From NCBI GenBank assembly GCA_030699455.1, contig JAUYMN010000017.1:1-51882 (forward strand): a DNA stretch of 51,882 bases. Reading direction: 5' to 3'. The translations under genes were made by a program, and so were the position numbers. This stretch comes from Nanobdellota archaeon. GTDB taxonomy: Archaea; Nanobdellota; Nanobdellia; SCGC-AAA011-G17; UBA489. The notes beneath the pieces are model-generated. The model was not told where the DNA came from and did not search any database. It saw only the letters and a list, made by a program, of their open reading frames with translations. Position 1 is the first letter of the stretch, and every line of letters begins with the position of its first letter. Positions 1 to 51,882 of this stretch are shown here, one piece after another.

Positions 1-106
1 TCTTCATTATTTTCAAAAATCTAAAAGTTTTTTTATTCCTTCATGCCGTAGCATCCATCCCCCATCTCTTGGAAATACATGTCTATTTTTTACTTTTGCC
101 GTTTTT
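1..106 (-). pseudogene. Frameshifted DUF2188-like fragment at window edge
   Basis: On the minus strand one frame reads RHVFPRDGGWMLRHEG, which resembles the start of the small DUF2188 family (HVVP..GGWAV..EG). The frame stops at 13-15. A one-base shift in the run of seven T at 28-34 lets the protein-like text continue (NKKTFRFLKIMK) to the window edge. No ATG, GTG or TTG opens the frame downstream of the stop of the preceding gene. I read it as a decayed or mis-sequenced small gene directly behind the 92-residue gene. The family call is tentative because only about 30 residues are visible. Confidence 0.35.
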
Positions 107-385
107 TTAGATAAAAATTAAATATACTCCAACTGATAAAATTATCAATATCAACAAAAATATTGCTAAAGCCCCTTTCGGGCTGTTAGCATCTTTTGTC
201 TCTCTTCTATCAGCAGTTATTTCATCGTTTTTTGCTCTGTTCTTTTTCAAAGTTGCATCTGCTTCAAATCTTCTTTCTTGAGTCAATGCATCATTTTTAT
301 CTCTGCTTTTGCTCAAAGCTCTATCGGTAGTTTCTCTTGTCTCATTTGTAGCCATGTCATTAGCTTTTCTTTGTTGATTTATCAT
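107..385 (-). CDS. Small C-tail-anchored membrane protein, unknown function
   Basis: A 92-residue protein. The first 70 residues are hydrophilic and rich in Arg, Asp, Thr and Asn, with a loose repeat of the type (R)xxxDAxxxxxR, probably helical. The last 20 residues form one membrane segment (ALAIFLLILIILSVGVYLIF), so it should sit in the membrane with its bulk in the cytoplasm. The ATG at 383-385 was chosen over the upstream one at 421 because GGAGG lies 8-9 bases before it. A TATA-like box (GTATATATAC) lies near 428-437. I do not recognise a family. Confidence 0.7.
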   Translation of the reverse strand: MINQQRKANDMATNETRETTDRALSKSRDKNDALTQERRFEADATLKKNRAKNDEITADRRETKDANSPKGALAIFLLILIILSVGVYLIFI

Positions 386-490
386 TTTGTTCTGCCTCCT
401 TGTGATATATAATATAATCAACAGAGTATATATACAAGTGCAGTAGTTAGATATAATTGTTGTATGAGGGAGGACTTAATCTTGTTAATT

Positions 491-1255
491 TTACTCTATC
501 TTCTTAGAATAATCCCAAAGAATATGGTATAAATCAAGATATTCTTTTGCAATAATATCGTTTTCTATTACAATTGTATAAATAGGATGAATCCAAAGAG
601 TAATATAAACAAAACCATCACAAACTATCTGAGTTATTTGAGATGCTTTTGATTGCTGTGTTTTTGGCAAAAGTCTTGCTTCTGTAAATTTTAGATTACT
701 AACTATTTTAATCTCCTCATCAGGAAGCTTATAAAAAAGTAATTTAAGTTCAATATTTTTTTTTATTCTTTCAATATGGAATGAATGCATTAATCTGTCA
801 TTAAGAACATTAATTATATTTTCGTTTTCTGCAAGCCCATATATCCAAACATCTGATTTTTTTTCAAGTAGACTAAATAAAATAATTTTTACTGCATTTA
901 ATCCTTCAAGAGTATACACCTTTGGAGTTTGTCCAGATACATAAGTTGTTTTTATGTAATCCATTGCAGATTTTAAATTTTCCAATTTATCTTTTTCTTC
1001 GTTTAGAATCATTTCGGTAGGCAAGGCTGCAAACACTTGCTTTCCTTCTTTAGTTGTAATATAGACAAGATTTCTTTCTTTAAGTTTATTTAAGGTGTCA
1101 TATACATTAGCTCTATGCATCTTTGTTCTTTTTGAAACCTGTGTTGCAGAAGATTCTTTATTTTTCAATAAATCTAAATAAATAGTAGTCTGCATCTTAG
1201 GAATACCTACCGATTCAAAAGCCTTTATTATGAGTCCATCTCCCATAATATTCAT
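491..1255 (-). CDS. TrmB-family transcriptional regulator
   Basis: 254 residues. The N-terminal 70 residues form a winged helix of TrmB type: an amphipathic start, then SATQVSKRTKMHRANVYDTL as recognition region and LKERNLVY as wing. Residues 75-105 are a coiled linker. The C-terminal half has the TrmB effector-domain pattern (DVWIYGL, then EARLLP, ending in YHILWDYSK). TrmB proteins usually bind sugars and control transport or metabolism genes; no such target is adjacent here, so its ligand is unknown. A TATA-like tract (ATATATATAAAATG) sits just upstream at about 1262-1275. A second in-frame ATG exists 9 bases downstream. Confidence 0.85.
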   Translation of the reverse strand: MNIMGDGLIIKAFESVGIPKMQTTIYLDLLKNKESSATQVSKRTKMHRANVYDTLNKLKERNLVYITTKEGKQVFAALPTEMILNEEKDKLENLKSAMDYIKTTYVSGQTPKVYTLEGLNAVKIILFSLLEKKSDVWIYGLAENENIINVLNDRLMHSFHIERIKKNIELKLLFYKLPDEEIKIVSNLKFTEARLLPKTQQSKASQITQIVCDGFVYITLWIHPIYTIVIENDIIAKEYLDLYHILWDYSKKIE

Positions 1256-1553
1256 GAGATCATTTTATATATATTTTTATCGGTTTAACTCTTTAGAGAT
1301 TACTTTCTCAAAACTCGATGAAAATGAATTATTATGAAGGTGCTATCCACTTTTGGAAGTAATCTAATAAATTAGTTTATATTCGGTATCTCTAAGTTTG
1401 ATTCCTATTAGGTATAAAAAAGAAATTTAATAAAATTTGCTGTCCTGGATTAAAACTTAATTCTGAAAATAAATGGATGGATTTGATCAAAATGGCAAAT
1501 GAGTAAATCATAACAAAATTACCAACCGTTTGTGCGCTGGTGAATGGGAAAAA
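1256..1553. other. Non-coding stretch between TrmB gene and tRNA-Arg
   Basis: About 300 AT-rich bases with no convincing gene. On the plus strand 1413-1505 a short frame (KICCPGLKLNSENKWMDLIKMANE, then stop) has protein-like composition but no start codon and no recognisable family. It could be a relic of a gene lost beside the tRNA. The T run right after the tRNA (1549-1553 read on the minus strand) probably ends the tRNA transcript. Confidence 0.4.
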
Positions 1554-1625
1554 TGGGCCCAAGAGGAATTGAACCCCTATCTCCTGGTCCGAAGCCAAGT
1601 ATGCGATCCATTACACCATGAGCCC
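1554..1625 (-). tRNA. tRNA-Arg (anticodon TCG)
   Basis: Full cloverleaf on the minus strand. The acceptor GGGCTCA pairs with TGGGCCC (one G-U). The D arm has four pairs including wobbles and a GG in its loop. The anticodon stem CTTGG/CCAGG holds the loop CTTCGGA, giving anticodon TCG. The T stem AGGGG/CCTCT holds TTCAATT. The discriminator is A at 1554 and CCA is not encoded. A run of five T follows directly and would end the transcript. A TATA-like AT tract lies about 30 bases upstream near 1652-1660. No intron. Confidence 0.93.
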
Positions 1626-1662
1626 ATCTAAAATTATTCATAACTGCTGGATTTAAGCTTTA

Positions 1663-2055
1663 TCATTGCATGTAGCTGAGTACCAGAACTGCAATATTAA
1701 TAATATAAGAAGATATGCACAACAAGCAGAAATTTCTCTGAATAAAAAATGAAACGTATGCCAGCATTATGGTCATAATCATTGCAGGTATTGCCATAAA
1801 AAATATAAGAAAATTGAATTTTGTGAATGATACTACAAATACTGAAACATAAAACAAAAGTCCTAAAACATGGTTTGGAAGTATTTTTAACAGATTTCCA
1901 TACTTACTTGTTATTGCCTTCGTACATGAAATGTTGCTTTTTATGTCACATAATGGGTTATATTTTCTGCCCCTTTCAGCCTTGACCTTGACAATCCATG
2001 CATAAATTGATACAATCATACCCAAAACAGCAAAAATTCTCAAAGCAGTTATCAT
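1663..2055 (-). CDS. VKOR-family disulfide-forming membrane protein
   Basis: 130 residues with four hydrophobic segments. It carries the vitamin K epoxide reductase layout: a loop cysteine pair (PLCDIKSNISC), a Ser/Thr-Lys region, and a CxxC-type centre (FCLLC) near the last membrane helix. Family members use quinones to oxidise thiol partners so that secreted proteins gain disulfides. That fits the cysteine-rich exported proteins of this window (16515, 46010). ATG 2053-2055 is preferred to an upstream GTG at 2074-2076 because a TATA box (AATATATA, around 2082-2089) lies about 30 bases before it, suggesting a leaderless message. No thioredoxin partner is fused or adjacent. Confidence 0.85.
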   Translation of the reverse strand: MITALRIFAVLGMIVSIYAWIVKVKAERGRKYNPLCDIKSNISCTKAITSKYGNLLKILPNHVLGLLFYVSVFVVSFTKFNFLIFFMAIPAMIMTIMLAYVSFFIQRNFCLLCISSYIINIAVLVLSYMQ

Positions 2056-2270
2056 TGTAATGAAGAAGCAGACCACGTATATATTCTTTATGAATATGTC
2101 TTTTTCTGAATGAAATAATATTGGCGACCTGCAAAAACTCTATCTTCAGAAATAACAGGTCTTTAATAGGTAACTTTCAGTAAACATGCCAAAAATGGAA
2201 GAAGCCATGAAAAAAGATGGGATTCCGCCTGCATTATAGTCATTTGAAAACTGCTTCTCAAGATTGTCCA

Positions 2271-2510
2271 TTACGGGATGAGCTTAGATTTTCCAGATTT
2301 TTTGATTTTGAGATATTGCTCTCTGGTTAAAGATACTGCTTTTGCACTTTGCAATTGGCTGTTAACAATTACATTTCGCTGTTCACTCCATTCTTTATCT
2401 GAATGTGTCTTAACATACCTTGCCCAGTACTTAACAAAATTCATACGATCTTCCTTGTTTGTTTTTCCAGGCTTAAGAAAGATTTTTTTCGATTCTTTGT
2501 TTGTAGGCAT
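2271..2510 (-). CDS. Small conserved-looking protein, possible toxin-antitoxin partner
   Basis: 79 residues, basic, without membrane segments. The core FVKYWARYVKTHSDKEWS followed by QRNVIVNSQLQSAK and LTREQYLKIK resembles a small archaeal family often found beside nucleotidyltransferase-like genes; this is from memory and was not checked. The gene overlaps the end of the upstream frame by 38 bases, as coupled gene pairs do. An internal ATG (residue 23) is an alternative start. No function is assigned. Confidence 0.55.
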   Translation of the reverse strand: MPTNKESKKIFLKPGKTNKEDRMNFVKYWARYVKTHSDKEWSEQRNVIVNSQLQSAKAVSLTREQYLKIKKSGKSKLIP

Positions 2511-2661
2511 ATACCTTCTCCATATCTATGTTATTCTTAAATATTTCTTCTATATGCTGGGCATCTTCTAAGTCTTTTTCAGACTTTAGATGGTATCGTT
2601 TAATGCCAATAATTCCCAAAAGTATATAAATTTGAATTAATTTATAAATATATGAAAACAC
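2473..2661 (-). pseudogene. Possible C-terminal remnant of a nucleotidyltransferase-like gene
   Basis: A 62-codon frame whose second half (RYHLKSEKDLEDAQHIEEIF, then NNIDMEKVYAYKQRIEK) looks like the C-terminal helical tail of small nucleotidyltransferase or antitoxin proteins (KD-ED pattern, then ID...KV). The catalytic GS...D.D part is absent. Its first residues lie over the TATA box and start of the divergent 46-residue gene, so the annotated ATG may not be used. I read it as a truncated relic coupled to the 79-residue gene. A short real gene is the alternative. Confidence 0.35.
2622..2633 (+). promoter_or_regulatory. TATA box of the 46-residue membrane protein gene
   Basis: GTATATAAATTT, centred about 25 bases before the ATG at 2652. 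The spacing leaves almost no leader, which is the usual layout of leaderless archaeal genes. It is part of the case that the short downstream frame is a real gene. Confidence 0.6.
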
Positions 2662-2792
2662 TTGTGATAATAGTGCTTGTATTGTTGGTATTGGGGCTGT
2701 ATTTTTATACAGACGTCACCAGAGCACTCATTAATTTTACTGGAGGCTTTATCTCTGACAGAATTTCTGATGTAAAAGGTTTATTTAATTAG
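2652..2792 (+). CDS. 46-residue single-span membrane protein
   Basis: A short frame that begins MKTLVIIVLVLLVLGLYFY and continues TDVTRALINFTGGFISDRI to a TAG stop. The first 20 residues are a membrane segment or uncleaved signal; the rest is amphipathic. A TATA box at the right distance supports leaderless expression. The end overlaps the convergent 305-residue gene by 8 bases. Small proteins of this shape occur in DPANN genomes, but I know no function. The FTGGFI stretch loosely resembles the TGxx(V/I) motif seen after the membrane segment in other exported proteins here. Confidence 0.6.
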   Translation: MKTLVIIVLVLLVLGLYFYTDVTRALINFTGGFISDRISDVKGLFN

Positions 2793-3702
2793 TGCTGTTT
2801 GTTTCGTTGCTATTGAACCCTGTTGGATGCATTCTTACCCTAAATATTGCCTTATGTTTTGTCTCGGCTTCTGTATAAACTAAATCACAGTCCTTATCTT
2901 CGCAGAAATAACATCTTGCTTCATATTCTCCTTTAACTTCGCCGGTTGTTATTACTGCATCATTTATTATTTCTTCTTCTCCAATGTTTATCTCTAAAAC
3001 ATGCAAATCAAGATTATAATCTGTATTCTCATATTCTCCATCAAATTCACCATCAATTCTTATTGTTTCATCGACTTTGCATTGTATTTTTGTATTTTCC
3101 TCGTTTTTTATTCCAAGCCTGTATTTGTATATGCCTGACTCACCGGATTCCAACCATATGTCTATTATCTTGCCGCCTATTTTTCCATTGTCATCAAAAA
3201 TGCCTATGCCCTGTACATCATTATGGTCGTCTAATATGAAAATATTAAACTCTGGACCTGGCCCAGTATACACTGATTCGTTTTCTTCTTCTGTTTCATT
3301 GAGCTCTGGCTCGTCTTTTATTGGTGCCTCTTCCTTATCTTTGAGTTGCTTTTCAAGATCATCCAGCTTTTTCTGAAGGTTATCAATATTGTCTGAATCA
3401 TCCGAAACTTTTGGATTCATAAAACTTGAAATGACATAAATCCCAACAATTATTAATGCTACAAAGAATGCAAATCCCAAGAATACCCACTGTATATTGT
3501 CCTTTGGATGCCTATATCCTGGATCATGGTAGTGCCCACCTGTTGGTCTCTCTGGCGGTATATGTGTTATCTCTGTCTTTCTTTTGATTTCAATCTCTTT
3601 TTTTGGATATACTTTTTTCTTGTCAAGCTCTGATCTTGCCTCTAACAATTCCTTCTTCTTTTCAAGTTCTTTCTTCTTCTTCAGATACTCATCTATATCC
3701 AT
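2785..3702 (-). CDS. Single-pass membrane protein with basic coiled-coil N-terminus
   Basis: 305 residues. Residues 1-45 are a charged coiled coil (repeated KKKELEKKKELLEAR). Residues 46-72 are rich in Pro, His and Gly. Residues 73-95 form one membrane helix (WVFLGFAFFVALIIVGIYVI). A second coiled coil follows (NLQKKLDDLEKQLKDKEE), then an acidic linker and a beta-rich extracytoplasmic domain of about 150 residues with a C..C pair (CYFCEDKDC). TATATATAAA lies near 3752-3761, giving a leader of roughly 30 bases. No family recognised; it is probably a cell-surface protein with an inside coiled-coil tail. Confidence 0.75.
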   Translation of the reverse strand: MDIDEYLKKKKELEKKKELLEARSELDKKKVYPKKEIEIKRKTEITHIPPERPTGGHYHDPGYRHPKDNIQWVFLGFAFFVALIIVGIYVISSFMNPKVSDDSDNIDNLQKKLDDLEKQLKDKEEAPIKDEPELNETEEENESVYTGPGPEFNIFILDDHNDVQGIGIFDDNGKIGGKIIDIWLESGESGIYKYRLGIKNEENTKIQCKVDETIRIDGEFDGEYENTDYNLDLHVLEINIGEEEIINDAVITTGEVKGEYEARCYFCEDKDCDLVYTEAETKHKAIFRVRMHPTGFNSNETNSTN

Positions 3703-3788
3703 TTTAAAGTAGTACCCACCATATTGTTGATGTTATAGGAAATCAATGAGATTTATATATAAGCTTTTCTCTGAAAAATCATCTACTT

Positions 3789-4115
3789 TCAATATTTTTC
3801 AATAAATGCTCCATCATAACATCCATTGTGAAAATAAATTTTCAATTTTCTTTTTCCGTGTGAGAGGGTTATTTCTGTGTTATCACAAAAAGATGGTGTT
3901 TCTCTGCTACAGAACTGATAGAAACACTTGCCTTCGATTGTTTCTGCTGAAGGGAGTATTGTAACTGCACCTTTTGGTAATTCCTCTCTTGATGCTATTA
4001 CTTCTATTAAATCCTCAAGAATACCCCTATTAACTGCCACTGATATTTCAGGCATTTGTCTACCTTCTCCTGCCAGTGGAAATGTGATAATTCCTTTTCT
4101 TAATGATTTTTTCAT
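3789..4115 (-). CDS. Small protein co-transcribed with asnS, unknown
   Basis: 108 residues. The ATG overlaps the TGA of asnS in the form ATGA, so translation is probably coupled. The sequence has an N-terminal KKSLRKGIITFPLAGEGRQMP, a helical middle and four Cys in the C-terminal half (KCFYQFCSRETPSFC, then NGC). The Cys spacing could hold a metal, but the motif is not one I recognise. Its place behind asnS gives no clear hint of function. Confidence 0.65.
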   Translation of the reverse strand: MKKSLRKGIITFPLAGEGRQMPEISVAVNRGILEDLIEVIASREELPKGAVTILPSAETIEGKCFYQFCSRETPSFCDNTEITLSHGKRKLKIYFHNGCYDGAFIEKY

Positions 4116-5404
4116 GGTTTGTATCTTGTCATTGTTCTTGGGAATGCAATGGCATCCTTTATGTTATCGAGACCACATATCCATGCAATCACCCTTTCTG
4201 TTCCAATACCATATCCTGCGTGAGGAACACCACCATATTTTCTTAAATCAAAATACCATTCATAGTTTTTAGGGTCTTCTCCTTCTGCTTTTAACCTTTC
4301 TTCCATATCTTCAACATCCATACTCCTAACACTCCCCCCTATAATTTCAACTCCATTTGGTGCCAGCATATCAAAGCATAATGCCTCATCAGTATTTTCC
4401 GGGTCTCTTGGTTTGTAAAAACCCATTGCCTCAACTGGATAGTGGGTTACCACAACGGGAACATCAAAGTGGCTTGTAATTTTTTCTTCTTCTATTGTTC
4501 TTAGATCTTTTCCAAAAGGAACATCCATGTTGTCTTTTTCTTTAAGCATCTTTAGAGCTTCCCTGTATTTTATGGTCGGCCATTCCTTTTTAGTCATGGC
4601 AATAATTTTGTCTGGATCCTGGCCTAAGAATTTGAATTCTTCTCTTCTTTCTTCAACGGTTTTTCTAATTGTGTATTTTAATTCTTCTTTTCCAAATTCT
4701 GTTAAGTCTTTTAGGTCAAACCATGCGGCTTCCATTTCAGCCATCCAAAATTCTGATAAGTGATTGGTGGTTTTACTTTTTTCTGCTCTAAATGTTGGTC
4801 CAAAATTATAAATTCTTTCTAATGAAGGAATTGCTGCTTCTGCATATAACTGCCAAGTTTGGGCTAAATACATTTTATCCTTGTAGTATTTCACTTCAAA
4901 AACTGTTGAACCACCTTCGCTTTGTGTTGGCTGAAGTATTGGGGTGTCAAATCTGTAAAAGTTTTTTTCTCTAAAAAATTGTTCTCTGTGTTGAATAAAA
5001 GAACTTCTTATTTTGAAAATAGCTGCCAATCTTCTTGTTCTTATGGATAAATGTCTTTTTTCTAATAAAAAATCATAACTTTGGTCTTTTGTTATTGGAT
5101 ACTTATCCGAAGCTCCTATGATTTTAAAATCCTTTACTTTTAACTCATAACCTGTTGGTGCACGTGGGTCTTTTAACAGTGTTCCTGTTAATTCCAAAGA
5201 TGATTCCACTTGGATCTTATCTATCTCATCCCATTCTTTTGAGAAATCTTCTTTTTTAAGAACGCATTGGATAATATTTGATGAATCTCTTAATACTACA
5301 AATTTTAAGTTATTTGAACCTCTTTCTCTGTATGTCCATCCCCTGATTGAAACATTTCCTGTTCCTTTTTTTATAGCTTCCTGAATTGATATGAATTTTG
5401 TCAT
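4112..5404 (-). CDS. asnS: Asparaginyl-tRNA synthetase
   Basis: 430 residues, the usual length of archaeal and bacterial AsnRS. An N-terminal OB-fold anticodon domain (ISIRGWTYRERGSNN region, residues 18-110) is followed by the class II core. Motif 2 is TFRAEKSKTTNHLSEFWMAE and motif 3 is the stretch around GYGIGTERVIAWICG with AFPR near the end. It charges tRNA-Asn with Asn directly, so this genome need not use the transamidation route for Asn; that suits the presence of GatDE, which serves only Gln. It lies in an operon: a 123-residue gene 17 bases upstream, and a 108-residue gene overlapping by 4 bases. Confidence 0.95.
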   Translation of the reverse strand: MTKFISIQEAIKKGTGNVSIRGWTYRERGSNNLKFVVLRDSSNIIQCVLKKEDFSKEWDEIDKIQVESSLELTGTLLKDPRAPTGYELKVKDFKIIGASDKYPITKDQSYDFLLEKRHLSIRTRRLAAIFKIRSSFIQHREQFFREKNFYRFDTPILQPTQSEGGSTVFEVKYYKDKMYLAQTWQLYAEAAIPSLERIYNFGPTFRAEKSKTTNHLSEFWMAEMEAAWFDLKDLTEFGKEELKYTIRKTVEERREEFKFLGQDPDKIIAMTKKEWPTIKYREALKMLKEKDNMDVPFGKDLRTIEEEKITSHFDVPVVVTHYPVEAMGFYKPRDPENTDEALCFDMLAPNGVEIIGGSVRSMDVEDMEERLKAEGEDPKNYEWYFDLRKYGGVPHAGYGIGTERVIAWICGLDNIKDAIAFPRTMTRYKP

Positions 5405-5421
5405 GATATCATCTCTTTGTT

Positions 5422-5793
5422 TTAGTTATTAAAGCTTTTTTGTTCTTCAAGTCTTTCTTGTAAATCTTTGTCTTTAAACATTTCAAATCCAATGTATCCT
5501 GCAAAGATTCTGAATCTGACTGGACCAAGTCCATATGGGCCACTTGCGAGCCAGTGTGGTGTTTTATCTATTTCTGCGCCGACCATTGTTGCCCTATATC
5601 CAGGGGTTATTGTATAATGGCTATCTATGTCTCCTTTTAGTGGTCTTCCGTGTTCATCAAAGAAGAATCTGTAAGCCGATCCCCTCTTTGATCTCCATTC
5701 TATGTATGTTATGTCTGCTGTTTTTTTTCTTGAATAAGTGGTTTTTTTCTCTTCTAAACTCTCTGTGAGCTTCTCTATCTCTGATTTTTTCAT
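5422..5793 (-). CDS. Hypothetical protein, first gene of the asnS operon
   Basis: 123 residues. The start at ATG 5791-5793 has GGAGG at 5799-5803, 5 bases upstream, so this ATG is preferred to an in-frame TTG before it. The N-terminal 25 residues are helical and charged. The rest is aromatic and beta-rich (TYIEWRSKRGSAYRFFFDEHGRPL, split by my reading into short strands; GPYGLGPVRFRIFAGYIGFEMF). No cysteines and no membrane segment. I do not recognise a family. A TATA-like box (CTTAAATAA) lies near 5833-5842. Confidence 0.7.
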   Translation of the reverse strand: MKKSEIEKLTESLEEKKTTYSRKKTADITYIEWRSKRGSAYRFFFDEHGRPLKGDIDSHYTITPGYRATMVGAEIDKTPHWLASGPYGLGPVRFRIFAGYIGFEMFKDKDLQERLEEQKSFNN

Positions 5794-5798
5794 TTTTT

Positions 5799-5803
5799 CC
5801 TCC
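5799..5803 (-). promoter_or_regulatory. Strong Shine-Dalgarno site deciding a start
   Basis: GGAGG read on the minus strand, 5 bases before the ATG of the asnS-operon leader gene. Most neighbours look leaderless, so a full SD marks this as a leadered message. Confidence 0.65.
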
Positions 5804-5916
5804 AAATGGGTAATATTTTACTAATTTTCTGTTTATTTAAGAAATTATCTTAAAAATATTGGAAAAATTAGCCAAAAATACAAAAATTTAAATATAATAT
5901 GGCACATATGTACATT

Positions 5917-6369
5917 ATGGAATATAAGCTTGATAGCAAGGATAAAAAAATATTGGGGGTGTTAAAGGAACATGGAGATTATACTACAAGGGAAATTGCA
6001 AAAAAGACATTAATCCCGTTTACCACAATCAATAACAGGATTAGAAAGTTAAAACAAGAGGGTTTTATCAAAAAATTTACAATTGAATTAGACCATGATA
6101 AAATTGCCCGTGGTTTTGTTGTTTATGTTTTAATTTCTGCTGATTTGAAATACCTGAAAGAAAAAAATAAAACCCAATACGATGTTGCAAAAGAATTGAA
6201 GAAATTTGATTCTGTTGAAAGGGTTGATATTGTATCTGGTGAGACAGATATTGTTGCAATTGTGAGAGTTAAAGATGTAAAGGAATTTGATAATTTTTTG
6301 CTAGAAAAAATTCATTCTATTGATGGTGTTGCAAATACTAAATCTATGATTGTGATACATGAATGTTAA
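5917..6369 (+). CDS. Lrp/AsnC-family transcriptional regulator
   Basis: 150 residues from ATG 5917. Residues 5-50 form the AsnC-type helix-turn-helix (LDSKDKKILGVLKEHGDYTT, then EIAKKTLIPFTTINNRIRKL). Residues 65-150 form the RAM ligand-binding domain (YVLISAD, VERVDIVSGETDIVAIVRV, GVANTKSMIVI). Two ATG codons lie upstream in frame, but the TATA box AATTTAAATATAA (5884-5896) is about 27 bases before 5917, which supports a leaderless start there. It is divergent from the asnS operon, a natural candidate target. The effector is unknown. Confidence 0.85.
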   Translation: MEYKLDSKDKKILGVLKEHGDYTTREIAKKTLIPFTTINNRIRKLKQEGFIKKFTIELDHDKIARGFVVYVLISADLKYLKEKNKTQYDVAKELKKFDSVERVDIVSGETDIVAIVRVKDVKEFDNFLLEKIHSIDGVANTKSMIVIHEC

Positions 6370-6388
6370 TTTGGGTGCTGTGACTTTT

Positions 6389-6470
6389 GCATGGAAAGTT
6401 TCGAACCCAGAAGACATTGGATGTCTCTCCTTTTTGATAGGAGTGCGTTTACCAATTCTGCGAACCATTT
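6389..6470 (-). tRNA. tRNA-Leu (CAA)-like locus with damaged acceptor and T stems
   Basis: Minus strand. A class II tRNA is plain in the middle: D loop GAATTGGTAAA, anticodon stem CTCCT/AGGAG around ATCAAAA (anticodon CAA), a long variable arm AGACAT/ATGTCT, and T loop TTCGAAA. The outer parts do not fit. The D stem GCA/CGC has an A-C mismatch. After the T loop only GGG/CTT can pair. The acceptor keeps about four pairs (ATGG/CCAT). The 5' end starts just after the aspS stop codon. It is probably a pseudogene, or a tRNA with a deletion in its 3' part. Confidence 0.5.
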
Positions 6471-6471
6471 T

Positions 6472-7821
6472 TTACTTTATCCCTAGCTCTTTTAATTGTT
6501 CTTTGGAAACTTCTGAAGGTGAATCCAACATTAAATCTTTTGCATCTTTGTTTTTAGGGAAAGCTATCATCTCTCGTATTGATTCTTCTCCAGCCATTAA
6601 TGCTGTTAGTCTATCTAATCCGAGTGCAATACCCCCCATTGGCGGTGCACCATATTTCATTGAATCTAATAAATAACCAAACTTTTCTTCTGCTTCTGCA
6701 TCTGAAATTTTTAAGGCTTTAAATATTTTCTTTTGTAGGTCTGGTGTATTAATCCTAATAGAACCGCTACCCATTTCAAAGCCATTTAACACTAAATCGT
6801 AACTTGTTGACATTACTTTTTCTGGAGATTTTTCTATTAAATTGATGTGTTCGTTTTTTGGAGCTGTGAATGGGTGGTGTTCAGAAACATAGCGCTTCTC
6901 TTCTTCTTTGTACTCAAATAATGGAAAGTCTGTAACCCACAAAAATTGAAAATCATCTTTACTTTTTGATAAATTAGGTTTGTCTGTTTTGTATTTTTTT
7001 ATAGATTCTTCGTAAGTTAATCTTTGAAACGGTAATTTTAGGTCGATATTTAAAACTTCTTTGAATATTGCTTTCATTAACTCTTCGCATAAATCATAAA
7101 TGTCTTCTTCTTCAACAAATGACATTTCCATGTCTAGCTGTGTAAATTCTGGTTGTCTATCTGAACGTAGATCTTCATCTCTCATACATCTTGCTATCTG
7201 GTAATATTTGTCGTAACCACTAACCATTAAAAGTTGTTTAAATATTTGCGGTGATTGTGGTAATGCATAGAACTTTTTGGGAAATTTCCTTGACGGAACT
7301 AAATAATCTCTTGCACCTTCAGGTGTTGATTTTGCTAATATTGGAGTTTCTATATTTAAAAAGTTTTTTTCGTCTAAAAATCTATGAATTGAATTAATCA
7401 CTTTATGACGTAAAATTAAATTTCTTTGCATGTTTTTTGATCTTAAATCAAGATATCTGTATTTTAATCTTGTTTCTTCCGAACTTGTTTTTGGATCTAG
7501 AGGGATTTCTTCTGCCTTATTTAATATTTCTATGTTGTCTGCAGATAATTCTATTTCTCCTGTGTCCATATCTTTTTTAATTTGATTTTCCGGACGTGCT
7601 TTAACTTCTCCAATTACCTTTATTACAGAATCATTTGAGATATGTGGAAATTCTTTTGTTAAGCTTGGATTCACAAATATTTGCGTAATACCATATCTGT
7701 CTTTTAATAAGATGAATGATAATTTTCCCTGCACCCTGTGGGCCTCCACCCATCCACAAAGTGCTACTTTTTTCCCAGAGTGTGTTTTTCTTAATTCTCC
7801 ACATGTGTGTGTTCTAAGCAT
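6472..7821 (-). CDS. aspS: Bacterial-type aspartyl-tRNA synthetase lacking the GAD domain
   Basis: 449 residues from ATG 7819-7821. The OB fold is N-terminal; the class II core has RYLDLRS, TPEGARDYLVPSR, YALPQSPQIFKQLLM, motif 2 RCMRDEDLRSDRQPEFTQLD, and motif 3 GGIALGLDRLTALMAG with REMIAFPKN. SEHHPFTAP, GSGSIRI and the C-terminal LDSPSEVSKEQLKELGI are typical of bacterial AspRS. Bacterial enzymes are about 590 residues; here the text passes directly from YKTDKPNL to FLWVTDFPLFEY, the place where the GAD insertion normally lies. TTAAATAC near 7842-7850 is 25 bases upstream, so it is probably leaderless. Confidence 0.93.
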   Translation of the reverse strand: MLRTHTCGELRKTHSGKKVALCGWVEAHRVQGKLSFILLKDRYGITQIFVNPSLTKEFPHISNDSVIKVIGEVKARPENQIKKDMDTGEIELSADNIEILNKAEEIPLDPKTSSEETRLKYRYLDLRSKNMQRNLILRHKVINSIHRFLDEKNFLNIETPILAKSTPEGARDYLVPSRKFPKKFYALPQSPQIFKQLLMVSGYDKYYQIARCMRDEDLRSDRQPEFTQLDMEMSFVEEEDIYDLCEELMKAIFKEVLNIDLKLPFQRLTYEESIKKYKTDKPNLSKSKDDFQFLWVTDFPLFEYKEEEKRYVSEHHPFTAPKNEHINLIEKSPEKVMSTSYDLVLNGFEMGSGSIRINTPDLQKKIFKALKISDAEAEEKFGYLLDSMKYGAPPMGGIALGLDRLTALMAGEESIREMIAFPKNKDAKDLMLDSPSEVSKEQLKELGIK

Positions 7822-7946
7822 ACTCAAGTGAAATTATAAGGGTATTTAAGATTTGTTGCTGTTTTGCATTGTTGCATCTATGGGGCTTAAGAGTTGCTAT
7901 TCTTAATTTGGAGTTAGGAAATAATAGATGGCTTGATCTAATTAAA

Positions 7947-8660
7947 CTATTTTCCTTTAGCTACTTTCCATAAAACTTCAAAATGATTTTTATAACTTTC
8001 AACAATGTCTTTATCTTTTATCATGATTATTATCGGCCTCTCTTTGATTACATGGATGCTCACTTTATCTCCAAAGATTGTTGTTGTAGCCTCACTTTTT
8101 ATATCTAAAAACCTTGCTTCCACACTTTTTAATTTTAATATTTCCTGAGTTTTATATTCCGTATTCATAATGATTCTAGCTCCAAAGCCTTTTTTTGTTA
8201 GTTCTTTCCCTATTCTAGGAAGTTCATATAGGACATCATAAGCTCTGCCAGTTGCACCAAAAGCACAGAAGGATTTTTCTTTAATGATTTCTCTCATTAA
8301 ACTTCTTAACCCCTCAATTCCTTCATAAATATTGATTTCTTGTTCTTCTTCTTTAATTTTTTCAAGTGATCTAAGTTCCGGTATAAAATCTTTAATAAAT
8401 GCCTCTTTTTCCTTTAGAGGATTTAATAAATTTTTAGGGTCGTTAGCTCCAAAGTATTTTTTATGGCTCTTTATAATGTAATGTACTAAGCCTTTTTCTA
8501 TAAGGTTATTTAATATTTGATAGGTTAATGTTCTATCTAAACCAGACTTCTTAGCTAATTGTGAGCCATTAATTAAGTCGTGTTTTAATAATTCCAGATA
8601 TACTTTGGCTCCATTTCTGGTTAATCCACATGTCTTAAGTTTTTCTTCTGTGCTTTGCAT
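7947..8660 (-). CDS. TrmB-family transcriptional regulator
   Basis: 237 residues. The winged helix spans residues 1-75 (LTRNGAKVYLELLKHDLING, SQLAKKSGLDRTLTYQILNN, LIEKGLVHYI). A coiled-coil linker (KEKEAFIKDFIPELRSLEKI) leads to the TrmB C-terminal domain (NIYEGIEGLRSLMREII, FCAFGATG, VEARFLDIKSEATTTIFGDK, FEVLWKVAK). It is divergent from a two-span membrane protein gene with a 94-base shared promoter region, so that gene is a candidate target. A TATATAG box lies about 23 bases before its ATG, near 8680-8687. Confidence 0.85.
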   Translation of the reverse strand: MQSTEEKLKTCGLTRNGAKVYLELLKHDLINGSQLAKKSGLDRTLTYQILNNLIEKGLVHYIIKSHKKYFGANDPKNLLNPLKEKEAFIKDFIPELRSLEKIKEEEQEINIYEGIEGLRSLMREIIKEKSFCAFGATGRAYDVLYELPRIGKELTKKGFGARIIMNTEYKTQEILKLKSVEARFLDIKSEATTTIFGDKVSIHVIKERPIIIMIKDKDIVESYKNHFEVLWKVAKGK

Positions 8661-8754
8661 GAAGTTGTAGAGCCAAAATACTATATAACTGTTGTTATTT
8701 TTAATTACAACATATATTTAAAAGGGATATTCGTTGATTATAAGGTAATAAATT
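8661..8754. promoter_or_regulatory. Divergent promoter between TrmB and membrane protein genes
   Basis: Two TATA-like boxes face outwards: TTATATAG on the minus strand near 8680-8687 and ATATATTTAAAAGG on the plus strand near 8710-8723. The plus-strand gene has AAGGT near 8740-8744 before its ATG. Operators for the adjacent TrmB protein would be expected here, but no clear palindrome is visible. Confidence 0.5.
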
Positions 8755-9192
8755 ATGGAGAAAATGGAGCAAAATAATAATTCAGTTAGAGAAACTTCAG
8801 GTTTAGAAGAAATGTTTAGACAAACTTTATCTGAAGAGGAAATTGCTAAAGTAGACAGAGCTGGCAAAAATTTGGCAAGATTTAATAGAATAGGTCTGCT
8901 TCTTCCCTTTGTAGGAGCCGTGGCTTCAGCATTACCTATGGGATCAGCCATTATATCTGGCTACCTTGGGGGATATGTCGAAGCAGGTAATTTTATCAAA
9001 GAAACTCCAGAATACATTGAAAATTTGTTTTATTTTGGAATGATGCCTTTATTCGGAGGATCCGCCGCATCTGCTCTGCTTTTCCCATTCAATATTCCTA
9101 ACTATAGAAATGTCAAGTCGTATCTAAGTAAATATGATACATTTGTTAGAAACTGCGAACTACCAAATTATGGAGAAGAAAATGGTCTGTAG
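8755..9192 (+). CDS. Membrane protein divergent from TrmB, unknown
   Basis: 145 residues. A hydrophilic N-terminus (residues 1-45, including LSEEEIAKVDRAGKNLARFN) is followed by two hydrophobic segments (GLLLPFVGAVASALPMGSAI and YFGMMPLFGGSAASALLFPF) and a short polar tail. No family recognised. Transcribed away from a TrmB regulator, which may control it. A second ATG three codons in is an alternative start. Confidence 0.7.
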   Translation: MEKMEQNNNSVRETSGLEEMFRQTLSEEEIAKVDRAGKNLARFNRIGLLLPFVGAVASALPMGSAIISGYLGGYVEAGNFIKETPEYIENLFYFGMMPLFGGSAASALLFPFNIPNYRNVKSYLSKYDTFVRNCELPNYGEENGL

Positions 9193-9385
9193 ATTGAGAC
9201 GAGAACATTTACAATCATAAAATTAAGAAATCCTCCTAAATTACAAAAACTTGGTCTTCCATTTCATAGCCAAGTCCCGACAACGCAACAATACATTGCT
9301 GTTTTGATAAATATTTAATCTTGTCTTTGAAAAATTGTTTTTTTGAACAGATATTATTTTATAGGTATTTGCATCCTTAAAATAG

Positions 9386-9955
9386 ATGAAACTAGAAGAT
9401 AATTTGATGATTACTGATGATGTGTTGCTTAGGGGCGCAGCTCTGCTAAAAGGATGCTATGCAAAGATAGACGATGAAAGTATCAGCACCATACTTCTTA
9501 GATATAATGAAGCTGAAATTAACACGCATGTTATAGACTGTGAAAAAGAAGTTGGATATCATATTAATGAAATTTCAGAAGAGGGGATAGTAAACAGGGT
9601 TGAGAGGATTACTACAGTGCCATTATCATGGCAAATTCCTATTGGCGGAGGGGATGATCTCGCATCGTGGACTAGTTCATATATCTTAAGGAGCACTAAG
9701 AATCATCTGACCACCATATTATCCAACTATCACGCAAGTATGTCACAGAATGTTATCGGGGGAGATGTTCTACATACTACTGGTGTTGTTATCAGTTTTT
9801 TTTATGAAGGTATGGGTGATCTAGTATGTGCTGCACAGGTTGTTTCAAAAGCTAAAAATATTGTGAGGAGCGTATGTGATCCTATGGAATCAGCTAGGAT
9901 CGAGTTATTGAGGTCTATAGAAAAGTCGGGTAATGCACTGAAATTTAGAAAATAA
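9386..9955 (+). CDS. Hypothetical cytoplasmic protein
   Basis: 189 residues with no signal or membrane segment and mixed alpha/beta composition. Notable stretches are IPIGGGDDLASWTSSYILRS and NVIGGDVLHTTGVVISFFYEG. I do not recognise a family or catalytic motif. A TATA-like TTTTATAG near 9355-9362 is about 28 bases before the ATG, consistent with a leaderless gene. It converges on gatE, with 4 bases between the stops. The 190 bases upstream hold only a weak ACTTGG/CCAAGT inverted repeat near 9250-9285. Confidence 0.6.
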   Translation: MKLEDNLMITDDVLLRGAALLKGCYAKIDDESISTILLRYNEAEINTHVIDCEKEVGYHINEISEEGIVNRVERITTVPLSWQIPIGGGDDLASWTSSYILRSTKNHLTTILSNYHASMSQNVIGGDVLHTTGVVISFFYEGMGDLVCAAQVVSKAKNIVRSVCDPMESARIELLRSIEKSGNALKFRK

Positions 9956-9959
9956 CTGC

Positions 9960-11384
9960 TTAATCAATATTTTTTCTTATGATTTCCATCGCCTTTTTAC
10001 CGTCTAATTTACCACGGTATTTTGACATAACCATACCCATCAATGCATTTAGAGATAAGTTTTTATTTGATTTTACCAACTTTACTATTTCACTTTCTAT
10101 TTCAGAAGTTTCTATTTTTTTGTATTTATTCAGATTTATTTCATTGCCTCTTGCAGCCTGTGTTAAAATTTCTAATATTGCTGATTCATCTATTTTATTT
10201 TTTGTTAATGCATCAAATACCAAGTCATAGTGCTTCCTGTGAATTTTGTTAGTATCTAACTTAAATCTTGAGGATATTTCCTTAGGGATCTCTATTAACG
10301 TTTTTGCAATTAAATTTGGTGATATTTTGTACTTTTTTACAAAAGTTTCAAAGTCTTCATTATTAATTATTTCCTGTGCCAACTGCGATGGAAGGTTGTA
10401 TTTCTTTTCTAATTTAATTGCTTTTTCTGTCAACAATTCAGGTATCTTTATTTTTTTTATTAATTCAGATGTGAGTGATATTGGTGGCACGTCAGTTTCT
10501 GGGTACATTCTTGCAGCCCCTGGCATCGGCCTCAAGTAAGATGTTGTGTGGTCTGGGTCTGCTTTCCTAACGTGTGATTCTAATTTTTTCTTTGATTTTA
10601 TCTCTGACAACTCTCTTTTAATTTCAAATTCTATTACTTTTGGTATGCTTTTTAATTCCTGGAAACCTTTTATTTCAACTCTTGGATGTCCGTTTATTGA
10701 AACATTAACATCCTGCCTTATTGTGCCAATTCCGCGTTTTACCTTGTTTGTTGAACGTAATATCATTCCCAATATGCCTGCTACTTCTTTACACTGCTCT
10801 GAGTCTTTTATTGAGGCATCCGTTGCAATTTCGATTAATGGTATCCCTAATCTATCTAGTCTATACCTAACATAATCCTCTTTTTCTTCTATTTTTTTTG
10901 CTGATTCTTCTTCCAAACAAACTGAATCAATTATTACTATCCCTTTTGATGTTTCTATATAACCATCTGTTGCAATCAACATTGTTCTTTGAAAACCGGA
11001 GGTGTTTGAACCATCAATGACTATCTTTCTCATAACTCTTATTTCATCAACAGGTTTTGCCTTAAGCAGCAATGCAACCTGTAGTGCGGTTTCTAATGCA
11101 TCCATATTGACATCTTTTGGAGGCTCTTCATCTAACTCAACCAAGCATGATGAAGTTGAGCAGGCTTCATAGATAAACATTTTATTTTTTTTTAATTCAA
11201 ATTGTGCTGCTGCATCTATCTTTCCAGTTTCTCCAGCAACTGCACGAAGTCTTCTTTCTATTTTAATGTCTGGATTTTGATCATGAACAATAGAAGGACA
11301 GCTACAAAAAAGCTTGTGTGTTTCAACCTGCTGATGTATCTCTATTCCACACTTAAATCCTAATTTTTTATAATCTAATTCCAT
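9960..11384 (-). CDS. gatE: Glu-tRNA(Gln) amidotransferase subunit E lacking the GAD insertion
   Basis: 474 residues. The cradle domain is clear: KLGFKCGIEIHQQ, RRLRAVAGETGK, CLVELDEEPP, VMRKIVIDGSNTSGFQRT, YRLDRLGIPLIEIAT, RGIGTIRQDVNVSI, RVEIKGFQEL. The GatE-specific PGAARMYPETDVPP and the YqeY-like C-terminal tail follow. GatE is normally about 620 residues with an AspRS-like GAD insertion between these two parts; here residues 255-290 join them directly. With GatD it turns Glu-tRNA(Gln) into Gln-tRNA(Gln). gatD lies two genes upstream on the same strand. Confidence 0.93.
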   Translation of the reverse strand: MELDYKKLGFKCGIEIHQQVETHKLFCSCPSIVHDQNPDIKIERRLRAVAGETGKIDAAAQFELKKNKMFIYEACSTSSCLVELDEEPPKDVNMDALETALQVALLLKAKPVDEIRVMRKIVIDGSNTSGFQRTMLIATDGYIETSKGIVIIDSVCLEEESAKKIEEKEDYVRYRLDRLGIPLIEIATDASIKDSEQCKEVAGILGMILRSTNKVKRGIGTIRQDVNVSINGHPRVEIKGFQELKSIPKVIEFEIKRELSEIKSKKKLESHVRKADPDHTTSYLRPMPGAARMYPETDVPPISLTSELIKKIKIPELLTEKAIKLEKKYNLPSQLAQEIINNEDFETFVKKYKISPNLIAKTLIEIPKEISSRFKLDTNKIHRKHYDLVFDALTKNKIDESAILEILTQAARGNEINLNKYKKIETSEIESEIVKLVKSNKNLSLNALMGMVMSKYRGKLDGKKAMEIIRKNID

Positions 11385-11430
11385 GTTTAAAAATAGAAGT
11401 GTTATGTTTATATTAGTTTCTTAATCAGAT

Positions 11431-12309
11431 TTAGCCATACACGGGAATATCGTATATAAGCGTTTGTTCTACCTGTGGACCTGCAGAGCTGGTAATTAGC
11501 CGTGCGTCCATTTCTGCATCTAATCCAAGGAGTGATTCTGGATCTTCGATCTTGCTTTGAAGGCTTGCATCTCCAGGAGGCAGATAGGTATCAAATATTA
11601 GAGAATCTAAATATGTTTCAAGGTGTATTTCTCTGACCTTTCCTGTTGAATGATTAAAATTAATATTTCCGGTTACCTGTGTCATAGTTTGTTGATTTAT
11701 GATTAGGACTATACCATATGTTTGATAATCCCTTATTTCAACTGATGAAGGATATGAGTATGGATTTGAATTTTTTCTGCAAGATTCTAATTTTATTGTG
11801 ATATCACTTCCTGTAATCATTACATCTCGTACATAATATGGTGTCCCAAGAATGTTTAATTCTTGACCTCTCCTTAATTCAACTTCTGGTGTGAATGTTA
11901 AATATGTATCTGCAAATAATTCATTATTTGTTGCACCACTGCGGTCATCAACATGAAAATAAAAGTTTTTTATATCTCCATCACGAGTACTGCCTTCTTC
12001 AAATACAATTTGACCATGTGTTTCTATTCTTTGAGTTAGTATACTTGATTCCACTTGCGTATCCTTTAATGCTGAAGGCATCATGGTTTTATCAAGAGTC
12101 ATATCTGCTGCAATGGGGTATGTCTGCGAAGGTGATGGTGAGAATTCTATTCTCGCACTATCATATAATTGGAGGTTACAATTGGGAGTTGTTGCTATTT
12201 TATTTACTGAAGTAACTTGTTGTCCTGTAGGGTTATTGTTAAAATTACTTGCAAACATTGCAACTGCAAGGATTAATACAACACTCAATACTAAACCTCT
12301 TTTTTCCAT
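11431..12309 (-). CDS. Exported protein with shared N-terminal signal module
   Basis: 292 residues. The N-terminus MEKRGLVLSVVLILAVAMFA then NNNPTGQQVTSV matches the start of the proteins at 16515 and 48460 (R, hydrophobic VLxVVLILA core, then TGxQ(I/V)xSV). The remaining 255 residues are beta-rich and polar, with few Cys and repeated acidic and Ser/Thr stretches, so it is probably outside the membrane. AGGA stands 4 bases before the ATG and a TATA-like AATATATATAAC lies near 12335-12346. It sits between gatD and gatE on the same strand; a link to tRNA amidation is unlikely. Function unknown. Confidence 0.7.
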   Translation of the reverse strand: MEKRGLVLSVVLILAVAMFASNFNNNPTGQQVTSVNKIATTPNCNLQLYDSARIEFSPSPSQTYPIAADMTLDKTMMPSALKDTQVESSILTQRIETHGQIVFEEGSTRDGDIKNFYFHVDDRSGATNNELFADTYLTFTPEVELRRGQELNILGTPYYVRDVMITGSDITIKLESCRKNSNPYSYPSSVEIRDYQTYGIVLIINQQTMTQVTGNINFNHSTGKVREIHLETYLDSLIFDTYLPPGDASLQSKIEDPESLLGLDAEMDARLITSSAGPQVEQTLIYDIPVYG

Positions 12310-12340
12310 ATTCCTATTGAGATTTAACAGTTATATATAT

Positions 12341-13654
12341 TTATTGGTTATTATTAAAAAAATGAAACTCTTTTTCTAATGAACGCGGACTTATCTCTCC
12401 GCGCAAGTTTTCCATCATTAACTTATGCACCATTGGTTTAGGGTAATTGCTCAATAACCATGCCATTTTTATAAATGCTGTTTCAGTTAACATGTCATTA
12501 TGATCTCCAATAACCCCTGATTCTTTTATTTTTCTGCCCGTAGAATAGACATTCATGTTGATTCTTCCATTATTACATTGTGATGTCATGAATACAGGCA
12601 TCTTTTTTGCAAGTGATTTTACTGAATTATATATCTTCTTGTTTTCCCCTGTATGCTTGTCTATTTCATTAATTGCTATATGCCCCAGCCCCGTTCCTTC
12701 AATTATCAATCCGTCAAATTTTGAATAATTATCCAATTCTGTGGCATATAAATTAGGATGTGCTTTTAATATTGCAACCTTTATGTTTTCTCTAAATGGC
12801 TTTACTTTGATTTTTGAATCCTTTTTGTCCTGCCTTGTAGCATGCTTGGAAATGTTTTCATATCTCCCATCAGGATAAACCCTTGCTATTGGTTCTGCGT
12901 TAAACGGTCTAAATGCATCTCTTCTAGAGGTGTGTGTTTTTTTTGTTTTTGTAGCTGGAAGAATCAAGCAGGATTTATCATCTGAAGTCTCGTGAAGACA
13001 TATTCCTACATCACAAAAATTGCTTTTTGCAATATAATTAACTGCACACAACAAATTCATGAATGCATCTGAACTTCCACGATCTGAGCTTCTTTGTGCT
13101 CCAACGATTAAGACAGGTATGTTTAAACCTTCTAAGGCAAATGATAGTGCTGCTGCAGTGTATGCCATTGTATCTGTGCCATGGGTTATTATTACTCCAT
13201 CGGCTCCCTTATCTGCCTCTTTTTTAACTGCCTTTGCCATCAAATTGTAATGTGAGAATCTCATGTCTTCTGACCACATATTTGATAACAGAAAAGAGTT
13301 GATATTTGCTATTTTTTTTAATTCAGGAAACATGCCCATCAATTCTTCAGGTGTAAATCTCGCTATGACTGCGCCTGAATCATAATCAACTTCTGATGCT
13401 ATTGTGCCACCTGTATGTATGATTGAGACTGTTGGCAAATTTTTATTATATTTTATTTTTTCTTTTTTTATTGCCTTCTTCATCTGCTTCGGCAATTGCT
13501 TGATTGATTCTATCTTTGTTTTTTTTATTCCAATATTATATCCTGATTGCAGTTTTATTACAATTTTTTCATTATTTGTGTCTGGAAGAATTGTGCCTTC
13601 AAATTCACGTGAGTCCCTTGTAGATAACCTTACATTGTTGCCTGGCACTATCAT
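12341..13654 (-). CDS. gatD: Glu-tRNA(Gln) amidotransferase subunit D
   Basis: 437 residues from ATG 13652-13654. An N-terminal small domain (VPGNNVRLSTRDSREFEGTI) precedes an L-asparaginase-type domain: SIIHTGGTIASE with the first catalytic Thr, VIITHGTDTMAYTA with the second Thr-Asp pair, VGAQRSSDRGSSDAFMNL, and IIEGTGLGHI. GatD releases ammonia from Gln or Asn for GatE. A GTG 18 bases upstream is an alternative start. The promoter TATA box is at 13717-13727. gatE follows after one intervening gene, a less compact order than an adjacent gatDE pair. Confidence 0.93.
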   Translation of the reverse strand: MIVPGNNVRLSTRDSREFEGTILPDTNNEKIVIKLQSGYNIGIKKTKIESIKQLPKQMKKAIKKEKIKYNKNLPTVSIIHTGGTIASEVDYDSGAVIARFTPEELMGMFPELKKIANINSFLLSNMWSEDMRFSHYNLMAKAVKKEADKGADGVIITHGTDTMAYTAAALSFALEGLNIPVLIVGAQRSSDRGSSDAFMNLLCAVNYIAKSNFCDVGICLHETSDDKSCLILPATKTKKTHTSRRDAFRPFNAEPIARVYPDGRYENISKHATRQDKKDSKIKVKPFRENIKVAILKAHPNLYATELDNYSKFDGLIIEGTGLGHIAINEIDKHTGENKKIYNSVKSLAKKMPVFMTSQCNNGRINMNVYSTGRKIKESGVIGDHNDMLTETAFIKMAWLLSNYPKPMVHKLMMENLRGEISPRSLEKEFHFFNNNQ

Positions 13655-13716
13655 TTTTTTCAGATTGAACACCTTTTTTATTTATTTTATGATGTTTTAT
13701 TTGTTTGTTAAATAAT

Positions 13717-13727
13717 CATTTATATAC
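13717..13727 (-). promoter_or_regulatory. TATA box for gatD
   Basis: GTATATAAATG on the minus strand. Transcription would start near 13692, leaving a leader of 20-38 bases depending on the start codon. It lies back to back with a plus-strand TATA box at 13755-13765. Confidence 0.55.
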
Positions 13728-13754
13728 TTTAAGTTATATTTTAGAGTTAGAGAG

Positions 13755-13765
13755 TATTTATATAT
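13755..13765 (+). promoter_or_regulatory. TATA box for the hairpin-array transcript
   Basis: TATTTATATAT on the plus strand. A start about 25 bases downstream (near 13787) would place all three following hairpins inside the RNA. A second AT tract (TTTAAAAAT, 13775-13783) would start too late to include the first hairpin. Confidence 0.45.
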
Positions 13766-13797
13766 GAAAACGCATTTAAAAATAGAATTAGCGTATT

Positions 13798-13885
13798 TTT
13801 GTTGTCGGCTAAACAACAAATTTCGACTATAACTGTTAATTAAGTTCGGCTAAAACTTAATTGTAACCAGATTGGCTAAAATCTG
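13798..13885 (+). ncRNA. Candidate structured RNA: three hairpins with a common GGCTAA loop
   Basis: Hairpin 1 (13798-13820): stem TTTGTTGT/ACAACAAA, loop CGGCTAA. Hairpin 2 (13838-13862): stem AATTAAGTT/AACTTAATT, loop CGGCTAA. Hairpin 3 (13868-13885): stem CAGATT/AATCTG, loop GGCTAA. The stems differ completely in sequence yet each pairs perfectly, while the loop is constant. That is the pattern of an RNA that presents one loop several times, for example to a protein. It lies behind a plus-strand TATA box and before a separate ftsZ promoter, so it may be a small RNA of about 130 bases (a T-rich tract is at 13906-13910) or part of a long ftsZ leader. I know of no named family with this loop. 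Confidence 0.6.
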
Positions 13886-13964
13886 TATGAAATTTGTTAA
13901 ATTGATTTTTCTTAGAGCACTTAAATCATTAATCATTAAATCTCTGACTGTAAAGTAGTTGGAA

Positions 13965-13977
13965 CTATAATATAAAT
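13965..13977 (+). promoter_or_regulatory. Probable proximal ftsZ promoter
   Basis: CTATAATATAAAT. A start near 13997 gives a leader of about 38 bases with GGGGG at 14020-14024, 10 bases before the ATG. This makes it possible that the hairpin array upstream is a separate transcript. Confidence 0.5.
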
Positions 13978-14034
13978 ATTATTGTGGTTCAGGATATAAT
14001 AACAAAATAAAACCTTAACGGGGGAAAAAGAAAA

Positions 14035-15135
14035 ATGGAAAATTTGATACAAGATGCATTACAAAATGCGCCGGATATACAAAACACAATTAGTGTTGGA
14101 GAGGCCAAGATAAGAGTTATTGGCTGTGGCGGTGGCGGAAACAATATTGTTTCTTGGCTACATAGAAAAGGGATTAAAGGTGCTAAGATATATGCTGTTA
14201 ATACAGACAAGCAACACCTTGATATGACAAGCTGTGATGGCAAATTGCTTATTGGAACAGAGCTTACAAGAGGGTTAGGTTGTGGCGGTTATCCTGAAAA
14301 AGGAAGAGAAGCTGCAAAAGAGTCTATTCATGATATTAAAAATTATGTAAAGGAATCAGACATGGTATTTGTTTGTGCAGGTCTTGGTGGTGGAACAGGA
14401 ACAGGGGTTGCGCCAGAAGTTGCAAAGCTTGCCAAAGAAACTGGATCTATCGTTATAGGGTGTGTAACAATGCCCTTTGAAATTGAAAGAGCAAGAGTTG
14501 ACAAGGCTGAATTTGGTCTGCAGCAGTTGAGAGAGGCATGCGATACCGTTATTGTTATTGACAACAATAGGTTAGTCAGCATTGCTGGCAATCTTCCTAT
14601 TCAACAGGCTTTTGCTGTTGCCAATGAATTGATATCCACAATGATTAAGGGTATAGTTGAGACAATTGCAATACCATCACTGGTAAACTTAGATTATGCT
14701 GATGTAAGGGCAATTATGTCAAACGGAGATGTTTCTGTTATAGGTATCGGCGAGTCTGATACAGAGTCTAGGGTTGAAGAAGCTACAAGAAGAGCCTTGA
14801 CAAATCCATTACTTGATGTGAGTTATGATGGTGCAACTGGTGCGCTTATTCATGTAAGTGGCGGAGAGGACTTGACTCTTGATGAAGTCAACAGGATTGG
14901 AGAGATTATTACAGAAGCTCTTGATGCGGATGCCAATGTTATATGGGGTGCAAGAATTGATCCTAAAATGTCTGGCAGACTTAGGGTTATGACAATTGTT
15001 ACTGGTGTTACATCACCATACATCCTCGGAAGGACAAACAGCAAAGAGATGTCGCGTCAAGCTGTTCAAGTCGCTGATGACTTGGGCATAGACATGGTCG
15101 GTTACGAAAACCGATCTGTCCGCAGATCATACTAA
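14035..15135 (+). CDS. ftsZ: Cell division GTPase FtsZ
   Basis: 366 residues, close to the family core length. The glycine-rich start VIGCGGGGNNIVSWL, the tubulin signature GGGTGTG at about 118-124, the switch region PFEIERARVDKAEFGL and the T7 catalytic loop NLDYADVRAIM (about 218-228) are intact. The C-terminal activation domain ends at YILGRTNSKEM with a short tail. It polymerises on GTP at the division site. The N-terminal extension of 20 residues is acidic. I cannot separate FtsZ1 from FtsZ2 by eye. No partner such as SepF is next to it. Strong hairpins follow the stop. Confidence 0.96.
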   Translation: MENLIQDALQNAPDIQNTISVGEAKIRVIGCGGGGNNIVSWLHRKGIKGAKIYAVNTDKQHLDMTSCDGKLLIGTELTRGLGCGGYPEKGREAAKESIHDIKNYVKESDMVFVCAGLGGGTGTGVAPEVAKLAKETGSIVIGCVTMPFEIERARVDKAEFGLQQLREACDTVIVIDNNRLVSIAGNLPIQQAFAVANELISTMIKGIVETIAIPSLVNLDYADVRAIMSNGDVSVIGIGESDTESRVEEATRRALTNPLLDVSYDGATGALIHVSGGEDLTLDEVNRIGEIITEALDADANVIWGARIDPKMSGRLRVMTIVTGVTSPYILGRTNSKEMSRQAVQVADDLGIDMVGYENRSVRRSY

Positions 15136-15215
15136 AAGGGCGACCCCCGAACAAAATGCCCTTTTGTGTCTTGTGTGCTGATGCCTATTCTTAACTCTGG
15201 CATCAGCTTCTTTTT
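15134..15215 (+). terminator. Double hairpin terminator after ftsZ
   Basis: The first hairpin starts in the stop codon: AAAAGGGC (15134-15141) pairs with GCCCTTTT (15158-15165). The second is GCTGATGCC (15177-15185) with GGCATCAGC (15199-15207), followed by TTCTTTTTT. The second has the classical shape of an intrinsic terminator. The first may protect the ftsZ message end. Confidence 0.75.
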
Positions 15216-15371
15216 TATCTTAGGACTTTGTAAAGTAAACTAATGGTTAAAAAAACGAGGCTATATTTTTGGGGCTTAATTTCATTCTTTTTGTATTTAC
15301 TATGAAGTGACTAATTTATCGAAAGCTTTATAAATGAGCAGTTTTTTATATTTTTAAGAGCATTAAATCAA

Positions 15372-16373
15372 ATGGTAAACGAAACAAAATACGGCGTAAT
15401 TTCGGACGTTCATCACGATCCTAGCATAGTTCCTGTTACGATTGACGTTCTAAAAAAATTAGGAGCAGAAAAATTAATCTTAAATGGAGATATTGGAGAA
15501 CGTCAAAAGTCATCACAAGCAAGTCAAGATTATGTTGCAGTTATTTTAGATGCAGTTGGCAAGAGTGGATTAGAATCATATGTCCAGCCGGGAAGTCAGG
15601 AAACATTTGGAGTATTTCAGCCAGTTTTAGAACATTTCAAGGGCAAACATTCAAATTTAATTGATACTTTTAAAACTCAAAAAGTTGAAAATGGAGACCA
15701 TCATTTAGTATTTTTACCAGGTTCTGATTTTGTTTGTGGTGGAGAATATCAAATTGGAAGTAATGAAAAAATCCCATCAGGTTTGTATATTCCAACAGAA
15801 CAAGGAATCATGCCATATGATCCAAAGGTGCATCAAGCATTAATGGCTCAAGGACAATTTAGAGGATTATTGCAATATGTAAACATGCACGATTTGAAAA
15901 GATTAGTAAATGATGGCGAAAAAACTGTTGTTGTCTGCCACGTTCCACGAAAATTTGACTCTGTTGATGGAGCTGTTGATGTTGCTTATTTTGGAGAAAA
16001 AACAGATGGAAGCGTAATTCCAGGAGTTGCTGTTGAAGGAATGATTAGAAAACAATATGGAAATGTTTCTGATGATGAAATACGACTTATCGCTGCTTCC
16101 AACGGACTAACTCTTAAAGAAGAGAATAGAGGAAATGAAGATTTAAGAAATCTTTATGCGGAGTTAGGAGTTACAAAATCAATTAGTGGGCACTTCCACG
16201 AAAGCGGACATAGAGCACATGACGGTAGAGTTAATCCAATTCAGCAAGGAACTTTAGTTGATGAATTGTACTGGAATTCTGGACAACTTGATTTAGGTCA
16301 AACAGGAATTCTAACTGTGAGTGGTGGAAAAGTTAGTTACCAGAATGTTAAACTGCAAGATCATCTAAAATAA
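15372..16373 (+). CDS. Calcineurin-like metallophosphoesterase
   Basis: 333 residues. Metal-binding motifs are in order: SDVHHD (residues 11-16), NGDIGE (about 38-43), a CHVPR segment and SGHFHESGH near residue 280. The usual GNH(D/E) motif is not clear; GSQET or GSDF may stand in its place. The long middle region (110 residues) without family motifs is unusual. Substrate unknown. A TATA-like TTATATTTTTAAG lies near 15346-15358, about 25 bases before the ATG. No operon partner. Confidence 0.8.
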   Translation: MVNETKYGVISDVHHDPSIVPVTIDVLKKLGAEKLILNGDIGERQKSSQASQDYVAVILDAVGKSGLESYVQPGSQETFGVFQPVLEHFKGKHSNLIDTFKTQKVENGDHHLVFLPGSDFVCGGEYQIGSNEKIPSGLYIPTEQGIMPYDPKVHQALMAQGQFRGLLQYVNMHDLKRLVNDGEKTVVVCHVPRKFDSVDGAVDVAYFGEKTDGSVIPGVAVEGMIRKQYGNVSDDEIRLIAASNGLTLKEENRGNEDLRNLYAELGVTKSISGHFHESGHRAHDGRVNPIQQGTLVDELYWNSGQLDLGQTGILTVSGGKVSYQNVKLQDHLK

Positions 16374-16463
16374 TTCTTTTTTAGAACTTACGCCAATATT
16401 TGACGCTTTTTCAAAAACAAATTCTTCCCCCATTAATTAACCTAACAGAATCTATTTTAGCAA

Positions 16464-16474
16464 TATTTAAATAC
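16464..16474 (+). promoter_or_regulatory. TATA box, shared type with TrmB gene at 19328
   Basis: TATTTAAATAC. The 15 bases CAATATTTAAATACT (16461-16475) recur exactly at 19224-19238, before the TrmB gene, and a close form (CTTTAAATAC) stands at 48409-48418. All three genes have leaders with a ribosome-binding site rather than leaderless starts. Confidence 0.6.
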
Positions 16475-16514
16475 TGGGGGCAATATTGTTTTTATCCAGA
16501 GAGGTGCATATAAC

Positions 16515-16853
16515 ATGGAAGAAAGAAATACTCGCGTTTTTGTTCTGCCAGCTGTGCTTATACTTGCTGCTGCATTTTTAGCTACCAGCTTGAGTACTGG
16601 TGGTATTGACGGAAATATTGATGGGGCTGCTGTAACTGAAAACAACCTTTACAACTGCGACTGGAGTTCTACTGAAGGAAGTGACAGAGCCTATTGCCCT
16701 GCTAAACATCCCAATGTAGTCGACGGAAAATGCAACAATGGAAATACTGGTAGTGTGTTGTTTGAAGGATCCCAATTAGGAAACGGAGTTGCACGACAGG
16801 GTTGGCGTTGTGATTCTAGTTCTGAAAAAATAGATGTTTTCTGCTGCAATTAA
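16515..16853 (+). CDS. Small secreted cysteine-rich protein with shared signal module
   Basis: 112 residues. The signal region VFVLPAVLILAAAFLATSL matches the proteins at 48460 and 11431. About 35 residues after it, the mature part has six Cys (YNCDW, AYCP, GKCN, WRCD, FCC), enough for three disulfides. AGAGGTG at 16500-16506 lies 8 bases before the ATG, and the same AGAGGTG stands before the gene at 48460. Probably exported and folded with disulfides, perhaps with help from the VKOR-like enzyme. Function unknown. Confidence 0.7.
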   Translation: MEERNTRVFVLPAVLILAAAFLATSLSTGGIDGNIDGAAVTENNLYNCDWSSTEGSDRAYCPAKHPNVVDGKCNNGNTGSVLFEGSQLGNGVARQGWRCDSSSEKIDVFCCN

Positions 16854-16865
16854 TTTGTAGCATTT

Positions 16866-17495
16866 TTATCTTTTTATTAATTTTGCCTTAGCTCTGTTTG
16901 TAGCCTGCTTTATTTTTTTCGTTGCTACTTTAACATGTTTTGATAATGGCCATATATCATTTTCCCTATCTTTTTGCCCCCACTCTTCAAAGTAGGTGAG
17001 GTATTTCATCTCTTCCCTAAATTGGTCTTCATCAAGAGAATTAGGATATCCTATTGTTATGACCATGTCTGGTATTACATCATCCGGCATGTGCAGTAGT
17101 TTTTGCATTTCATAAGGATCAAGAGCACCGACTATTGCTGATGCAAGCCCAACATCATGTGCTTTTAATATTATATTGGCAGCGATTATTGCACAATTTT
17201 GTATGCAGTAAAATTCTCCGCTTTCCTTGAATATGGACTTTCCTTCATCCCTCTTGTTGCAGATTATTAAATGTACTGGAGCGTCTGCCATCCACGATTG
17301 GTTTCTGCATATATCTGAAATTTTTTCCCTTTTATCCTGATTAGTTACAACAATAAACTGCCAATTTTGTATGTTTGCTGACGATGGGGCAAACCTGCAT
17401 ACGTCCAGTATCTCACCTATAAGCTTCATTGGAACTTTTTTTGTTGAATAATCCCTGCATGTTCTCCTTGAATGAATAATATTATCCAGCTCCAT
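16866..17495 (-). CDS. Nitroreductase-family flavoprotein
   Basis: 209 residues. The N-terminal SRRTCRDYSTKKVP and FAPSSANIQNWQFIVV are the FMN-phosphate and substrate-side motifs of nitroreductases. AIVGALDPYEMQKLLHMPDD and VITIGYPN match the family C-terminal part. Members reduce quinones, nitro compounds or halogenated substrates with NAD(P)H; the substrate here is not inferable. The last 20 residues are strongly basic (KKIKQATNRAKAKLIKR), an addition that could bind RNA, DNA or membrane. It is divergent from the DNA ligase gene with 37 bases between the start codons. Confidence 0.87.
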   Translation of the reverse strand: MELDNIIHSRRTCRDYSTKKVPMKLIGEILDVCRFAPSSANIQNWQFIVVTNQDKREKISDICRNQSWMADAPVHLIICNKRDEGKSIFKESGEFYCIQNCAIIAANIILKAHDVGLASAIVGALDPYEMQKLLHMPDDVIPDMVITIGYPNSLDEDQFREEMKYLTYFEEWGQKDRENDIWPLSKHVKVATKKIKQATNRAKAKLIKR

Positions 17496-17532
17496 ACAAA
17501 GATTTATATCTCAAGTTTATTTAAGTTTTACC

Positions 17533-19209
17533 ATGAAATATAATAAGCTTGTTGAGATATATTCCGAGCTTGAAAGCACTTCAAAAAGACTTGAAAAGAC
17601 AGATATTCTTGCGAAGTTTTTGAAAAAAGTTGATGATTCCGACATGGCAAATGTCATGAATTTAATTAGTGGTAGAGTCTTTCCGTTGTGGGACAGCAGA
17701 AACATTGGCTTTTCTTCAAGACTGCTAATAAAAGCAATAAGCTCTTCTACTGGCGCTGATGTTGGCAGGATAGAAAAAGAGTTTAACAGGCTTGGCGATC
17801 TTGGCGATGTTGCATCTTTGCTACTCAAGACAAAAACACAACAGACATTGTTTAGTGAAAAACTCACTGTTAAAAAAGTCGTTGAAAATCTAAAAAAACT
17901 TTCTGAACTTGAAGGCAATGGTTCAGTTGATAGGAAAATTGGGCTTGTTGCCGAATTGCTGAGTAATGCCAGTGCTGAAGAGGCAAGATATATCTCAAGA
18001 ACAGTCCTTGAAATCTTAAGAGTTGGAATTGCCGATGGAATAATAAAAGATTCTATTGCAAAAGCGTTTGGTAATGATGTAACAGAAATTGATGAGGCCT
18101 TTGACCTTGTGTCTGATCATGGTGAAGTTGCCATGCTGGCCAAAAATAACAATCTGAAAAGTTTAAAGCTGAGACCTGGAAGACCCATGAAGCTAATGCT
18201 GGCTATACTTGCAAAGAATGTTCAAGATGGATTTTCTGTTGTTGGCTCCCCTGCCGCCCTAGAACACAAGTATGACGGGTTTCGTCTTCAGGTGCACAAT
18301 GATGGAAAAACTGTAAAATTGTTCACAAGAAATATGGAAAATGTTACAACCCAGTTCCCAGATATTGTGAGGAATCTTAAATCCAGCGTCAATGCAAAAA
18401 ATTATATCATAGACTGCGAGGCTGTCGGCTATTCTCCAAATAGTGGAAAATACTTACCATTTCAAAAAATATCTCAAAGAATAAAAAGAAAATATGATAC
18501 TGATTATGTAGCGAGAGAATTTCCTGTTGAGCTGAATATTTTTGATATTATCTATTACAATGGGAAAAGTTTGCTAAATAATGTCTTTAGTTATAGGAGG
18601 GAATTGCTGGAAAAAATAATAAGACAGACAAAAAAGAAAGTTGTTTTGTCAAGATTACTTATTACTGATGACCATAATAAAGCCGAGAGATTTTTTAAAG
18701 ATTCTATAAAAGAAGGGCATGAAGGGCTGATATTTAAATCTTTAAATTCTGTTTACAGACCTGGAAGATATGTTGGATACATGGCAAAATTAAAAGACGT
18801 TATGGATTCCCTTGATTTGGTAATTGTAAAATCTGAATGGGGAAATGGAAAAAGAGCTTCATGGCTGACATCTTATACTGTTGCCTGCAGGAATGGGGAT
18901 GATTTTTTGGAAGTTGGCAAGGTCTCTACTGGACTGAAAGAAAAATCTGAGGGAGATGATAAAAATAATTTTTATGACATGACAAAAGAATTAAAAAAGA
19001 TAATTATTTCGGAGAAGGGCAAGGAAGTTATTGTAAAGCCTAAAATTGTTGTTGAGGTTTCCTATGAAGAAATACAAAAGAGTCCAACATACAGTTCAAA
19101 GTATGCACTTAGGTTTCCAAGAATAATTACAATCAGAGAAGATAAGCCATTAACTGAAATAGCAACACTTGATGACGTAAAAAAACTTTACATAAACCAA
19201 AATAAATAA
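17533..19209 (+). CDS. lig: ATP-dependent DNA ligase
   Basis: 558 residues, the usual archaeal length. The N-terminal DNA-binding domain (1-210) is followed by the adenylation domain with motif I EHKYDGFRLQ (active Lys about 246), motif III FDIIYYNGKSLL, motif IV EGLIFK and motif V YMAKLKD. The OB fold ends near VEVSYEEIQKSPTYSS and LRFPR. It seals nicks in replication and repair. TTTATATC lies 25-30 bases before the ATG. Not in an operon with repair genes. Confidence 0.95.
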   Translation: MKYNKLVEIYSELESTSKRLEKTDILAKFLKKVDDSDMANVMNLISGRVFPLWDSRNIGFSSRLLIKAISSSTGADVGRIEKEFNRLGDLGDVASLLLKTKTQQTLFSEKLTVKKVVENLKKLSELEGNGSVDRKIGLVAELLSNASAEEARYISRTVLEILRVGIADGIIKDSIAKAFGNDVTEIDEAFDLVSDHGEVAMLAKNNNLKSLKLRPGRPMKLMLAILAKNVQDGFSVVGSPAALEHKYDGFRLQVHNDGKTVKLFTRNMENVTTQFPDIVRNLKSSVNAKNYIIDCEAVGYSPNSGKYLPFQKISQRIKRKYDTDYVAREFPVELNIFDIIYYNGKSLLNNVFSYRRELLEKIIRQTKKKVVLSRLLITDDHNKAERFFKDSIKEGHEGLIFKSLNSVYRPGRYVGYMAKLKDVMDSLDLVIVKSEWGNGKRASWLTSYTVACRNGDDFLEVGKVSTGLKEKSEGDDKNNFYDMTKELKKIIISEKGKEVIVKPKIVVEVSYEEIQKSPTYSSKYALRFPRIITIREDKPLTEIATLDDVKKLYINQNK

Positions 19210-19327
19210 CAACTTAAAAATAACAATATTTAAATACTAGCAAGGAGTAAATGGTTTGTAGTGAAGGGAAAGGGGAAGATTTCTTCCTTCTTTAGTTTGA
19301 GGGTGCCTGGATGGAGAGAGGTCGCAT

Positions 19328-20146
19328 ATGATTGTAAAAGAAGATTTTTTGAATAAGATAAGGGGATTGTTTGGTCTCAATTTATATGAAGCAAGAATAT
19401 GGACTGCTTTGCTTTCGAGGGGTGTTTCTACTGCTGGTGAACTTTCTGATATAGGTGATGTTCCAAGGTCAAGGGCTTATGATGTTTTAGAATCCTTAGA
19501 GAAAAAAGGTTTTATTGTTATGAAGTTAGGAAAGCCAATAAAATATTTGGCTATCGAACCCGGACAGGTTGTTGATAAAGTTAAGAGATATGTCGGCAAT
19601 GAAACTAATGAAAGAATAAAAAGGCTTGATGAATTAAAAGGTGGTGATGTTCTTAATGAATTAGGTGCACTCCATAATCAAGGCGTGGACTTTATTGAAC
19701 CTGCTGATCTCGCCGGTGCTATACGTGGCAGACATAATATTTACACACATTTGGAGGCCATGGTCAAGGGTGCTCAGAAATCCATTGTTATCATGACTAC
19801 TTCGAAAGGCTTAATGAGAAAGATAGAAGCATTGAGACCTGAATTGAACAGACTTAAGAAAAAAGGAGTAAATATCAGGATTGCTGCGCCTCTTAGCAAA
19901 GATGCTGAAGGAGCCATAAAGAGTGTGTCTACTGTTGCTGAAATAAAGCATGCAACCCATGTCAATGCAAGATTTTGTATTGTTGATGAGAAAGATTTGA
20001 TGTTCATGGTATTAAATGATGAGGATGTACATCCAACGTATGATGTTGGCGTCTGGGTGCAAACCCCTTATTTTGCATCCGCCATGCAGAAAATGTTTGA
20101 TGCTAACTGGAACCAGATGAAACCTTCAAATACTGTTTTTAAGTGA
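19328..20146 (+). CDS. TrmB-family transcriptional regulator with leadered message
   Basis: 272 residues. The winged helix LNLYEARIWTALLSRG, AGELSDIGDVPRSRAYDVLE, LEKKGFIVM is intact, and the linker and TrmB effector domain follow (GRHNIYTHLEAMVKGAQKSI, MTTSKGL, NARFCIVDEKDLMFMVL, FDANWNQMK). The promoter CAATATTTAAATACT (19224-19238) predicts a leader of about 70 bases with a hairpin GGAAG/CTTCC near 19274-19287 and AGAGAGG just before the ATG. It precedes argS, but argS has its own TATA box. Target unknown. Confidence 0.86.
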   Translation: MIVKEDFLNKIRGLFGLNLYEARIWTALLSRGVSTAGELSDIGDVPRSRAYDVLESLEKKGFIVMKLGKPIKYLAIEPGQVVDKVKRYVGNETNERIKRLDELKGGDVLNELGALHNQGVDFIEPADLAGAIRGRHNIYTHLEAMVKGAQKSIVIMTTSKGLMRKIEALRPELNRLKKKGVNIRIAAPLSKDAEGAIKSVSTVAEIKHATHVNARFCIVDEKDLMFMVLNDEDVHPTYDVGVWVQTPYFASAMQKMFDANWNQMKPSNTVFK

Positions 20147-20185
20147 TTAGAAAGTTATTTAAGAATCCATTTGAGATTATTGATC

Positions 20186-21856
20186 ATGGATTTTAAAGAT
20201 AAGATTGCAATTGCGATTTCTAAGAAATTAAGAGTTGGAAAAAAAGAAATTTTTGACGTCATTGAGGTTCCCCCTGATGATAAACTGGGTGATTTTTCCT
20301 TTCCATGTTTTAAGTTTGCTGGAAAAAATAAACCTGCCGAAATTGCAAATGATTTGTCAAAAAAAATTAAAATCAGTTTCATTGATAAAATTGAGGTTAA
20401 GGGCCCATATTTGAATTTTTTTGTCAATAAGAAAAATCTTGCTGAATCTGTTTTAAGTAGTGTGTTTAAAGAAAAAGAAAATTATGGACGCTTGAAGTTA
20501 AGCAATAAGAAAGTAATGGTGGAATTTTCTCAGGCCAATACGCATAAAGCGTTTCATGTCGGGCATATAAGAGGGACTTCTCTTGGTGAGAGTATTTCTA
20601 GAATATTAGACTTTTGTGGCAATGAAGTTGTCAGAGCAAACTATCAAGGTGATACCGGAATGCATGTTGCTAAATGGATATGGTGTTATCAGAAATACCA
20701 CTCAAAAGATAAGCTAGTTGAAGATGAAGCATGGATTGCGCATATATATGTTGATGCTGTAAAAAGATTGTCTGAAAATCCAGAGTTTCAAAAGGAAGTT
20801 GATGACATTAACAGGAAACTGGAATCCAAAGAAGACTTGAAACTTAATGCGCTGTGGAATAAAACAAGATTGTTGTCTCTTGGCGCTTTGAGCAAAATTT
20901 ACAAAGATTTAGATACAAAATTTGATGAGTATTTCTTTGAATCACATGTTGAAAAAAAAGGGAAGGAAATTTCCAAAAAGCTTGTTAAGAAAAAAATTGC
21001 TGAAATTTCCGATGAAGCGACAATCATGAGGCTGGAAGATTACAATTTAGGTGTATGGGTCTTGTTAAGAAGTGATGGTACTGTCTTGTACTCTGCAAAG
21101 GATCTTGCATTAGCTGAAGAGAAGTTCATGAAGCATAAGATTCAGAAAGCAGTATATGTTGTTGGAAAAGAGCAGGAGATGCATTTTCATCAGTTGTTTA
21201 AGACATTAGAAATTATGGAGTTTAAACAAGCAAAAAATTGTCAGTATGTGCCTGTCAGCGAAGTTAGGTTGCCACATGGAAAAATGTCCTCCAGGACCGG
21301 TGATAATGTATTGTATTCTGATTTCAAAAATGAATTAATCAAGGCTGCTAAAAAAGAAATATTGAAAAGGGAAAAATTAAATGATTCAGATCTTGAAAAG
21401 AGGGCTCTTGCAATTGCCGTTGCCTCCATGAAGTACAGCATGCTTAACCAAGGCAATAACAAAACAATAGTATTTGATAAGGACAATGCTATGAAATTTG
21501 AAGGAGATACCGGACCTTATTTACAGTACACTTATGCCCGTGCATGTTCAATACTTAGAAAGTCTAAGAAGAAAAAATCCTTATATGCTCATTCAATAAG
21601 TGATAAGGAAACATCTCTTTTGAAGAAGATTTATGATTTTCCCATGGTTGTCAAAAAATCTTTTACAGAGCTGGATCCCAGTCCAATTGCAAATTATAGC
21701 CATGGTCTTGCAAAGAGCTTCAACGAATTCTATAATTCTTGCAAGGTAATTGGAGATAAGGAAGAAGTTTTTAGACTTAGTTTAGTTGAAGCATTTAAGA
21801 TAACCTTGGGCAATGCATTATATTTGCTTGGTATAAAGGCGTTAAATAAGATGTGA
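20186..21856 (+). CDS. argS: Arginyl-tRNA synthetase
   Basis: 556 residues from ATG 20186. The N-terminal Add-1 domain (1-100) is followed by the class I core with VEFSQANTHKAFHVGHIRGT (the HIGH-type motif is HVGH) and a KMSSRTGDN loop carrying the KMSK-like signature. The DALR anticodon-binding domain (YARACSILRK, GNALYLLGIKAL) closes the protein. It charges the two tRNA-Arg species found in this window. The upstream TTG start was rejected because TTATTTAAG near 20153-20161 places transcription start at the ATG. Confidence 0.95.
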   Translation: MDFKDKIAIAISKKLRVGKKEIFDVIEVPPDDKLGDFSFPCFKFAGKNKPAEIANDLSKKIKISFIDKIEVKGPYLNFFVNKKNLAESVLSSVFKEKENYGRLKLSNKKVMVEFSQANTHKAFHVGHIRGTSLGESISRILDFCGNEVVRANYQGDTGMHVAKWIWCYQKYHSKDKLVEDEAWIAHIYVDAVKRLSENPEFQKEVDDINRKLESKEDLKLNALWNKTRLLSLGALSKIYKDLDTKFDEYFFESHVEKKGKEISKKLVKKKIAEISDEATIMRLEDYNLGVWVLLRSDGTVLYSAKDLALAEEKFMKHKIQKAVYVVGKEQEMHFHQLFKTLEIMEFKQAKNCQYVPVSEVRLPHGKMSSRTGDNVLYSDFKNELIKAAKKEILKREKLNDSDLEKRALAIAVASMKYSMLNQGNNKTIVFDKDNAMKFEGDTGPYLQYTYARACSILRKSKKKKSLYAHSISDKETSLLKKIYDFPMVVKKSFTELDPSPIANYSHGLAKSFNEFYNSCKVIGDKEEVFRLSLVEAFKITLGNALYLLGIKALNKM

Positions 21857-22912
21857 TTATTGGTTTTCATATTTTACAAATTCTTTGTCAATAACCACCA
21901 ATTCAACACCTGCATCATTAAATATCTGCCTTGAGAGCTCAGCTTTGTGATACATTTTATCTGCGACCACCATTTTGATTCCTGAATTAACTATCATCTT
22001 GGCACAAACATGGCATGGTTCCATCTTGGTGTATATTGTTGCACCGTCTACCGAGATTCCATATCTTGCAGCCTGAACTATTGCATTTTGTTCGGCGTGC
22101 GTTGTCCGAATGCAATGCATGCTTTTATTACCATCCTTATCATAAACTTCACTCATAAGATGTCCGACCTCATCACAATGCGGGGCGCCAATCGGGCTTC
22201 CAACATAACCAGTTGAAATAATTCTTTTGTTTTTCACAATTACTGAACCACACTTCCCACGGTCACATGTTGCCCTCTTTGCCACTTCCCTCGTTATGTT
22301 GATAAAATAATCATCCCAGTCGAGCCTTTTTTCTTTTTTACCATTTAAACTATCTATGATGCTATGTTTAAGGTCATCAATACTTCCCTCGTTTAAAATT
22401 GTTAAATCTGCCATGGCAATTGGACCAGCCTTATTTATATTCTCTATTTCTGCTTTGTCTCTTGAGCTTGATTCCTGCCTATTTAGCGGTCTTATTTCCC
22501 TTTTTTCGAGGCGGGAATATCTTATACTTGGTGCTGATTGCACTGAAATAACAAAGAGCTCTGGAAATTTTTCTTTGAGAATTTTATATTCTTCCCAGCT
22601 GTAGAGACCATCAATTACTACCTTTTTACATTCTGAAATTAACTTTTCTATTTTGGGGATATTTAATACTGCATATGCTGCCATGCCATGTTCTTTCCTT
22701 AATGACTCCCTTGCCCATCTTTCGTTAACTTCATTTACTTCCTTGTTGTGCGCTTTTACATACTCATCAGTTACATCGCCAAACCTGATTTTATGAAAAT
22801 CTAAACCTTCTAGTATATGTGTTACCTCACTTTTTCCAGATCCAGTAAGCCCAACAATGGCAATTAATCTTGTTTCTTCTGTTTTAACCACCTTGTTTGT
22901 TAAAAACGTCAT
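21857..22912 (-). CDS. Fusion of a P-loop kinase domain and dCMP deaminase
   Basis: 351 residues. Residues 14-190 are a nucleoside-monophosphate-kinase-like P-loop domain resembling dephospho-CoA kinase or UPF0200 proteins: Walker A GLTGSGKS (21-28), VVIDGLYSWEEY, and R138-R142 as a lid-like region. Residues 197-345 are a zinc cytidine/dCMP deaminase domain: HAE (272-274) and PCHVC (299-303), with a further CDRGKCG and HCDEVGH segment typical of dCMP deaminases. Deamination gives dUMP for dTMP synthesis. The role of the kinase half is unknown. The gene converges on argS with adjacent stops. Confidence 0.85.
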   Translation of the reverse strand: MTFLTNKVVKTEETRLIAIVGLTGSGKSEVTHILEGLDFHKIRFGDVTDEYVKAHNKEVNEVNERWARESLRKEHGMAAYAVLNIPKIEKLISECKKVVIDGLYSWEEYKILKEKFPELFVISVQSAPSIRYSRLEKREIRPLNRQESSSRDKAEIENINKAGPIAMADLTILNEGSIDDLKHSIIDSLNGKKEKRLDWDDYFINITREVAKRATCDRGKCGSVIVKNKRIISTGYVGSPIGAPHCDEVGHLMSEVYDKDGNKSMHCIRTTHAEQNAIVQAARYGISVDGATIYTKMEPCHVCAKMIVNSGIKMVVADKMYHKAELSRQIFNDAGVELVVIDKEFVKYENQ

Positions 22913-22947
22913 ATTAATAAGTATTATTGTGTTTTATCATCACACCG

Positions 22948-23640
22948 ATGGAAATACATCCAAAAATAGAGATTGTAGATTTAGCACTTAAATACAAAGA
23001 TATTCTCATATTGGGAGATTTGCAGCTTGGATATGAGGACTATTTAAATAAAAATGGCATTATGGTTCCAAGATTTCAGACAGAAGACACATTAAACAAA
23101 ATAAGGGGCATATTAGACAATGTTAATGTTAAAATTATTGTTTTTAACGGAGATGTGAAACACCAGTTTAGCGGGATTTCTCCGCAGGAATGGGATTCTG
23201 TTGAAATGCTGATTGAAGAATTAATTGAAAAATACAAAATTGTGATTGTTAAAGGAAACCATGACAATTTATTAGAGCCAATTCTTAAAAAGTATAAAGG
23301 CAAAATAGAGCTGGTTAATTCTTACAAGGTAGACAATATCACAATAGTGCATGGTGACAAAATAATTCCAAACCCTTCTGAAATAATCATAATTGGTCAT
23401 GAACATCCAGCAATTGGATTCAAAGAAAAACCGAATGAAAAATATAAGTGTTTTTTAAAAGGCAAATGGAACAAGCACATATTAATTGTCATGCCATCTT
23501 TTAATATGCTTACAATCGGAAGTGATGTGTCAAAAGAGAAAATTTTGAGTCCGTACCTAAAAACAAATTTAGAAGACTACAATGTCTATGTTGTTGAGGA
23601 CAAAACCTACTGTTTCGGCAAGCTGAAAAATATTTTATAA
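22948..23640 (+). CDS. SbcD-related archaeal metallophosphoesterase
   Basis: 230 residues. Metal motifs in order: GDLQLGYE (DxH replaced by DLQ, as in this archaeal subfamily), NGDVKH, KGNHDN, HGD and GHEHPA. The pattern fits the SbcD-related archaeal phosphoesterase group often linked with Lhr-type helicases; none is adjacent here. The ATG at 22948 is preferred to an in-frame TTG at 22927. It is divergent from the kinase/deaminase fusion, with 35 bases between starts. Confidence 0.85.
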   Translation: MEIHPKIEIVDLALKYKDILILGDLQLGYEDYLNKNGIMVPRFQTEDTLNKIRGILDNVNVKIIVFNGDVKHQFSGISPQEWDSVEMLIEELIEKYKIVIVKGNHDNLLEPILKKYKGKIELVNSYKVDNITIVHGDKIIPNPSEIIIIGHEHPAIGFKEKPNEKYKCFLKGKWNKHILIVMPSFNMLTIGSDVSKEKILSPYLKTNLEDYNVYVVEDKTYCFGKLKNIL

Positions 23641-23644
23641 CAAA

Positions 23645-23669
23645 AAAGAAAGAGGTTTCCCTCTTCTTT
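23645..23669. terminator. Bidirectional hairpin between convergent genes
   Basis: AAAGAAAGAGG pairs with CCTCTTCTTT around loop TTTC, with one bulged A. Downstream on the plus strand is an AT-rich tract. It separates the phosphoesterase gene from the 51-residue gene on the opposite strand. Confidence 0.55.
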
Positions 23670-23675
23670 ATATTA

Positions 23676-23831
23676 TTATTTAACAACCATACTTAATCCT
23701 GCCATCAGCAGAATAAAGTGCCATACATCAATATTCCATAGTCCAGGTCCAAAACCAAGGTCTCCTGCCACATATAGAATTGCTGCAATTAATACAACCC
23801 ATCTTATCCATGAAGGACAGTCATATTTCAT
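23676..23831 (-). CDS. 51-residue two-span membrane protein
   Basis: The frame reads MKYDCPSWIRWVVLIAAILY, then VAGDLGFGPGLWNIDVWHF and ILLMAGLSMVVK to a TAA stop. Two membrane helices with a Gly/Pro turn are likely. GGGAGGTG stands 8 bases before the ATG (near 23839-23846), one of the best ribosome sites in the window, so this short gene is very probably real. Many DPANN genomes carry small proteins of this shape; the role is unknown. Confidence 0.72.
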   Translation of the reverse strand: MKYDCPSWIRWVVLIAAILYVAGDLGFGPGLWNIDVWHFILLMAGLSMVVK

Positions 23832-23957
23832 ATTAAAGCACCTCCCTAATTTAATTTTTTAAAGACTTTCTAGATTATATTGTTTTCTATTCTATCTTTT
23901 TCAGATTTTATCATTGTTAAGTAAAGCTTTTATAGATTTGAATGTTTTTTAAATGAT

Positions 23958-24386
23958 ATGCATGGAAAAAGAGGGCAGGCTGGCATAGAGTATGTGATAC
24001 TTACTGGATTGCTGTTATTTTTCTTTATACCACTAATACACTACTCGCTACAAGAATCAAATAATGCGATAAAAAACAGCCAGCTTGATAGTTATGTCAA
24101 TCGACTGGCCAAATCTATTGATGCTGTGCATTCTATCGGTCCTGGTTCCAGCGAGATTGTTATTATCACTGTTCCAAAAGGAGTAACTGAATCATCTTTT
24201 AGTGATTGCTCTTTTGAAGGTATTAATGAATTTGTTCTAAAGGTGGGAATGTATGGTGGAATATCTGATGTGCATGCTTCTGTAAAACCCTGCCTTTATG
24301 GGGAACTTCCAATAACACATGGAACATATCACCTTAAGGTTCTGAGTATAAACGAAACTGCAATAAATATAAGCTGGGGAAGCTAA
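23958..24386 (+). CDS. Archaeal type IV pilin-like protein (pilus locus gene 1)
   Basis: 142 residues. A class III signal peptide is clear: KRG then QAGIEYVILTGLLLFFF, with cleavage expected between G and Q and Glu at mature position 5. The rest is beta-rich with two Cys. It is the first gene of the pilus locus, with TATA box CTTTTATAG near 23924-23932 and the ATG about 28 bases downstream. The following gene starts right after its stop. It should be processed by a prepilin peptidase, not found in this window. Confidence 0.85.
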   Translation: MHGKRGQAGIEYVILTGLLLFFFIPLIHYSLQESNNAIKNSQLDSYVNRLAKSIDAVHSIGPGSSEIVIITVPKGVTESSFSDCSFEGINEFVLKVGMYGGISDVHASVKPCLYGELPITHGTYHLKVLSINETAINISWGS

Positions 24387-24806
24387 ATGGAACATATGAA
24401 AAAAAGAGGTCAGATAAGCATTGAAATCATGTATTCTGTAGGTGTTTTATTGGTTATATTTATATTAACAAGTTCGTTAGCTTTTAATAGGAAATTAGAT
24501 ATTGAAAGAGCAGGAGATACTGTGAGCAAAAGAAGTGATTGTGCCATGATATCAAATGCTATAAACAGGGTTGTTACTTTAGGTGAAGGACATAAGTCAA
24601 CATTTAAAACAGTATATAACTTTGATGTGTATGATATTGGGCTGATTATAGTGGGTGATGAACCTGGAACTTCTCCAGGAGAGTTGGAAGTTATCTGCAC
24701 TTACAATGGAAAACTGAATCAATCAAATTATACTGATGGTCAGGGAATATGGCAGGTTAGTGTTTCAAATTATACTGAAATCGTCATGGATCAATTGAGT
24801 ATTTAA
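24387..24806 (+). CDS. Archaeal type IV pilin-like protein (gene 2)
   Basis: 139 residues. The signal KKRG^QISIEIMYSVGVLLVIF has the KRG^Q cleavage pattern and Glu at +5. The mature part carries a Cys pair (DCAMIS and EVICTYN) and Asn-rich sites that could be glycosylated (NQSNYT, SNYT). The gene abuts the previous stop with no gap. A second ATG three codons downstream is an alternative start. Confidence 0.82.
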   Translation: MEHMKKRGQISIEIMYSVGVLLVIFILTSSLAFNRKLDIERAGDTVSKRSDCAMISNAINRVVTLGEGHKSTFKTVYNFDVYDIGLIIVGDEPGTSPGELEVICTYNGKLNQSNYTDGQGIWQVSVSNYTEIVMDQLSI

Positions 24807-24807
24807 A

Positions 24808-25458
24808 ATGGTGAAAAAAAGAGGTCAGAGTGGGATGGAGGTGATGCTTATAATCGCCCTGATTTTAATTATTAGTCTGCCTTTTTTGGGTGGTTTTCTT
24901 GCAAACCTAAATTCAAGAATGAATTTGGAGGATAGGATTCAAGTTGCTGTTGAAGTTGCAGACCTTATTGAAACTACTGCAAATTTAGGATATGGAAATT
25001 ATGTAAGGTATAATACTGATTATCGCATGGAAATAAGAGATAATGAGCTGTTTGTTATTGGTAAAAATGGTGAGGACGATGTTTCTGTCATTATCACTCC
25101 CACAGTACCTAATGGTGTTTTGGAAGATGGGGCGATTCAAATTATTAATGGACAAAATCGGGGGATAACTATTGAAAATGGCGAAGAAATAGATTATCTT
25201 GATCCGGCAAAAGTCTCATATGATGATCTTGAGGATGGAATTGAAATAATTATTAATGGGGATTATTTTACTAATGAATCAAGAGTTAATTTCAATCAAG
25301 AAGAAGTCTCACCTACTAGTAAATCATTTTTCAACAAAAATAAAATATCATTTAAAGCAAAGACATCAATACGTCCATGCGGTTGTGAAGTTTACCTTGT
25401 AAGGGAAATTGATGGGGTTGATTCTTATTCAAACGTAGTTAAGCTTGAAGTAGACTGA
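24808..25458 (+). CDS. Archaeal type IV pilin-like protein (gene 3)
   Basis: 216 residues. KKRG^QSGMEVMLIIALILIIS has the prepilin site and Glu at +5. Residues about 135-215 look like an added beta-sandwich (IPT/TIG-like, ending with VYLVREIDGVDSYSNVVKLEV). Larger than genes 1 and 2. One base separates it from the upstream stop. Confidence 0.82.
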   Translation: MVKKRGQSGMEVMLIIALILIISLPFLGGFLANLNSRMNLEDRIQVAVEVADLIETTANLGYGNYVRYNTDYRMEIRDNELFVIGKNGEDDVSVIITPTVPNGVLEDGAIQIINGQNRGITIENGEEIDYLDPAKVSYDDLEDGIEIIINGDYFTNESRVNFNQEEVSPTSKSFFNKNKISFKAKTSIRPCGCEVYLVREIDGVDSYSNVVKLEVD

Positions 25459-25459
25459 T

Positions 25460-26017
25460 ATGAAAAATTATACCATGAGATTGAGGAATGTTAACGTGGG
25501 AAGAAAGGGGCAGGCTGCAGTAACCGACCTTTTTGTAGCTATTGGGGTATTCATTGTTTTAATAACTATAACCTCGGTCATGTGGAATTTATACAATATA
25601 AGACTGCAAAATAGAATTATTTATGATGACCTTGTTGTAAAAAGCTTCCAGATAAATGACCTTTTATTGAAGACGCCTGGATTTCCTGACAACTGGGATT
25701 ATTTGTTTTTGAGTGATAGAATCTTGACAGAGGAGATATATTACATTGGATTGGTTGAAGGTGAATTAAATATACCCTTCAATAAAACTTTAGCTTTAAG
25801 TAAAATGGGAGAAGAAAATATAACAAGTGTTTTTCATGCAGGACAGTATAGGATGGGCATCAGAATAAGGGATGCCGATGGCGAGGATTTGTACAGTGTT
25901 GGAAAGGTTAGTGGAAGTTCAAAATATTCTGTTAATTTGGGAAGAAATGTGATGTACCAAAATGTGCCTGACGGTTCATTCACTCCTTCTTCAATTGAGG
26001 TGATATTGAGCAGATGA
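25460..26017 (+). CDS. Archaeal pilin-like protein (gene 4)
   Basis: 185 residues. The prepilin site GRKG^QAAVTDLFVAIGVFIVL lies after an unusually long leader of about 16 residues, so a later ATG at 25475 is possible. Asp replaces Glu at the +5/+6 region. The mature domain is beta-rich. Its TGA overlaps the next ATG by four bases, which suggests coupled translation. Confidence 0.78.
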   Translation: MKNYTMRLRNVNVGRKGQAAVTDLFVAIGVFIVLITITSVMWNLYNIRLQNRIIYDDLVVKSFQINDLLLKTPGFPDNWDYLFLSDRILTEEIYYIGLVEGELNIPFNKTLALSKMGEENITSVFHAGQYRMGIRIRDADGEDLYSVGKVSGSSKYSVNLGRNVMYQNVPDGSFTPSSIEVILSR

Positions 26018-26808
26018 GAAAAAAAGGTGTTATCTTTGCGTTGGACGGTGCTATTGCTGTGACAATTGTGCTAATTATGCTAATTAATACTACCTATTAT
26101 TTTGCCACAACCTCTAAAGAATCTGTATCCCAAACACAGGTAATCAAGAGAGGTTATGATGTTCTTGCAATGTTTGATGAACTAGGGCAGCTTGATAGAG
26201 GTCTTAGGGATCTTCCTCCAGGTGCAGATAGCATAAGTGAAACTTTTATTGATGAATATGATGGGACTCTGCTGAATGTTTCTAATTTTCTGCCTTCTGG
26301 ATATAATATGATGCTGATCCTGGATGACGCTAATAAGACTGAATGTATAGGAGATTGTATTCTTATTAACGGAGGTTCGGTTGATATAGAAACTTTAGAT
26401 CTTGCTGAAGCAGGGAACTTTGTAATTCAGGTTAATGCTGTAATTACATCTGCCCCTGCGATTGATTCTGATTCCGGATTGAGCGTTATTTTTGAAGAAG
26501 TCACATACCCACTTGTTCAGCGCAGTGAAAAATGTGTAATGGATGTTGACTGCACCTATTCAACTCTGGATCTTGTTGCATTAATTGCAGGTGAAAATAC
26601 AATTACCATCAGTTCTGACATACAAGATAATATTGAAATAAACTGGATAAAAGTTCTTGATAATTCTGCATATTCATTGTCAACTGAAAGAGAAATTCCT
26701 GACAATAGGTTTGTTGGGACTGGCGAGAGATGGTATGCTGGGTTTGATAATAGTTTTGGACATTTTGAGGGATTTCATAGGGCGAGGTTCAAAATATGGA
26801 TAGTTTAA
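26014..26808 (+). CDS. Archaeal pilin-like protein (gene 5)
   Basis: 264 residues. MRKKG^VIFALDGAIAVTIVL keeps the KKG cleavage site but has Val in place of Gln at +1; Asp stands near +6. The mature part has a Cys-containing loop (ECIGDC and KCVMDVDC), so two disulfides are possible. It overlaps the next gene by 13 bases. Probably a minor pilin. Confidence 0.75.
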   Translation: MRKKGVIFALDGAIAVTIVLIMLINTTYYFATTSKESVSQTQVIKRGYDVLAMFDELGQLDRGLRDLPPGADSISETFIDEYDGTLLNVSNFLPSGYNMMLILDDANKTECIGDCILINGGSVDIETLDLAEAGNFVIQVNAVITSAPAIDSDSGLSVIFEEVTYPLVQRSEKCVMDVDCTYSTLDLVALIAGENTITISSDIQDNIEINWIKVLDNSAYSLSTEREIPDNRFVGTGERWYAGFDNSFGHFEGFHRARFKIWIV

Positions 26809-28109
26809 AGTGCAGGAAGGGTATATTGATTACGCTTGGAATGGTTTTTATTAGCTTGACTATACTATCATTTGCCAATGTTATCCTTAAAAATTCTGAA
26901 AACTCTGAGAGCAGGATTAAGGAATTTGCAGAAACTGAAAGAGTCTACAATCTTAGAAGTTCAATATCCAAAAGTATGGAAAGAATGAAAGACGAGATAA
27001 TGGCTGGCTATCTGGATATAAGCTACAAGAATGGCATTGTTGAATTTAAGACTAAATTTACCGGAAAACCTGTGAGGCCAGAAGTTGAAATAATACAGCA
27101 AATGGAGATATTCAATAAAAGGCTTAGAGAGAGATATTATGTGGATTTTGAGAATGATAAGTTTCCTATGGTAGATGATAAGGGGGTTTTGATTGAGTAT
27201 GAGCATATAAACAGCTTACCTGATGAGGATGGGGATGGACTGGGAGATATTGATCTTATTAACCAGATAAATATTACTAAGTTCTATCTAAAAGAAAATA
27301 ATTCCATGTACGTTGGATATTCTTCATGGCCATATAATGTGATTTATCTCAATGGATTTAATAATGTTAACATCAGGGAAATTAATTTTACATATAAGAG
27401 TGAGACAAACTATCCCCACGTTCCATTACTTAAAAATGATACTACTGGGGCATATGCAGTCATTCCGGCAGTGTGTAACCCCAATCAATGTATAACTTTT
27501 ACATTTAACAATTATCACCAAGGTGTTAAAATTTACCAGGAATCATTTTATGTTAAAGCATCTTCTTTAAATTTTCCTGCGTTTCCAAGCCTGTTTGGTA
27601 CTTCAAATTACCCATCCCCAAACGCAAACGTTGTTGTTGGAAGTGCATCAGATGGTTATGGATATCATCCCCTTTTTCAGTTAAATATCTCTAAATCTAT
27701 TCCTGATGATAGCAAAAATCGTACAATTATTTTTAACTGGGTTCATACTTCTGCAATTGATTATATATTTGGAACTCCAACAGACCGATCTACCTCTGGA
27801 ATGATGATTTTATTCCCCGAGCTAAAATCGACTCCCTGTGTAATTAATGGACTTGATAATACTGATGAGATATTTGATTGGCTGTTCTATGGTCTGGTTC
27901 AAAGAACCACCACTTCTGGGTGTGGGCGATATGGCAACTTCCCACCACTAGACCCAGAAGATGTGATTAATATAGAAATACAAATAATCATGAAAGATGA
28001 CTTTGCAACACATTATGGCGGATTAGAAAGCGCGAAAAGCTATAGCCTTAACCTGCCTTTTATTGAAACTGGTGGAAAGAATATTACCATAGAATACAGC
28101 GGTCAGTAA
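26796..28109 (+). CDS. Large pilin-like or adhesin protein (gene 6)
   Basis: 437 residues. MDSLKCRKG^ILITLGMVFI resembles a prepilin start (RKG then a hydrophobic helix) but lacks Gln and Glu. A coiled segment (RVYNLRSSISKSMERMKDEI) follows, then a large beta-rich ectodomain with an acidic loop DEDGDGLGDID that resembles a Ca-binding DxDxDG site. Size and position suggest a tip or minor subunit. The pilin string ends here; a promoter-like TTTATAAAG follows at 28119-28127. Confidence 0.7.
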   Translation: MDSLKCRKGILITLGMVFISLTILSFANVILKNSENSESRIKEFAETERVYNLRSSISKSMERMKDEIMAGYLDISYKNGIVEFKTKFTGKPVRPEVEIIQQMEIFNKRLRERYYVDFENDKFPMVDDKGVLIEYEHINSLPDEDGDGLGDIDLINQINITKFYLKENNSMYVGYSSWPYNVIYLNGFNNVNIREINFTYKSETNYPHVPLLKNDTTGAYAVIPAVCNPNQCITFTFNNYHQGVKIYQESFYVKASSLNFPAFPSLFGTSNYPSPNANVVVGSASDGYGYHPLFQLNISKSIPDDSKNRTIIFNWVHTSAIDYIFGTPTDRSTSGMMILFPELKSTPCVINGLDNTDEIFDWLFYGLVQRTTTSGCGRYGNFPPLDPEDVINIEIQIIMKDDFATHYGGLESAKSYSLNLPFIETGGKNITIEYSGQ

Positions 28110-28154
28110 TGGAGCAAACAGTTTATAAAGAATTTTAGTATTGGAGAATATAGA

Positions 28155-29342
28155 ATGAAGAGGTTGTTTCAGGTTCTATTGGTGATAGGTATCATTATTA
28201 CAGCATTTTCTGTTTATCTGCTCAATATTAATGGGATTTATGCCATATTTGCCGCAGTTTTTGGCGTGATGATAGTGAGCTTCTCTGTTTTTGAGCTTAT
28301 CAGCCTGAAAAAGATGGGCAAAAAAAATAGTGCAAGACCAATAAATTCCAAGGTCACAGCAAAAGAAGATAAGGACAATATAGACTGGACATATTATGAT
28401 GAATCACCGAAGACAAAACCAACGCCTGTGCAGGAAGATTATGCAGGAAATGAAAAAGGCGCTGGAAAAAATGAAATCAAGTTTACTCTCTTTAGTAAAT
28501 TTTTATCGGCCTTGGGAATAAGAAAGCATCCAAAAGTTAATGGCAAAAAAGTTGAAGAAGAAACTAAAGAAGAAATAAAAAAAGTTTCTGGTGAGAAGAT
28601 TGAAGAAGGAAATGTCATAGCGGCAAAAAATGAAGAAAAACCTGCCGAAATAAAAAAAGCTGACACTGAAGAAGAAAAAATAAATAAACTGAGGGCATAT
28701 GTCTCTGGAGCATTAAAAAATAATGTTTCAAAGGAAAAGATAATTGAATCATGCAATGAATCGGGATGGCCAAAGGAAAAGGTTGATATTGTTTTGAATG
28801 AATTTTTTAAACCAAAGAAAAAAAATGAATTTGTTGGTCTTTATTTATTGATGATAACAACTATAGTCCTTCTTTTATCATTGATATTTACTGAAAATTT
28901 GCTGATTGGTGAATGGCTGATAATTCTCAGAGGATTCTCAATGTGGTTATTCTATGCGCTTGTCTTTATCATTGTGACTTTCATTGGATTCATAATTGTA
29001 GGGCTTAAGGAGAAGTTAATAAAAAAGAAAAAGGTTCATGAAATTAAAGTTAGTCAGGGTGTTTCCGCCATAAAGGGTGAGCTTGCAAAAAAAGAAGCGA
29101 ACAGCACCATAGATACCAGCAACAAAAAATATGAAACTGATATTGACAAGCTGCTTGCACTGGTAATTGAAAAGGGAAAACTTGGCGTTGATGAAGTAGC
29201 TGGCGTTTTTGGGATAAGCAAGTCAGAAGCAGAAGAGTGGGGAAAGATATTAAAAGATGAGGGACTGATAACTCTCTATTACCCCACTGTCGGGGAGGTG
29301 GAATTACGGTGGAAAAAGAAGGTGAGCGAGGAAGAGGAGTAA
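28155..29342 (+). CDS. Membrane adaptor with C-terminal winged helix, pilus locus
   Basis: 395 residues. Two membrane helices lie at the N-terminus (residues 4-52) and two more about residues 225-285, separated by a long charged Lys/Glu-rich segment. Within this is a helical unit (KLRAYVSGALKNNVSKEKII then ESCNESGWPKEKVDIVL). The C-terminal 70 residues form a winged-helix-like domain (DKLLALVIEKGKLGVDEVAG, FGISKSEAEEWGKILKDEGL, LYYPTVGEVELRWKK). It ends overlapping the ATPase gene by 34 bases. Such a protein may connect the pilus ATPase to the membrane; this is inferred from position only. Confidence 0.68.
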   Translation: MKRLFQVLLVIGIIITAFSVYLLNINGIYAIFAAVFGVMIVSFSVFELISLKKMGKKNSARPINSKVTAKEDKDNIDWTYYDESPKTKPTPVQEDYAGNEKGAGKNEIKFTLFSKFLSALGIRKHPKVNGKKVEEETKEEIKKVSGEKIEEGNVIAAKNEEKPAEIKKADTEEEKINKLRAYVSGALKNNVSKEKIIESCNESGWPKEKVDIVLNEFFKPKKKNEFVGLYLLMITTIVLLLSLIFTENLLIGEWLIILRGFSMWLFYALVFIIVTFIGFIIVGLKEKLIKKKKVHEIKVSQGVSAIKGELAKKEANSTIDTSNKKYETDIDKLLALVIEKGKLGVDEVAGVFGISKSEAEEWGKILKDEGLITLYYPTVGEVELRWKKKVSEEEE

Positions 29343-30820
29343 TTGAGGAATACAAAGTAAAGACAGATGACCTTGTTTTGAACGTTTCTATTCTTGGTGG
29401 TAAGGGACTTACTAAAAGCTATTTTGTTGCTGTTCCAAATATAACCACTGCCACAAGGGCATTGATGGATCATATAAAGCAGGGCCTAGTTAATGAGATA
29501 GCAATAAGCAACAAAGAGATATTGGATCCAAATTCTATTACAATATTAAAAGAAAGATTTAGTAAAAAAGCCAAAATCCTTCTCAAGACAAGAGTGACAA
29601 GCATGCCAGATGAAACTATAAATTTCCTGGTTAACGTTTTGATTCAGGAGATGCTTGGTCTTGGTGAGATTGAATATTTATTAAATGACGCTAACTTAGA
29701 AGAGATTGTCATTACCTCATGCAATGAGCCTGTGAGAGTGTATCATAAAGTGCATGGATGGCTTGAAACAAATATAATTCCAAAAAGTGAAGATCAAATA
29801 CTAAACTATGCCAACATAATAGGAAGAAGGGTTGGAAGACAGATTACTGCATTAACACCTTTGTTGGATGCACATTTAGTTACTGGGGATAGGGCAAATG
29901 CTGTTTTATTCCCAATATCAACCAAAGGGCATACTATAACTATTCGTAAATTCTCAAGAGATCCATGGACATTAGTAAGCTTCTGCAAAAATAAAACAGT
30001 TACGCCTGAAGTTCTTGCATTGGTCTGGCTTTCGATACAGTATGAAATGAATGTTCTTATTAGCGGTGGAACTGCTTCTGGAAAAACAAGTTTTCTTAAC
30101 ATATGCATGCCGTTCATACCTCCTAACCAAAGAATCGTGAGCATTGAGGACACCAGAGAGCTTCAGTTGCCCAAATTTCTTTATTGGTGCCCGTTAACTG
30201 TAAGACAACCAAATCCAGAAGGCAAGGGAGAAGTTTCTATGCTTGACCTTCTTATCAACTCCCTGCGTATGAGACCAGATAGGATCATATTAGGAGAGAT
30301 GAGAAGAAAGGATCAGGCTGAGGTTTTGTTTGAAGCAATGCATACCGGACATTCGGTTTGTGCCACCGTCCACGCAGATTCCATTCAGGAGACTATTCAA
30401 AGATTGGTGAATCCCCCTATTGAAGTTCCAAAAAATCTTCTATCCGGAGTCAACCTTAATGTTGTGATGTTTAGGGATAGAAGATCTGGAAAAAGAAGAA
30501 CCCTGCAAGTTGGTGAGTTTGTTCCTTCAATGGATGAATTAGGATCTACAGTCAAGCCACACATGATGTACAGGTGGAAGCCTGTCAAAGATGAGATTGT
30601 TGAAACGGCTGCACCTGTAAGGCTATACTCCGAGATTGCAAGGCTTACCGGCATGTCCCTTACTGATATAAACAAAGATTTATTGATTAAACAAAATTTA
30701 ATCAAATGGATGATGAAAAAAGATTACAAATCGGTTGATGAAGTCGGCTCCATTATAAGAAGATATTATTCTGATCCAAAGTCTGTTATTGATAATTCGG
30801 GAGCAGGTGATAATGTTTAA
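29309..30820 (+). CDS. Type IV pilus/secretion assembly ATPase (GspE/TadA/ArlI family)
   Basis: 503 residues. It starts at GTG 29309 with GGGGAGGTGG about 10 bases upstream. The N-terminal domain includes LGLGEIEYLLNDANLEEIVI. Walker A is GGTASGKT (253-260), the Asp box holds VSIEDTRELQLP, Walker B is RIILGEMRRKD (325-335), and the His box is HTGHSVCATVHA (345-356). It would power assembly of the pilin-like proteins encoded just upstream. The first 29 bases overlap the adaptor gene. Confidence 0.93.
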   Translation: MEKEGERGRGVIEEYKVKTDDLVLNVSILGGKGLTKSYFVAVPNITTATRALMDHIKQGLVNEIAISNKEILDPNSITILKERFSKKAKILLKTRVTSMPDETINFLVNVLIQEMLGLGEIEYLLNDANLEEIVITSCNEPVRVYHKVHGWLETNIIPKSEDQILNYANIIGRRVGRQITALTPLLDAHLVTGDRANAVLFPISTKGHTITIRKFSRDPWTLVSFCKNKTVTPEVLALVWLSIQYEMNVLISGGTASGKTSFLNICMPFIPPNQRIVSIEDTRELQLPKFLYWCPLTVRQPNPEGKGEVSMLDLLINSLRMRPDRIILGEMRRKDQAEVLFEAMHTGHSVCATVHADSIQETIQRLVNPPIEVPKNLLSGVNLNVVMFRDRRSGKRRTLQVGEFVPSMDELGSTVKPHMMYRWKPVKDEIVETAAPVRLYSEIARLTGMSLTDINKDLLIKQNLIKWMMKKDYKSVDEVGSIIRRYYSDPKSVIDNSGAGDNV

Positions 30821-30822
30821 GA

Positions 30823-31707
30823 ATGATTAAGATACCATTTTCTATTCTGCCACAAAAGAAACTTTTTGGTTTCTCCAAATATTGTAGAGGTATCGCTCAG
30901 AAAATTGACAAGAAAGTTCCTTTTTTGGAAGTGCATCTAAAACAGGCTGAGTCAAGGCTGAGTTCAATAGATTACATAAGTATGTGCATTGTTTCTTCCG
31001 GATTCATGCTGATATTTTTTCTGTTTATTTCGATGACTTCGTTAAAATTTGGAGCCAGCTGGTATCTTCCTGTCATAGTTTCGTTTGTGATAGCCACTTT
31101 TATGTTCATGCAGCAGATGGCTTATCCCAACCTTATTGCACAGCAGAGGGTAAGACTAATTGAAAGAAACTTACTGCCTGCACTGCAGGATATGCATGTT
31201 GAGTTGAATGCAGGAGTTCCAATGTTCAATATTCTTGTCAATATCTCTAATGGTAAGTATGGTGCTGTATCTGATGAGATAGGTCGCGCTGTGAAAGAAA
31301 TTAATGCGGGAATGGATCAGGTTGAAGCGCTAGAGATACTTGCTGTTAGAAACCCATCTCTTCTTTTTAGGAGATCACTGTGGCAGATTGTAAACGGCAT
31401 GAAAAGCGGTGCAGACATAGGAAATCTCATCAAAGATGTTATGGACAGCATATCTGATGAGCAATTGACACAGATTCAGAAATATGGCGGACAATTAAGT
31501 CCTCTTGCCTTATTTTATATGCTTGTTGCTGTCATAGCCCCATCACTTGGAACTACTTTTGTCATTGTCTTATCTTCATTCATTGCATTAGAGCCACAGT
31601 TTGTAAAGATGATATTTTATGGGATATTGGTTTTTGCATTATTCATGCAGATTGCATTTATGGGCATGATAAAATCTAGGAGGCCGTCATTGGTAACATA
31701 CGATTAA
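30823..31707 (+). CDS. TadC/GspF-like pilus platform protein 1
   Basis: 294 residues. Two membrane helices (residues 52-95) precede a cytoplasmic helical T2SSF domain (LLPALQDMHVELNAGVPMFN, EIGRAVKEINAGMDQVEALE, LWQIVNGMKSGADIGNLIKD). Two further helices lie at the C-terminus. It should form the inner-membrane platform on which the ATPase acts. It starts 3 bases after the ATPase stop. Confidence 0.9.
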   Translation: MIKIPFSILPQKKLFGFSKYCRGIAQKIDKKVPFLEVHLKQAESRLSSIDYISMCIVSSGFMLIFFLFISMTSLKFGASWYLPVIVSFVIATFMFMQQMAYPNLIAQQRVRLIERNLLPALQDMHVELNAGVPMFNILVNISNGKYGAVSDEIGRAVKEINAGMDQVEALEILAVRNPSLLFRRSLWQIVNGMKSGADIGNLIKDVMDSISDEQLTQIQKYGGQLSPLALFYMLVAVIAPSLGTTFVIVLSSFIALEPQFVKMIFYGILVFALFMQIAFMGMIKSRRPSLVTYD

Positions 31708-31708
31708 G

Positions 31709-32683
31709 ATGATAAGAATAATTGCAAAATTGTATCCAGAAAAAATAAGGGCAAGCTATAAGACACTGCTGGGCTATGTAGGAATATCCACGCCTTTGGA
31801 GACCTACTTAACGTTTATATTTGCAATTACTACAGCCAGCTCAATAATATTTGCATTTTTGCTGAATTTATTTCTAGGTTTTAATCTCTTTTTAGGGCTT
31901 GTTGGCATGTTTTTATTATCTCAACTGCTGGCACATTCGTGGCTTACATTAAATGCTGACGCGAGGGGGAAGTTTGTTGAAGACTTACTGCCAGACTTAT
32001 TACAGCTGATGGCTTCTAATCTAAGGGCAGGATATACATTAGACAGGGCATTATTGCTTGCTGCAAGACCTGAATTTGGAAGATTTAAAGATGAGATAAA
32101 TCGGGCAGGAAAAGATGTTGCAACAGGCAAAAACTTCAATGAAGCCCTGCTGGAAATGAGTGACAGGATAAAATCGGAAAAGCTTAGTAAAACTGTTCAG
32201 CTTATTGTTGCTGGTCAGAGAAGCGGAGGCTCACTTGTTGATTTATTGTCGCAATCTGCTGGAAATTTAAGGCAACAAAAGTTGATAGATGAAAGAATAA
32301 GATCTGGCGTTTTGGTTTATGTTATATTTATATTTGCTGCGATTGGTTTTGGTTCACCTGTATTGTTCAGCTTAAGCTCCTTTTTAATTGATATTATGAA
32401 AAATATTTTTTCTGAAGTTGATATTCCTGATACTGGCGGAAATATTGGCATTCCCATAAGTTTTTCTGAAATAAACCTTGATTCAACTTTTGTTGTGCAA
32501 TACACTATCCTGTCAATGATTATAACTTCTGTAATGGGCTCTTTGATTATCGGATTAATCTCAAAAGGAAAGAAAAAAGCAGGTCTTAAATATATCCCAA
32601 TATTGATTGTCCTTACAATTTCCTTGTTCTTTATTGTTAGATTTTTAATATCCACTATGCTTGGAGGATTGTTCAACATATAG
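31709..32683 (+). CDS. TadC/GspF-like pilus platform protein 2
   Basis: 324 residues. The same layout as the preceding gene: membrane helices near 30-70, T2SSF core (LLPDLLQLMASNLRAGYTLD, EINRAGKDVATGKNFNEALL, QLIVAGQRSGGSLVDLLSQS) and three more hydrophobic segments at the end. Each protein carries one T2SSF domain, as in bacterial TadB/TadC, whereas archaellum ArlJ has two in one chain. Last gene of the pilus string. Confidence 0.9.
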   Translation: MIRIIAKLYPEKIRASYKTLLGYVGISTPLETYLTFIFAITTASSIIFAFLLNLFLGFNLFLGLVGMFLLSQLLAHSWLTLNADARGKFVEDLLPDLLQLMASNLRAGYTLDRALLLAARPEFGRFKDEINRAGKDVATGKNFNEALLEMSDRIKSEKLSKTVQLIVAGQRSGGSLVDLLSQSAGNLRQQKLIDERIRSGVLVYVIFIFAAIGFGSPVLFSLSSFLIDIMKNIFSEVDIPDTGGNIGIPISFSEINLDSTFVVQYTILSMIITSVMGSLIIGLISKGKKKAGLKYIPILIVLTISLFFIVRFLISTMLGGLFNI

Positions 32684-32732
32684 TATGAATTGCCCAAAAA
32701 GACTTTTATATATGTAAACTGCCAGATATGTT

Positions 32733-33428
32733 ATGGCAGGAGAAAGAGTTGGCACCGGAATTCCAAATCTGGATAAACTTATTGAGGGCGGATTTAAGCA
32801 GGGGTCAATAAATCTTGTTGCTGGCAATGCAGGGAGCGGAAAAACAACAATGGCCATGCAGTTCATAATGGATGGTCTGAAAAAAGGAGAACCTGCTGTT
32901 TTTGTTTCTCTTGAAGAAACAAAGGAAAAGATTTTTGCTGATTTTATTGAGTTTGGATGGGATCTTGAACAGTATGAAAGAAATGGTCTCTTGAGATTTT
33001 TAGAATATGGTCCTGATCAGATTGGAAGACTAGTTGCTGAGGGTGGCGGTACTTTGGATGTTATGATTACACAGATAAATGCAAAAAGACTTGTGCTTGA
33101 TTCCATATCTTCATTTTCAGGAGTTTTCAGTAGCAGGGCAACAAGAAGAAGTTCTTCGATGGCATTCTTTGATTTAATATATAGGTGGGGCTGTACCGCA
33201 CTTGTGACGAGCCAAGCAACAAAGGTTGATGCTGATGATATTGAAGCAGAGCTTGAATTTGAGGTGGATGGAATAATTGTGCTTCACCACTTTAAGAAAA
33301 AAGGTGAAAGAGAAAGAGCAATTGAAATTCTAAAAATGAGAGGCACTAAAATACCTGAAAAAACAATGAAGATGACGCTTAGCAGTAAAGGTATTGATGT
33401 TGAACCAACAAAAGTTGTTTCTATCTAA
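32733..33428 (+). CDS. KaiC-like RecA-family ATPase
   Basis: 231 residues, one RecA/KaiC domain. GTGIPNLDKLIEGGF, Walker A GNAGSGKTT (31-39), the FVSLEETKEKI segment with paired Glu, and Walker B RLVLDSISSFSG are intact. Single KaiC-domain proteins include ArlH, the partner of the archaellum ATPase; its place next to a pilus locus makes an assembly or signalling role possible, but this is inferred. A TATA box (TTTTATATATG, 32702-32712) lies 26 bases before the ATG, so it is transcribed separately and leaderless. Confidence 0.86.
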   Translation: MAGERVGTGIPNLDKLIEGGFKQGSINLVAGNAGSGKTTMAMQFIMDGLKKGEPAVFVSLEETKEKIFADFIEFGWDLEQYERNGLLRFLEYGPDQIGRLVAEGGGTLDVMITQINAKRLVLDSISSFSGVFSSRATRRSSSMAFFDLIYRWGCTALVTSQATKVDADDIEAELEFEVDGIIVLHHFKKKGERERAIEILKMRGTKIPEKTMKMTLSSKGIDVEPTKVVSI

Positions 33429-33891
33429 ATACCATTTCCACTGCATCATCCCTTGATAAAAACTCTTCCTGTCTAATATCATCAATTATGTAATAAACGT
33501 GTTTTTCAATGATATTAAATTCTTTTTCAAGCCGGTATATGAAATCCTCAAGGTCTTTCATATTTCTAAATATTGCCTCAAACATAAAATCATAACCATT
33601 ATTTATCCTGTATGCATTATTTATGTTTTGATGCGTCTTTAAGACATTATTTATTTTTTCTCTATCTCCTCTTTCTACCTTTAGTATTATCTTTGCCCTG
33701 CTGTTAAACCCCAGAAGTTGAAAATCAATCAGAGATATATTCCTCTTGATTAATCCACCCGTATGAATCTTCAGCCTGTCAAAGATAGTTGATACTGGCA
33801 GTCCTGTTTTTCTTGATATTTTTGTAAGCATCTCTCTCGAGTTTTTTCTTAACTGGGATACTATGCTTATGTCTTTTTTTGTTATTTTCAT
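33421..33891 (-). CDS. Lrp/AsnC-family transcriptional regulator
   Basis: 156 residues from ATG 33889-33891, chosen for GGAGG 10 bases upstream. The HTH is in residues 1-50 (DISIVSQLRKNSREMLTKIS, TGLPVSTIFDRLK). The RAM-like domain follows (RAKIILKVERGDREKIN, NAYRINNGYDFMFEAIFRNM, LEDFIYRLEKEFNI). The tail IIDDIRQEEFLSRDDAVEMV is extra. It overlaps the KaiC gene by 8 bases at the 3' ends. The AT-rich region upstream is shared with the AbrB/PhoU gene, a possible target. Confidence 0.82.
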   Translation of the reverse strand: MKITKKDISIVSQLRKNSREMLTKISRKTGLPVSTIFDRLKIHTGGLIKRNISLIDFQLLGFNSRAKIILKVERGDREKINNVLKTHQNINNAYRINNGYDFMFEAIFRNMKDLEDFIYRLEKEFNIIEKHVYYIIDDIRQEEFLSRDDAVEMVFR

Positions 33892-33939
33892 AATCGAAAT
33901 TCCTCCACATTTTTTGATTAAATTTCTGATATATGGCAA

Positions 33940-34039
33940 TAGTTTTCGGAAAGTAGAAAAGAATTCTGATTAAATTATAATAATAATTATAATATTATAA
34001 TATCCAAATATATTTAAATAAAATGGTTTAAAGTATCTT
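33940..34039. promoter_or_regulatory. AT-rich divergent control region
   Basis: About 60 bases (33968-34018) are almost pure A/T and include the palindrome TATAATATTATA. The plus-strand TATA box ATATTTAAATAA (about 34009-34020) is 26 bases before the AbrB/PhoU start. The palindrome lies between the Lrp gene and its neighbour and could be an Lrp operator. Confidence 0.45.
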
Positions 34040-34945
34040 ATGGCAAGGAGAAAGGTATCCCTAATTGGTCCTTCTACCCTTATGGTTAGCCTCCCCAGCA
34101 AATGGGTAAAAGAATTTGGCATCAAGAAGGGAGATGAGGTAGACATCAATGTTAATGGCAGTAGTTTATTGGTTGAAACATCAAAATTGAAGAAAAATGA
34201 GGTTAAGAAGCTGGATATTTCTAACTTAAGCTCAAACTTAATAAGATACTTTATCTATTCTTCTTATAGAAACGGAAATGGTGAGATAGAGCTGAGTTTT
34301 GATGATGAACATGTCATTGATTGCAATACCAAGAAGAAAGAACTTGTATTAGATGTTATAAGCTCTGTTGTTGAGAATCTTGTTGGCGTTGAGATAATGG
34401 TTCAGAGGGAAAGATATGTTTTGATAAGGGAAATATCAACTGTTAACAGAGATGAATTTGCAAATACACTCGGAAGAATATTTGTTACTCTTGTTAATTC
34501 CTCCAATGATATAAGGAGTGCAATGAAAAACAATAATAAAGAGTTATTAGACAGAATTAAAAAATCTTCTGATAAAAAAATAAACAAGCTTTGTGATTTT
34601 TGCTTCAGAATAATCAACAAAGGTGGCATTGTTGAAAATAGCAAGGTTCCTTTTTATTATTCCATAATATCCGTACTAGAAGAATTGGGTGATGCTTTGG
34701 AGGATATATGCAAAATTGCCATTGAAGGCAGAGTAAGCGATGAAGAAATATCAAAGGTTAACAAAACTTTTGAAATATTGTACAAGCTATTCTGCAGTTA
34801 TAAAAAGGAAACATTAAATGACTTTTACAAGCAGAAAAATGAAATTAGAGATTTTAAAACGCATGGAGACATGGGAATAGCCTTTTCCAAAATAGCATCA
34901 TGCTGCTCCAGCATAATACCTGAGATGATATCCCTAAACCTATAA
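34040..34945 (+). CDS. AbrB/SpoVT-type DNA-binding plus PhoU-like domain protein
   Basis: 301 residues. The N-terminal 45 residues (SLIGPSTLMVSLPSKWVKEF, IKKGDEVDINVNGSSLLVE) are an AbrB swapped-hairpin domain. The remainder is helical in the pattern of archaeal PhoU-like proteins, with a Cys-containing loop (KLCDFCF) and a C-terminal CC. Such proteins are usually linked to phosphate control, but no Pst transporter is near. The next gene follows one base after the stop. Confidence 0.82.
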   Translation: MARRKVSLIGPSTLMVSLPSKWVKEFGIKKGDEVDINVNGSSLLVETSKLKKNEVKKLDISNLSSNLIRYFIYSSYRNGNGEIELSFDDEHVIDCNTKKKELVLDVISSVVENLVGVEIMVQRERYVLIREISTVNRDEFANTLGRIFVTLVNSSNDIRSAMKNNNKELLDRIKKSSDKKINKLCDFCFRIINKGGIVENSKVPFYYSIISVLEELGDALEDICKIAIEGRVSDEEISKVNKTFEILYKLFCSYKKETLNDFYKQKNEIRDFKTHGDMGIAFSKIASCCSSIIPEMISLNL

Positions 34946-34946
34946 A

Positions 34947-36293
34947 ATGAAATATAGACCGAAAAAAAAGAGTTTTTTAGACTCGCTTAGGAACGTTGGG
35001 ATAGTTATTGCCTTATTGGCTGTATTGCTAGTGCTGTTTAGCATAGCCTCGGTTGTAACCAACTTTGGAAGCAGCATTGATAAAACAATAACAGGGGAAG
35101 TCATCAAAATAAAAAATGATGGAAGCGAAGAAATCAACAATTCTGCCGTAAATAACTTTGAAGAACCGAAATGCTGGACCGACAGCGGATTAAACGAACA
35201 GGACTTTGTTGTTATAGGCAATGCCGTCAGCGGATTAGACTGTCCCAGCAATGAAAAAAAAGACATTCGCGGGGTTTTAAAGGACAATTGTGCAATTATT
35301 TATATTACTGATGAAGGTTATGTTGAGCTTTGTTCAGATGGCTCCAAACCCAATATTAATGTCAATCTTATAAAAGAAAGCGGAGCTAATGGTAATCTAT
35401 CTGATTTTGGTGTGCCTGAAAGAAATTATTATGGATATATCCTTTTCTTCATCGCACTGATTATTGTTGTATTATTCTGGAGAGAATATGAAATGAGTGT
35501 AAGAACTAGCTATGATATACGTGCTGAGAAAGCATATCTGGAAAGAAGAGCCATGAAGAGGCATATTGAAGATAGAAAGAAACCGATTGAAAAAAAGGAA
35601 ATTTATGTTCCCAATGCACCATTTTATGATGAAGACGCTGCAAGAAACAAGATGGTTACTGAAGCAAAAATGAAAAAATCAGATATTCAAATAACAGAAA
35701 TAAATAAAGCAAAAAAAAATAATTTAATATCTGAATTTAACAAACTTTCTGACAGCATTAATGAATCGATAATACTTGGAAGACTCCATGAGAGCAGAAA
35801 AAATTATGTAAAACTATTTGATATATATGCAAAACTTATACTTCTTGTCAGTGAGGGAAACAGAAAAAACCTTGATGGTGTTATGGAATACCTTTGCACA
35901 TATCTTGGATCATTGGAAAAATTAAAAGGTACAAAGAGGGAGGGTGTTGAGGATAAAGCAAGGAAAGAAAAAAGCAATACAATAAAACCTAAGGGAAAGA
36001 TTTTAACAATGGATGAACTTGAAACCATGAAGAACCTCATAAAAGAAAAACATTATATGCAGGCAAAAAACATGTTCCAGAATGAAAATATCAAAGACTT
36101 TGAAATTAAAAACGTGGCAAAAAACATTGTTCATAAAAAAGACAAACTTGATGAAATAGAAGTATTACATGATAAGGTGATGAAAAAGGGTGTTGTTAAT
36201 GTTGCAGAAGAAGATTATTACAGATTTATGATGGACATGGATGCATTGAGAGAACAACTGAAGAAAAAAATAAAAAATAAAAAGAAAAGTTAA
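34947..36293 (+). CDS. Membrane protein with extracytoplasmic Cys domain and helical tail
   Basis: 448 residues. A membrane helix (residues 17-40) is followed by SSIDKTITGEVIKI, a TGxx(V/I) motif as in other exported proteins here, then an outside domain of about 110 residues with four Cys (KCW, LDCP, DNCA, ELCS). A second membrane helix lies near 160-180, and the C-terminal 265 residues are cytoplasmic, helical and Lys/Glu-rich. Starts one base after the AbrB/PhoU stop. Its helical tail and the following coiled-coil genes suggest a membrane-associated complex of unknown role. Confidence 0.7.
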   Translation: MKYRPKKKSFLDSLRNVGIVIALLAVLLVLFSIASVVTNFGSSIDKTITGEVIKIKNDGSEEINNSAVNNFEEPKCWTDSGLNEQDFVVIGNAVSGLDCPSNEKKDIRGVLKDNCAIIYITDEGYVELCSDGSKPNINVNLIKESGANGNLSDFGVPERNYYGYILFFIALIIVVLFWREYEMSVRTSYDIRAEKAYLERRAMKRHIEDRKKPIEKKEIYVPNAPFYDEDAARNKMVTEAKMKKSDIQITEINKAKKNNLISEFNKLSDSINESIILGRLHESRKNYVKLFDIYAKLILLVSEGNRKNLDGVMEYLCTYLGSLEKLKGTKREGVEDKARKEKSNTIKPKGKILTMDELETMKNLIKEKHYMQAKNMFQNENIKDFEIKNVAKNIVHKKDKLDEIEVLHDKVMKKGVVNVAEEDYYRFMMDMDALREQLKKKIKNKKKS

Positions 36294-36327
36294 TAAAGGT
36301 ATTTATAAATAGGAATATTGAGCAAAA

Positions 36328-36975
36328 ATGGGGTTATTTGGCAAGAAAAAAAAAGAGATTGTAAGGCTTCCTGAACTGCCTCGATTTGAGGATGATTTAG
36401 GATTGGACCTTGAAAGAGAGTTATCCGATAGAAAACCGGAACTGCCTTCTTATGATTCTCCTTTTTCAAAAGATAATGCAGATGCCACTGTGATAGGAAA
36501 ATATCCTGAAAAAGATTTTAATGCTCCCATAGATGAAACCTATTTTGAAAAACCAAAGAAGACCTATGAGGAAAGAATTCCTTCAAGCAATCCCAACAAA
36601 TTAGTTTTAGGAAACCCAGAGATTAACCATGATTCTCCATTTAGAAAAGATGTTCCTTTCAAGACCGATGAGATAATTCCATCATTCAAGAGCGTTGATT
36701 CTGTAAAAAATCAGCCTAAGCCTGACAGGAGACCATTTGAAATTCCTAGAAAGCTCATGGATAAAAGACCAGTATTTGTCCAGATAGATAATTACCGGGA
36801 AGCAATGAATGATATTGAGCTGATGAAACAAAAAGTACGAGAAGTTGAATACATACTCGATAGGCTAAACGAAATAAAATCACAGGAATCTTTAGAAATA
36901 AGTAATTGTGAGACTTCTTTGGAAAAGATAAAAGAAAAATTAGTTGAAATTGATAAGAGGCTATTTGAGATTTGA
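36328..36975 (+). CDS. Hydrophilic protein with C-terminal coiled coil, unknown
   Basis: 215 residues. A basic start (MGLFGKKKKE) precedes a disordered Pro/Ser/Asp-rich middle with short repeats (DSPF at two places, about residues 42 and 102). A C-terminal coiled coil covers residues 155-215. TATTTATAAATAGG (36300-36313) lies 24 bases before the ATG, so leaderless. The start of the next gene follows after one base. Confidence 0.68.
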   Translation: MGLFGKKKKEIVRLPELPRFEDDLGLDLERELSDRKPELPSYDSPFSKDNADATVIGKYPEKDFNAPIDETYFEKPKKTYEERIPSSNPNKLVLGNPEINHDSPFRKDVPFKTDEIIPSFKSVDSVKNQPKPDRRPFEIPRKLMDKRPVFVQIDNYREAMNDIELMKQKVREVEYILDRLNEIKSQESLEISNCETSLEKIKEKLVEIDKRLFEI

Positions 36976-36976
36976 T

Positions 36977-37435
36977 ATGACAATACATGCAAGATTAGAC
37001 AATCCACTTGAATTAAGACGGGATATATTGGAATGCGCAGTTATTTCTACTGATGCAGTCAGGTGTGGAGAAAACATTAGGGAACTTGAAAGGGAGAAGA
37101 AGAAGCTTAACACCCAGCTGAAAAAAAATCTTAATGAACTGAAGAAAATGATAAGCAATACTGAGAAAGATCTTCCAAAACTACCGAAAGAAGAGAACAT
37201 GAGAGCAAGAAAGGAAGACATGAGAATGATAATGCAAGAAGATATTAGCGAAGAGCTTGGTGAGGTAAAGCCTTTTGAGGAAATAAGAAAGAATATAGAG
37301 AACATAAGCAAAAAGGATTTAAAAAAGCTCAAGAAAAAGGCTGCCAGTATTGAAGAAAGGAGAAGCCTGAATGAAGAACTGGACATGATTCGCAGCAGAA
37401 TTGCTGGTTTGAATAGGTTGATTCCGGAAGAATAG
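36977..37435 (+). CDS. Coiled-coil protein, unknown
   Basis: 152 residues from ATG 36977, which follows the TGA of the previous gene after one base; an upstream in-frame TTG was rejected. After MTIHARLDNPLELRRDILEC the protein is almost wholly coiled coil (residues 35-150) with many Lys and Glu. It and the upstream coiled-coil protein probably pair. No enzyme motif. Confidence 0.66.
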   Translation: MTIHARLDNPLELRRDILECAVISTDAVRCGENIRELEREKKKLNTQLKKNLNELKKMISNTEKDLPKLPKEENMRARKEDMRMIMQEDISEELGEVKPFEEIRKNIENISKKDLKKLKKKAASIEERRSLNEELDMIRSRIAGLNRLIPEE

Positions 37436-37465
37436 TTTTAAATAATTCTGCATTAAGATTAGAAT

Positions 37466-39970
37466 ATGCTTACAGATAAAGAGTTGAAAAAGAAGTATTT
37501 GCCTGTTTTCTCAAAGAATCCGGATAAATATTATCCTGTTGGTGTGCTGAAAGGAGAAGGATTCTCCAGATTAAAGTGCAATAAATGCAACAAAATGTTC
37601 TGGGCTACAGACAGTTCAAGAAAATTATGCGGGGATCCTGCATGCAATCCTGAAGAGTCTTTTAGCTTTATTGGAAAAAGCCCTGCAAAAAATAAACTGG
37701 AATATCAGGAAGTTTGGCACAAGTTTTCAAAAATGTTCAGAGACTTAGATTACACACCCATAAAAAGATATCCCATTGTTGCGAGATGGAATCCAACTAT
37801 GGAGTTCACCAATGCTTCCATTGCTGCATTTCAGCCTTATGTTGTTAGCGGTGAAGCAAGCCCACCTGCAAATCCGCTTGTTATTCCACAATTTTGTTTC
37901 AGAACTGTTGACATTGATAACGTTGGCATAAGTGGAGCACATAATACTGTCTTCAACATGATAGGGCAGCACCAATTTATTGAAAAAAGCAAATGGAACC
38001 AGGAAAAAGTCTTCAGAGATATACATAAATGGCTAAAAAATGGGATTGGTTTGAAAAATGAAGATATTACTTTTCATGAGGACGCTTGGGCAGGCGGTGG
38101 CAATCTTGGATGCTGCATGGAATTTTTTTCAAGAGGGTGTGAAATTGGGAATCAAGTTTATATGCTTTATGAACAAACTGAAAAAGGAATTAATGATCTT
38201 AAACTAAATGTTCTTGACATGGGGATGGGAATGGAAAGAAATGCGTGGTTTTCACAGGGCACAAATACAATTTATGATGCAACATTCCCGCATGTAATGA
38301 AAAAAGTCTTTGGTTCAATCGGATTGAAATTTGACAAGAAAATCATAGAGTGTTATGTGCCTCATGCAGGGCTGTTAAATATTGATGAATCTGATGATAT
38401 AAAACAATCCTGGAAATCTGTTGCTAAAAAAGTTGGTGTTGATGTAACTACATTAAGAGGCACTGTTCTGCCATTGGCAGGAGCATATTCTGTTGCAGAG
38501 CATGCAAGAAGCCTTCTTGTTTTATTGGGTGATGGGGCTCTTCCGAGCAATACGGGGCAGGCATATAACATCAGGGTCATGTTGAGGCGCGCTTTAGGCT
38601 TTATTGATAAGTATAAATGGGATGTTGATTTGAATGAGGTTTGTGAATGGCATGCAAGGGATTTGAAAGTTATTTTTCCTGAATTAAGTGAAAACTTAGA
38701 AGATGTCAAAAAAATTATGGATGTTGAGATTGGCAAGTATAATTCCACCAGACAAAAATCGAAGCAGGTTGTGGAAGCTGTTATCAAAAAAAATGTTAGT
38801 ATCAAAGATTTGATGAGATTATATGATGAAAAAGGCATATCTCCTGAGTTAATTGCTGAAGAAGCAGAAAAATTTGGAGTAAAAATTGAAGTTCCTGATA
38901 ACTTTTATTCTTTAGTTGGTGAGCTGCATGAAAAAACTGAAAAGAAACATGCTATAAAAAGCAAGTTAGGAATCAATCTAAATGATATTGCGGCGACAAA
39001 AGTTGAATATTATGGAGATTACTCAATTAATAAATTTAAAGCCATAGTGATTAAGGTTAGTGGAAATTATGTTATTTTAGACAAAACTTATTTTTATCCA
39101 ACAAGCGGTGGGCAAATTCACGATTTAGGTTCTATTGATGGACATAAAGTTGTAGATGTTATTAAAGAAGGGGATGTTATGGTGCATATAATGGAACATG
39201 AATTTGATATTCCTAAAGATAAAGAGGTTCTTTGCATAATTGATAAAGACAGGAGAGTACAATTAGCACAACACCATACAAGCGCACATATAATCAATGC
39301 TGCTGCTAAAAGAATCTTGGGAAATCATGTAAACCAAGCTGGGGCATACAAACAGGTAGATAAGGCTAGAATTGATATTACACACTATTCTGCCCTAAGT
39401 GAAAAGGAAATATCTATGATTGAGGAAGAAGCTAACAAGATTATAAATGAAAAAATTAACATTAATAAGAGTTTTGTTGAAAGAGGGGAAGCTGAAACAA
39501 AATATGGCGTAGGCATATATCAAGGAGGGGTTGTTCCTGGGAAAATGCTGAGAATTGTTGAAATTCCTGAAGTTGATGTTGAAGCTTGCGGTGGAACTCA
39601 TTTGAATAATACTTCCGAAGCAGTTATGATTAAAATAATAAAAGCAAGTAAGATTAGTGACAGCATAGTTAGGATTGAATATGCTGCAGGAAATGCTGCT
39701 AAAAAAGAATCAAATGTTGAAAGTAAATTGTTGGAAGAGTCTGCAAATATTTTAGGTGTTAACAAAAAAGGTGTGGCAATAAAAGCTTCAGAGGTTTTTA
39801 AGTATTGGAAAGAAACTGTTAAGAAAAATAAAAAAGTTAAAATTGAATACTCTGGTGATGAAGAAGATTTAAGTGATAAAGAAATATTGGAAAAAACTGC
39901 CCATGTTTTGAAAACACAGATAGAACATATTCCTAAAACTTTGAAAAGATTTTTGAAAGAAATTAATTGA
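37466..39970 (+). CDS. alaS: Alanyl-tRNA synthetase, archaeal type
   Basis: 834 residues. The archaeal N-terminal Cys knuckle (CNKC at 38-41, C55, C60) precedes the class II core. The editing domain has HHTSAH (603-608) and the second part CGGTH (708-712), which together bind zinc and clear Ser-tRNA(Ala). Only about 90 residues follow, so the C-Ala dimerisation domain is short compared with many archaeal enzymes (about 900 or more). TTTTAAATAATT near 37436-37447 supports a leaderless start. Confidence 0.95.
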   Translation: MLTDKELKKKYLPVFSKNPDKYYPVGVLKGEGFSRLKCNKCNKMFWATDSSRKLCGDPACNPEESFSFIGKSPAKNKLEYQEVWHKFSKMFRDLDYTPIKRYPIVARWNPTMEFTNASIAAFQPYVVSGEASPPANPLVIPQFCFRTVDIDNVGISGAHNTVFNMIGQHQFIEKSKWNQEKVFRDIHKWLKNGIGLKNEDITFHEDAWAGGGNLGCCMEFFSRGCEIGNQVYMLYEQTEKGINDLKLNVLDMGMGMERNAWFSQGTNTIYDATFPHVMKKVFGSIGLKFDKKIIECYVPHAGLLNIDESDDIKQSWKSVAKKVGVDVTTLRGTVLPLAGAYSVAEHARSLLVLLGDGALPSNTGQAYNIRVMLRRALGFIDKYKWDVDLNEVCEWHARDLKVIFPELSENLEDVKKIMDVEIGKYNSTRQKSKQVVEAVIKKNVSIKDLMRLYDEKGISPELIAEEAEKFGVKIEVPDNFYSLVGELHEKTEKKHAIKSKLGINLNDIAATKVEYYGDYSINKFKAIVIKVSGNYVILDKTYFYPTSGGQIHDLGSIDGHKVVDVIKEGDVMVHIMEHEFDIPKDKEVLCIIDKDRRVQLAQHHTSAHIINAAAKRILGNHVNQAGAYKQVDKARIDITHYSALSEKEISMIEEEANKIINEKININKSFVERGEAETKYGVGIYQGGVVPGKMLRIVEIPEVDVEACGGTHLNNTSEAVMIKIIKASKISDSIVRIEYAAGNAAKKESNVESKLLEESANILGVNKKGVAIKASEVFKYWKETVKKNKKVKIEYSGDEEDLSDKEILEKTAHVLKTQIEHIPKTLKRFLKEIN

Positions 39971-40065
39971 GAAAACTGTCTGCATTGATATTTAAATCTG
40001 GATTATTACCTGCAGATTAAGGAATATTGTAATCATGATTAAACTTGCTTTTATGATATATGCAA

Positions 40066-42645
40066 CTATTCCAAAACTATTGCAGGCTTTCCAGGGATTG
40101 CATTCTGCGCCTTTTGGTGTTTAGACGTCTCTGATGTCTCTACTGTTATTTTAAGGCCTGTTTCATCTTCTAGGGATTTTTTATTTTTTTTCAAAATATC
40201 TATTTCTTCCTTTTGTGTGAAAGAAATGTTGATGTTAATATTTCTTTTTGTGTAAGAATGTATTATTTTCATTCCTTCCTGCATGTGTGATTTATCTTTA
40301 ATTGCTTTTGTTATTTCTTTTATATCCATTGAATTTGCTTTTTTTATATCTTTAAAGAAATCATATTTCCATTTGTTTGATACAATTAATGCTGCTTTTG
40401 TGGGTTTTATTTTTATTAAATTTTTAATTTCTTCAATATCTGATTTTACTTTGGATATTAAATTGTCTTCTTCTTCAATCTTTATATCAATCTTTGATTT
40501 GTCTAATTTTGGCCAACTTTCTAATGAAATAAAACCTTTATTTCCTGTTTTTTCCCAAAGTTCTTCTGCTAAATGCGGACAGAATGGAGATATTAATTTT
40601 ATTAAGGAGTTTAAATCATCTTTTGAAATATTTTCTTCTAATTCAGAAATAACATTTCTTATTGCTATTGTTGCATGATCATATCTAAATGATTCAATAG
40701 ATTCTGTTATTTTTTGTATTGCAATGTTGATTTTATGCTGTGTTCTCTTTGAGGATTTGCCTATTTTTACTGTGGTTATGCAATCATAAAATTTTCTTAA
40801 GAATTTGTGACTCCCATCTATGCCATTTTTATTCCAGTCTCTGTCTTTATCAGGGGATGCTAGTGACAATAGAAAGAATCTTGCTGAATCAATCCCATAC
40901 TCTTTAGATACTTCTTCAGGGAGAACAACCTTGCCTGTGGATTTGGACATTTTTTCTCCCCCTTCGCCGTGAAGCATTCCATGGTTGAATAGCTTAACTG
41001 CCGGTTCATCAAATTTTAATAATCCAATATCTCTTAGGAATTTAGTGTAAAATCTAAAGTAAATCAGATGCATACATGCGTGTTCTTTTCCACCAATGTA
41101 AACATCTACAGGACACCAATAGTTTGCATTTTCTTTTTTAAAAATATTATTTTTGTTTTTTGGATCAGTATATCTTAAGAAATACCATGATGAATTGACA
41201 AAAGTGTCCATTGTATCTGTTTCTCTTTCTGCTTTGCCTTTGCATTTGGGACATTTTACTTCAAGGAATTTTTTATTGTTTAATAATGGATTTTTTGTTC
41301 CTGTGAATTTAATGTTGTCTGGAAGGATAATTGGGATATCATTATTTGGTACTGGACCGCAATTTTTACAATTGATTATTGGAATTGGTGTGCCCCAAAA
41401 TCTTTGCCTTGAAATTAACCAATCTCTCAATCTGAATGTTATTGTTGACTTTCCAAGCTTCTTAGATTTTAGATAATCTGTTATCTTTTCTTTTGCTTTT
41501 GCTGAGTTTAAACCATTAAATTTATCTGAATTAATTAATATTCCTTCTCCAGTGTATGCTTGGTTTGTTATCTTTTCTTTTGATTGTATTACCTGCTTAA
41601 TTGGAATGTTATACTTTTTTGCAAATTCAAAATCTCTTTGATCATGTGCTGGTACAGCCATAACCATCCCAGAGCCATAATCTGCCAATACAAAGTTTCC
41701 TGCATAAATTGGGATTCTTTCATGTGTTAATGGATGTGTTGCATAACTACCTGTGAAAACACCCTCCTTGGTTAGCATATCTTCCTCGCTTGTAGAATGT
41801 ATGTTTTTAATGAAGCTTTCAACTTTTGATTGTTGTTCTTTTGTTGTTATTTCTTTAAGCCTTGGGTGCTGTGCGGATATCACCAAAAAAGTAACACCAA
41901 ACAATGTGTCTGGTCTTGTTGTGAAAACTTTCCAGTCTTCATTATTTATACTAAAGATTATTTCTGTTCCGTGGCTCTTTCCTATCCAGTTTTTTTGAAG
42001 CTTTTTTATTAATTCCGGCCATTCTTTTAATTTATCTATATTTTCATATAATTCATCTGCATAATTTGTTATTTTTAGAAACCATTGTTCTAAGTTTTTT
42101 ATCTGCACTTCTGTTTCTTCATGTCTCCAACATCTGCCATTATTAACTTGTTCATTAGCTAATACTGTGTCACATTTAGGACACCAATTAACCGGAGATT
42201 TTTTCTTATATGCTAATCCTCTTTTGAACATTTCCAAGAATATCCACTGATCCCACTTGTAATATTCTGGTTTGTGAACTTGTATCATTCTTGACCAGTC
42301 ATAGCTTAAACCAATCGCCTTCTGTTGTTTTATGTAATTCTTTATTGCATCATCTGTAAACTTTTTTGGATGTGATTTTGCTTTTATTGCTGCATTTTCT
42401 GCCGGCAATCCAAATGAATCATACCCCATTGGGTACAAGACATTAAATCCCGACATTCGCTTGAATCTTGCATATATGTCCCCTACCGTGTAGTTGAATG
42501 CATGACCCATATGCAGTCCTAATCCTGAAGGGTATGGGAACATCTCCAGAACATAGAATTTTTTCCTTGAGTTTTTTTTTATGTTAAAAATTTTCTTTTC
42601 TTCCCATCTTTTCTGCCATTTTTTTGCTATTTTATTAAGATCCAT
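40066..42645 (-). CDS. leuS: Leucyl-tRNA synthetase, bacterial type
   Basis: 859 residues. MFPYPSGLGLHMGHAFNYTV (HMGH at 45-48), GYDSFGLPAENAA, the zinc knuckle NWCPKCDTVLAN, then the CP1 editing domain (TTRPDTLFGVTF), RDWLISRQRFWGTPIP and EKMSKSTGK stand in the bacterial order. The C-terminal ending (NAIPGKPAIVLE) is more like archaeal LeuRS ends, so a mixed origin is possible. A TATA box (TTTTTAAATAC) lies about 25 bases before the ATG, on top of the end of the reverse transcriptase gene. Confidence 0.94.
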   Translation of the reverse strand: MDLNKIAKKWQKRWEEKKIFNIKKNSRKKFYVLEMFPYPSGLGLHMGHAFNYTVGDIYARFKRMSGFNVLYPMGYDSFGLPAENAAIKAKSHPKKFTDDAIKNYIKQQKAIGLSYDWSRMIQVHKPEYYKWDQWIFLEMFKRGLAYKKKSPVNWCPKCDTVLANEQVNNGRCWRHEETEVQIKNLEQWFLKITNYADELYENIDKLKEWPELIKKLQKNWIGKSHGTEIIFSINNEDWKVFTTRPDTLFGVTFLVISAQHPRLKEITTKEQQSKVESFIKNIHSTSEEDMLTKEGVFTGSYATHPLTHERIPIYAGNFVLADYGSGMVMAVPAHDQRDFEFAKKYNIPIKQVIQSKEKITNQAYTGEGILINSDKFNGLNSAKAKEKITDYLKSKKLGKSTITFRLRDWLISRQRFWGTPIPIINCKNCGPVPNNDIPIILPDNIKFTGTKNPLLNNKKFLEVKCPKCKGKAERETDTMDTFVNSSWYFLRYTDPKNKNNIFKKENANYWCPVDVYIGGKEHACMHLIYFRFYTKFLRDIGLLKFDEPAVKLFNHGMLHGEGGEKMSKSTGKVVLPEEVSKEYGIDSARFFLLSLASPDKDRDWNKNGIDGSHKFLRKFYDCITTVKIGKSSKRTQHKINIAIQKITESIESFRYDHATIAIRNVISELEENISKDDLNSLIKLISPFCPHLAEELWEKTGNKGFISLESWPKLDKSKIDIKIEEEDNLISKVKSDIEEIKNLIKIKPTKAALIVSNKWKYDFFKDIKKANSMDIKEITKAIKDKSHMQEGMKIIHSYTKRNININISFTQKEEIDILKKNKKSLEDETGLKITVETSETSKHQKAQNAIPGKPAIVLE

Positions 42646-42668
42646 GGTGTTTTTTATAGCAACCGTAT

Positions 42669-43745
42669 TTAAAAACTTTTAGAGAAGTGCATTGCTGCAT
42701 TAGCGGGTACTAAGAGAGTTATTTTCTTAACAACCTCTTTTCTGAGCTTAAAACTATCTGCCCATTTGGCATAAGCATTCCAGCCATAAAAACTTTCAAG
42801 TATCTTATCTTTGTTTATTTCTTTATTCTTATATTCCTTAACTTTATTTAGTATGCTTCTAATATTTCTTTTTCTTAAAAGCTTATGATAATAAAAAGTT
42901 CTGAATCCAACAAAATCAATCCCTCTTGAAAGGGAAATTATTCTTGATTTATCTGGGTGTAATTCAATCATTAATTTATCAATTAGAAACTCTTTTATTT
43001 TAGACTCCAAAATTTTTAGCTGTTGTCTTGATTTGTGCAAGATAACAAAATCGTCAACATATCTGATATAATGTTTTACCTTTAATCTATGTTTTACAAA
43101 ATAATCCAGCTCGTTAAGATAGACATTAGCAAAGAATTGTGATGTTAGATTTCCAAGAGGCATTCCTTTTTCAGAAAAACTCTTTTGCTGGATTTTATTT
43201 GAGCCATTCTTCAAAATTTTTTTAATGAGCCAATTGGCATTTTCATCTTTAATCTTTCTTTGGATTATTTTAATTAAAACTTTGTGATTAACTTCTTGAA
43301 AATAATGTTTTATATCTGCTTTGAAACAAAATGCCTCTTTTCTTAGATTGCAGGTCACCTTTCTCTTGAATAAATTAAACCTTTTTAATGCAAATAAATT
43401 TCCTTTTCCTATTCGGTTTGCACAAGAATCGTAAATAAAACTTTTATCAAAAATTGGTTCAATTACTTTAATTAATGCGTGATGCACTACTCTATCTCTG
43501 AATGCAGACTTGCTTATCTTTCTAGTTTTGGGGTCTCTTAGAATAAATATCTTCAATGGCTCTGGATTGTAAGTCTTAGCTTCAAGTTCTTCATGCAACT
43601 TAATCAGATTTTCTTGTAAATTTTCTTCAAATTCAATAACATATTCTTTTTTTGTCTTATGCTTTCTTGCTTTTTTATATGCAAAATAAAGATTTTCCAA
43701 TGAAATAATTTTTAAGTAAATCTCATTACAATCATTTTCATCCAT
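42669..43745 (-). CDS. DGR reverse transcriptase
   Basis: 358 residues, the normal DGR RT length. First catalytic Asp in FKADIKHYF (D144). Motif 4 is MPLGNLTSQ (196-203), which fits the DGR-specific (I/V/L)GxxxSQ pattern; group II intron RTs have QG there instead. The catalytic box is YVDD (229-232), preceded by IR and followed by FVIL. FIYDSCANRIGKG is also family-like. There is no maturase or endonuclease domain. The ATG lies 30 bases after the TR end, so TR and RT are likely on one transcript. Confidence 0.93.
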   Translation of the reverse strand: MDENDCNEIYLKIISLENLYFAYKKARKHKTKKEYVIEFEENLQENLIKLHEELEAKTYNPEPLKIFILRDPKTRKISKSAFRDRVVHHALIKVIEPIFDKSFIYDSCANRIGKGNLFALKRFNLFKRKVTCNLRKEAFCFKADIKHYFQEVNHKVLIKIIQRKIKDENANWLIKKILKNGSNKIQQKSFSEKGMPLGNLTSQFFANVYLNELDYFVKHRLKVKHYIRYVDDFVILHKSRQQLKILESKIKEFLIDKLMIELHPDKSRIISLSRGIDFVGFRTFYYHKLLRKRNIRSILNKVKEYKNKEINKDKILESFYGWNAYAKWADSFKLRKEVVKKITLLVPANAAMHFSKSF

Positions 43746-43774
43746 TTTATTATTAATCTTAAACCCGGGAAAGC

Positions 43775-43865
43775 CATTCCGCGCACAGCGTTGCCGTAGT
43801 TCAGGTACCTGTTGTTGCCATTAAGCCCAGACCTGTTGTCATCATCAATCCTATGAAGCCACGCC
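43775..43865 (-). repeat. DGR template repeat (TR)
   Basis: 91 bases aligned without gaps to the VR at 44209-44299. There are 11 mismatches, all at adenines of the TR coding strand; 24 adenines are present in the TR and none of the other 67 positions differs. In the target frame the TR codes W-L-H-R-I-D-D-D-N-R, then N-N-R-Y-L-N-Y-G-N-A-V-R-G. AAC codons are frequent, as in other DGRs, since changes at their two A positions can give many residues. The end carries the GC-rich GCTGTGCGCGG. Confidence 0.95.
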
Positions 43866-44061
43866 ATGCTATAGCCCTCGTTATCATGTATTCACCAAAG
43901 CTTCTCGCGAGTCGCTTTTGTATTTTATGACTTAAAATAAACAATAATGCCTTGATAAAAGGGCGTGTGACCTTTCCTGCTATTCTCCTTAAATAGCATA
44001 CTGCTAAATTCAAATAGCAATAGGGGTAATGTTAGGTGGAAGAATATCTTTAAAAAAATTA
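43866..44061 (-). other. Spacer between DGR target gene and TR
   Basis: 196 bases. It holds an AT hairpin TATTTTA/TAAAATA (43921-43939) that may end the target-gene transcript, a hairpin AAAGC/GCTTT around an 8-base palindrome CTCGCGAG (about 43896-43917), and a TATA-like GTTTATTTTAAG read on the minus strand near 43932-43943 that could drive the TR-RT RNA. No Avd-like frame is supported. Confidence 0.5.
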
Positions 44062-44808
44062 TTATTTTCTGAAAAAAGTTTCCAAGCCTTTTTCGAAATC
44101 TTTTCTTGCTAATTTCGGAACAAATTGTCTGCTATAATTAGCAATGTCTGTAAGGTTAGGTGTGGAAATTATTGAAACAGTCTCGCCACTTCGTGGCTCG
44201 ACACGACGCACCCCGCGCACAGCGATGCCGTAGTCCAGGCACCCGAGGTTGCCATTAAGCCCAGACCTGTTGCCAACATCAAACCTATGAAGCCACGCCT
44301 GTCTTGCAAAAGGTCTCTTCTCTGGATTAGCTAAATAGACAGGCATTTCTTTTACTCCTGTTTCTTTTAAAAATTCTCCATATTCACCTGCTGACCTTCC
44401 AAAAGCAAAGGCTGTTATTTCATCTTCCTCAAATCTATTTGTAGGTATTGAGCTTGCATCTTTAAATTGAACAGAATTAACCAATGATTCTTCTACCTGT
44501 TCTTGAGTTAAATAAAATTCTTCTCCGTTTCTATTACAATTTGCTGCTTCTTCAGCATTAGCCAGTATTGGGGAGTCTCCTACTAAAAATATTCCTTTTT
44601 TAGAAACATACAAAAATCCTTCTTTTGTACGACTCCCATAATTAGCCACACGAGAACCCTCTCCTTGAGCAATCCTTAGTTCCGCAAATTGCTCTAAAGA
44701 AATAATATTATAACCATTAGCCTCAAGCTCTGCTTTTGCTTCATCGAATGGTTTTTCTACATAAGCTGATTCTATTTCTGTTGGCCTTACATCCCGAATT
44801 ATTGTCAT
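44062..44808 (-). CDS. DGR target protein with variable region
   Basis: 248 residues without signal peptide or membrane segment. The N-terminal 165 residues (start MTIIRDVRPTEIESAY, then EFYLTQEQVEESL and RFEEDEITAFAFGRSAGEYG) resemble a family I associate with DGR targets of DPANN archaea. The VR is residues 170-200 (AWLHRFDVGNRSGLNG then NLGCLDYGIAVRGV). A 48-residue tail follows the VR, whereas many DGR targets end just after it. The fold of the variable part is probably C-type-lectin-like, as in known targets; that is inference. A TATA box TTTATAAAC near 44833-44841 is about 30 bases upstream. Confidence 0.88.
   Translation of the reverse strand: MTIIRDVRPTEIESAYVEKPFDEAKAELEANGYNIISLEQFAELRIAQGEGSRVANYGSRTKEGFLYVSKKGIFLVGDSPILANAEEAANCNRNGEEFYLTQEQVEESLVNSVQFKDASSIPTNRFEEDEITAFAFGRSAGEYGEFLKETGVKEMPVYLANPEKRPFARQAWLHRFDVGNRSGLNGNLGCLDYGIAVRGVRRVEPRSGETVSIISTPNLTDIANYSRQFVPKLARKDFEKGLETFFRK
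44180..44202 (-). other. DGR hairpin downstream of VR
   Basis: Stem GCCAC/GTGGC with a GAA loop on the coding strand, extended by GTC/GAC across a 2x2 internal loop. It starts 6 bases past the VR end. Known DGRs carry a hairpin or cruciform at this place that raises homing efficiency. Confidence 0.75.
44209..44299 (-). repeat. DGR variable repeat (VR)
   Basis: Compared with the TR, coding-strand changes are ATT to TTT, GAT to GTT, GAC to GGC, AAC to CTC, AGG to GGG, TAC to TGC, AAC to GAC, AAC to ATC, GGA to GGG and ATG to GTG. These are 11 base changes giving nine residue changes (F176, V178, G179, L188, G189, C190, D192, I195, V200). Every change starts from A. Confidence 0.95.
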
Positions 44809-45076
44809 ACTCTTATTTTAAAATTTGAAGTTTATAAATGTTTCTATTATGTTCTTATTTAATAGTGGTAATAAAATAAGGATAAATAACATACCATATT
44901 ATGGGCGACTGCTTCTAACAAGTTTTATTTAGAAGAGTCTTAGTAAAACTTGACATAACAATTAAGGAAACAGCTAATGCAGATAAAATGGAAAAGCTAA
45001 TCTTTGATTCAAATAACCCAATTTAATATTAGAATAGGCTTCAGAAGATAAAGTTAAAAAACACCATTATATTGTG
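44809..45076. promoter_or_regulatory. Divergent region with two mutually exclusive hairpins
   Basis: No gene seen. The minus side holds the DGR target promoter. On the plus side, hairpin A pairs CTTCTAA (44912-44918) with TTAGAAG (44929-44935). Hairpin B pairs CAAGTTTTA (44919-44927) with TAAAACTTG (44944-44952). They share bases and cannot form together. If transcription starts near 44905 (AT tract at about 44880-44888), they would lie in a 165-base leader of the gene at 45077. Confidence 0.45.
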
Positions 45077-45826
45077 ATGTCTATGGGGAATAAGAGATTA
45101 CTGATAATTTGTATATTTTTTGTTGTGATATCTTCATCTTTTGTTGTTTCACAAAATAATTCTGGAGGTGGCTCAAGTTCAAATTCCACTTCCTATGCTG
45201 GTGGCGGATCTTTGCCCGTGATTGCCGATAATAAACATCTCAAAAACCTCTATTTTTCTGAACCTGTAAAATCCATAGATTTCCTGGTAAATAAAACTGT
45301 TTTTGCTGGAAAACCATTCCCCAAAAAAATTGAAAAACTACCTGACAAAATAAATGAAATTAAATCAAAAAATGTTTATTCCTACTTTAATATTGAATCT
45401 GACAAAAAGATAAATGATAATCTAGTATCTGCTGAAATAAAATTTAATGTTAAACGTTTTTGGATAGAAGAAAAAAATGTTGATTTTGAAGATATAACTT
45501 TGTTGATTTATGACAAAAATGGCTGGAGTGATTATGGAATCGATGTTGAATACTTTGGGGAAAACTCTGAAGATTATTTTTATTTAGCGCAGATTCCATA
45601 CTTTTCTTATTTTGCAATCATTGCAGAAAAAATGGCGGTCATTGAAGGGGATGCTTCTGAAAAGAGTTCTGTTGAAGAAATCAGGAATATTACTGAAGAA
45701 AAAATGCCTGAGGATGTTCCCAAGAAAAAATCTTCTGTTTCTTTAGTTATCTTTGGTGTTCTTTTTTTTGTTGTTTTGTATTTGACATATGAATGGTTAA
45801 TGAAGAAAAAAATTCGAAAGGTTTAA
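45077..45826 (+). CDS. Exported membrane-anchored protein with PGF-pre-PGF-like domain
   Basis: 249 residues. A signal peptide (RLLIICIFFVVISSSFVVSQ) is followed by a low-complexity Gly/Ser/Asn linker. A domain at about 85-185 ends with WSDYGIDVEY and YLAQIPYFSYFAII, the pattern of the archaeal PGF-pre-PGF domain (W...G...FS.FAI). One C-terminal membrane helix (SLVIFGVLFFVVLYLTYEWL) and a basic tail anchor it. Such domains occur on surface proteins of archaea. Start choice among GTG 45074, ATG 45077 and ATG 45083 is uncertain. Confidence 0.68.
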   Translation: MSMGNKRLLIICIFFVVISSSFVVSQNNSGGGSSSNSTSYAGGGSLPVIADNKHLKNLYFSEPVKSIDFLVNKTVFAGKPFPKKIEKLPDKINEIKSKNVYSYFNIESDKKINDNLVSAEIKFNVKRFWIEEKNVDFEDITLLIYDKNGWSDYGIDVEYFGENSEDYFYLAQIPYFSYFAIIAEKMAVIEGDASEKSSVEEIRNITEEKMPEDVPKKKSSVSLVIFGVLFFVVLYLTYEWLMKKKIRKV

Positions 45827-45856
45827 AACAATTAGAAATGAATTTTTTTCGTTTAG

Positions 45857-45958
45857 GAGCCCGTAGCTCAGTTTGGATAGAGCGTTTGCCTTCTAGCGTG
45901 GGAAAATATTCCTGTGGAAGTCAGCAAAAGGTCGCAGGTTCAAATCCTGTCGGGCTCG
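45857..45958 (+). tRNA. tRNA-Arg (anticodon TCT) with a 27-base intron
   Basis: Acceptor GAGCCCG pairs with CGGGCTC, discriminator G. D stem GCTC/GAGC with GG in the loop. Anticodon stem TTTGC/GCAAA, mature loop CTTCTAA, anticodon TCT. T stem GCAGG/CCTGT with TTCAAAT. The intron (45896-45922) lies between positions 37 and 38, the standard archaeal site cut by the splicing endonuclease. A run of five T follows. CCA is not encoded. Confidence 0.93.
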
Positions 45959-46009
45959 GTTTTTGGAGGATAGGTTAATTTAATATACTACTGCTTCTTT
46001 GATTCTTCC

Positions 46010-47920
46010 ATGAAGAAGCTAGTTATTATTATCGCATTTTTATTGATTTTGTCTATTTTGCCTGCTTTTGGCAGACTTCAGGCTCCCAAACAACTGCCCA
46101 GCAATATGGCATTTAATTCTGTCGATATGTGCTCTGATACTGATGGAGGGATTAATCCTTATGTTTATGGAGAATGCACAAAAGATGGCTCGAAATTAGT
46201 TGACAGTTGTGTTACTCCCTCAAGTGGCGCGGTTGATTCATATATAGTTAATGAGCAATACTGCGGGATTACCTGCAAGACGACTGCCATGGTTTGTGAT
46301 TCTGGTTATTGGTGTGAAAATGGAGCGTGCAAGACAGTTTATGATGTTCCAACATTACATGGTATAACTTCTCCTCTTGGAGAAAATCCTGTTTTACATG
46401 TTGGGGATATGCTTCCATTATTTTTCAATTGGTCTGATCCATCTGGAGGACATATGCCTGCCTTTAGTGAGGGGTGCAAGAGTGATGATCCTGGCGGGAT
46501 GGGAAATATTTGCAATGATCCTAATCAGCTAGACCTTGGAGAAAATACATGGTGCAATAGTGGTGTTCTTGCATATCCTAATGAGCCGTCCATCTGTTAT
46601 TTCCGTGTTGGATTTGAAGATATTGGGGAGCATACATTATATGGTTATACTTGCAATACTTACGGTTGTAGCGAGAATTTTGTAGATTTTAACTTTACTG
46701 TAGAGGGTAAGGAGATCATATACATAAGCTATTATGACAAGACAAAAGAAAATCTTAAGATGGCCAAAATTAACAATGTAGATTCTGTCAGCATTGAAAC
46801 TATTGATTCTAATTTTGGTGTTGGTGCATTTAATTCTATTATTCTGGACAGCAATGGAAACCCACATGTTTCATATTTTGATTCTGGAAAAACAGTAAAG
46901 TATGCCAAATATGTAAGAACTGGCGGAAATTGTGACACTGATGGCGAATGGGACTGCGAGACAATAGATGGAAGCATTGGCCCATATGCAAATACTCAAT
47001 TTGATGTGGGAGAATATACTACAATACTTTTGGATGGCAATGAACTGCCACAAATAATAGTCAATAATGATAAGCAGGATGGGCCATTTTTGGAGTATTG
47101 GAAACGGTTAGGGGCTGTAGGATATAGTTGTGATGAGTGGAGCTGTGAATGGATTACACAGTTTATTACTGCAGATAATTCTGCCGGAAGCATGATTAAT
47201 TCTTTAAGTGATGAATTTCCGATGGTTGTTTATATTAGTGACAATCCTGATAAGAATCGAATTGGACTTGCCCAACGGTGGCCTGGTTCTCCAAGTACAA
47301 CCTGCAATAATAGCCCGTCTTGGGATTGTTTAAGCATAATAAAACTAAATAATGGTGGCGGTTTTGGAGGAATCAATATGATTAAAGATAGTCTTAAAGT
47401 TGCTGTTTTTGAACAAGACAGAAAAAATATATGGTATATGGAAGAGGTTGGATATGGTGGAAAATGCGGTCCAACTAATGTTGATTGGAACTGTGATGTA
47501 ATTGATACAGGTATTGATAATAGTTACGATGGGAATGCAGAAATCTTCAGAATAGGCATTGCCCATTCTGCTGGAAGAACCTACCTAACATATTATGATG
47601 GAACTACAGGTCATTTGAAAGTTGCGTATAATAGCGGACTTGGAAATTGCGGACCAGATAATAGCTGGCAGTGTGATAAACTAGATTATGTTGGGGATGT
47701 TAACAGCCTACATGCTGATGATTTTGGTTCTTCAATTGCATATTCTGAAATTTCAGACAGATTTTATGTTGCATACAAAGATGCTGTTAAGGGCAATTTA
47801 AAATTAGCTTATAATGTAAGAGATGGAGGAAATTGCGGTCAGGGAAAATGGGAATGCATGACAATAGATAACGACGGTGATGTTGGTGGGTATCCTGATA
47901 TTGTTACATGGAATAATTAA
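46010..47920 (+). CDS. Large secreted protein with six CxnWxC repeats (propeller-like)
   Basis: 636 residues. Signal peptide MKKLVIIIAFLLILSILPAFG. Residues 30-115 are Cys-rich (about ten Cys, ending YWCENGACK). Residues 235-636 hold about six repeats of 60-70 residues, each with a strand such as YISYYDKTKENLKMA or VAYKDAVKGNLKLAY and a motif C-x(3-8)-W-x-C (NCDTDGEWDC, SCDEWSC, TCNNSPSWDC, KCGPTNVDWNC, NCGPDNSWQC, NCGQGKWEC). A six-bladed beta-propeller with one disulfide per blade is likely. The disulfides fit the VKOR-like enzyme. No anchor visible. Confidence 0.78.
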   Translation: MKKLVIIIAFLLILSILPAFGRLQAPKQLPSNMAFNSVDMCSDTDGGINPYVYGECTKDGSKLVDSCVTPSSGAVDSYIVNEQYCGITCKTTAMVCDSGYWCENGACKTVYDVPTLHGITSPLGENPVLHVGDMLPLFFNWSDPSGGHMPAFSEGCKSDDPGGMGNICNDPNQLDLGENTWCNSGVLAYPNEPSICYFRVGFEDIGEHTLYGYTCNTYGCSENFVDFNFTVEGKEIIYISYYDKTKENLKMAKINNVDSVSIETIDSNFGVGAFNSIILDSNGNPHVSYFDSGKTVKYAKYVRTGGNCDTDGEWDCETIDGSIGPYANTQFDVGEYTTILLDGNELPQIIVNNDKQDGPFLEYWKRLGAVGYSCDEWSCEWITQFITADNSAGSMINSLSDEFPMVVYISDNPDKNRIGLAQRWPGSPSTTCNNSPSWDCLSIIKLNNGGGFGGINMIKDSLKVAVFEQDRKNIWYMEEVGYGGKCGPTNVDWNCDVIDTGIDNSYDGNAEIFRIGIAHSAGRTYLTYYDGTTGHLKVAYNSGLGNCGPDNSWQCDKLDYVGDVNSLHADDFGSSIAYSEISDRFYVAYKDAVKGNLKLAYNVRDGGNCGQGKWECMTIDNDGDVGGYPDIVTWNN

Positions 47921-48225
47921 TTAATATCCAATCCTTCGAGGCCATAAGAGATTACTGAACCTGCGCCTACTACTGATGCAATCTCGATTGCCTTTGCTAT
48001 TTCTTCTTGAGAAGCTCCAAACGATTTTGCTTTTTCAGCATGACTTTCGATACAATAACTGCATTTAATTGCTGCAGATGCTGTCAGTGCCATTAGCTCC
48101 ATTGTTTTTTTATCAAAAGGTGAAGATTCATCAAAAACTGCATTATGCCATTCCTGATATTTTTCACCAACGTTTCCAGAGAGCTTCTTAAAAACACCTG
48201 CTTTTTTCATATGATCTATATGCAT
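47917..48225 (-). CDS. AhpD/carboxymuconolactone decarboxylase-like protein
   Basis: 102 residues, all helical. The redox motif CSYCIESHAEKAKSFG (CxxC followed by xxxH) is the AhpD signature; FDKKTMELMALTASAAIKC and EEIAKAIEIASVVGAG are also typical. Members act as thiol peroxidase partners or alkylhydroperoxidases. No peroxiredoxin is near. It overlaps the secreted-protein gene by 4 bases, end to end. A second ATG five codons in is possible. Confidence 0.88.
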   Translation of the reverse strand: MHIDHMKKAGVFKKLSGNVGEKYQEWHNAVFDESSPFDKKTMELMALTASAAIKCSYCIESHAEKAKSFGASQEEIAKAIEIASVVGAGSVISYGLEGLDIN

Positions 48226-48328
48226 AGTGTGTTAATCTTATTAAAACTTAAAAAGTTTTCTAATCTTTTGAATCATAGAATGGAAAAAATTTTAAACAAT
48301 AGAATTGCTTTAGACAATGAATCAATGG

Positions 48329-48401
48329 GGTACCGTGTCCAAGTGGTTAAGGAGATCGCCTGCAGAGCGATTATTCGCAGGTTCGAATCCTGCCGGTACC
48401 T
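48329..48401 (+). tRNA. tRNA-Cys (anticodon GCA)
   Basis: Acceptor GGTACCG/CGGTACC, discriminator T. Anticodon stem ATCGC/GCGAT with loop CTGCAGA gives GCA. T stem GCAGG/CCTGC with TTCGAAT. No intron, CCA not encoded. The promoter of the next gene starts 8 bases beyond it. Confidence 0.95.
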
Positions 48402-48408
48402 TCGATAT

Positions 48409-48418
48409 CTTTAAATAC
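48409..48418 (+). promoter_or_regulatory. TATA box of the exported-protein gene at 48460
   Basis: CTTTAAATAC, about 46 bases before the ATG, with AGAGGTG at 48447-48453. Layout and sequence match the promoter and ribosome site of the gene at 16515, which shares its signal module. Confidence 0.6.
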
Positions 48419-48459
48419 CAGAAATATCTTCACGTTTAATCGGAATAGAGGTGTTTAGT

Positions 48460-49158
48460 ATGATAAAAGAGAAAAGTTCGAGAACGTTAGTTCTTCCGGT
48501 TGTACTTGTATTGGCTGCAGCGATGATTGCTACGTCCTTAGGCGGTGGTTTGACTGGGAAGCAAATTTCTTCAGTTCAGCCGTCATACGATTCAAAGGAT
48601 AGTATTAATTTTGGAGCATCACGAGTTATTAGTATTGATGAAGGCTTTGTTGCTCCAGATGTTGCTACTGGTCTTGCCATATGGAGACTAAAATCCATAG
48701 ACTGGGCAACCCGCACTGTTGAGTTTACTAATGGTCCAAATACGAAGACTGCCAGTTTTAGTCCATATGCGGAAGATTTCTTTGGATATGAAGGAGAGTT
48801 TGTTGTTGGAGGACATGCTATTGATTTTAGGGTTAGCCCTAATAATTACGTGTTCCTTAACAGCAATGTTAACAGGGACTATAAAGTCGGAGTAGGTGAA
48901 ACATTGGTTTTTTCGGATGTAAATGTCTGCCTGAATTATCCATGTACTGGTGATGTTAAATATGCTCCAGAAGTGATGCTATTAAATAGTGTGACAAGCA
49001 CCCAAATTAACTTAACAAGACTTTATGGCGGTGGAACTTATAATTATGCAGTAAACAGTGGAAAAGCAGATATCGTCTTGAATGGCATTAGTCATAATGT
49101 AGATGTAAGCAATGGGATGATTGAATTATACCGGTCTTGGTGGGCTGAAGTGGTTTGA
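48460..49158 (+). CDS. Exported protein with shared signal module
   Basis: 232 residues from ATG 48460; an upstream GTG in frame overlaps the AGAGGTG site and is rejected. Signal core RTLVLPVVLVLAAAMIATSL, then GGLTGKQISSV, nearly the same plan as 11431-12309 (PTGQQVTSV). The mature part is beta-rich (FGASRVISIDEGFVAPDVAT, VEFTNGPNTKTASF, VSPNNYVFLNSNVN) with two Cys (VCLNYPCTG). No C-terminal anchor. Function unknown; the mature domains of the three module-bearing proteins are unrelated to each other by eye. Confidence 0.72.
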   Translation: MIKEKSSRTLVLPVVLVLAAAMIATSLGGGLTGKQISSVQPSYDSKDSINFGASRVISIDEGFVAPDVATGLAIWRLKSIDWATRTVEFTNGPNTKTASFSPYAEDFFGYEGEFVVGGHAIDFRVSPNNYVFLNSNVNRDYKVGVGETLVFSDVNVCLNYPCTGDVKYAPEVMLLNSVTSTQINLTRLYGGGTYNYAVNSGKADIVLNGISHNVDVSNGMIELYRSWWAEVV

Positions 49159-49178
49159 ACTGCTTTATTGAGCAGTTC
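49157..49178 (+). terminator. Hairpin terminator after the exported-protein gene
   Basis: GAACTGCT pairs with AGCAGTTC around TTATTG, then TTTATTTTAT. The stem begins within the stop codon. It lies where the TrmB remnant begins. Confidence 0.75.
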
Positions 49179-49179
49179 T

Positions 49180-49535
49180 TTATTTTATATGGATTACCGC
49201 CACAACAACCATGTTTCTATCATTCCTATTGGAAAAAGCATCATCAGATTTTAGCAAAAGAGAAAATCAAATGCCGAATGCTTTATCATCCTGATGTAAC
49301 TGATAAAAATTTAAAGAACAGAAACAGTTACAAATATTGTGAAGCCAGACTGATGCCTTTCAATATCGAATCTCCCTCTTGGGTAATGATCTATAAAGCT
49401 GTTGTCTTAATTGCAATCCCTCAGGGTGAAATGCCTTTTGCGTCTGAAATAACAAGTCAGCAAGTAGCAGATTCTTTCAGAAATTATTTTGAATGGTTCT
49501 GGAAACAAAGCAGACCATTTAGAAATAACCTATAA
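49180..49535 (+). pseudogene. Beheaded TrmB-family regulator fragment
   Basis: An open frame of about 117 codons that matches the TrmB C-terminal effector domain: YGLPPQQPCFYHSYWKKHHQ, then KIKCRMLYHP, YCEARLMPFN and FRNYFEWFWKQSRPF. Compare YGL...ERIKKNIELKLLFY...EARLLP...ILWDYSK in the TrmB gene at 491. The helix-turn-helix and linker are missing, and the frame has no ATG of its own near the start. The break lies exactly behind the terminator of the upstream gene, so the N-terminal half was lost or replaced by insertion of that gene. Confidence 0.7.
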
Positions 49536-49661
49536 ACTACCAATAGCTTCCAATAGCTTTTTATGTCCTTTTACAAGATCATTAAATCTATTTATTTCTT
49601 CAACAACAATCTTGTTCCTTTGTTTCTCATTCAAATCTTTTGAATGGTTTGATTTTTCCAT
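49530..49661 (-). CDS. 43-residue partner of Doc-like toxin gene
   Basis: The frame MEKSNHSKDLNEKQRNKIVV, then EEINRFNDLVKGHKKLLEAIGSL. Charged and helical. It starts inside the end of the Doc-like gene (35-base overlap) and would be translated with it. A small partner overlapping a toxin gene is often an antitoxin, but here it is downstream and without a recognised family, so this is a guess. Confidence 0.45.
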   Translation of the reverse strand: MEKSNHSKDLNEKQRNKIVVEEINRFNDLVKGHKKLLEAIGSL

Positions 49662-50034
49662 GTTTAATCCACTCTTTAATTTCTTCATCCATATAATACT
49701 TTTCACGTATTCCAAGCATTACTTTAGCTTGTTTAGGATCGTCTTCTATATTAAACTTTCCCCCATTTTGATTCAAAAATTCCTTTGTAACAATGAATGC
49801 TGTTCTTCTGTTTCCGCTGGCAAATGGATGCAGTTGAATAATCCCTTTAAGCAAACAAACTGCTTTATCATATAAATCTCCTTCTAAGATCTCACATTCT
49901 TTAATAATATGATCCAATCTACCAGAGCTAAGTACTTTTGGTCTATCCGCCTTCTTTACTTTAATAATGGTCAAAGCTAGAACATTGTATTCAATTATTC
50001 TATCAGCAGTAGGATATTTCAACCTCTTTTCCAT
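49627..50034 (-). CDS. Doc/Fic-family (death-on-curing-like) protein
   Basis: 135 residues from ATG 50034; an upstream TTG was rejected because TTATAAGTTT near 50054-50063 is 26 bases before the ATG. The Fic motif is HPFASGNRRTAF (about residues 69-80): His, Phe, Gly-Asn and Arg are kept, but Ser stands where Fic/Doc proteins usually have Asp, Glu or Asn. Doc modifies a translation factor by phosphate transfer, Fic by AMP transfer; activity with this Ser is uncertain. The small overlapping frame downstream may be its partner. Confidence 0.8.
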   Translation of the reverse strand: MEKRLKYPTADRIIEYNVLALTIIKVKKADRPKVLSSGRLDHIIKECEILEGDLYDKAVCLLKGIIQLHPFASGNRRTAFIVTKEFLNQNGGKFNIEDDPKQAKVMLGIREKYYMDEEIKEWIKHGKIKPFKRFE

Positions 50035-50227
50035 TTGTGAAATAAATAACTTCAAACTTATAAATCTAACTAAATGAAAATGGTCCCCCCTTGATTGTGT
50101 AACTAAAACTAACGGAACTCCCCTTTCTCAAAACTAAAACTGTAAGTGTAAGACGGCGCCAGTCTCTCTGCACGGTCACAAAAAAGCACAGAGAGGGTGG
50201 AAATCTAAAAAATTATAAAAATAGTAA
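50035..50227. other. Non-coding stretch with inverted repeat
   Basis: No gene. It contains CTCTCTG/CAGAGAG (about 50152-50198) around an 18-20 base loop and a plus-strand GC-rich patch (GACGGCGCC) unlike its AT-rich surroundings. The Doc-like gene promoter lies at its left edge. Confidence 0.4.
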
Positions 50228-50250
50228 AAAATAAGCCTAAGGCTTATTTT
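50228..50250 (-). terminator. Hairpin terminator at end of the S-layer-like gene
   Basis: AAAATAAGCC pairs with GGCTTATTTT around a three-base loop. On the minus strand it covers the stop codon and is followed by T-rich sequence. Confidence 0.7.
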
Positions 50251-51882
50251 CTTTTTTTGTTCATAACGACTGAATGATCTGGTTCAAAGTCTGCAAGCTT
50301 TTTGTCTGCTACTTTTTTATTTCTCTTTTTGCCAGAGCTAAAAATCAGCCTGATAAGGAATATTGCTATGATAACCAACACTACATTTGCAACTATCAAC
50401 AATATCTTTGATTCCCCACCAAAGTTTAGTCCGCTGAACAATGGTGTGCCTGCATCAGACTTGCCAACAACATTTACTGTGAAAGTTTCTGTTTCTAATA
50501 TGTTGTTAGATTTTGCATCTTTCAGCACAACAGTTGCTGTGTACATTCCTTCCTCCGCATCATCATTTACCTTAAAGTTCAGGAACACCGTTGATGTCTG
50601 TCCTGGGTTTAGGTGTATTGTGCTGCTTGAACCAGAAGTACCAAAATCGGCGATGTTTTCAAGGCTGATAGTGTAGTCAACAGGAGCAGTTCCTTTGTTG
50701 TTAAGCTGAACCTTTACACTTGACTGCTTGTTTTTTTGCGCACTTACCTCTGATTGATCAAGTGTTATTGAATTTACAAAAGTCTGTGGAAGTTCATTGT
50801 CTTCTTCCTCTGAATCTGACATTGCATCACAAATGTTGTCTATCTGCACAACTGTACTGTCAGACTGTTTTGCATTATCATAAAAAGTTGAGACTAAAAG
50901 AGCATATTTTCCTTCTTCAAGACTGCTTGGATTAACATTGACTATAAATGTTTCCGAACTGCTGTCATCTTCATCGATCTGAAGGTTGGTCAATTTTTCA
51001 TTAACTCCTAAAGTAAGGCTCTGTATTTGTACTGCTACCTGGTCTTCGTCCTTTGTTCCGAGATTAATCATATCAACTACTACCTGGAATTCTGAATCAT
51101 CACAGGTTAAAGCTGTAGGATTTAATGCAACTGCATCTATTACAATATCGTGAGTCTGCCTGTCTATGGATATATCAATAGTGAGGCTTTCTCCGTGCTG
51201 TGCTCCGTTTTGGTCAACGCCTTCAAGTGTTACCACACAAGTAGCTGTATCTTCCTGAGCATCATTTTCAACATCAAAGTTAATTATATCTTCGTCATTG
51301 TCTCCTGGACCTATGTCTCCAAAATCTATGTTGTCATCTTCAAAGTCCAAGTCGTCATCATTTTCACAAAGGATATTTACTTCAACATCTTCTACGTCAA
51401 TATCTGCTTTTGTCTCATAAGAACTTTCTACTTTGATTGTTAATTCTACAGAATCGCCTGGTCTTAAATCCTTAATTTCATCCCCATCCTCAAGATTGTT
51501 TTCTGTATCTTTATCATTAATCAATGCGTCAAGATCTTCTATTAATAATTTATTTTCTCTTTGCATATATACTGTGAATTGTGCCACCTCACCGGTAGGG
51601 TTCGCATCAGAGTTCCCTTTGATTTTCAGAGTTCCAACTGGGAAAGCAACTTCCTCAAATTCAGAATTAACTGCATTCAAATCTTCCGGAATTTTTGCTT
51701 TAATAGTGATGGTTCCAGATACATTTGCATCTATTTGAGATTGCGCTGTTATTTCAAAATCATCCTTATCCAAGTTAAATCCATTAGGTATGAAATCATC
51801 TATTGTAAAAAGAGTGATGTCTATGCTTGCATCCCCTAAAGTGATTGTGCCCTCGGCAAACTGTTCTTTTCTACTATCAGTA
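50244..51882 (-). CDS. Large surface protein with Ig-like domains and C-terminal anchor (5' end outside window)
   Basis: The frame is open through the window edge: in-frame text upstream of the first start-like codon reads FAEGTITLGDASIDITLFTI, so the gene starts outside. At least 545 residues. Acidic beta-rich domains repeat, with CARDB/NEW3-like signatures (DSVELTIKVESSYETKAD, VAVQIQSLTLGVNEKL, SSVKVQLNNKGTAPVDYTIS, LNPGQTSTVFLNFKVNDDAE, EGMYTATVVLKD). A membrane helix (ILLIVANVVLVIIAIFLIRL) and a basic tail end it. It is a cell-surface or S-layer-associated protein held in the membrane. Confidence 0.82.
   Translation of the reverse strand, partial: TDSRKEQFAEGTITLGDASIDITLFTIDDFIPNGFNLDKDDFEITAQSQIDANVSGTITIKAKIPEDLNAVNSEFEEVAFPVGTLKIKGNSDANPTGEVAQFTVYMQRENKLLIEDLDALINDKDTENNLEDGDEIKDLRPGDSVELTIKVESSYETKADIDVEDVEVNILCENDDDLDFEDDNIDFGDIGPGDNDEDIINFDVENDAQEDTATCVVTLEGVDQNGAQHGESLTIDISIDRQTHDIVIDAVALNPTALTCDDSEFQVVVDMINLGTKDEDQVAVQIQSLTLGVNEKLTNLQIDEDDSSSETFIVNVNPSSLEEGKYALLVSTFYDNAKQSDSTVVQIDNICDAMSDSEEEDNELPQTFVNSITLDQSEVSAQKNKQSSVKVQLNNKGTAPVDYTISLENIADFGTSGSSSTIHLNPGQTSTVFLNFKVNDDAEEGMYTATVVLKDAKSNNILETETFTVNVVGKSDAGTPLFSGLNFGGESKILLIVANVVLVIIAIFLIRLIFSSGKKRNKKVADKKLADFEPDHSVVMNKKRK

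Follow-up and report, generated by a model that had tools for sequence, protein, structure and literature searches.

The window analyzed here is the whole of a 51,882-nt stretch of DNA from a Nanobdellota archaeon (contig JAUYMN010000017.1, assembly GCA_030699455.1). An earlier note on this DNA had placed the reverse transcriptase (RT), TR, VR, and target gene of a diversity-generating retroelement (DGR) together on one strand between positions 42669 and 44808, and all four lie there, on the minus strand. A structured RNA fills the space between the target gene and the TR, and two long-range helices connect it with the sequence on the other side of the TR (Table 1).

Table 1. Features of the DGR cassette, with positions numbered from the first base of the window.
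Feature	Position	Strand	Evidence
DGR reverse transcriptase, 358 aa	42669-43745	-	Pfam RVT_1, best PDB match, tree
P0a candidate 3′ strand, GGGU	43763-43766	-	Window MFE
P0b 3′ strand, UGGCUUUCC, directly 3′ of TR end GGAA	43768-43776	-	Covariation; window MFE
TR, 87 nt	43779-43865	-	Repeat comparison
RT-16 RNA (Rfam RF03019), structured 5′ leader	43866-44024	-	cmscan 74.2 bits (gathering 50), E 9.7e-10
P0b 5′ strand, GGAAAGGUCA, just before CACG	43968-43977	-	Covariation (46 loci and 23 more); window MFE
P0a candidate 5′ strand, ACCCC	44023-44027	-	P0a covaries across loci; weak in window
DGR target gene, AvpA-like, 248 aa	44062-44808	-	Translation; phmmer and profile match to AvpA 5ioo
Hairpin GUCGAGCCAC-GAA-GUGGCGAGAC, GRA triloop	44180-44202	-	Sequence; class as in nanoarchaeal DGRs (PMC4372165)
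VR, 87 nt, within target gene	44213-44299	-	Repeat comparison
TATA-box-like TTTATAAA, putative archaeal promoter	44831-44838	-	Sequence alone

The TR and VR form an ungapped repeat with 90% identity. All nine mismatches fall at TR adenines, and the 87 nt contain no non-A background difference. Adenines occupy 22 of the 87 TR positions, and the chance that nine of nine mismatches would fall on them is (22/87)^9, or about 4e-6. The VR differs from the TR at 9 of these 22 adenines; eight codons are altered, all of them non-synonymously, and the 16 mutable codons of the TR give about 5e12 possible peptides. The IMH/IMH* pair reads CGGGGT in the VR and CGGAAT in the TR. A hairpin (GCCAC-GAA-GUGGC) starts 10 nt past the VR, inside the target gene, and the TATA-box-like element is 23–30 nt upstream of the target ATG. 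A check of the genome for further VR copies, proposed in the earlier note, found the TR and VR to be the sole copies of the repeat. In several relatives (L007, L008, L020, L023, L035, L050, and L051), a further copy with a VR lies close to the TR, so that a single TR apparently serves two targets there.

The target protein is related to AvpA (5ioo), a nanoarchaeal DGR target of solved structure, which was matched at E 3e-4 by phmmer with a single sequence and at E 3.8e-16, over the full length, with a seven-sequence profile. It has no match in Pfam, PHROG, or PADLOC and none above the cut-off in NCBIfam. An AlphaFold2 model built from an alignment of only seven sequences has a mean pLDDT of 36.5. 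Judged by its homology to AvpA, the target is a full-length AvpA relative with a predicted fold of the C-type lectin class, and it would presumably bind a ligand. The VR is internal to the gene, with 50 codons remaining after it. AvpA homology, an internal VR, the GRA-triloop hairpin within the gene, and the GGGGT/GGAAT ends mark the element as a further member of a known archaeal group, and the class is indeed already known in DPANN archaea (Paul 2015; Handa 2016), as the earlier note said.

The RT begins 33 nt after the TR and matches Pfam RVT_1 (E 7.8e-22). It has the LGNLTSQ and YVDD motifs recognized in the earlier note, the former being its version of the DGR-clade motif [LIV]GxxxSQ. The nearest solved structure in the PDB is the BPP-1 DGR RT (8ub7, E 1.9e-42), which scores more than 60 bits above the next match. 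In a tree of 71 RTs, which covers DGR RTs and group II introns and in which bootstrap values are not fully settled, 51 DPANN RTs including that of the window form one clade (support 100/99). CPR DGR RTs, phage DGR RTs, and group II introns fall outside it, and the group II intron RTs form a separate clade (support 100/100). Grouping with group II introns, which the earlier note had named as grounds for abandoning the DGR assignment, did not occur. An RT derived from a group II intron, a retron, or a defence system, next to a coincidental repeat, would account for the top NCBIfam match, a group II maturase model far under its cut-off (156 vs 300 bits), and for the DRT/UG matches in PADLOC, which come from general RT similarity. 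The probability of such an identity is close to nil, since both the tree and the TR/VR pattern refute it; the BPP-1 match stands against it as well, and most relatives carry an A-only TR/VR repeat. Among relatives, some DGR RT-like matches (e.g., in G037, G092, G072, and G128) lie in unusually long open frames of about 550–600 aa, and some of these RTs may carry an extra domain.

The cassette lies on a cellular chromosome. Homologs of the RT with 55–69% identity occur in Nanoarchaeota, Pacearchaeota, and Woesearchaeota genomes, and the IMG/VR virus set yielded no relative. The cassette is directly upstream of leuS and in the same direction, with a conserved neighbour gene (45074-45826) on its other side. 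In a sister species (L075), leuS and the homolog of the neighbour gene are about 80 bp apart and the DGR is absent, while the window has 2.4 kb at this place; a second sister species of the genus (L082) likewise has no DGR upstream of leuS. The empty junction indicates that gain or loss affected the cassette as a whole. Together with the RT homologs, this junction bears out the earlier description of a complete DGR in a DPANN chromosome. The RT is the sole RT in the genome (770 kb, 28 contigs, 83% complete) and is found in 117 of 371 genomes of the phylum. The sister species of the genus all lack it, and among the other eight genomes of the family it is present in just one (G007), while the target is absent from all eight. 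One genome from the same order as the window shares 3.1 kb, without a single difference, with a named Candidatus Nanoarchaeia locus. Elsewhere in the window are a tRNA gene that seems to contain an intron past the anticodon loop (45857-45958, plus strand), matched by Rfam and missed by ARAGORN, and a gene for a Fic/DOC family protein (49627-50055, minus strand).

RNA leader and long-range helices

The RF03019 match spans the full model (positions 1–158 of 158). The RNA terminates at the base before the TR and fills 160 nt that had seemed empty. The earlier description of the system as minimal, with no accessory gene, holds for proteins and fails for RNA, since the leader had been overlooked; the system is minimal in proteins, not in parts. 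No conserved open reading frame lies between the target and the RT. An Avd-like protein between the target and the TR (ORF 43801-44013) was considered and rejected, as the frame crosses the TR and the stretch scores as structured RNA. PF05635 (Avd) had no match in the genome, in a search run without a working control on an assembly that is 83% complete.

RT-16 RNA is present at the TR in 45 of 50 archaeal relatives and in none of 13 bacterial ones. When the search was made from the RNA side alone, it was found in 107 of 371 genomes of the phylum. Among the best 30 matches, which were fetched, an RT of the window's family lies within 1.5 kb in 26. The other four loci (L084, L091, L104, and L111) lack an adjacent RT gene; they have a target, a leader, a TR, and A-only VR/TR differences, and their genomes have RTs elsewhere. 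These loci suggest that the leader and TR are a unit that can be served in trans. In the literature searched, RF03019 is mentioned in the Rfam 15 paper alone. The RNA architecture of the DPANN DGR branch appears undescribed in the literature covered, and RT-16 may have been linked to DGRs elsewhere.

Two helices close the leader around the TR. P0b links about 10 nt before the CACG of the leader with about 10 nt directly after the TR, and P0a pairs the 5′ beginning of the leader with the segment that immediately precedes the RT start. For P0b, unanchored duplex energies of native partners lie below those of swapped ones (z -10.5). Covariation in P0b was measured over 46 loci with anchors picked regardless of pairing; two of the 46 automatic anchors (L020 and L061) sit at the wrong place, and their retention counts against the result. 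Standard pairs make up 87% of P0b compared to 69% in shuffles, with 0 of 500 shuffles as high, and double-changed cells number 109 compared to 44. Sliding the helix by one column lowers pairing to 40–49%. P0a covaries as well (z -10.1, 0 of 20000 permutations), and both helices held in 23 new loci that had been located by way of the RNA (for each helix, 0 of 20000 permutations equalled the native result). The last base of the P0b leader strand is an invariant A, and its partner at the TR end is a U that is likewise invariant.

Unconstrained MFE folds of the natural RNAs contain P0b in 33 of 45 cases, and about a quarter lack it. In L056, P0b is perfectly paired. In the window, P0b forms in the MFE structure with nine pairs (maximum base-pair probability 0.87) and with mismatches or a bulge, while P0a is weak at about four pairs. 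The fold of the window RNA as a whole is no more stable than shuffles (z -0.92). Single-sequence fold energy is thus uninformative for the window, and the case for the helices rests on covariation. A marginal leader-tail signal also appeared in eight related CPR bacterial DGRs (p 0.017 and 0.14), and the arrangement may therefore extend beyond DPANN.

Tracts in the RT genes of relatives

In many genomes the RT gene is interrupted at one loop just before LGNLTSQ, where a poly-G (8–27) or (GA)n tract is found. The tract lies in the RT loop at residues ~178–194 (243 in L105), between RT motifs 3 and 4. Long tracts are present in 34 of 89 archaeal RT genes (L008, L041, L047, L048, L050-L053, L055-L063, L083, L085, L092, L096, L097, L101, L102, L105, L110, L126, L128-L130, L132, L133, L137, and L148). 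Of these, 30 have a frameshift (12 by one and 18 by two), three keep the frame, and one keeps the frame but has a stop, compared to 44 in frame among 47 tract-free archaeal RTs. No tract was found in 12 bacterial DGR RTs, and the RT of the window is intact and free of tracts. About 13 of 25 poly-G runs of at least 9 in 18 tract-prone genomes are in DGR RT genes, a share biased upward by the choice of these genomes partly for their split RTs.

The tracts suggest a phase-variable ON/OFF control of the mutator in these relatives. Both shift classes occur and the two halves are otherwise intact, a pattern that favours phase variation over decay or a fixed programmed frameshift; the occurrence of both +1 and +2 shifts makes fixed programmed frameshifting less likely. 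No paper on tracts in DGR RT genes was found in the literature searched. A contig labelled Patescibacteria (L068) encodes an RT 43% identical to that of the window with a (GA)n tract, which is otherwise archaeal-only; this reflects either horizontal transfer or a mis-binned contig. The window's own genome has a 17-G run (G000:C24:28461; L143, position 1962), apparently noncoding, which may be an assembly artefact.

Proposed mechanism and alternatives

We infer scaffold and priming roles for the leader, as well as retrohoming, along the following lines. One transcript would span the target gene, the RT-16 leader, and the TR and continue into the RT gene. The leader would fold, and its strand before CACG would pair with the sequence right after the TR to form P0b, with the outer helix P0a added in most relatives. 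The TR would become a loop with its 3′ end held at the leader, and the RT would bind this scaffold and begin cDNA at the TR 3′ end. By analogy with the internal spacer adenine of BPP-1, the primer is most likely the invariant adenosine that ends the leader strand. The TR would then be copied with errors at adenines, and the cDNA would replace the VR in the AvpA-like target. The distance from TR end to RT start is ~20–50 nt in most DPANN loci, compared to 131–156 nt in BPP-1-like, BalMu-1, Vibrio phage, and ANMV-1 DGRs. DPANN loci have no room for a BPP-1-type spacer between TR and RT. On the simplest reading, scaffold and primer both come from the leader, acting from the 5′ side.

Two other explanations have to be weighed. 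The DGR could be an ordinary one whose leader is an attenuator, a regulator of RT translation, or a protection of the RNA ends, while the primer for cDNA would come from a spacer within the RT coding sequence. The P0a 3′ strand stops a few nt short of the RT start codon, where translational control would be well placed; the P0b helix could likewise protect RNA ends or regulate RT translation, and the literature covered holds no priming data for any archaeal DGR. Yet P0b abuts the TR 3′ end exactly, and the leader stays with the TR in the 4 of 30 loci that have no neighbouring RT gene, which indicates that it serves the template rather than RT translation. We consider this explanation rather unlikely. 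It is quite improbable that the cassette is a fossil, decayed or dormant, whose RT no longer acts. The absence of the RT from sister species of the genus, the weak P0a, and the difference at merely 9 of 22 TR adenines would agree with a fossil, but the RT and target frames are open with intact motifs, and every VR change is an A-change on a background of zero non-A differences, which argues for recent homing.

Returning to the scaffold proposal, we regard it as probable: the window's complete chromosomal DGR would be an apparently working, Avd-free member of the nanoarchaeal AvpA kind, with the leader as its scaffold. The wider reading is that DPANN DGRs are a distinct mechanistic branch in which RT-16 with P0a and P0b replaces the BPP-1 3′ spacer and perhaps Avd, the leader primes cDNA, and, in much of the branch but not in the window, the RT is phase-variable by tract slippage. 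We put the chances of this wider reading at about even.

DGRs have been described as widespread in nano-sized cells, yet what is known of their mechanism comes mostly from a single phage. With a conserved, covarying RNA placed around the archaeal template, an orphan Rfam family acquires a definite function, and the P0 helices pinpoint bases to mutate for priming tests in an Avd-free DGR. If the tract-bearing RT genes are phase-variable, they hint at how cells limit a permanently dangerous mutator; if the slippage reading is true, targeted hypermutation is itself phase-variable.

Comparison with known systems

Like the window, the DGR of the ANMV-1 virus is archaeal, and its RT is the closest phage or virus RT (41% identity). 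It differs in its viral tail-fibre target, in the 139 nt from TR to RT, and in the position of its RT outside the DPANN clade.

BPP-1 shares with the window RT homology (8ub7), A-specific TR/VR differences, and a hairpin after the VR. It differs in its use of Avd and of a ~150-nt spacer on the 3′ side of the TR; between TR and RT the window has 33 nt, where a BPP-1-type spacer would have ~140 nt (156 nt in the BPP-1-like phage), and no Avd match in the uncontrolled search. In BPP-1, an internal adenine of this spacer primes cDNA at IMH* (PMC12875486). An RNA strand ending in A and paired beside the TR 3′ end is common to both systems: in the BPP-1-like phage the spacer segment is AGGUGGUCA, within which AGGUGGU is complementary to an AUCACCU close to the end of the TR. 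We take the final A of this segment to be position 56 and the cDNA start to be opposite G117.

The RNA of the window is a full-length match to Rfam RF03019 above the gathering score, and it contains the conserved element. Rfam treats the 158-nt element alone, whereas here it is the 5′ leader of a DGR template, and the P0a and P0b helices to the TR 3′ side fall outside the model.

The closest resemblance is to the nanoarchaeal (DUSEL4) DGRs and AvpA (PMC4372165; PMC5006420). They share a cellular DPANN host, the order target-VR-TR-RT, an internal VR followed by ~46–50 codons (50 in the window) in an AvpA-homologous target, a GRA-triloop hairpin in the target gene, and the IMH/IMH* core GGGGT/GGAAT. 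They differ in having four or more cassettes per genome, whereas the window has one, and in the first letter of the IMH motif, which is T there and C in the window. Their authors drew possible Avd-like frames between target and RT, where the window has RT-16 RNA. By itself, the single cassette of the window is ordinary; where BPP-1 relies on Avd and a 3′ spacer, DPANN DGRs seem to employ a closed RNA scaffold on the 5′ side.
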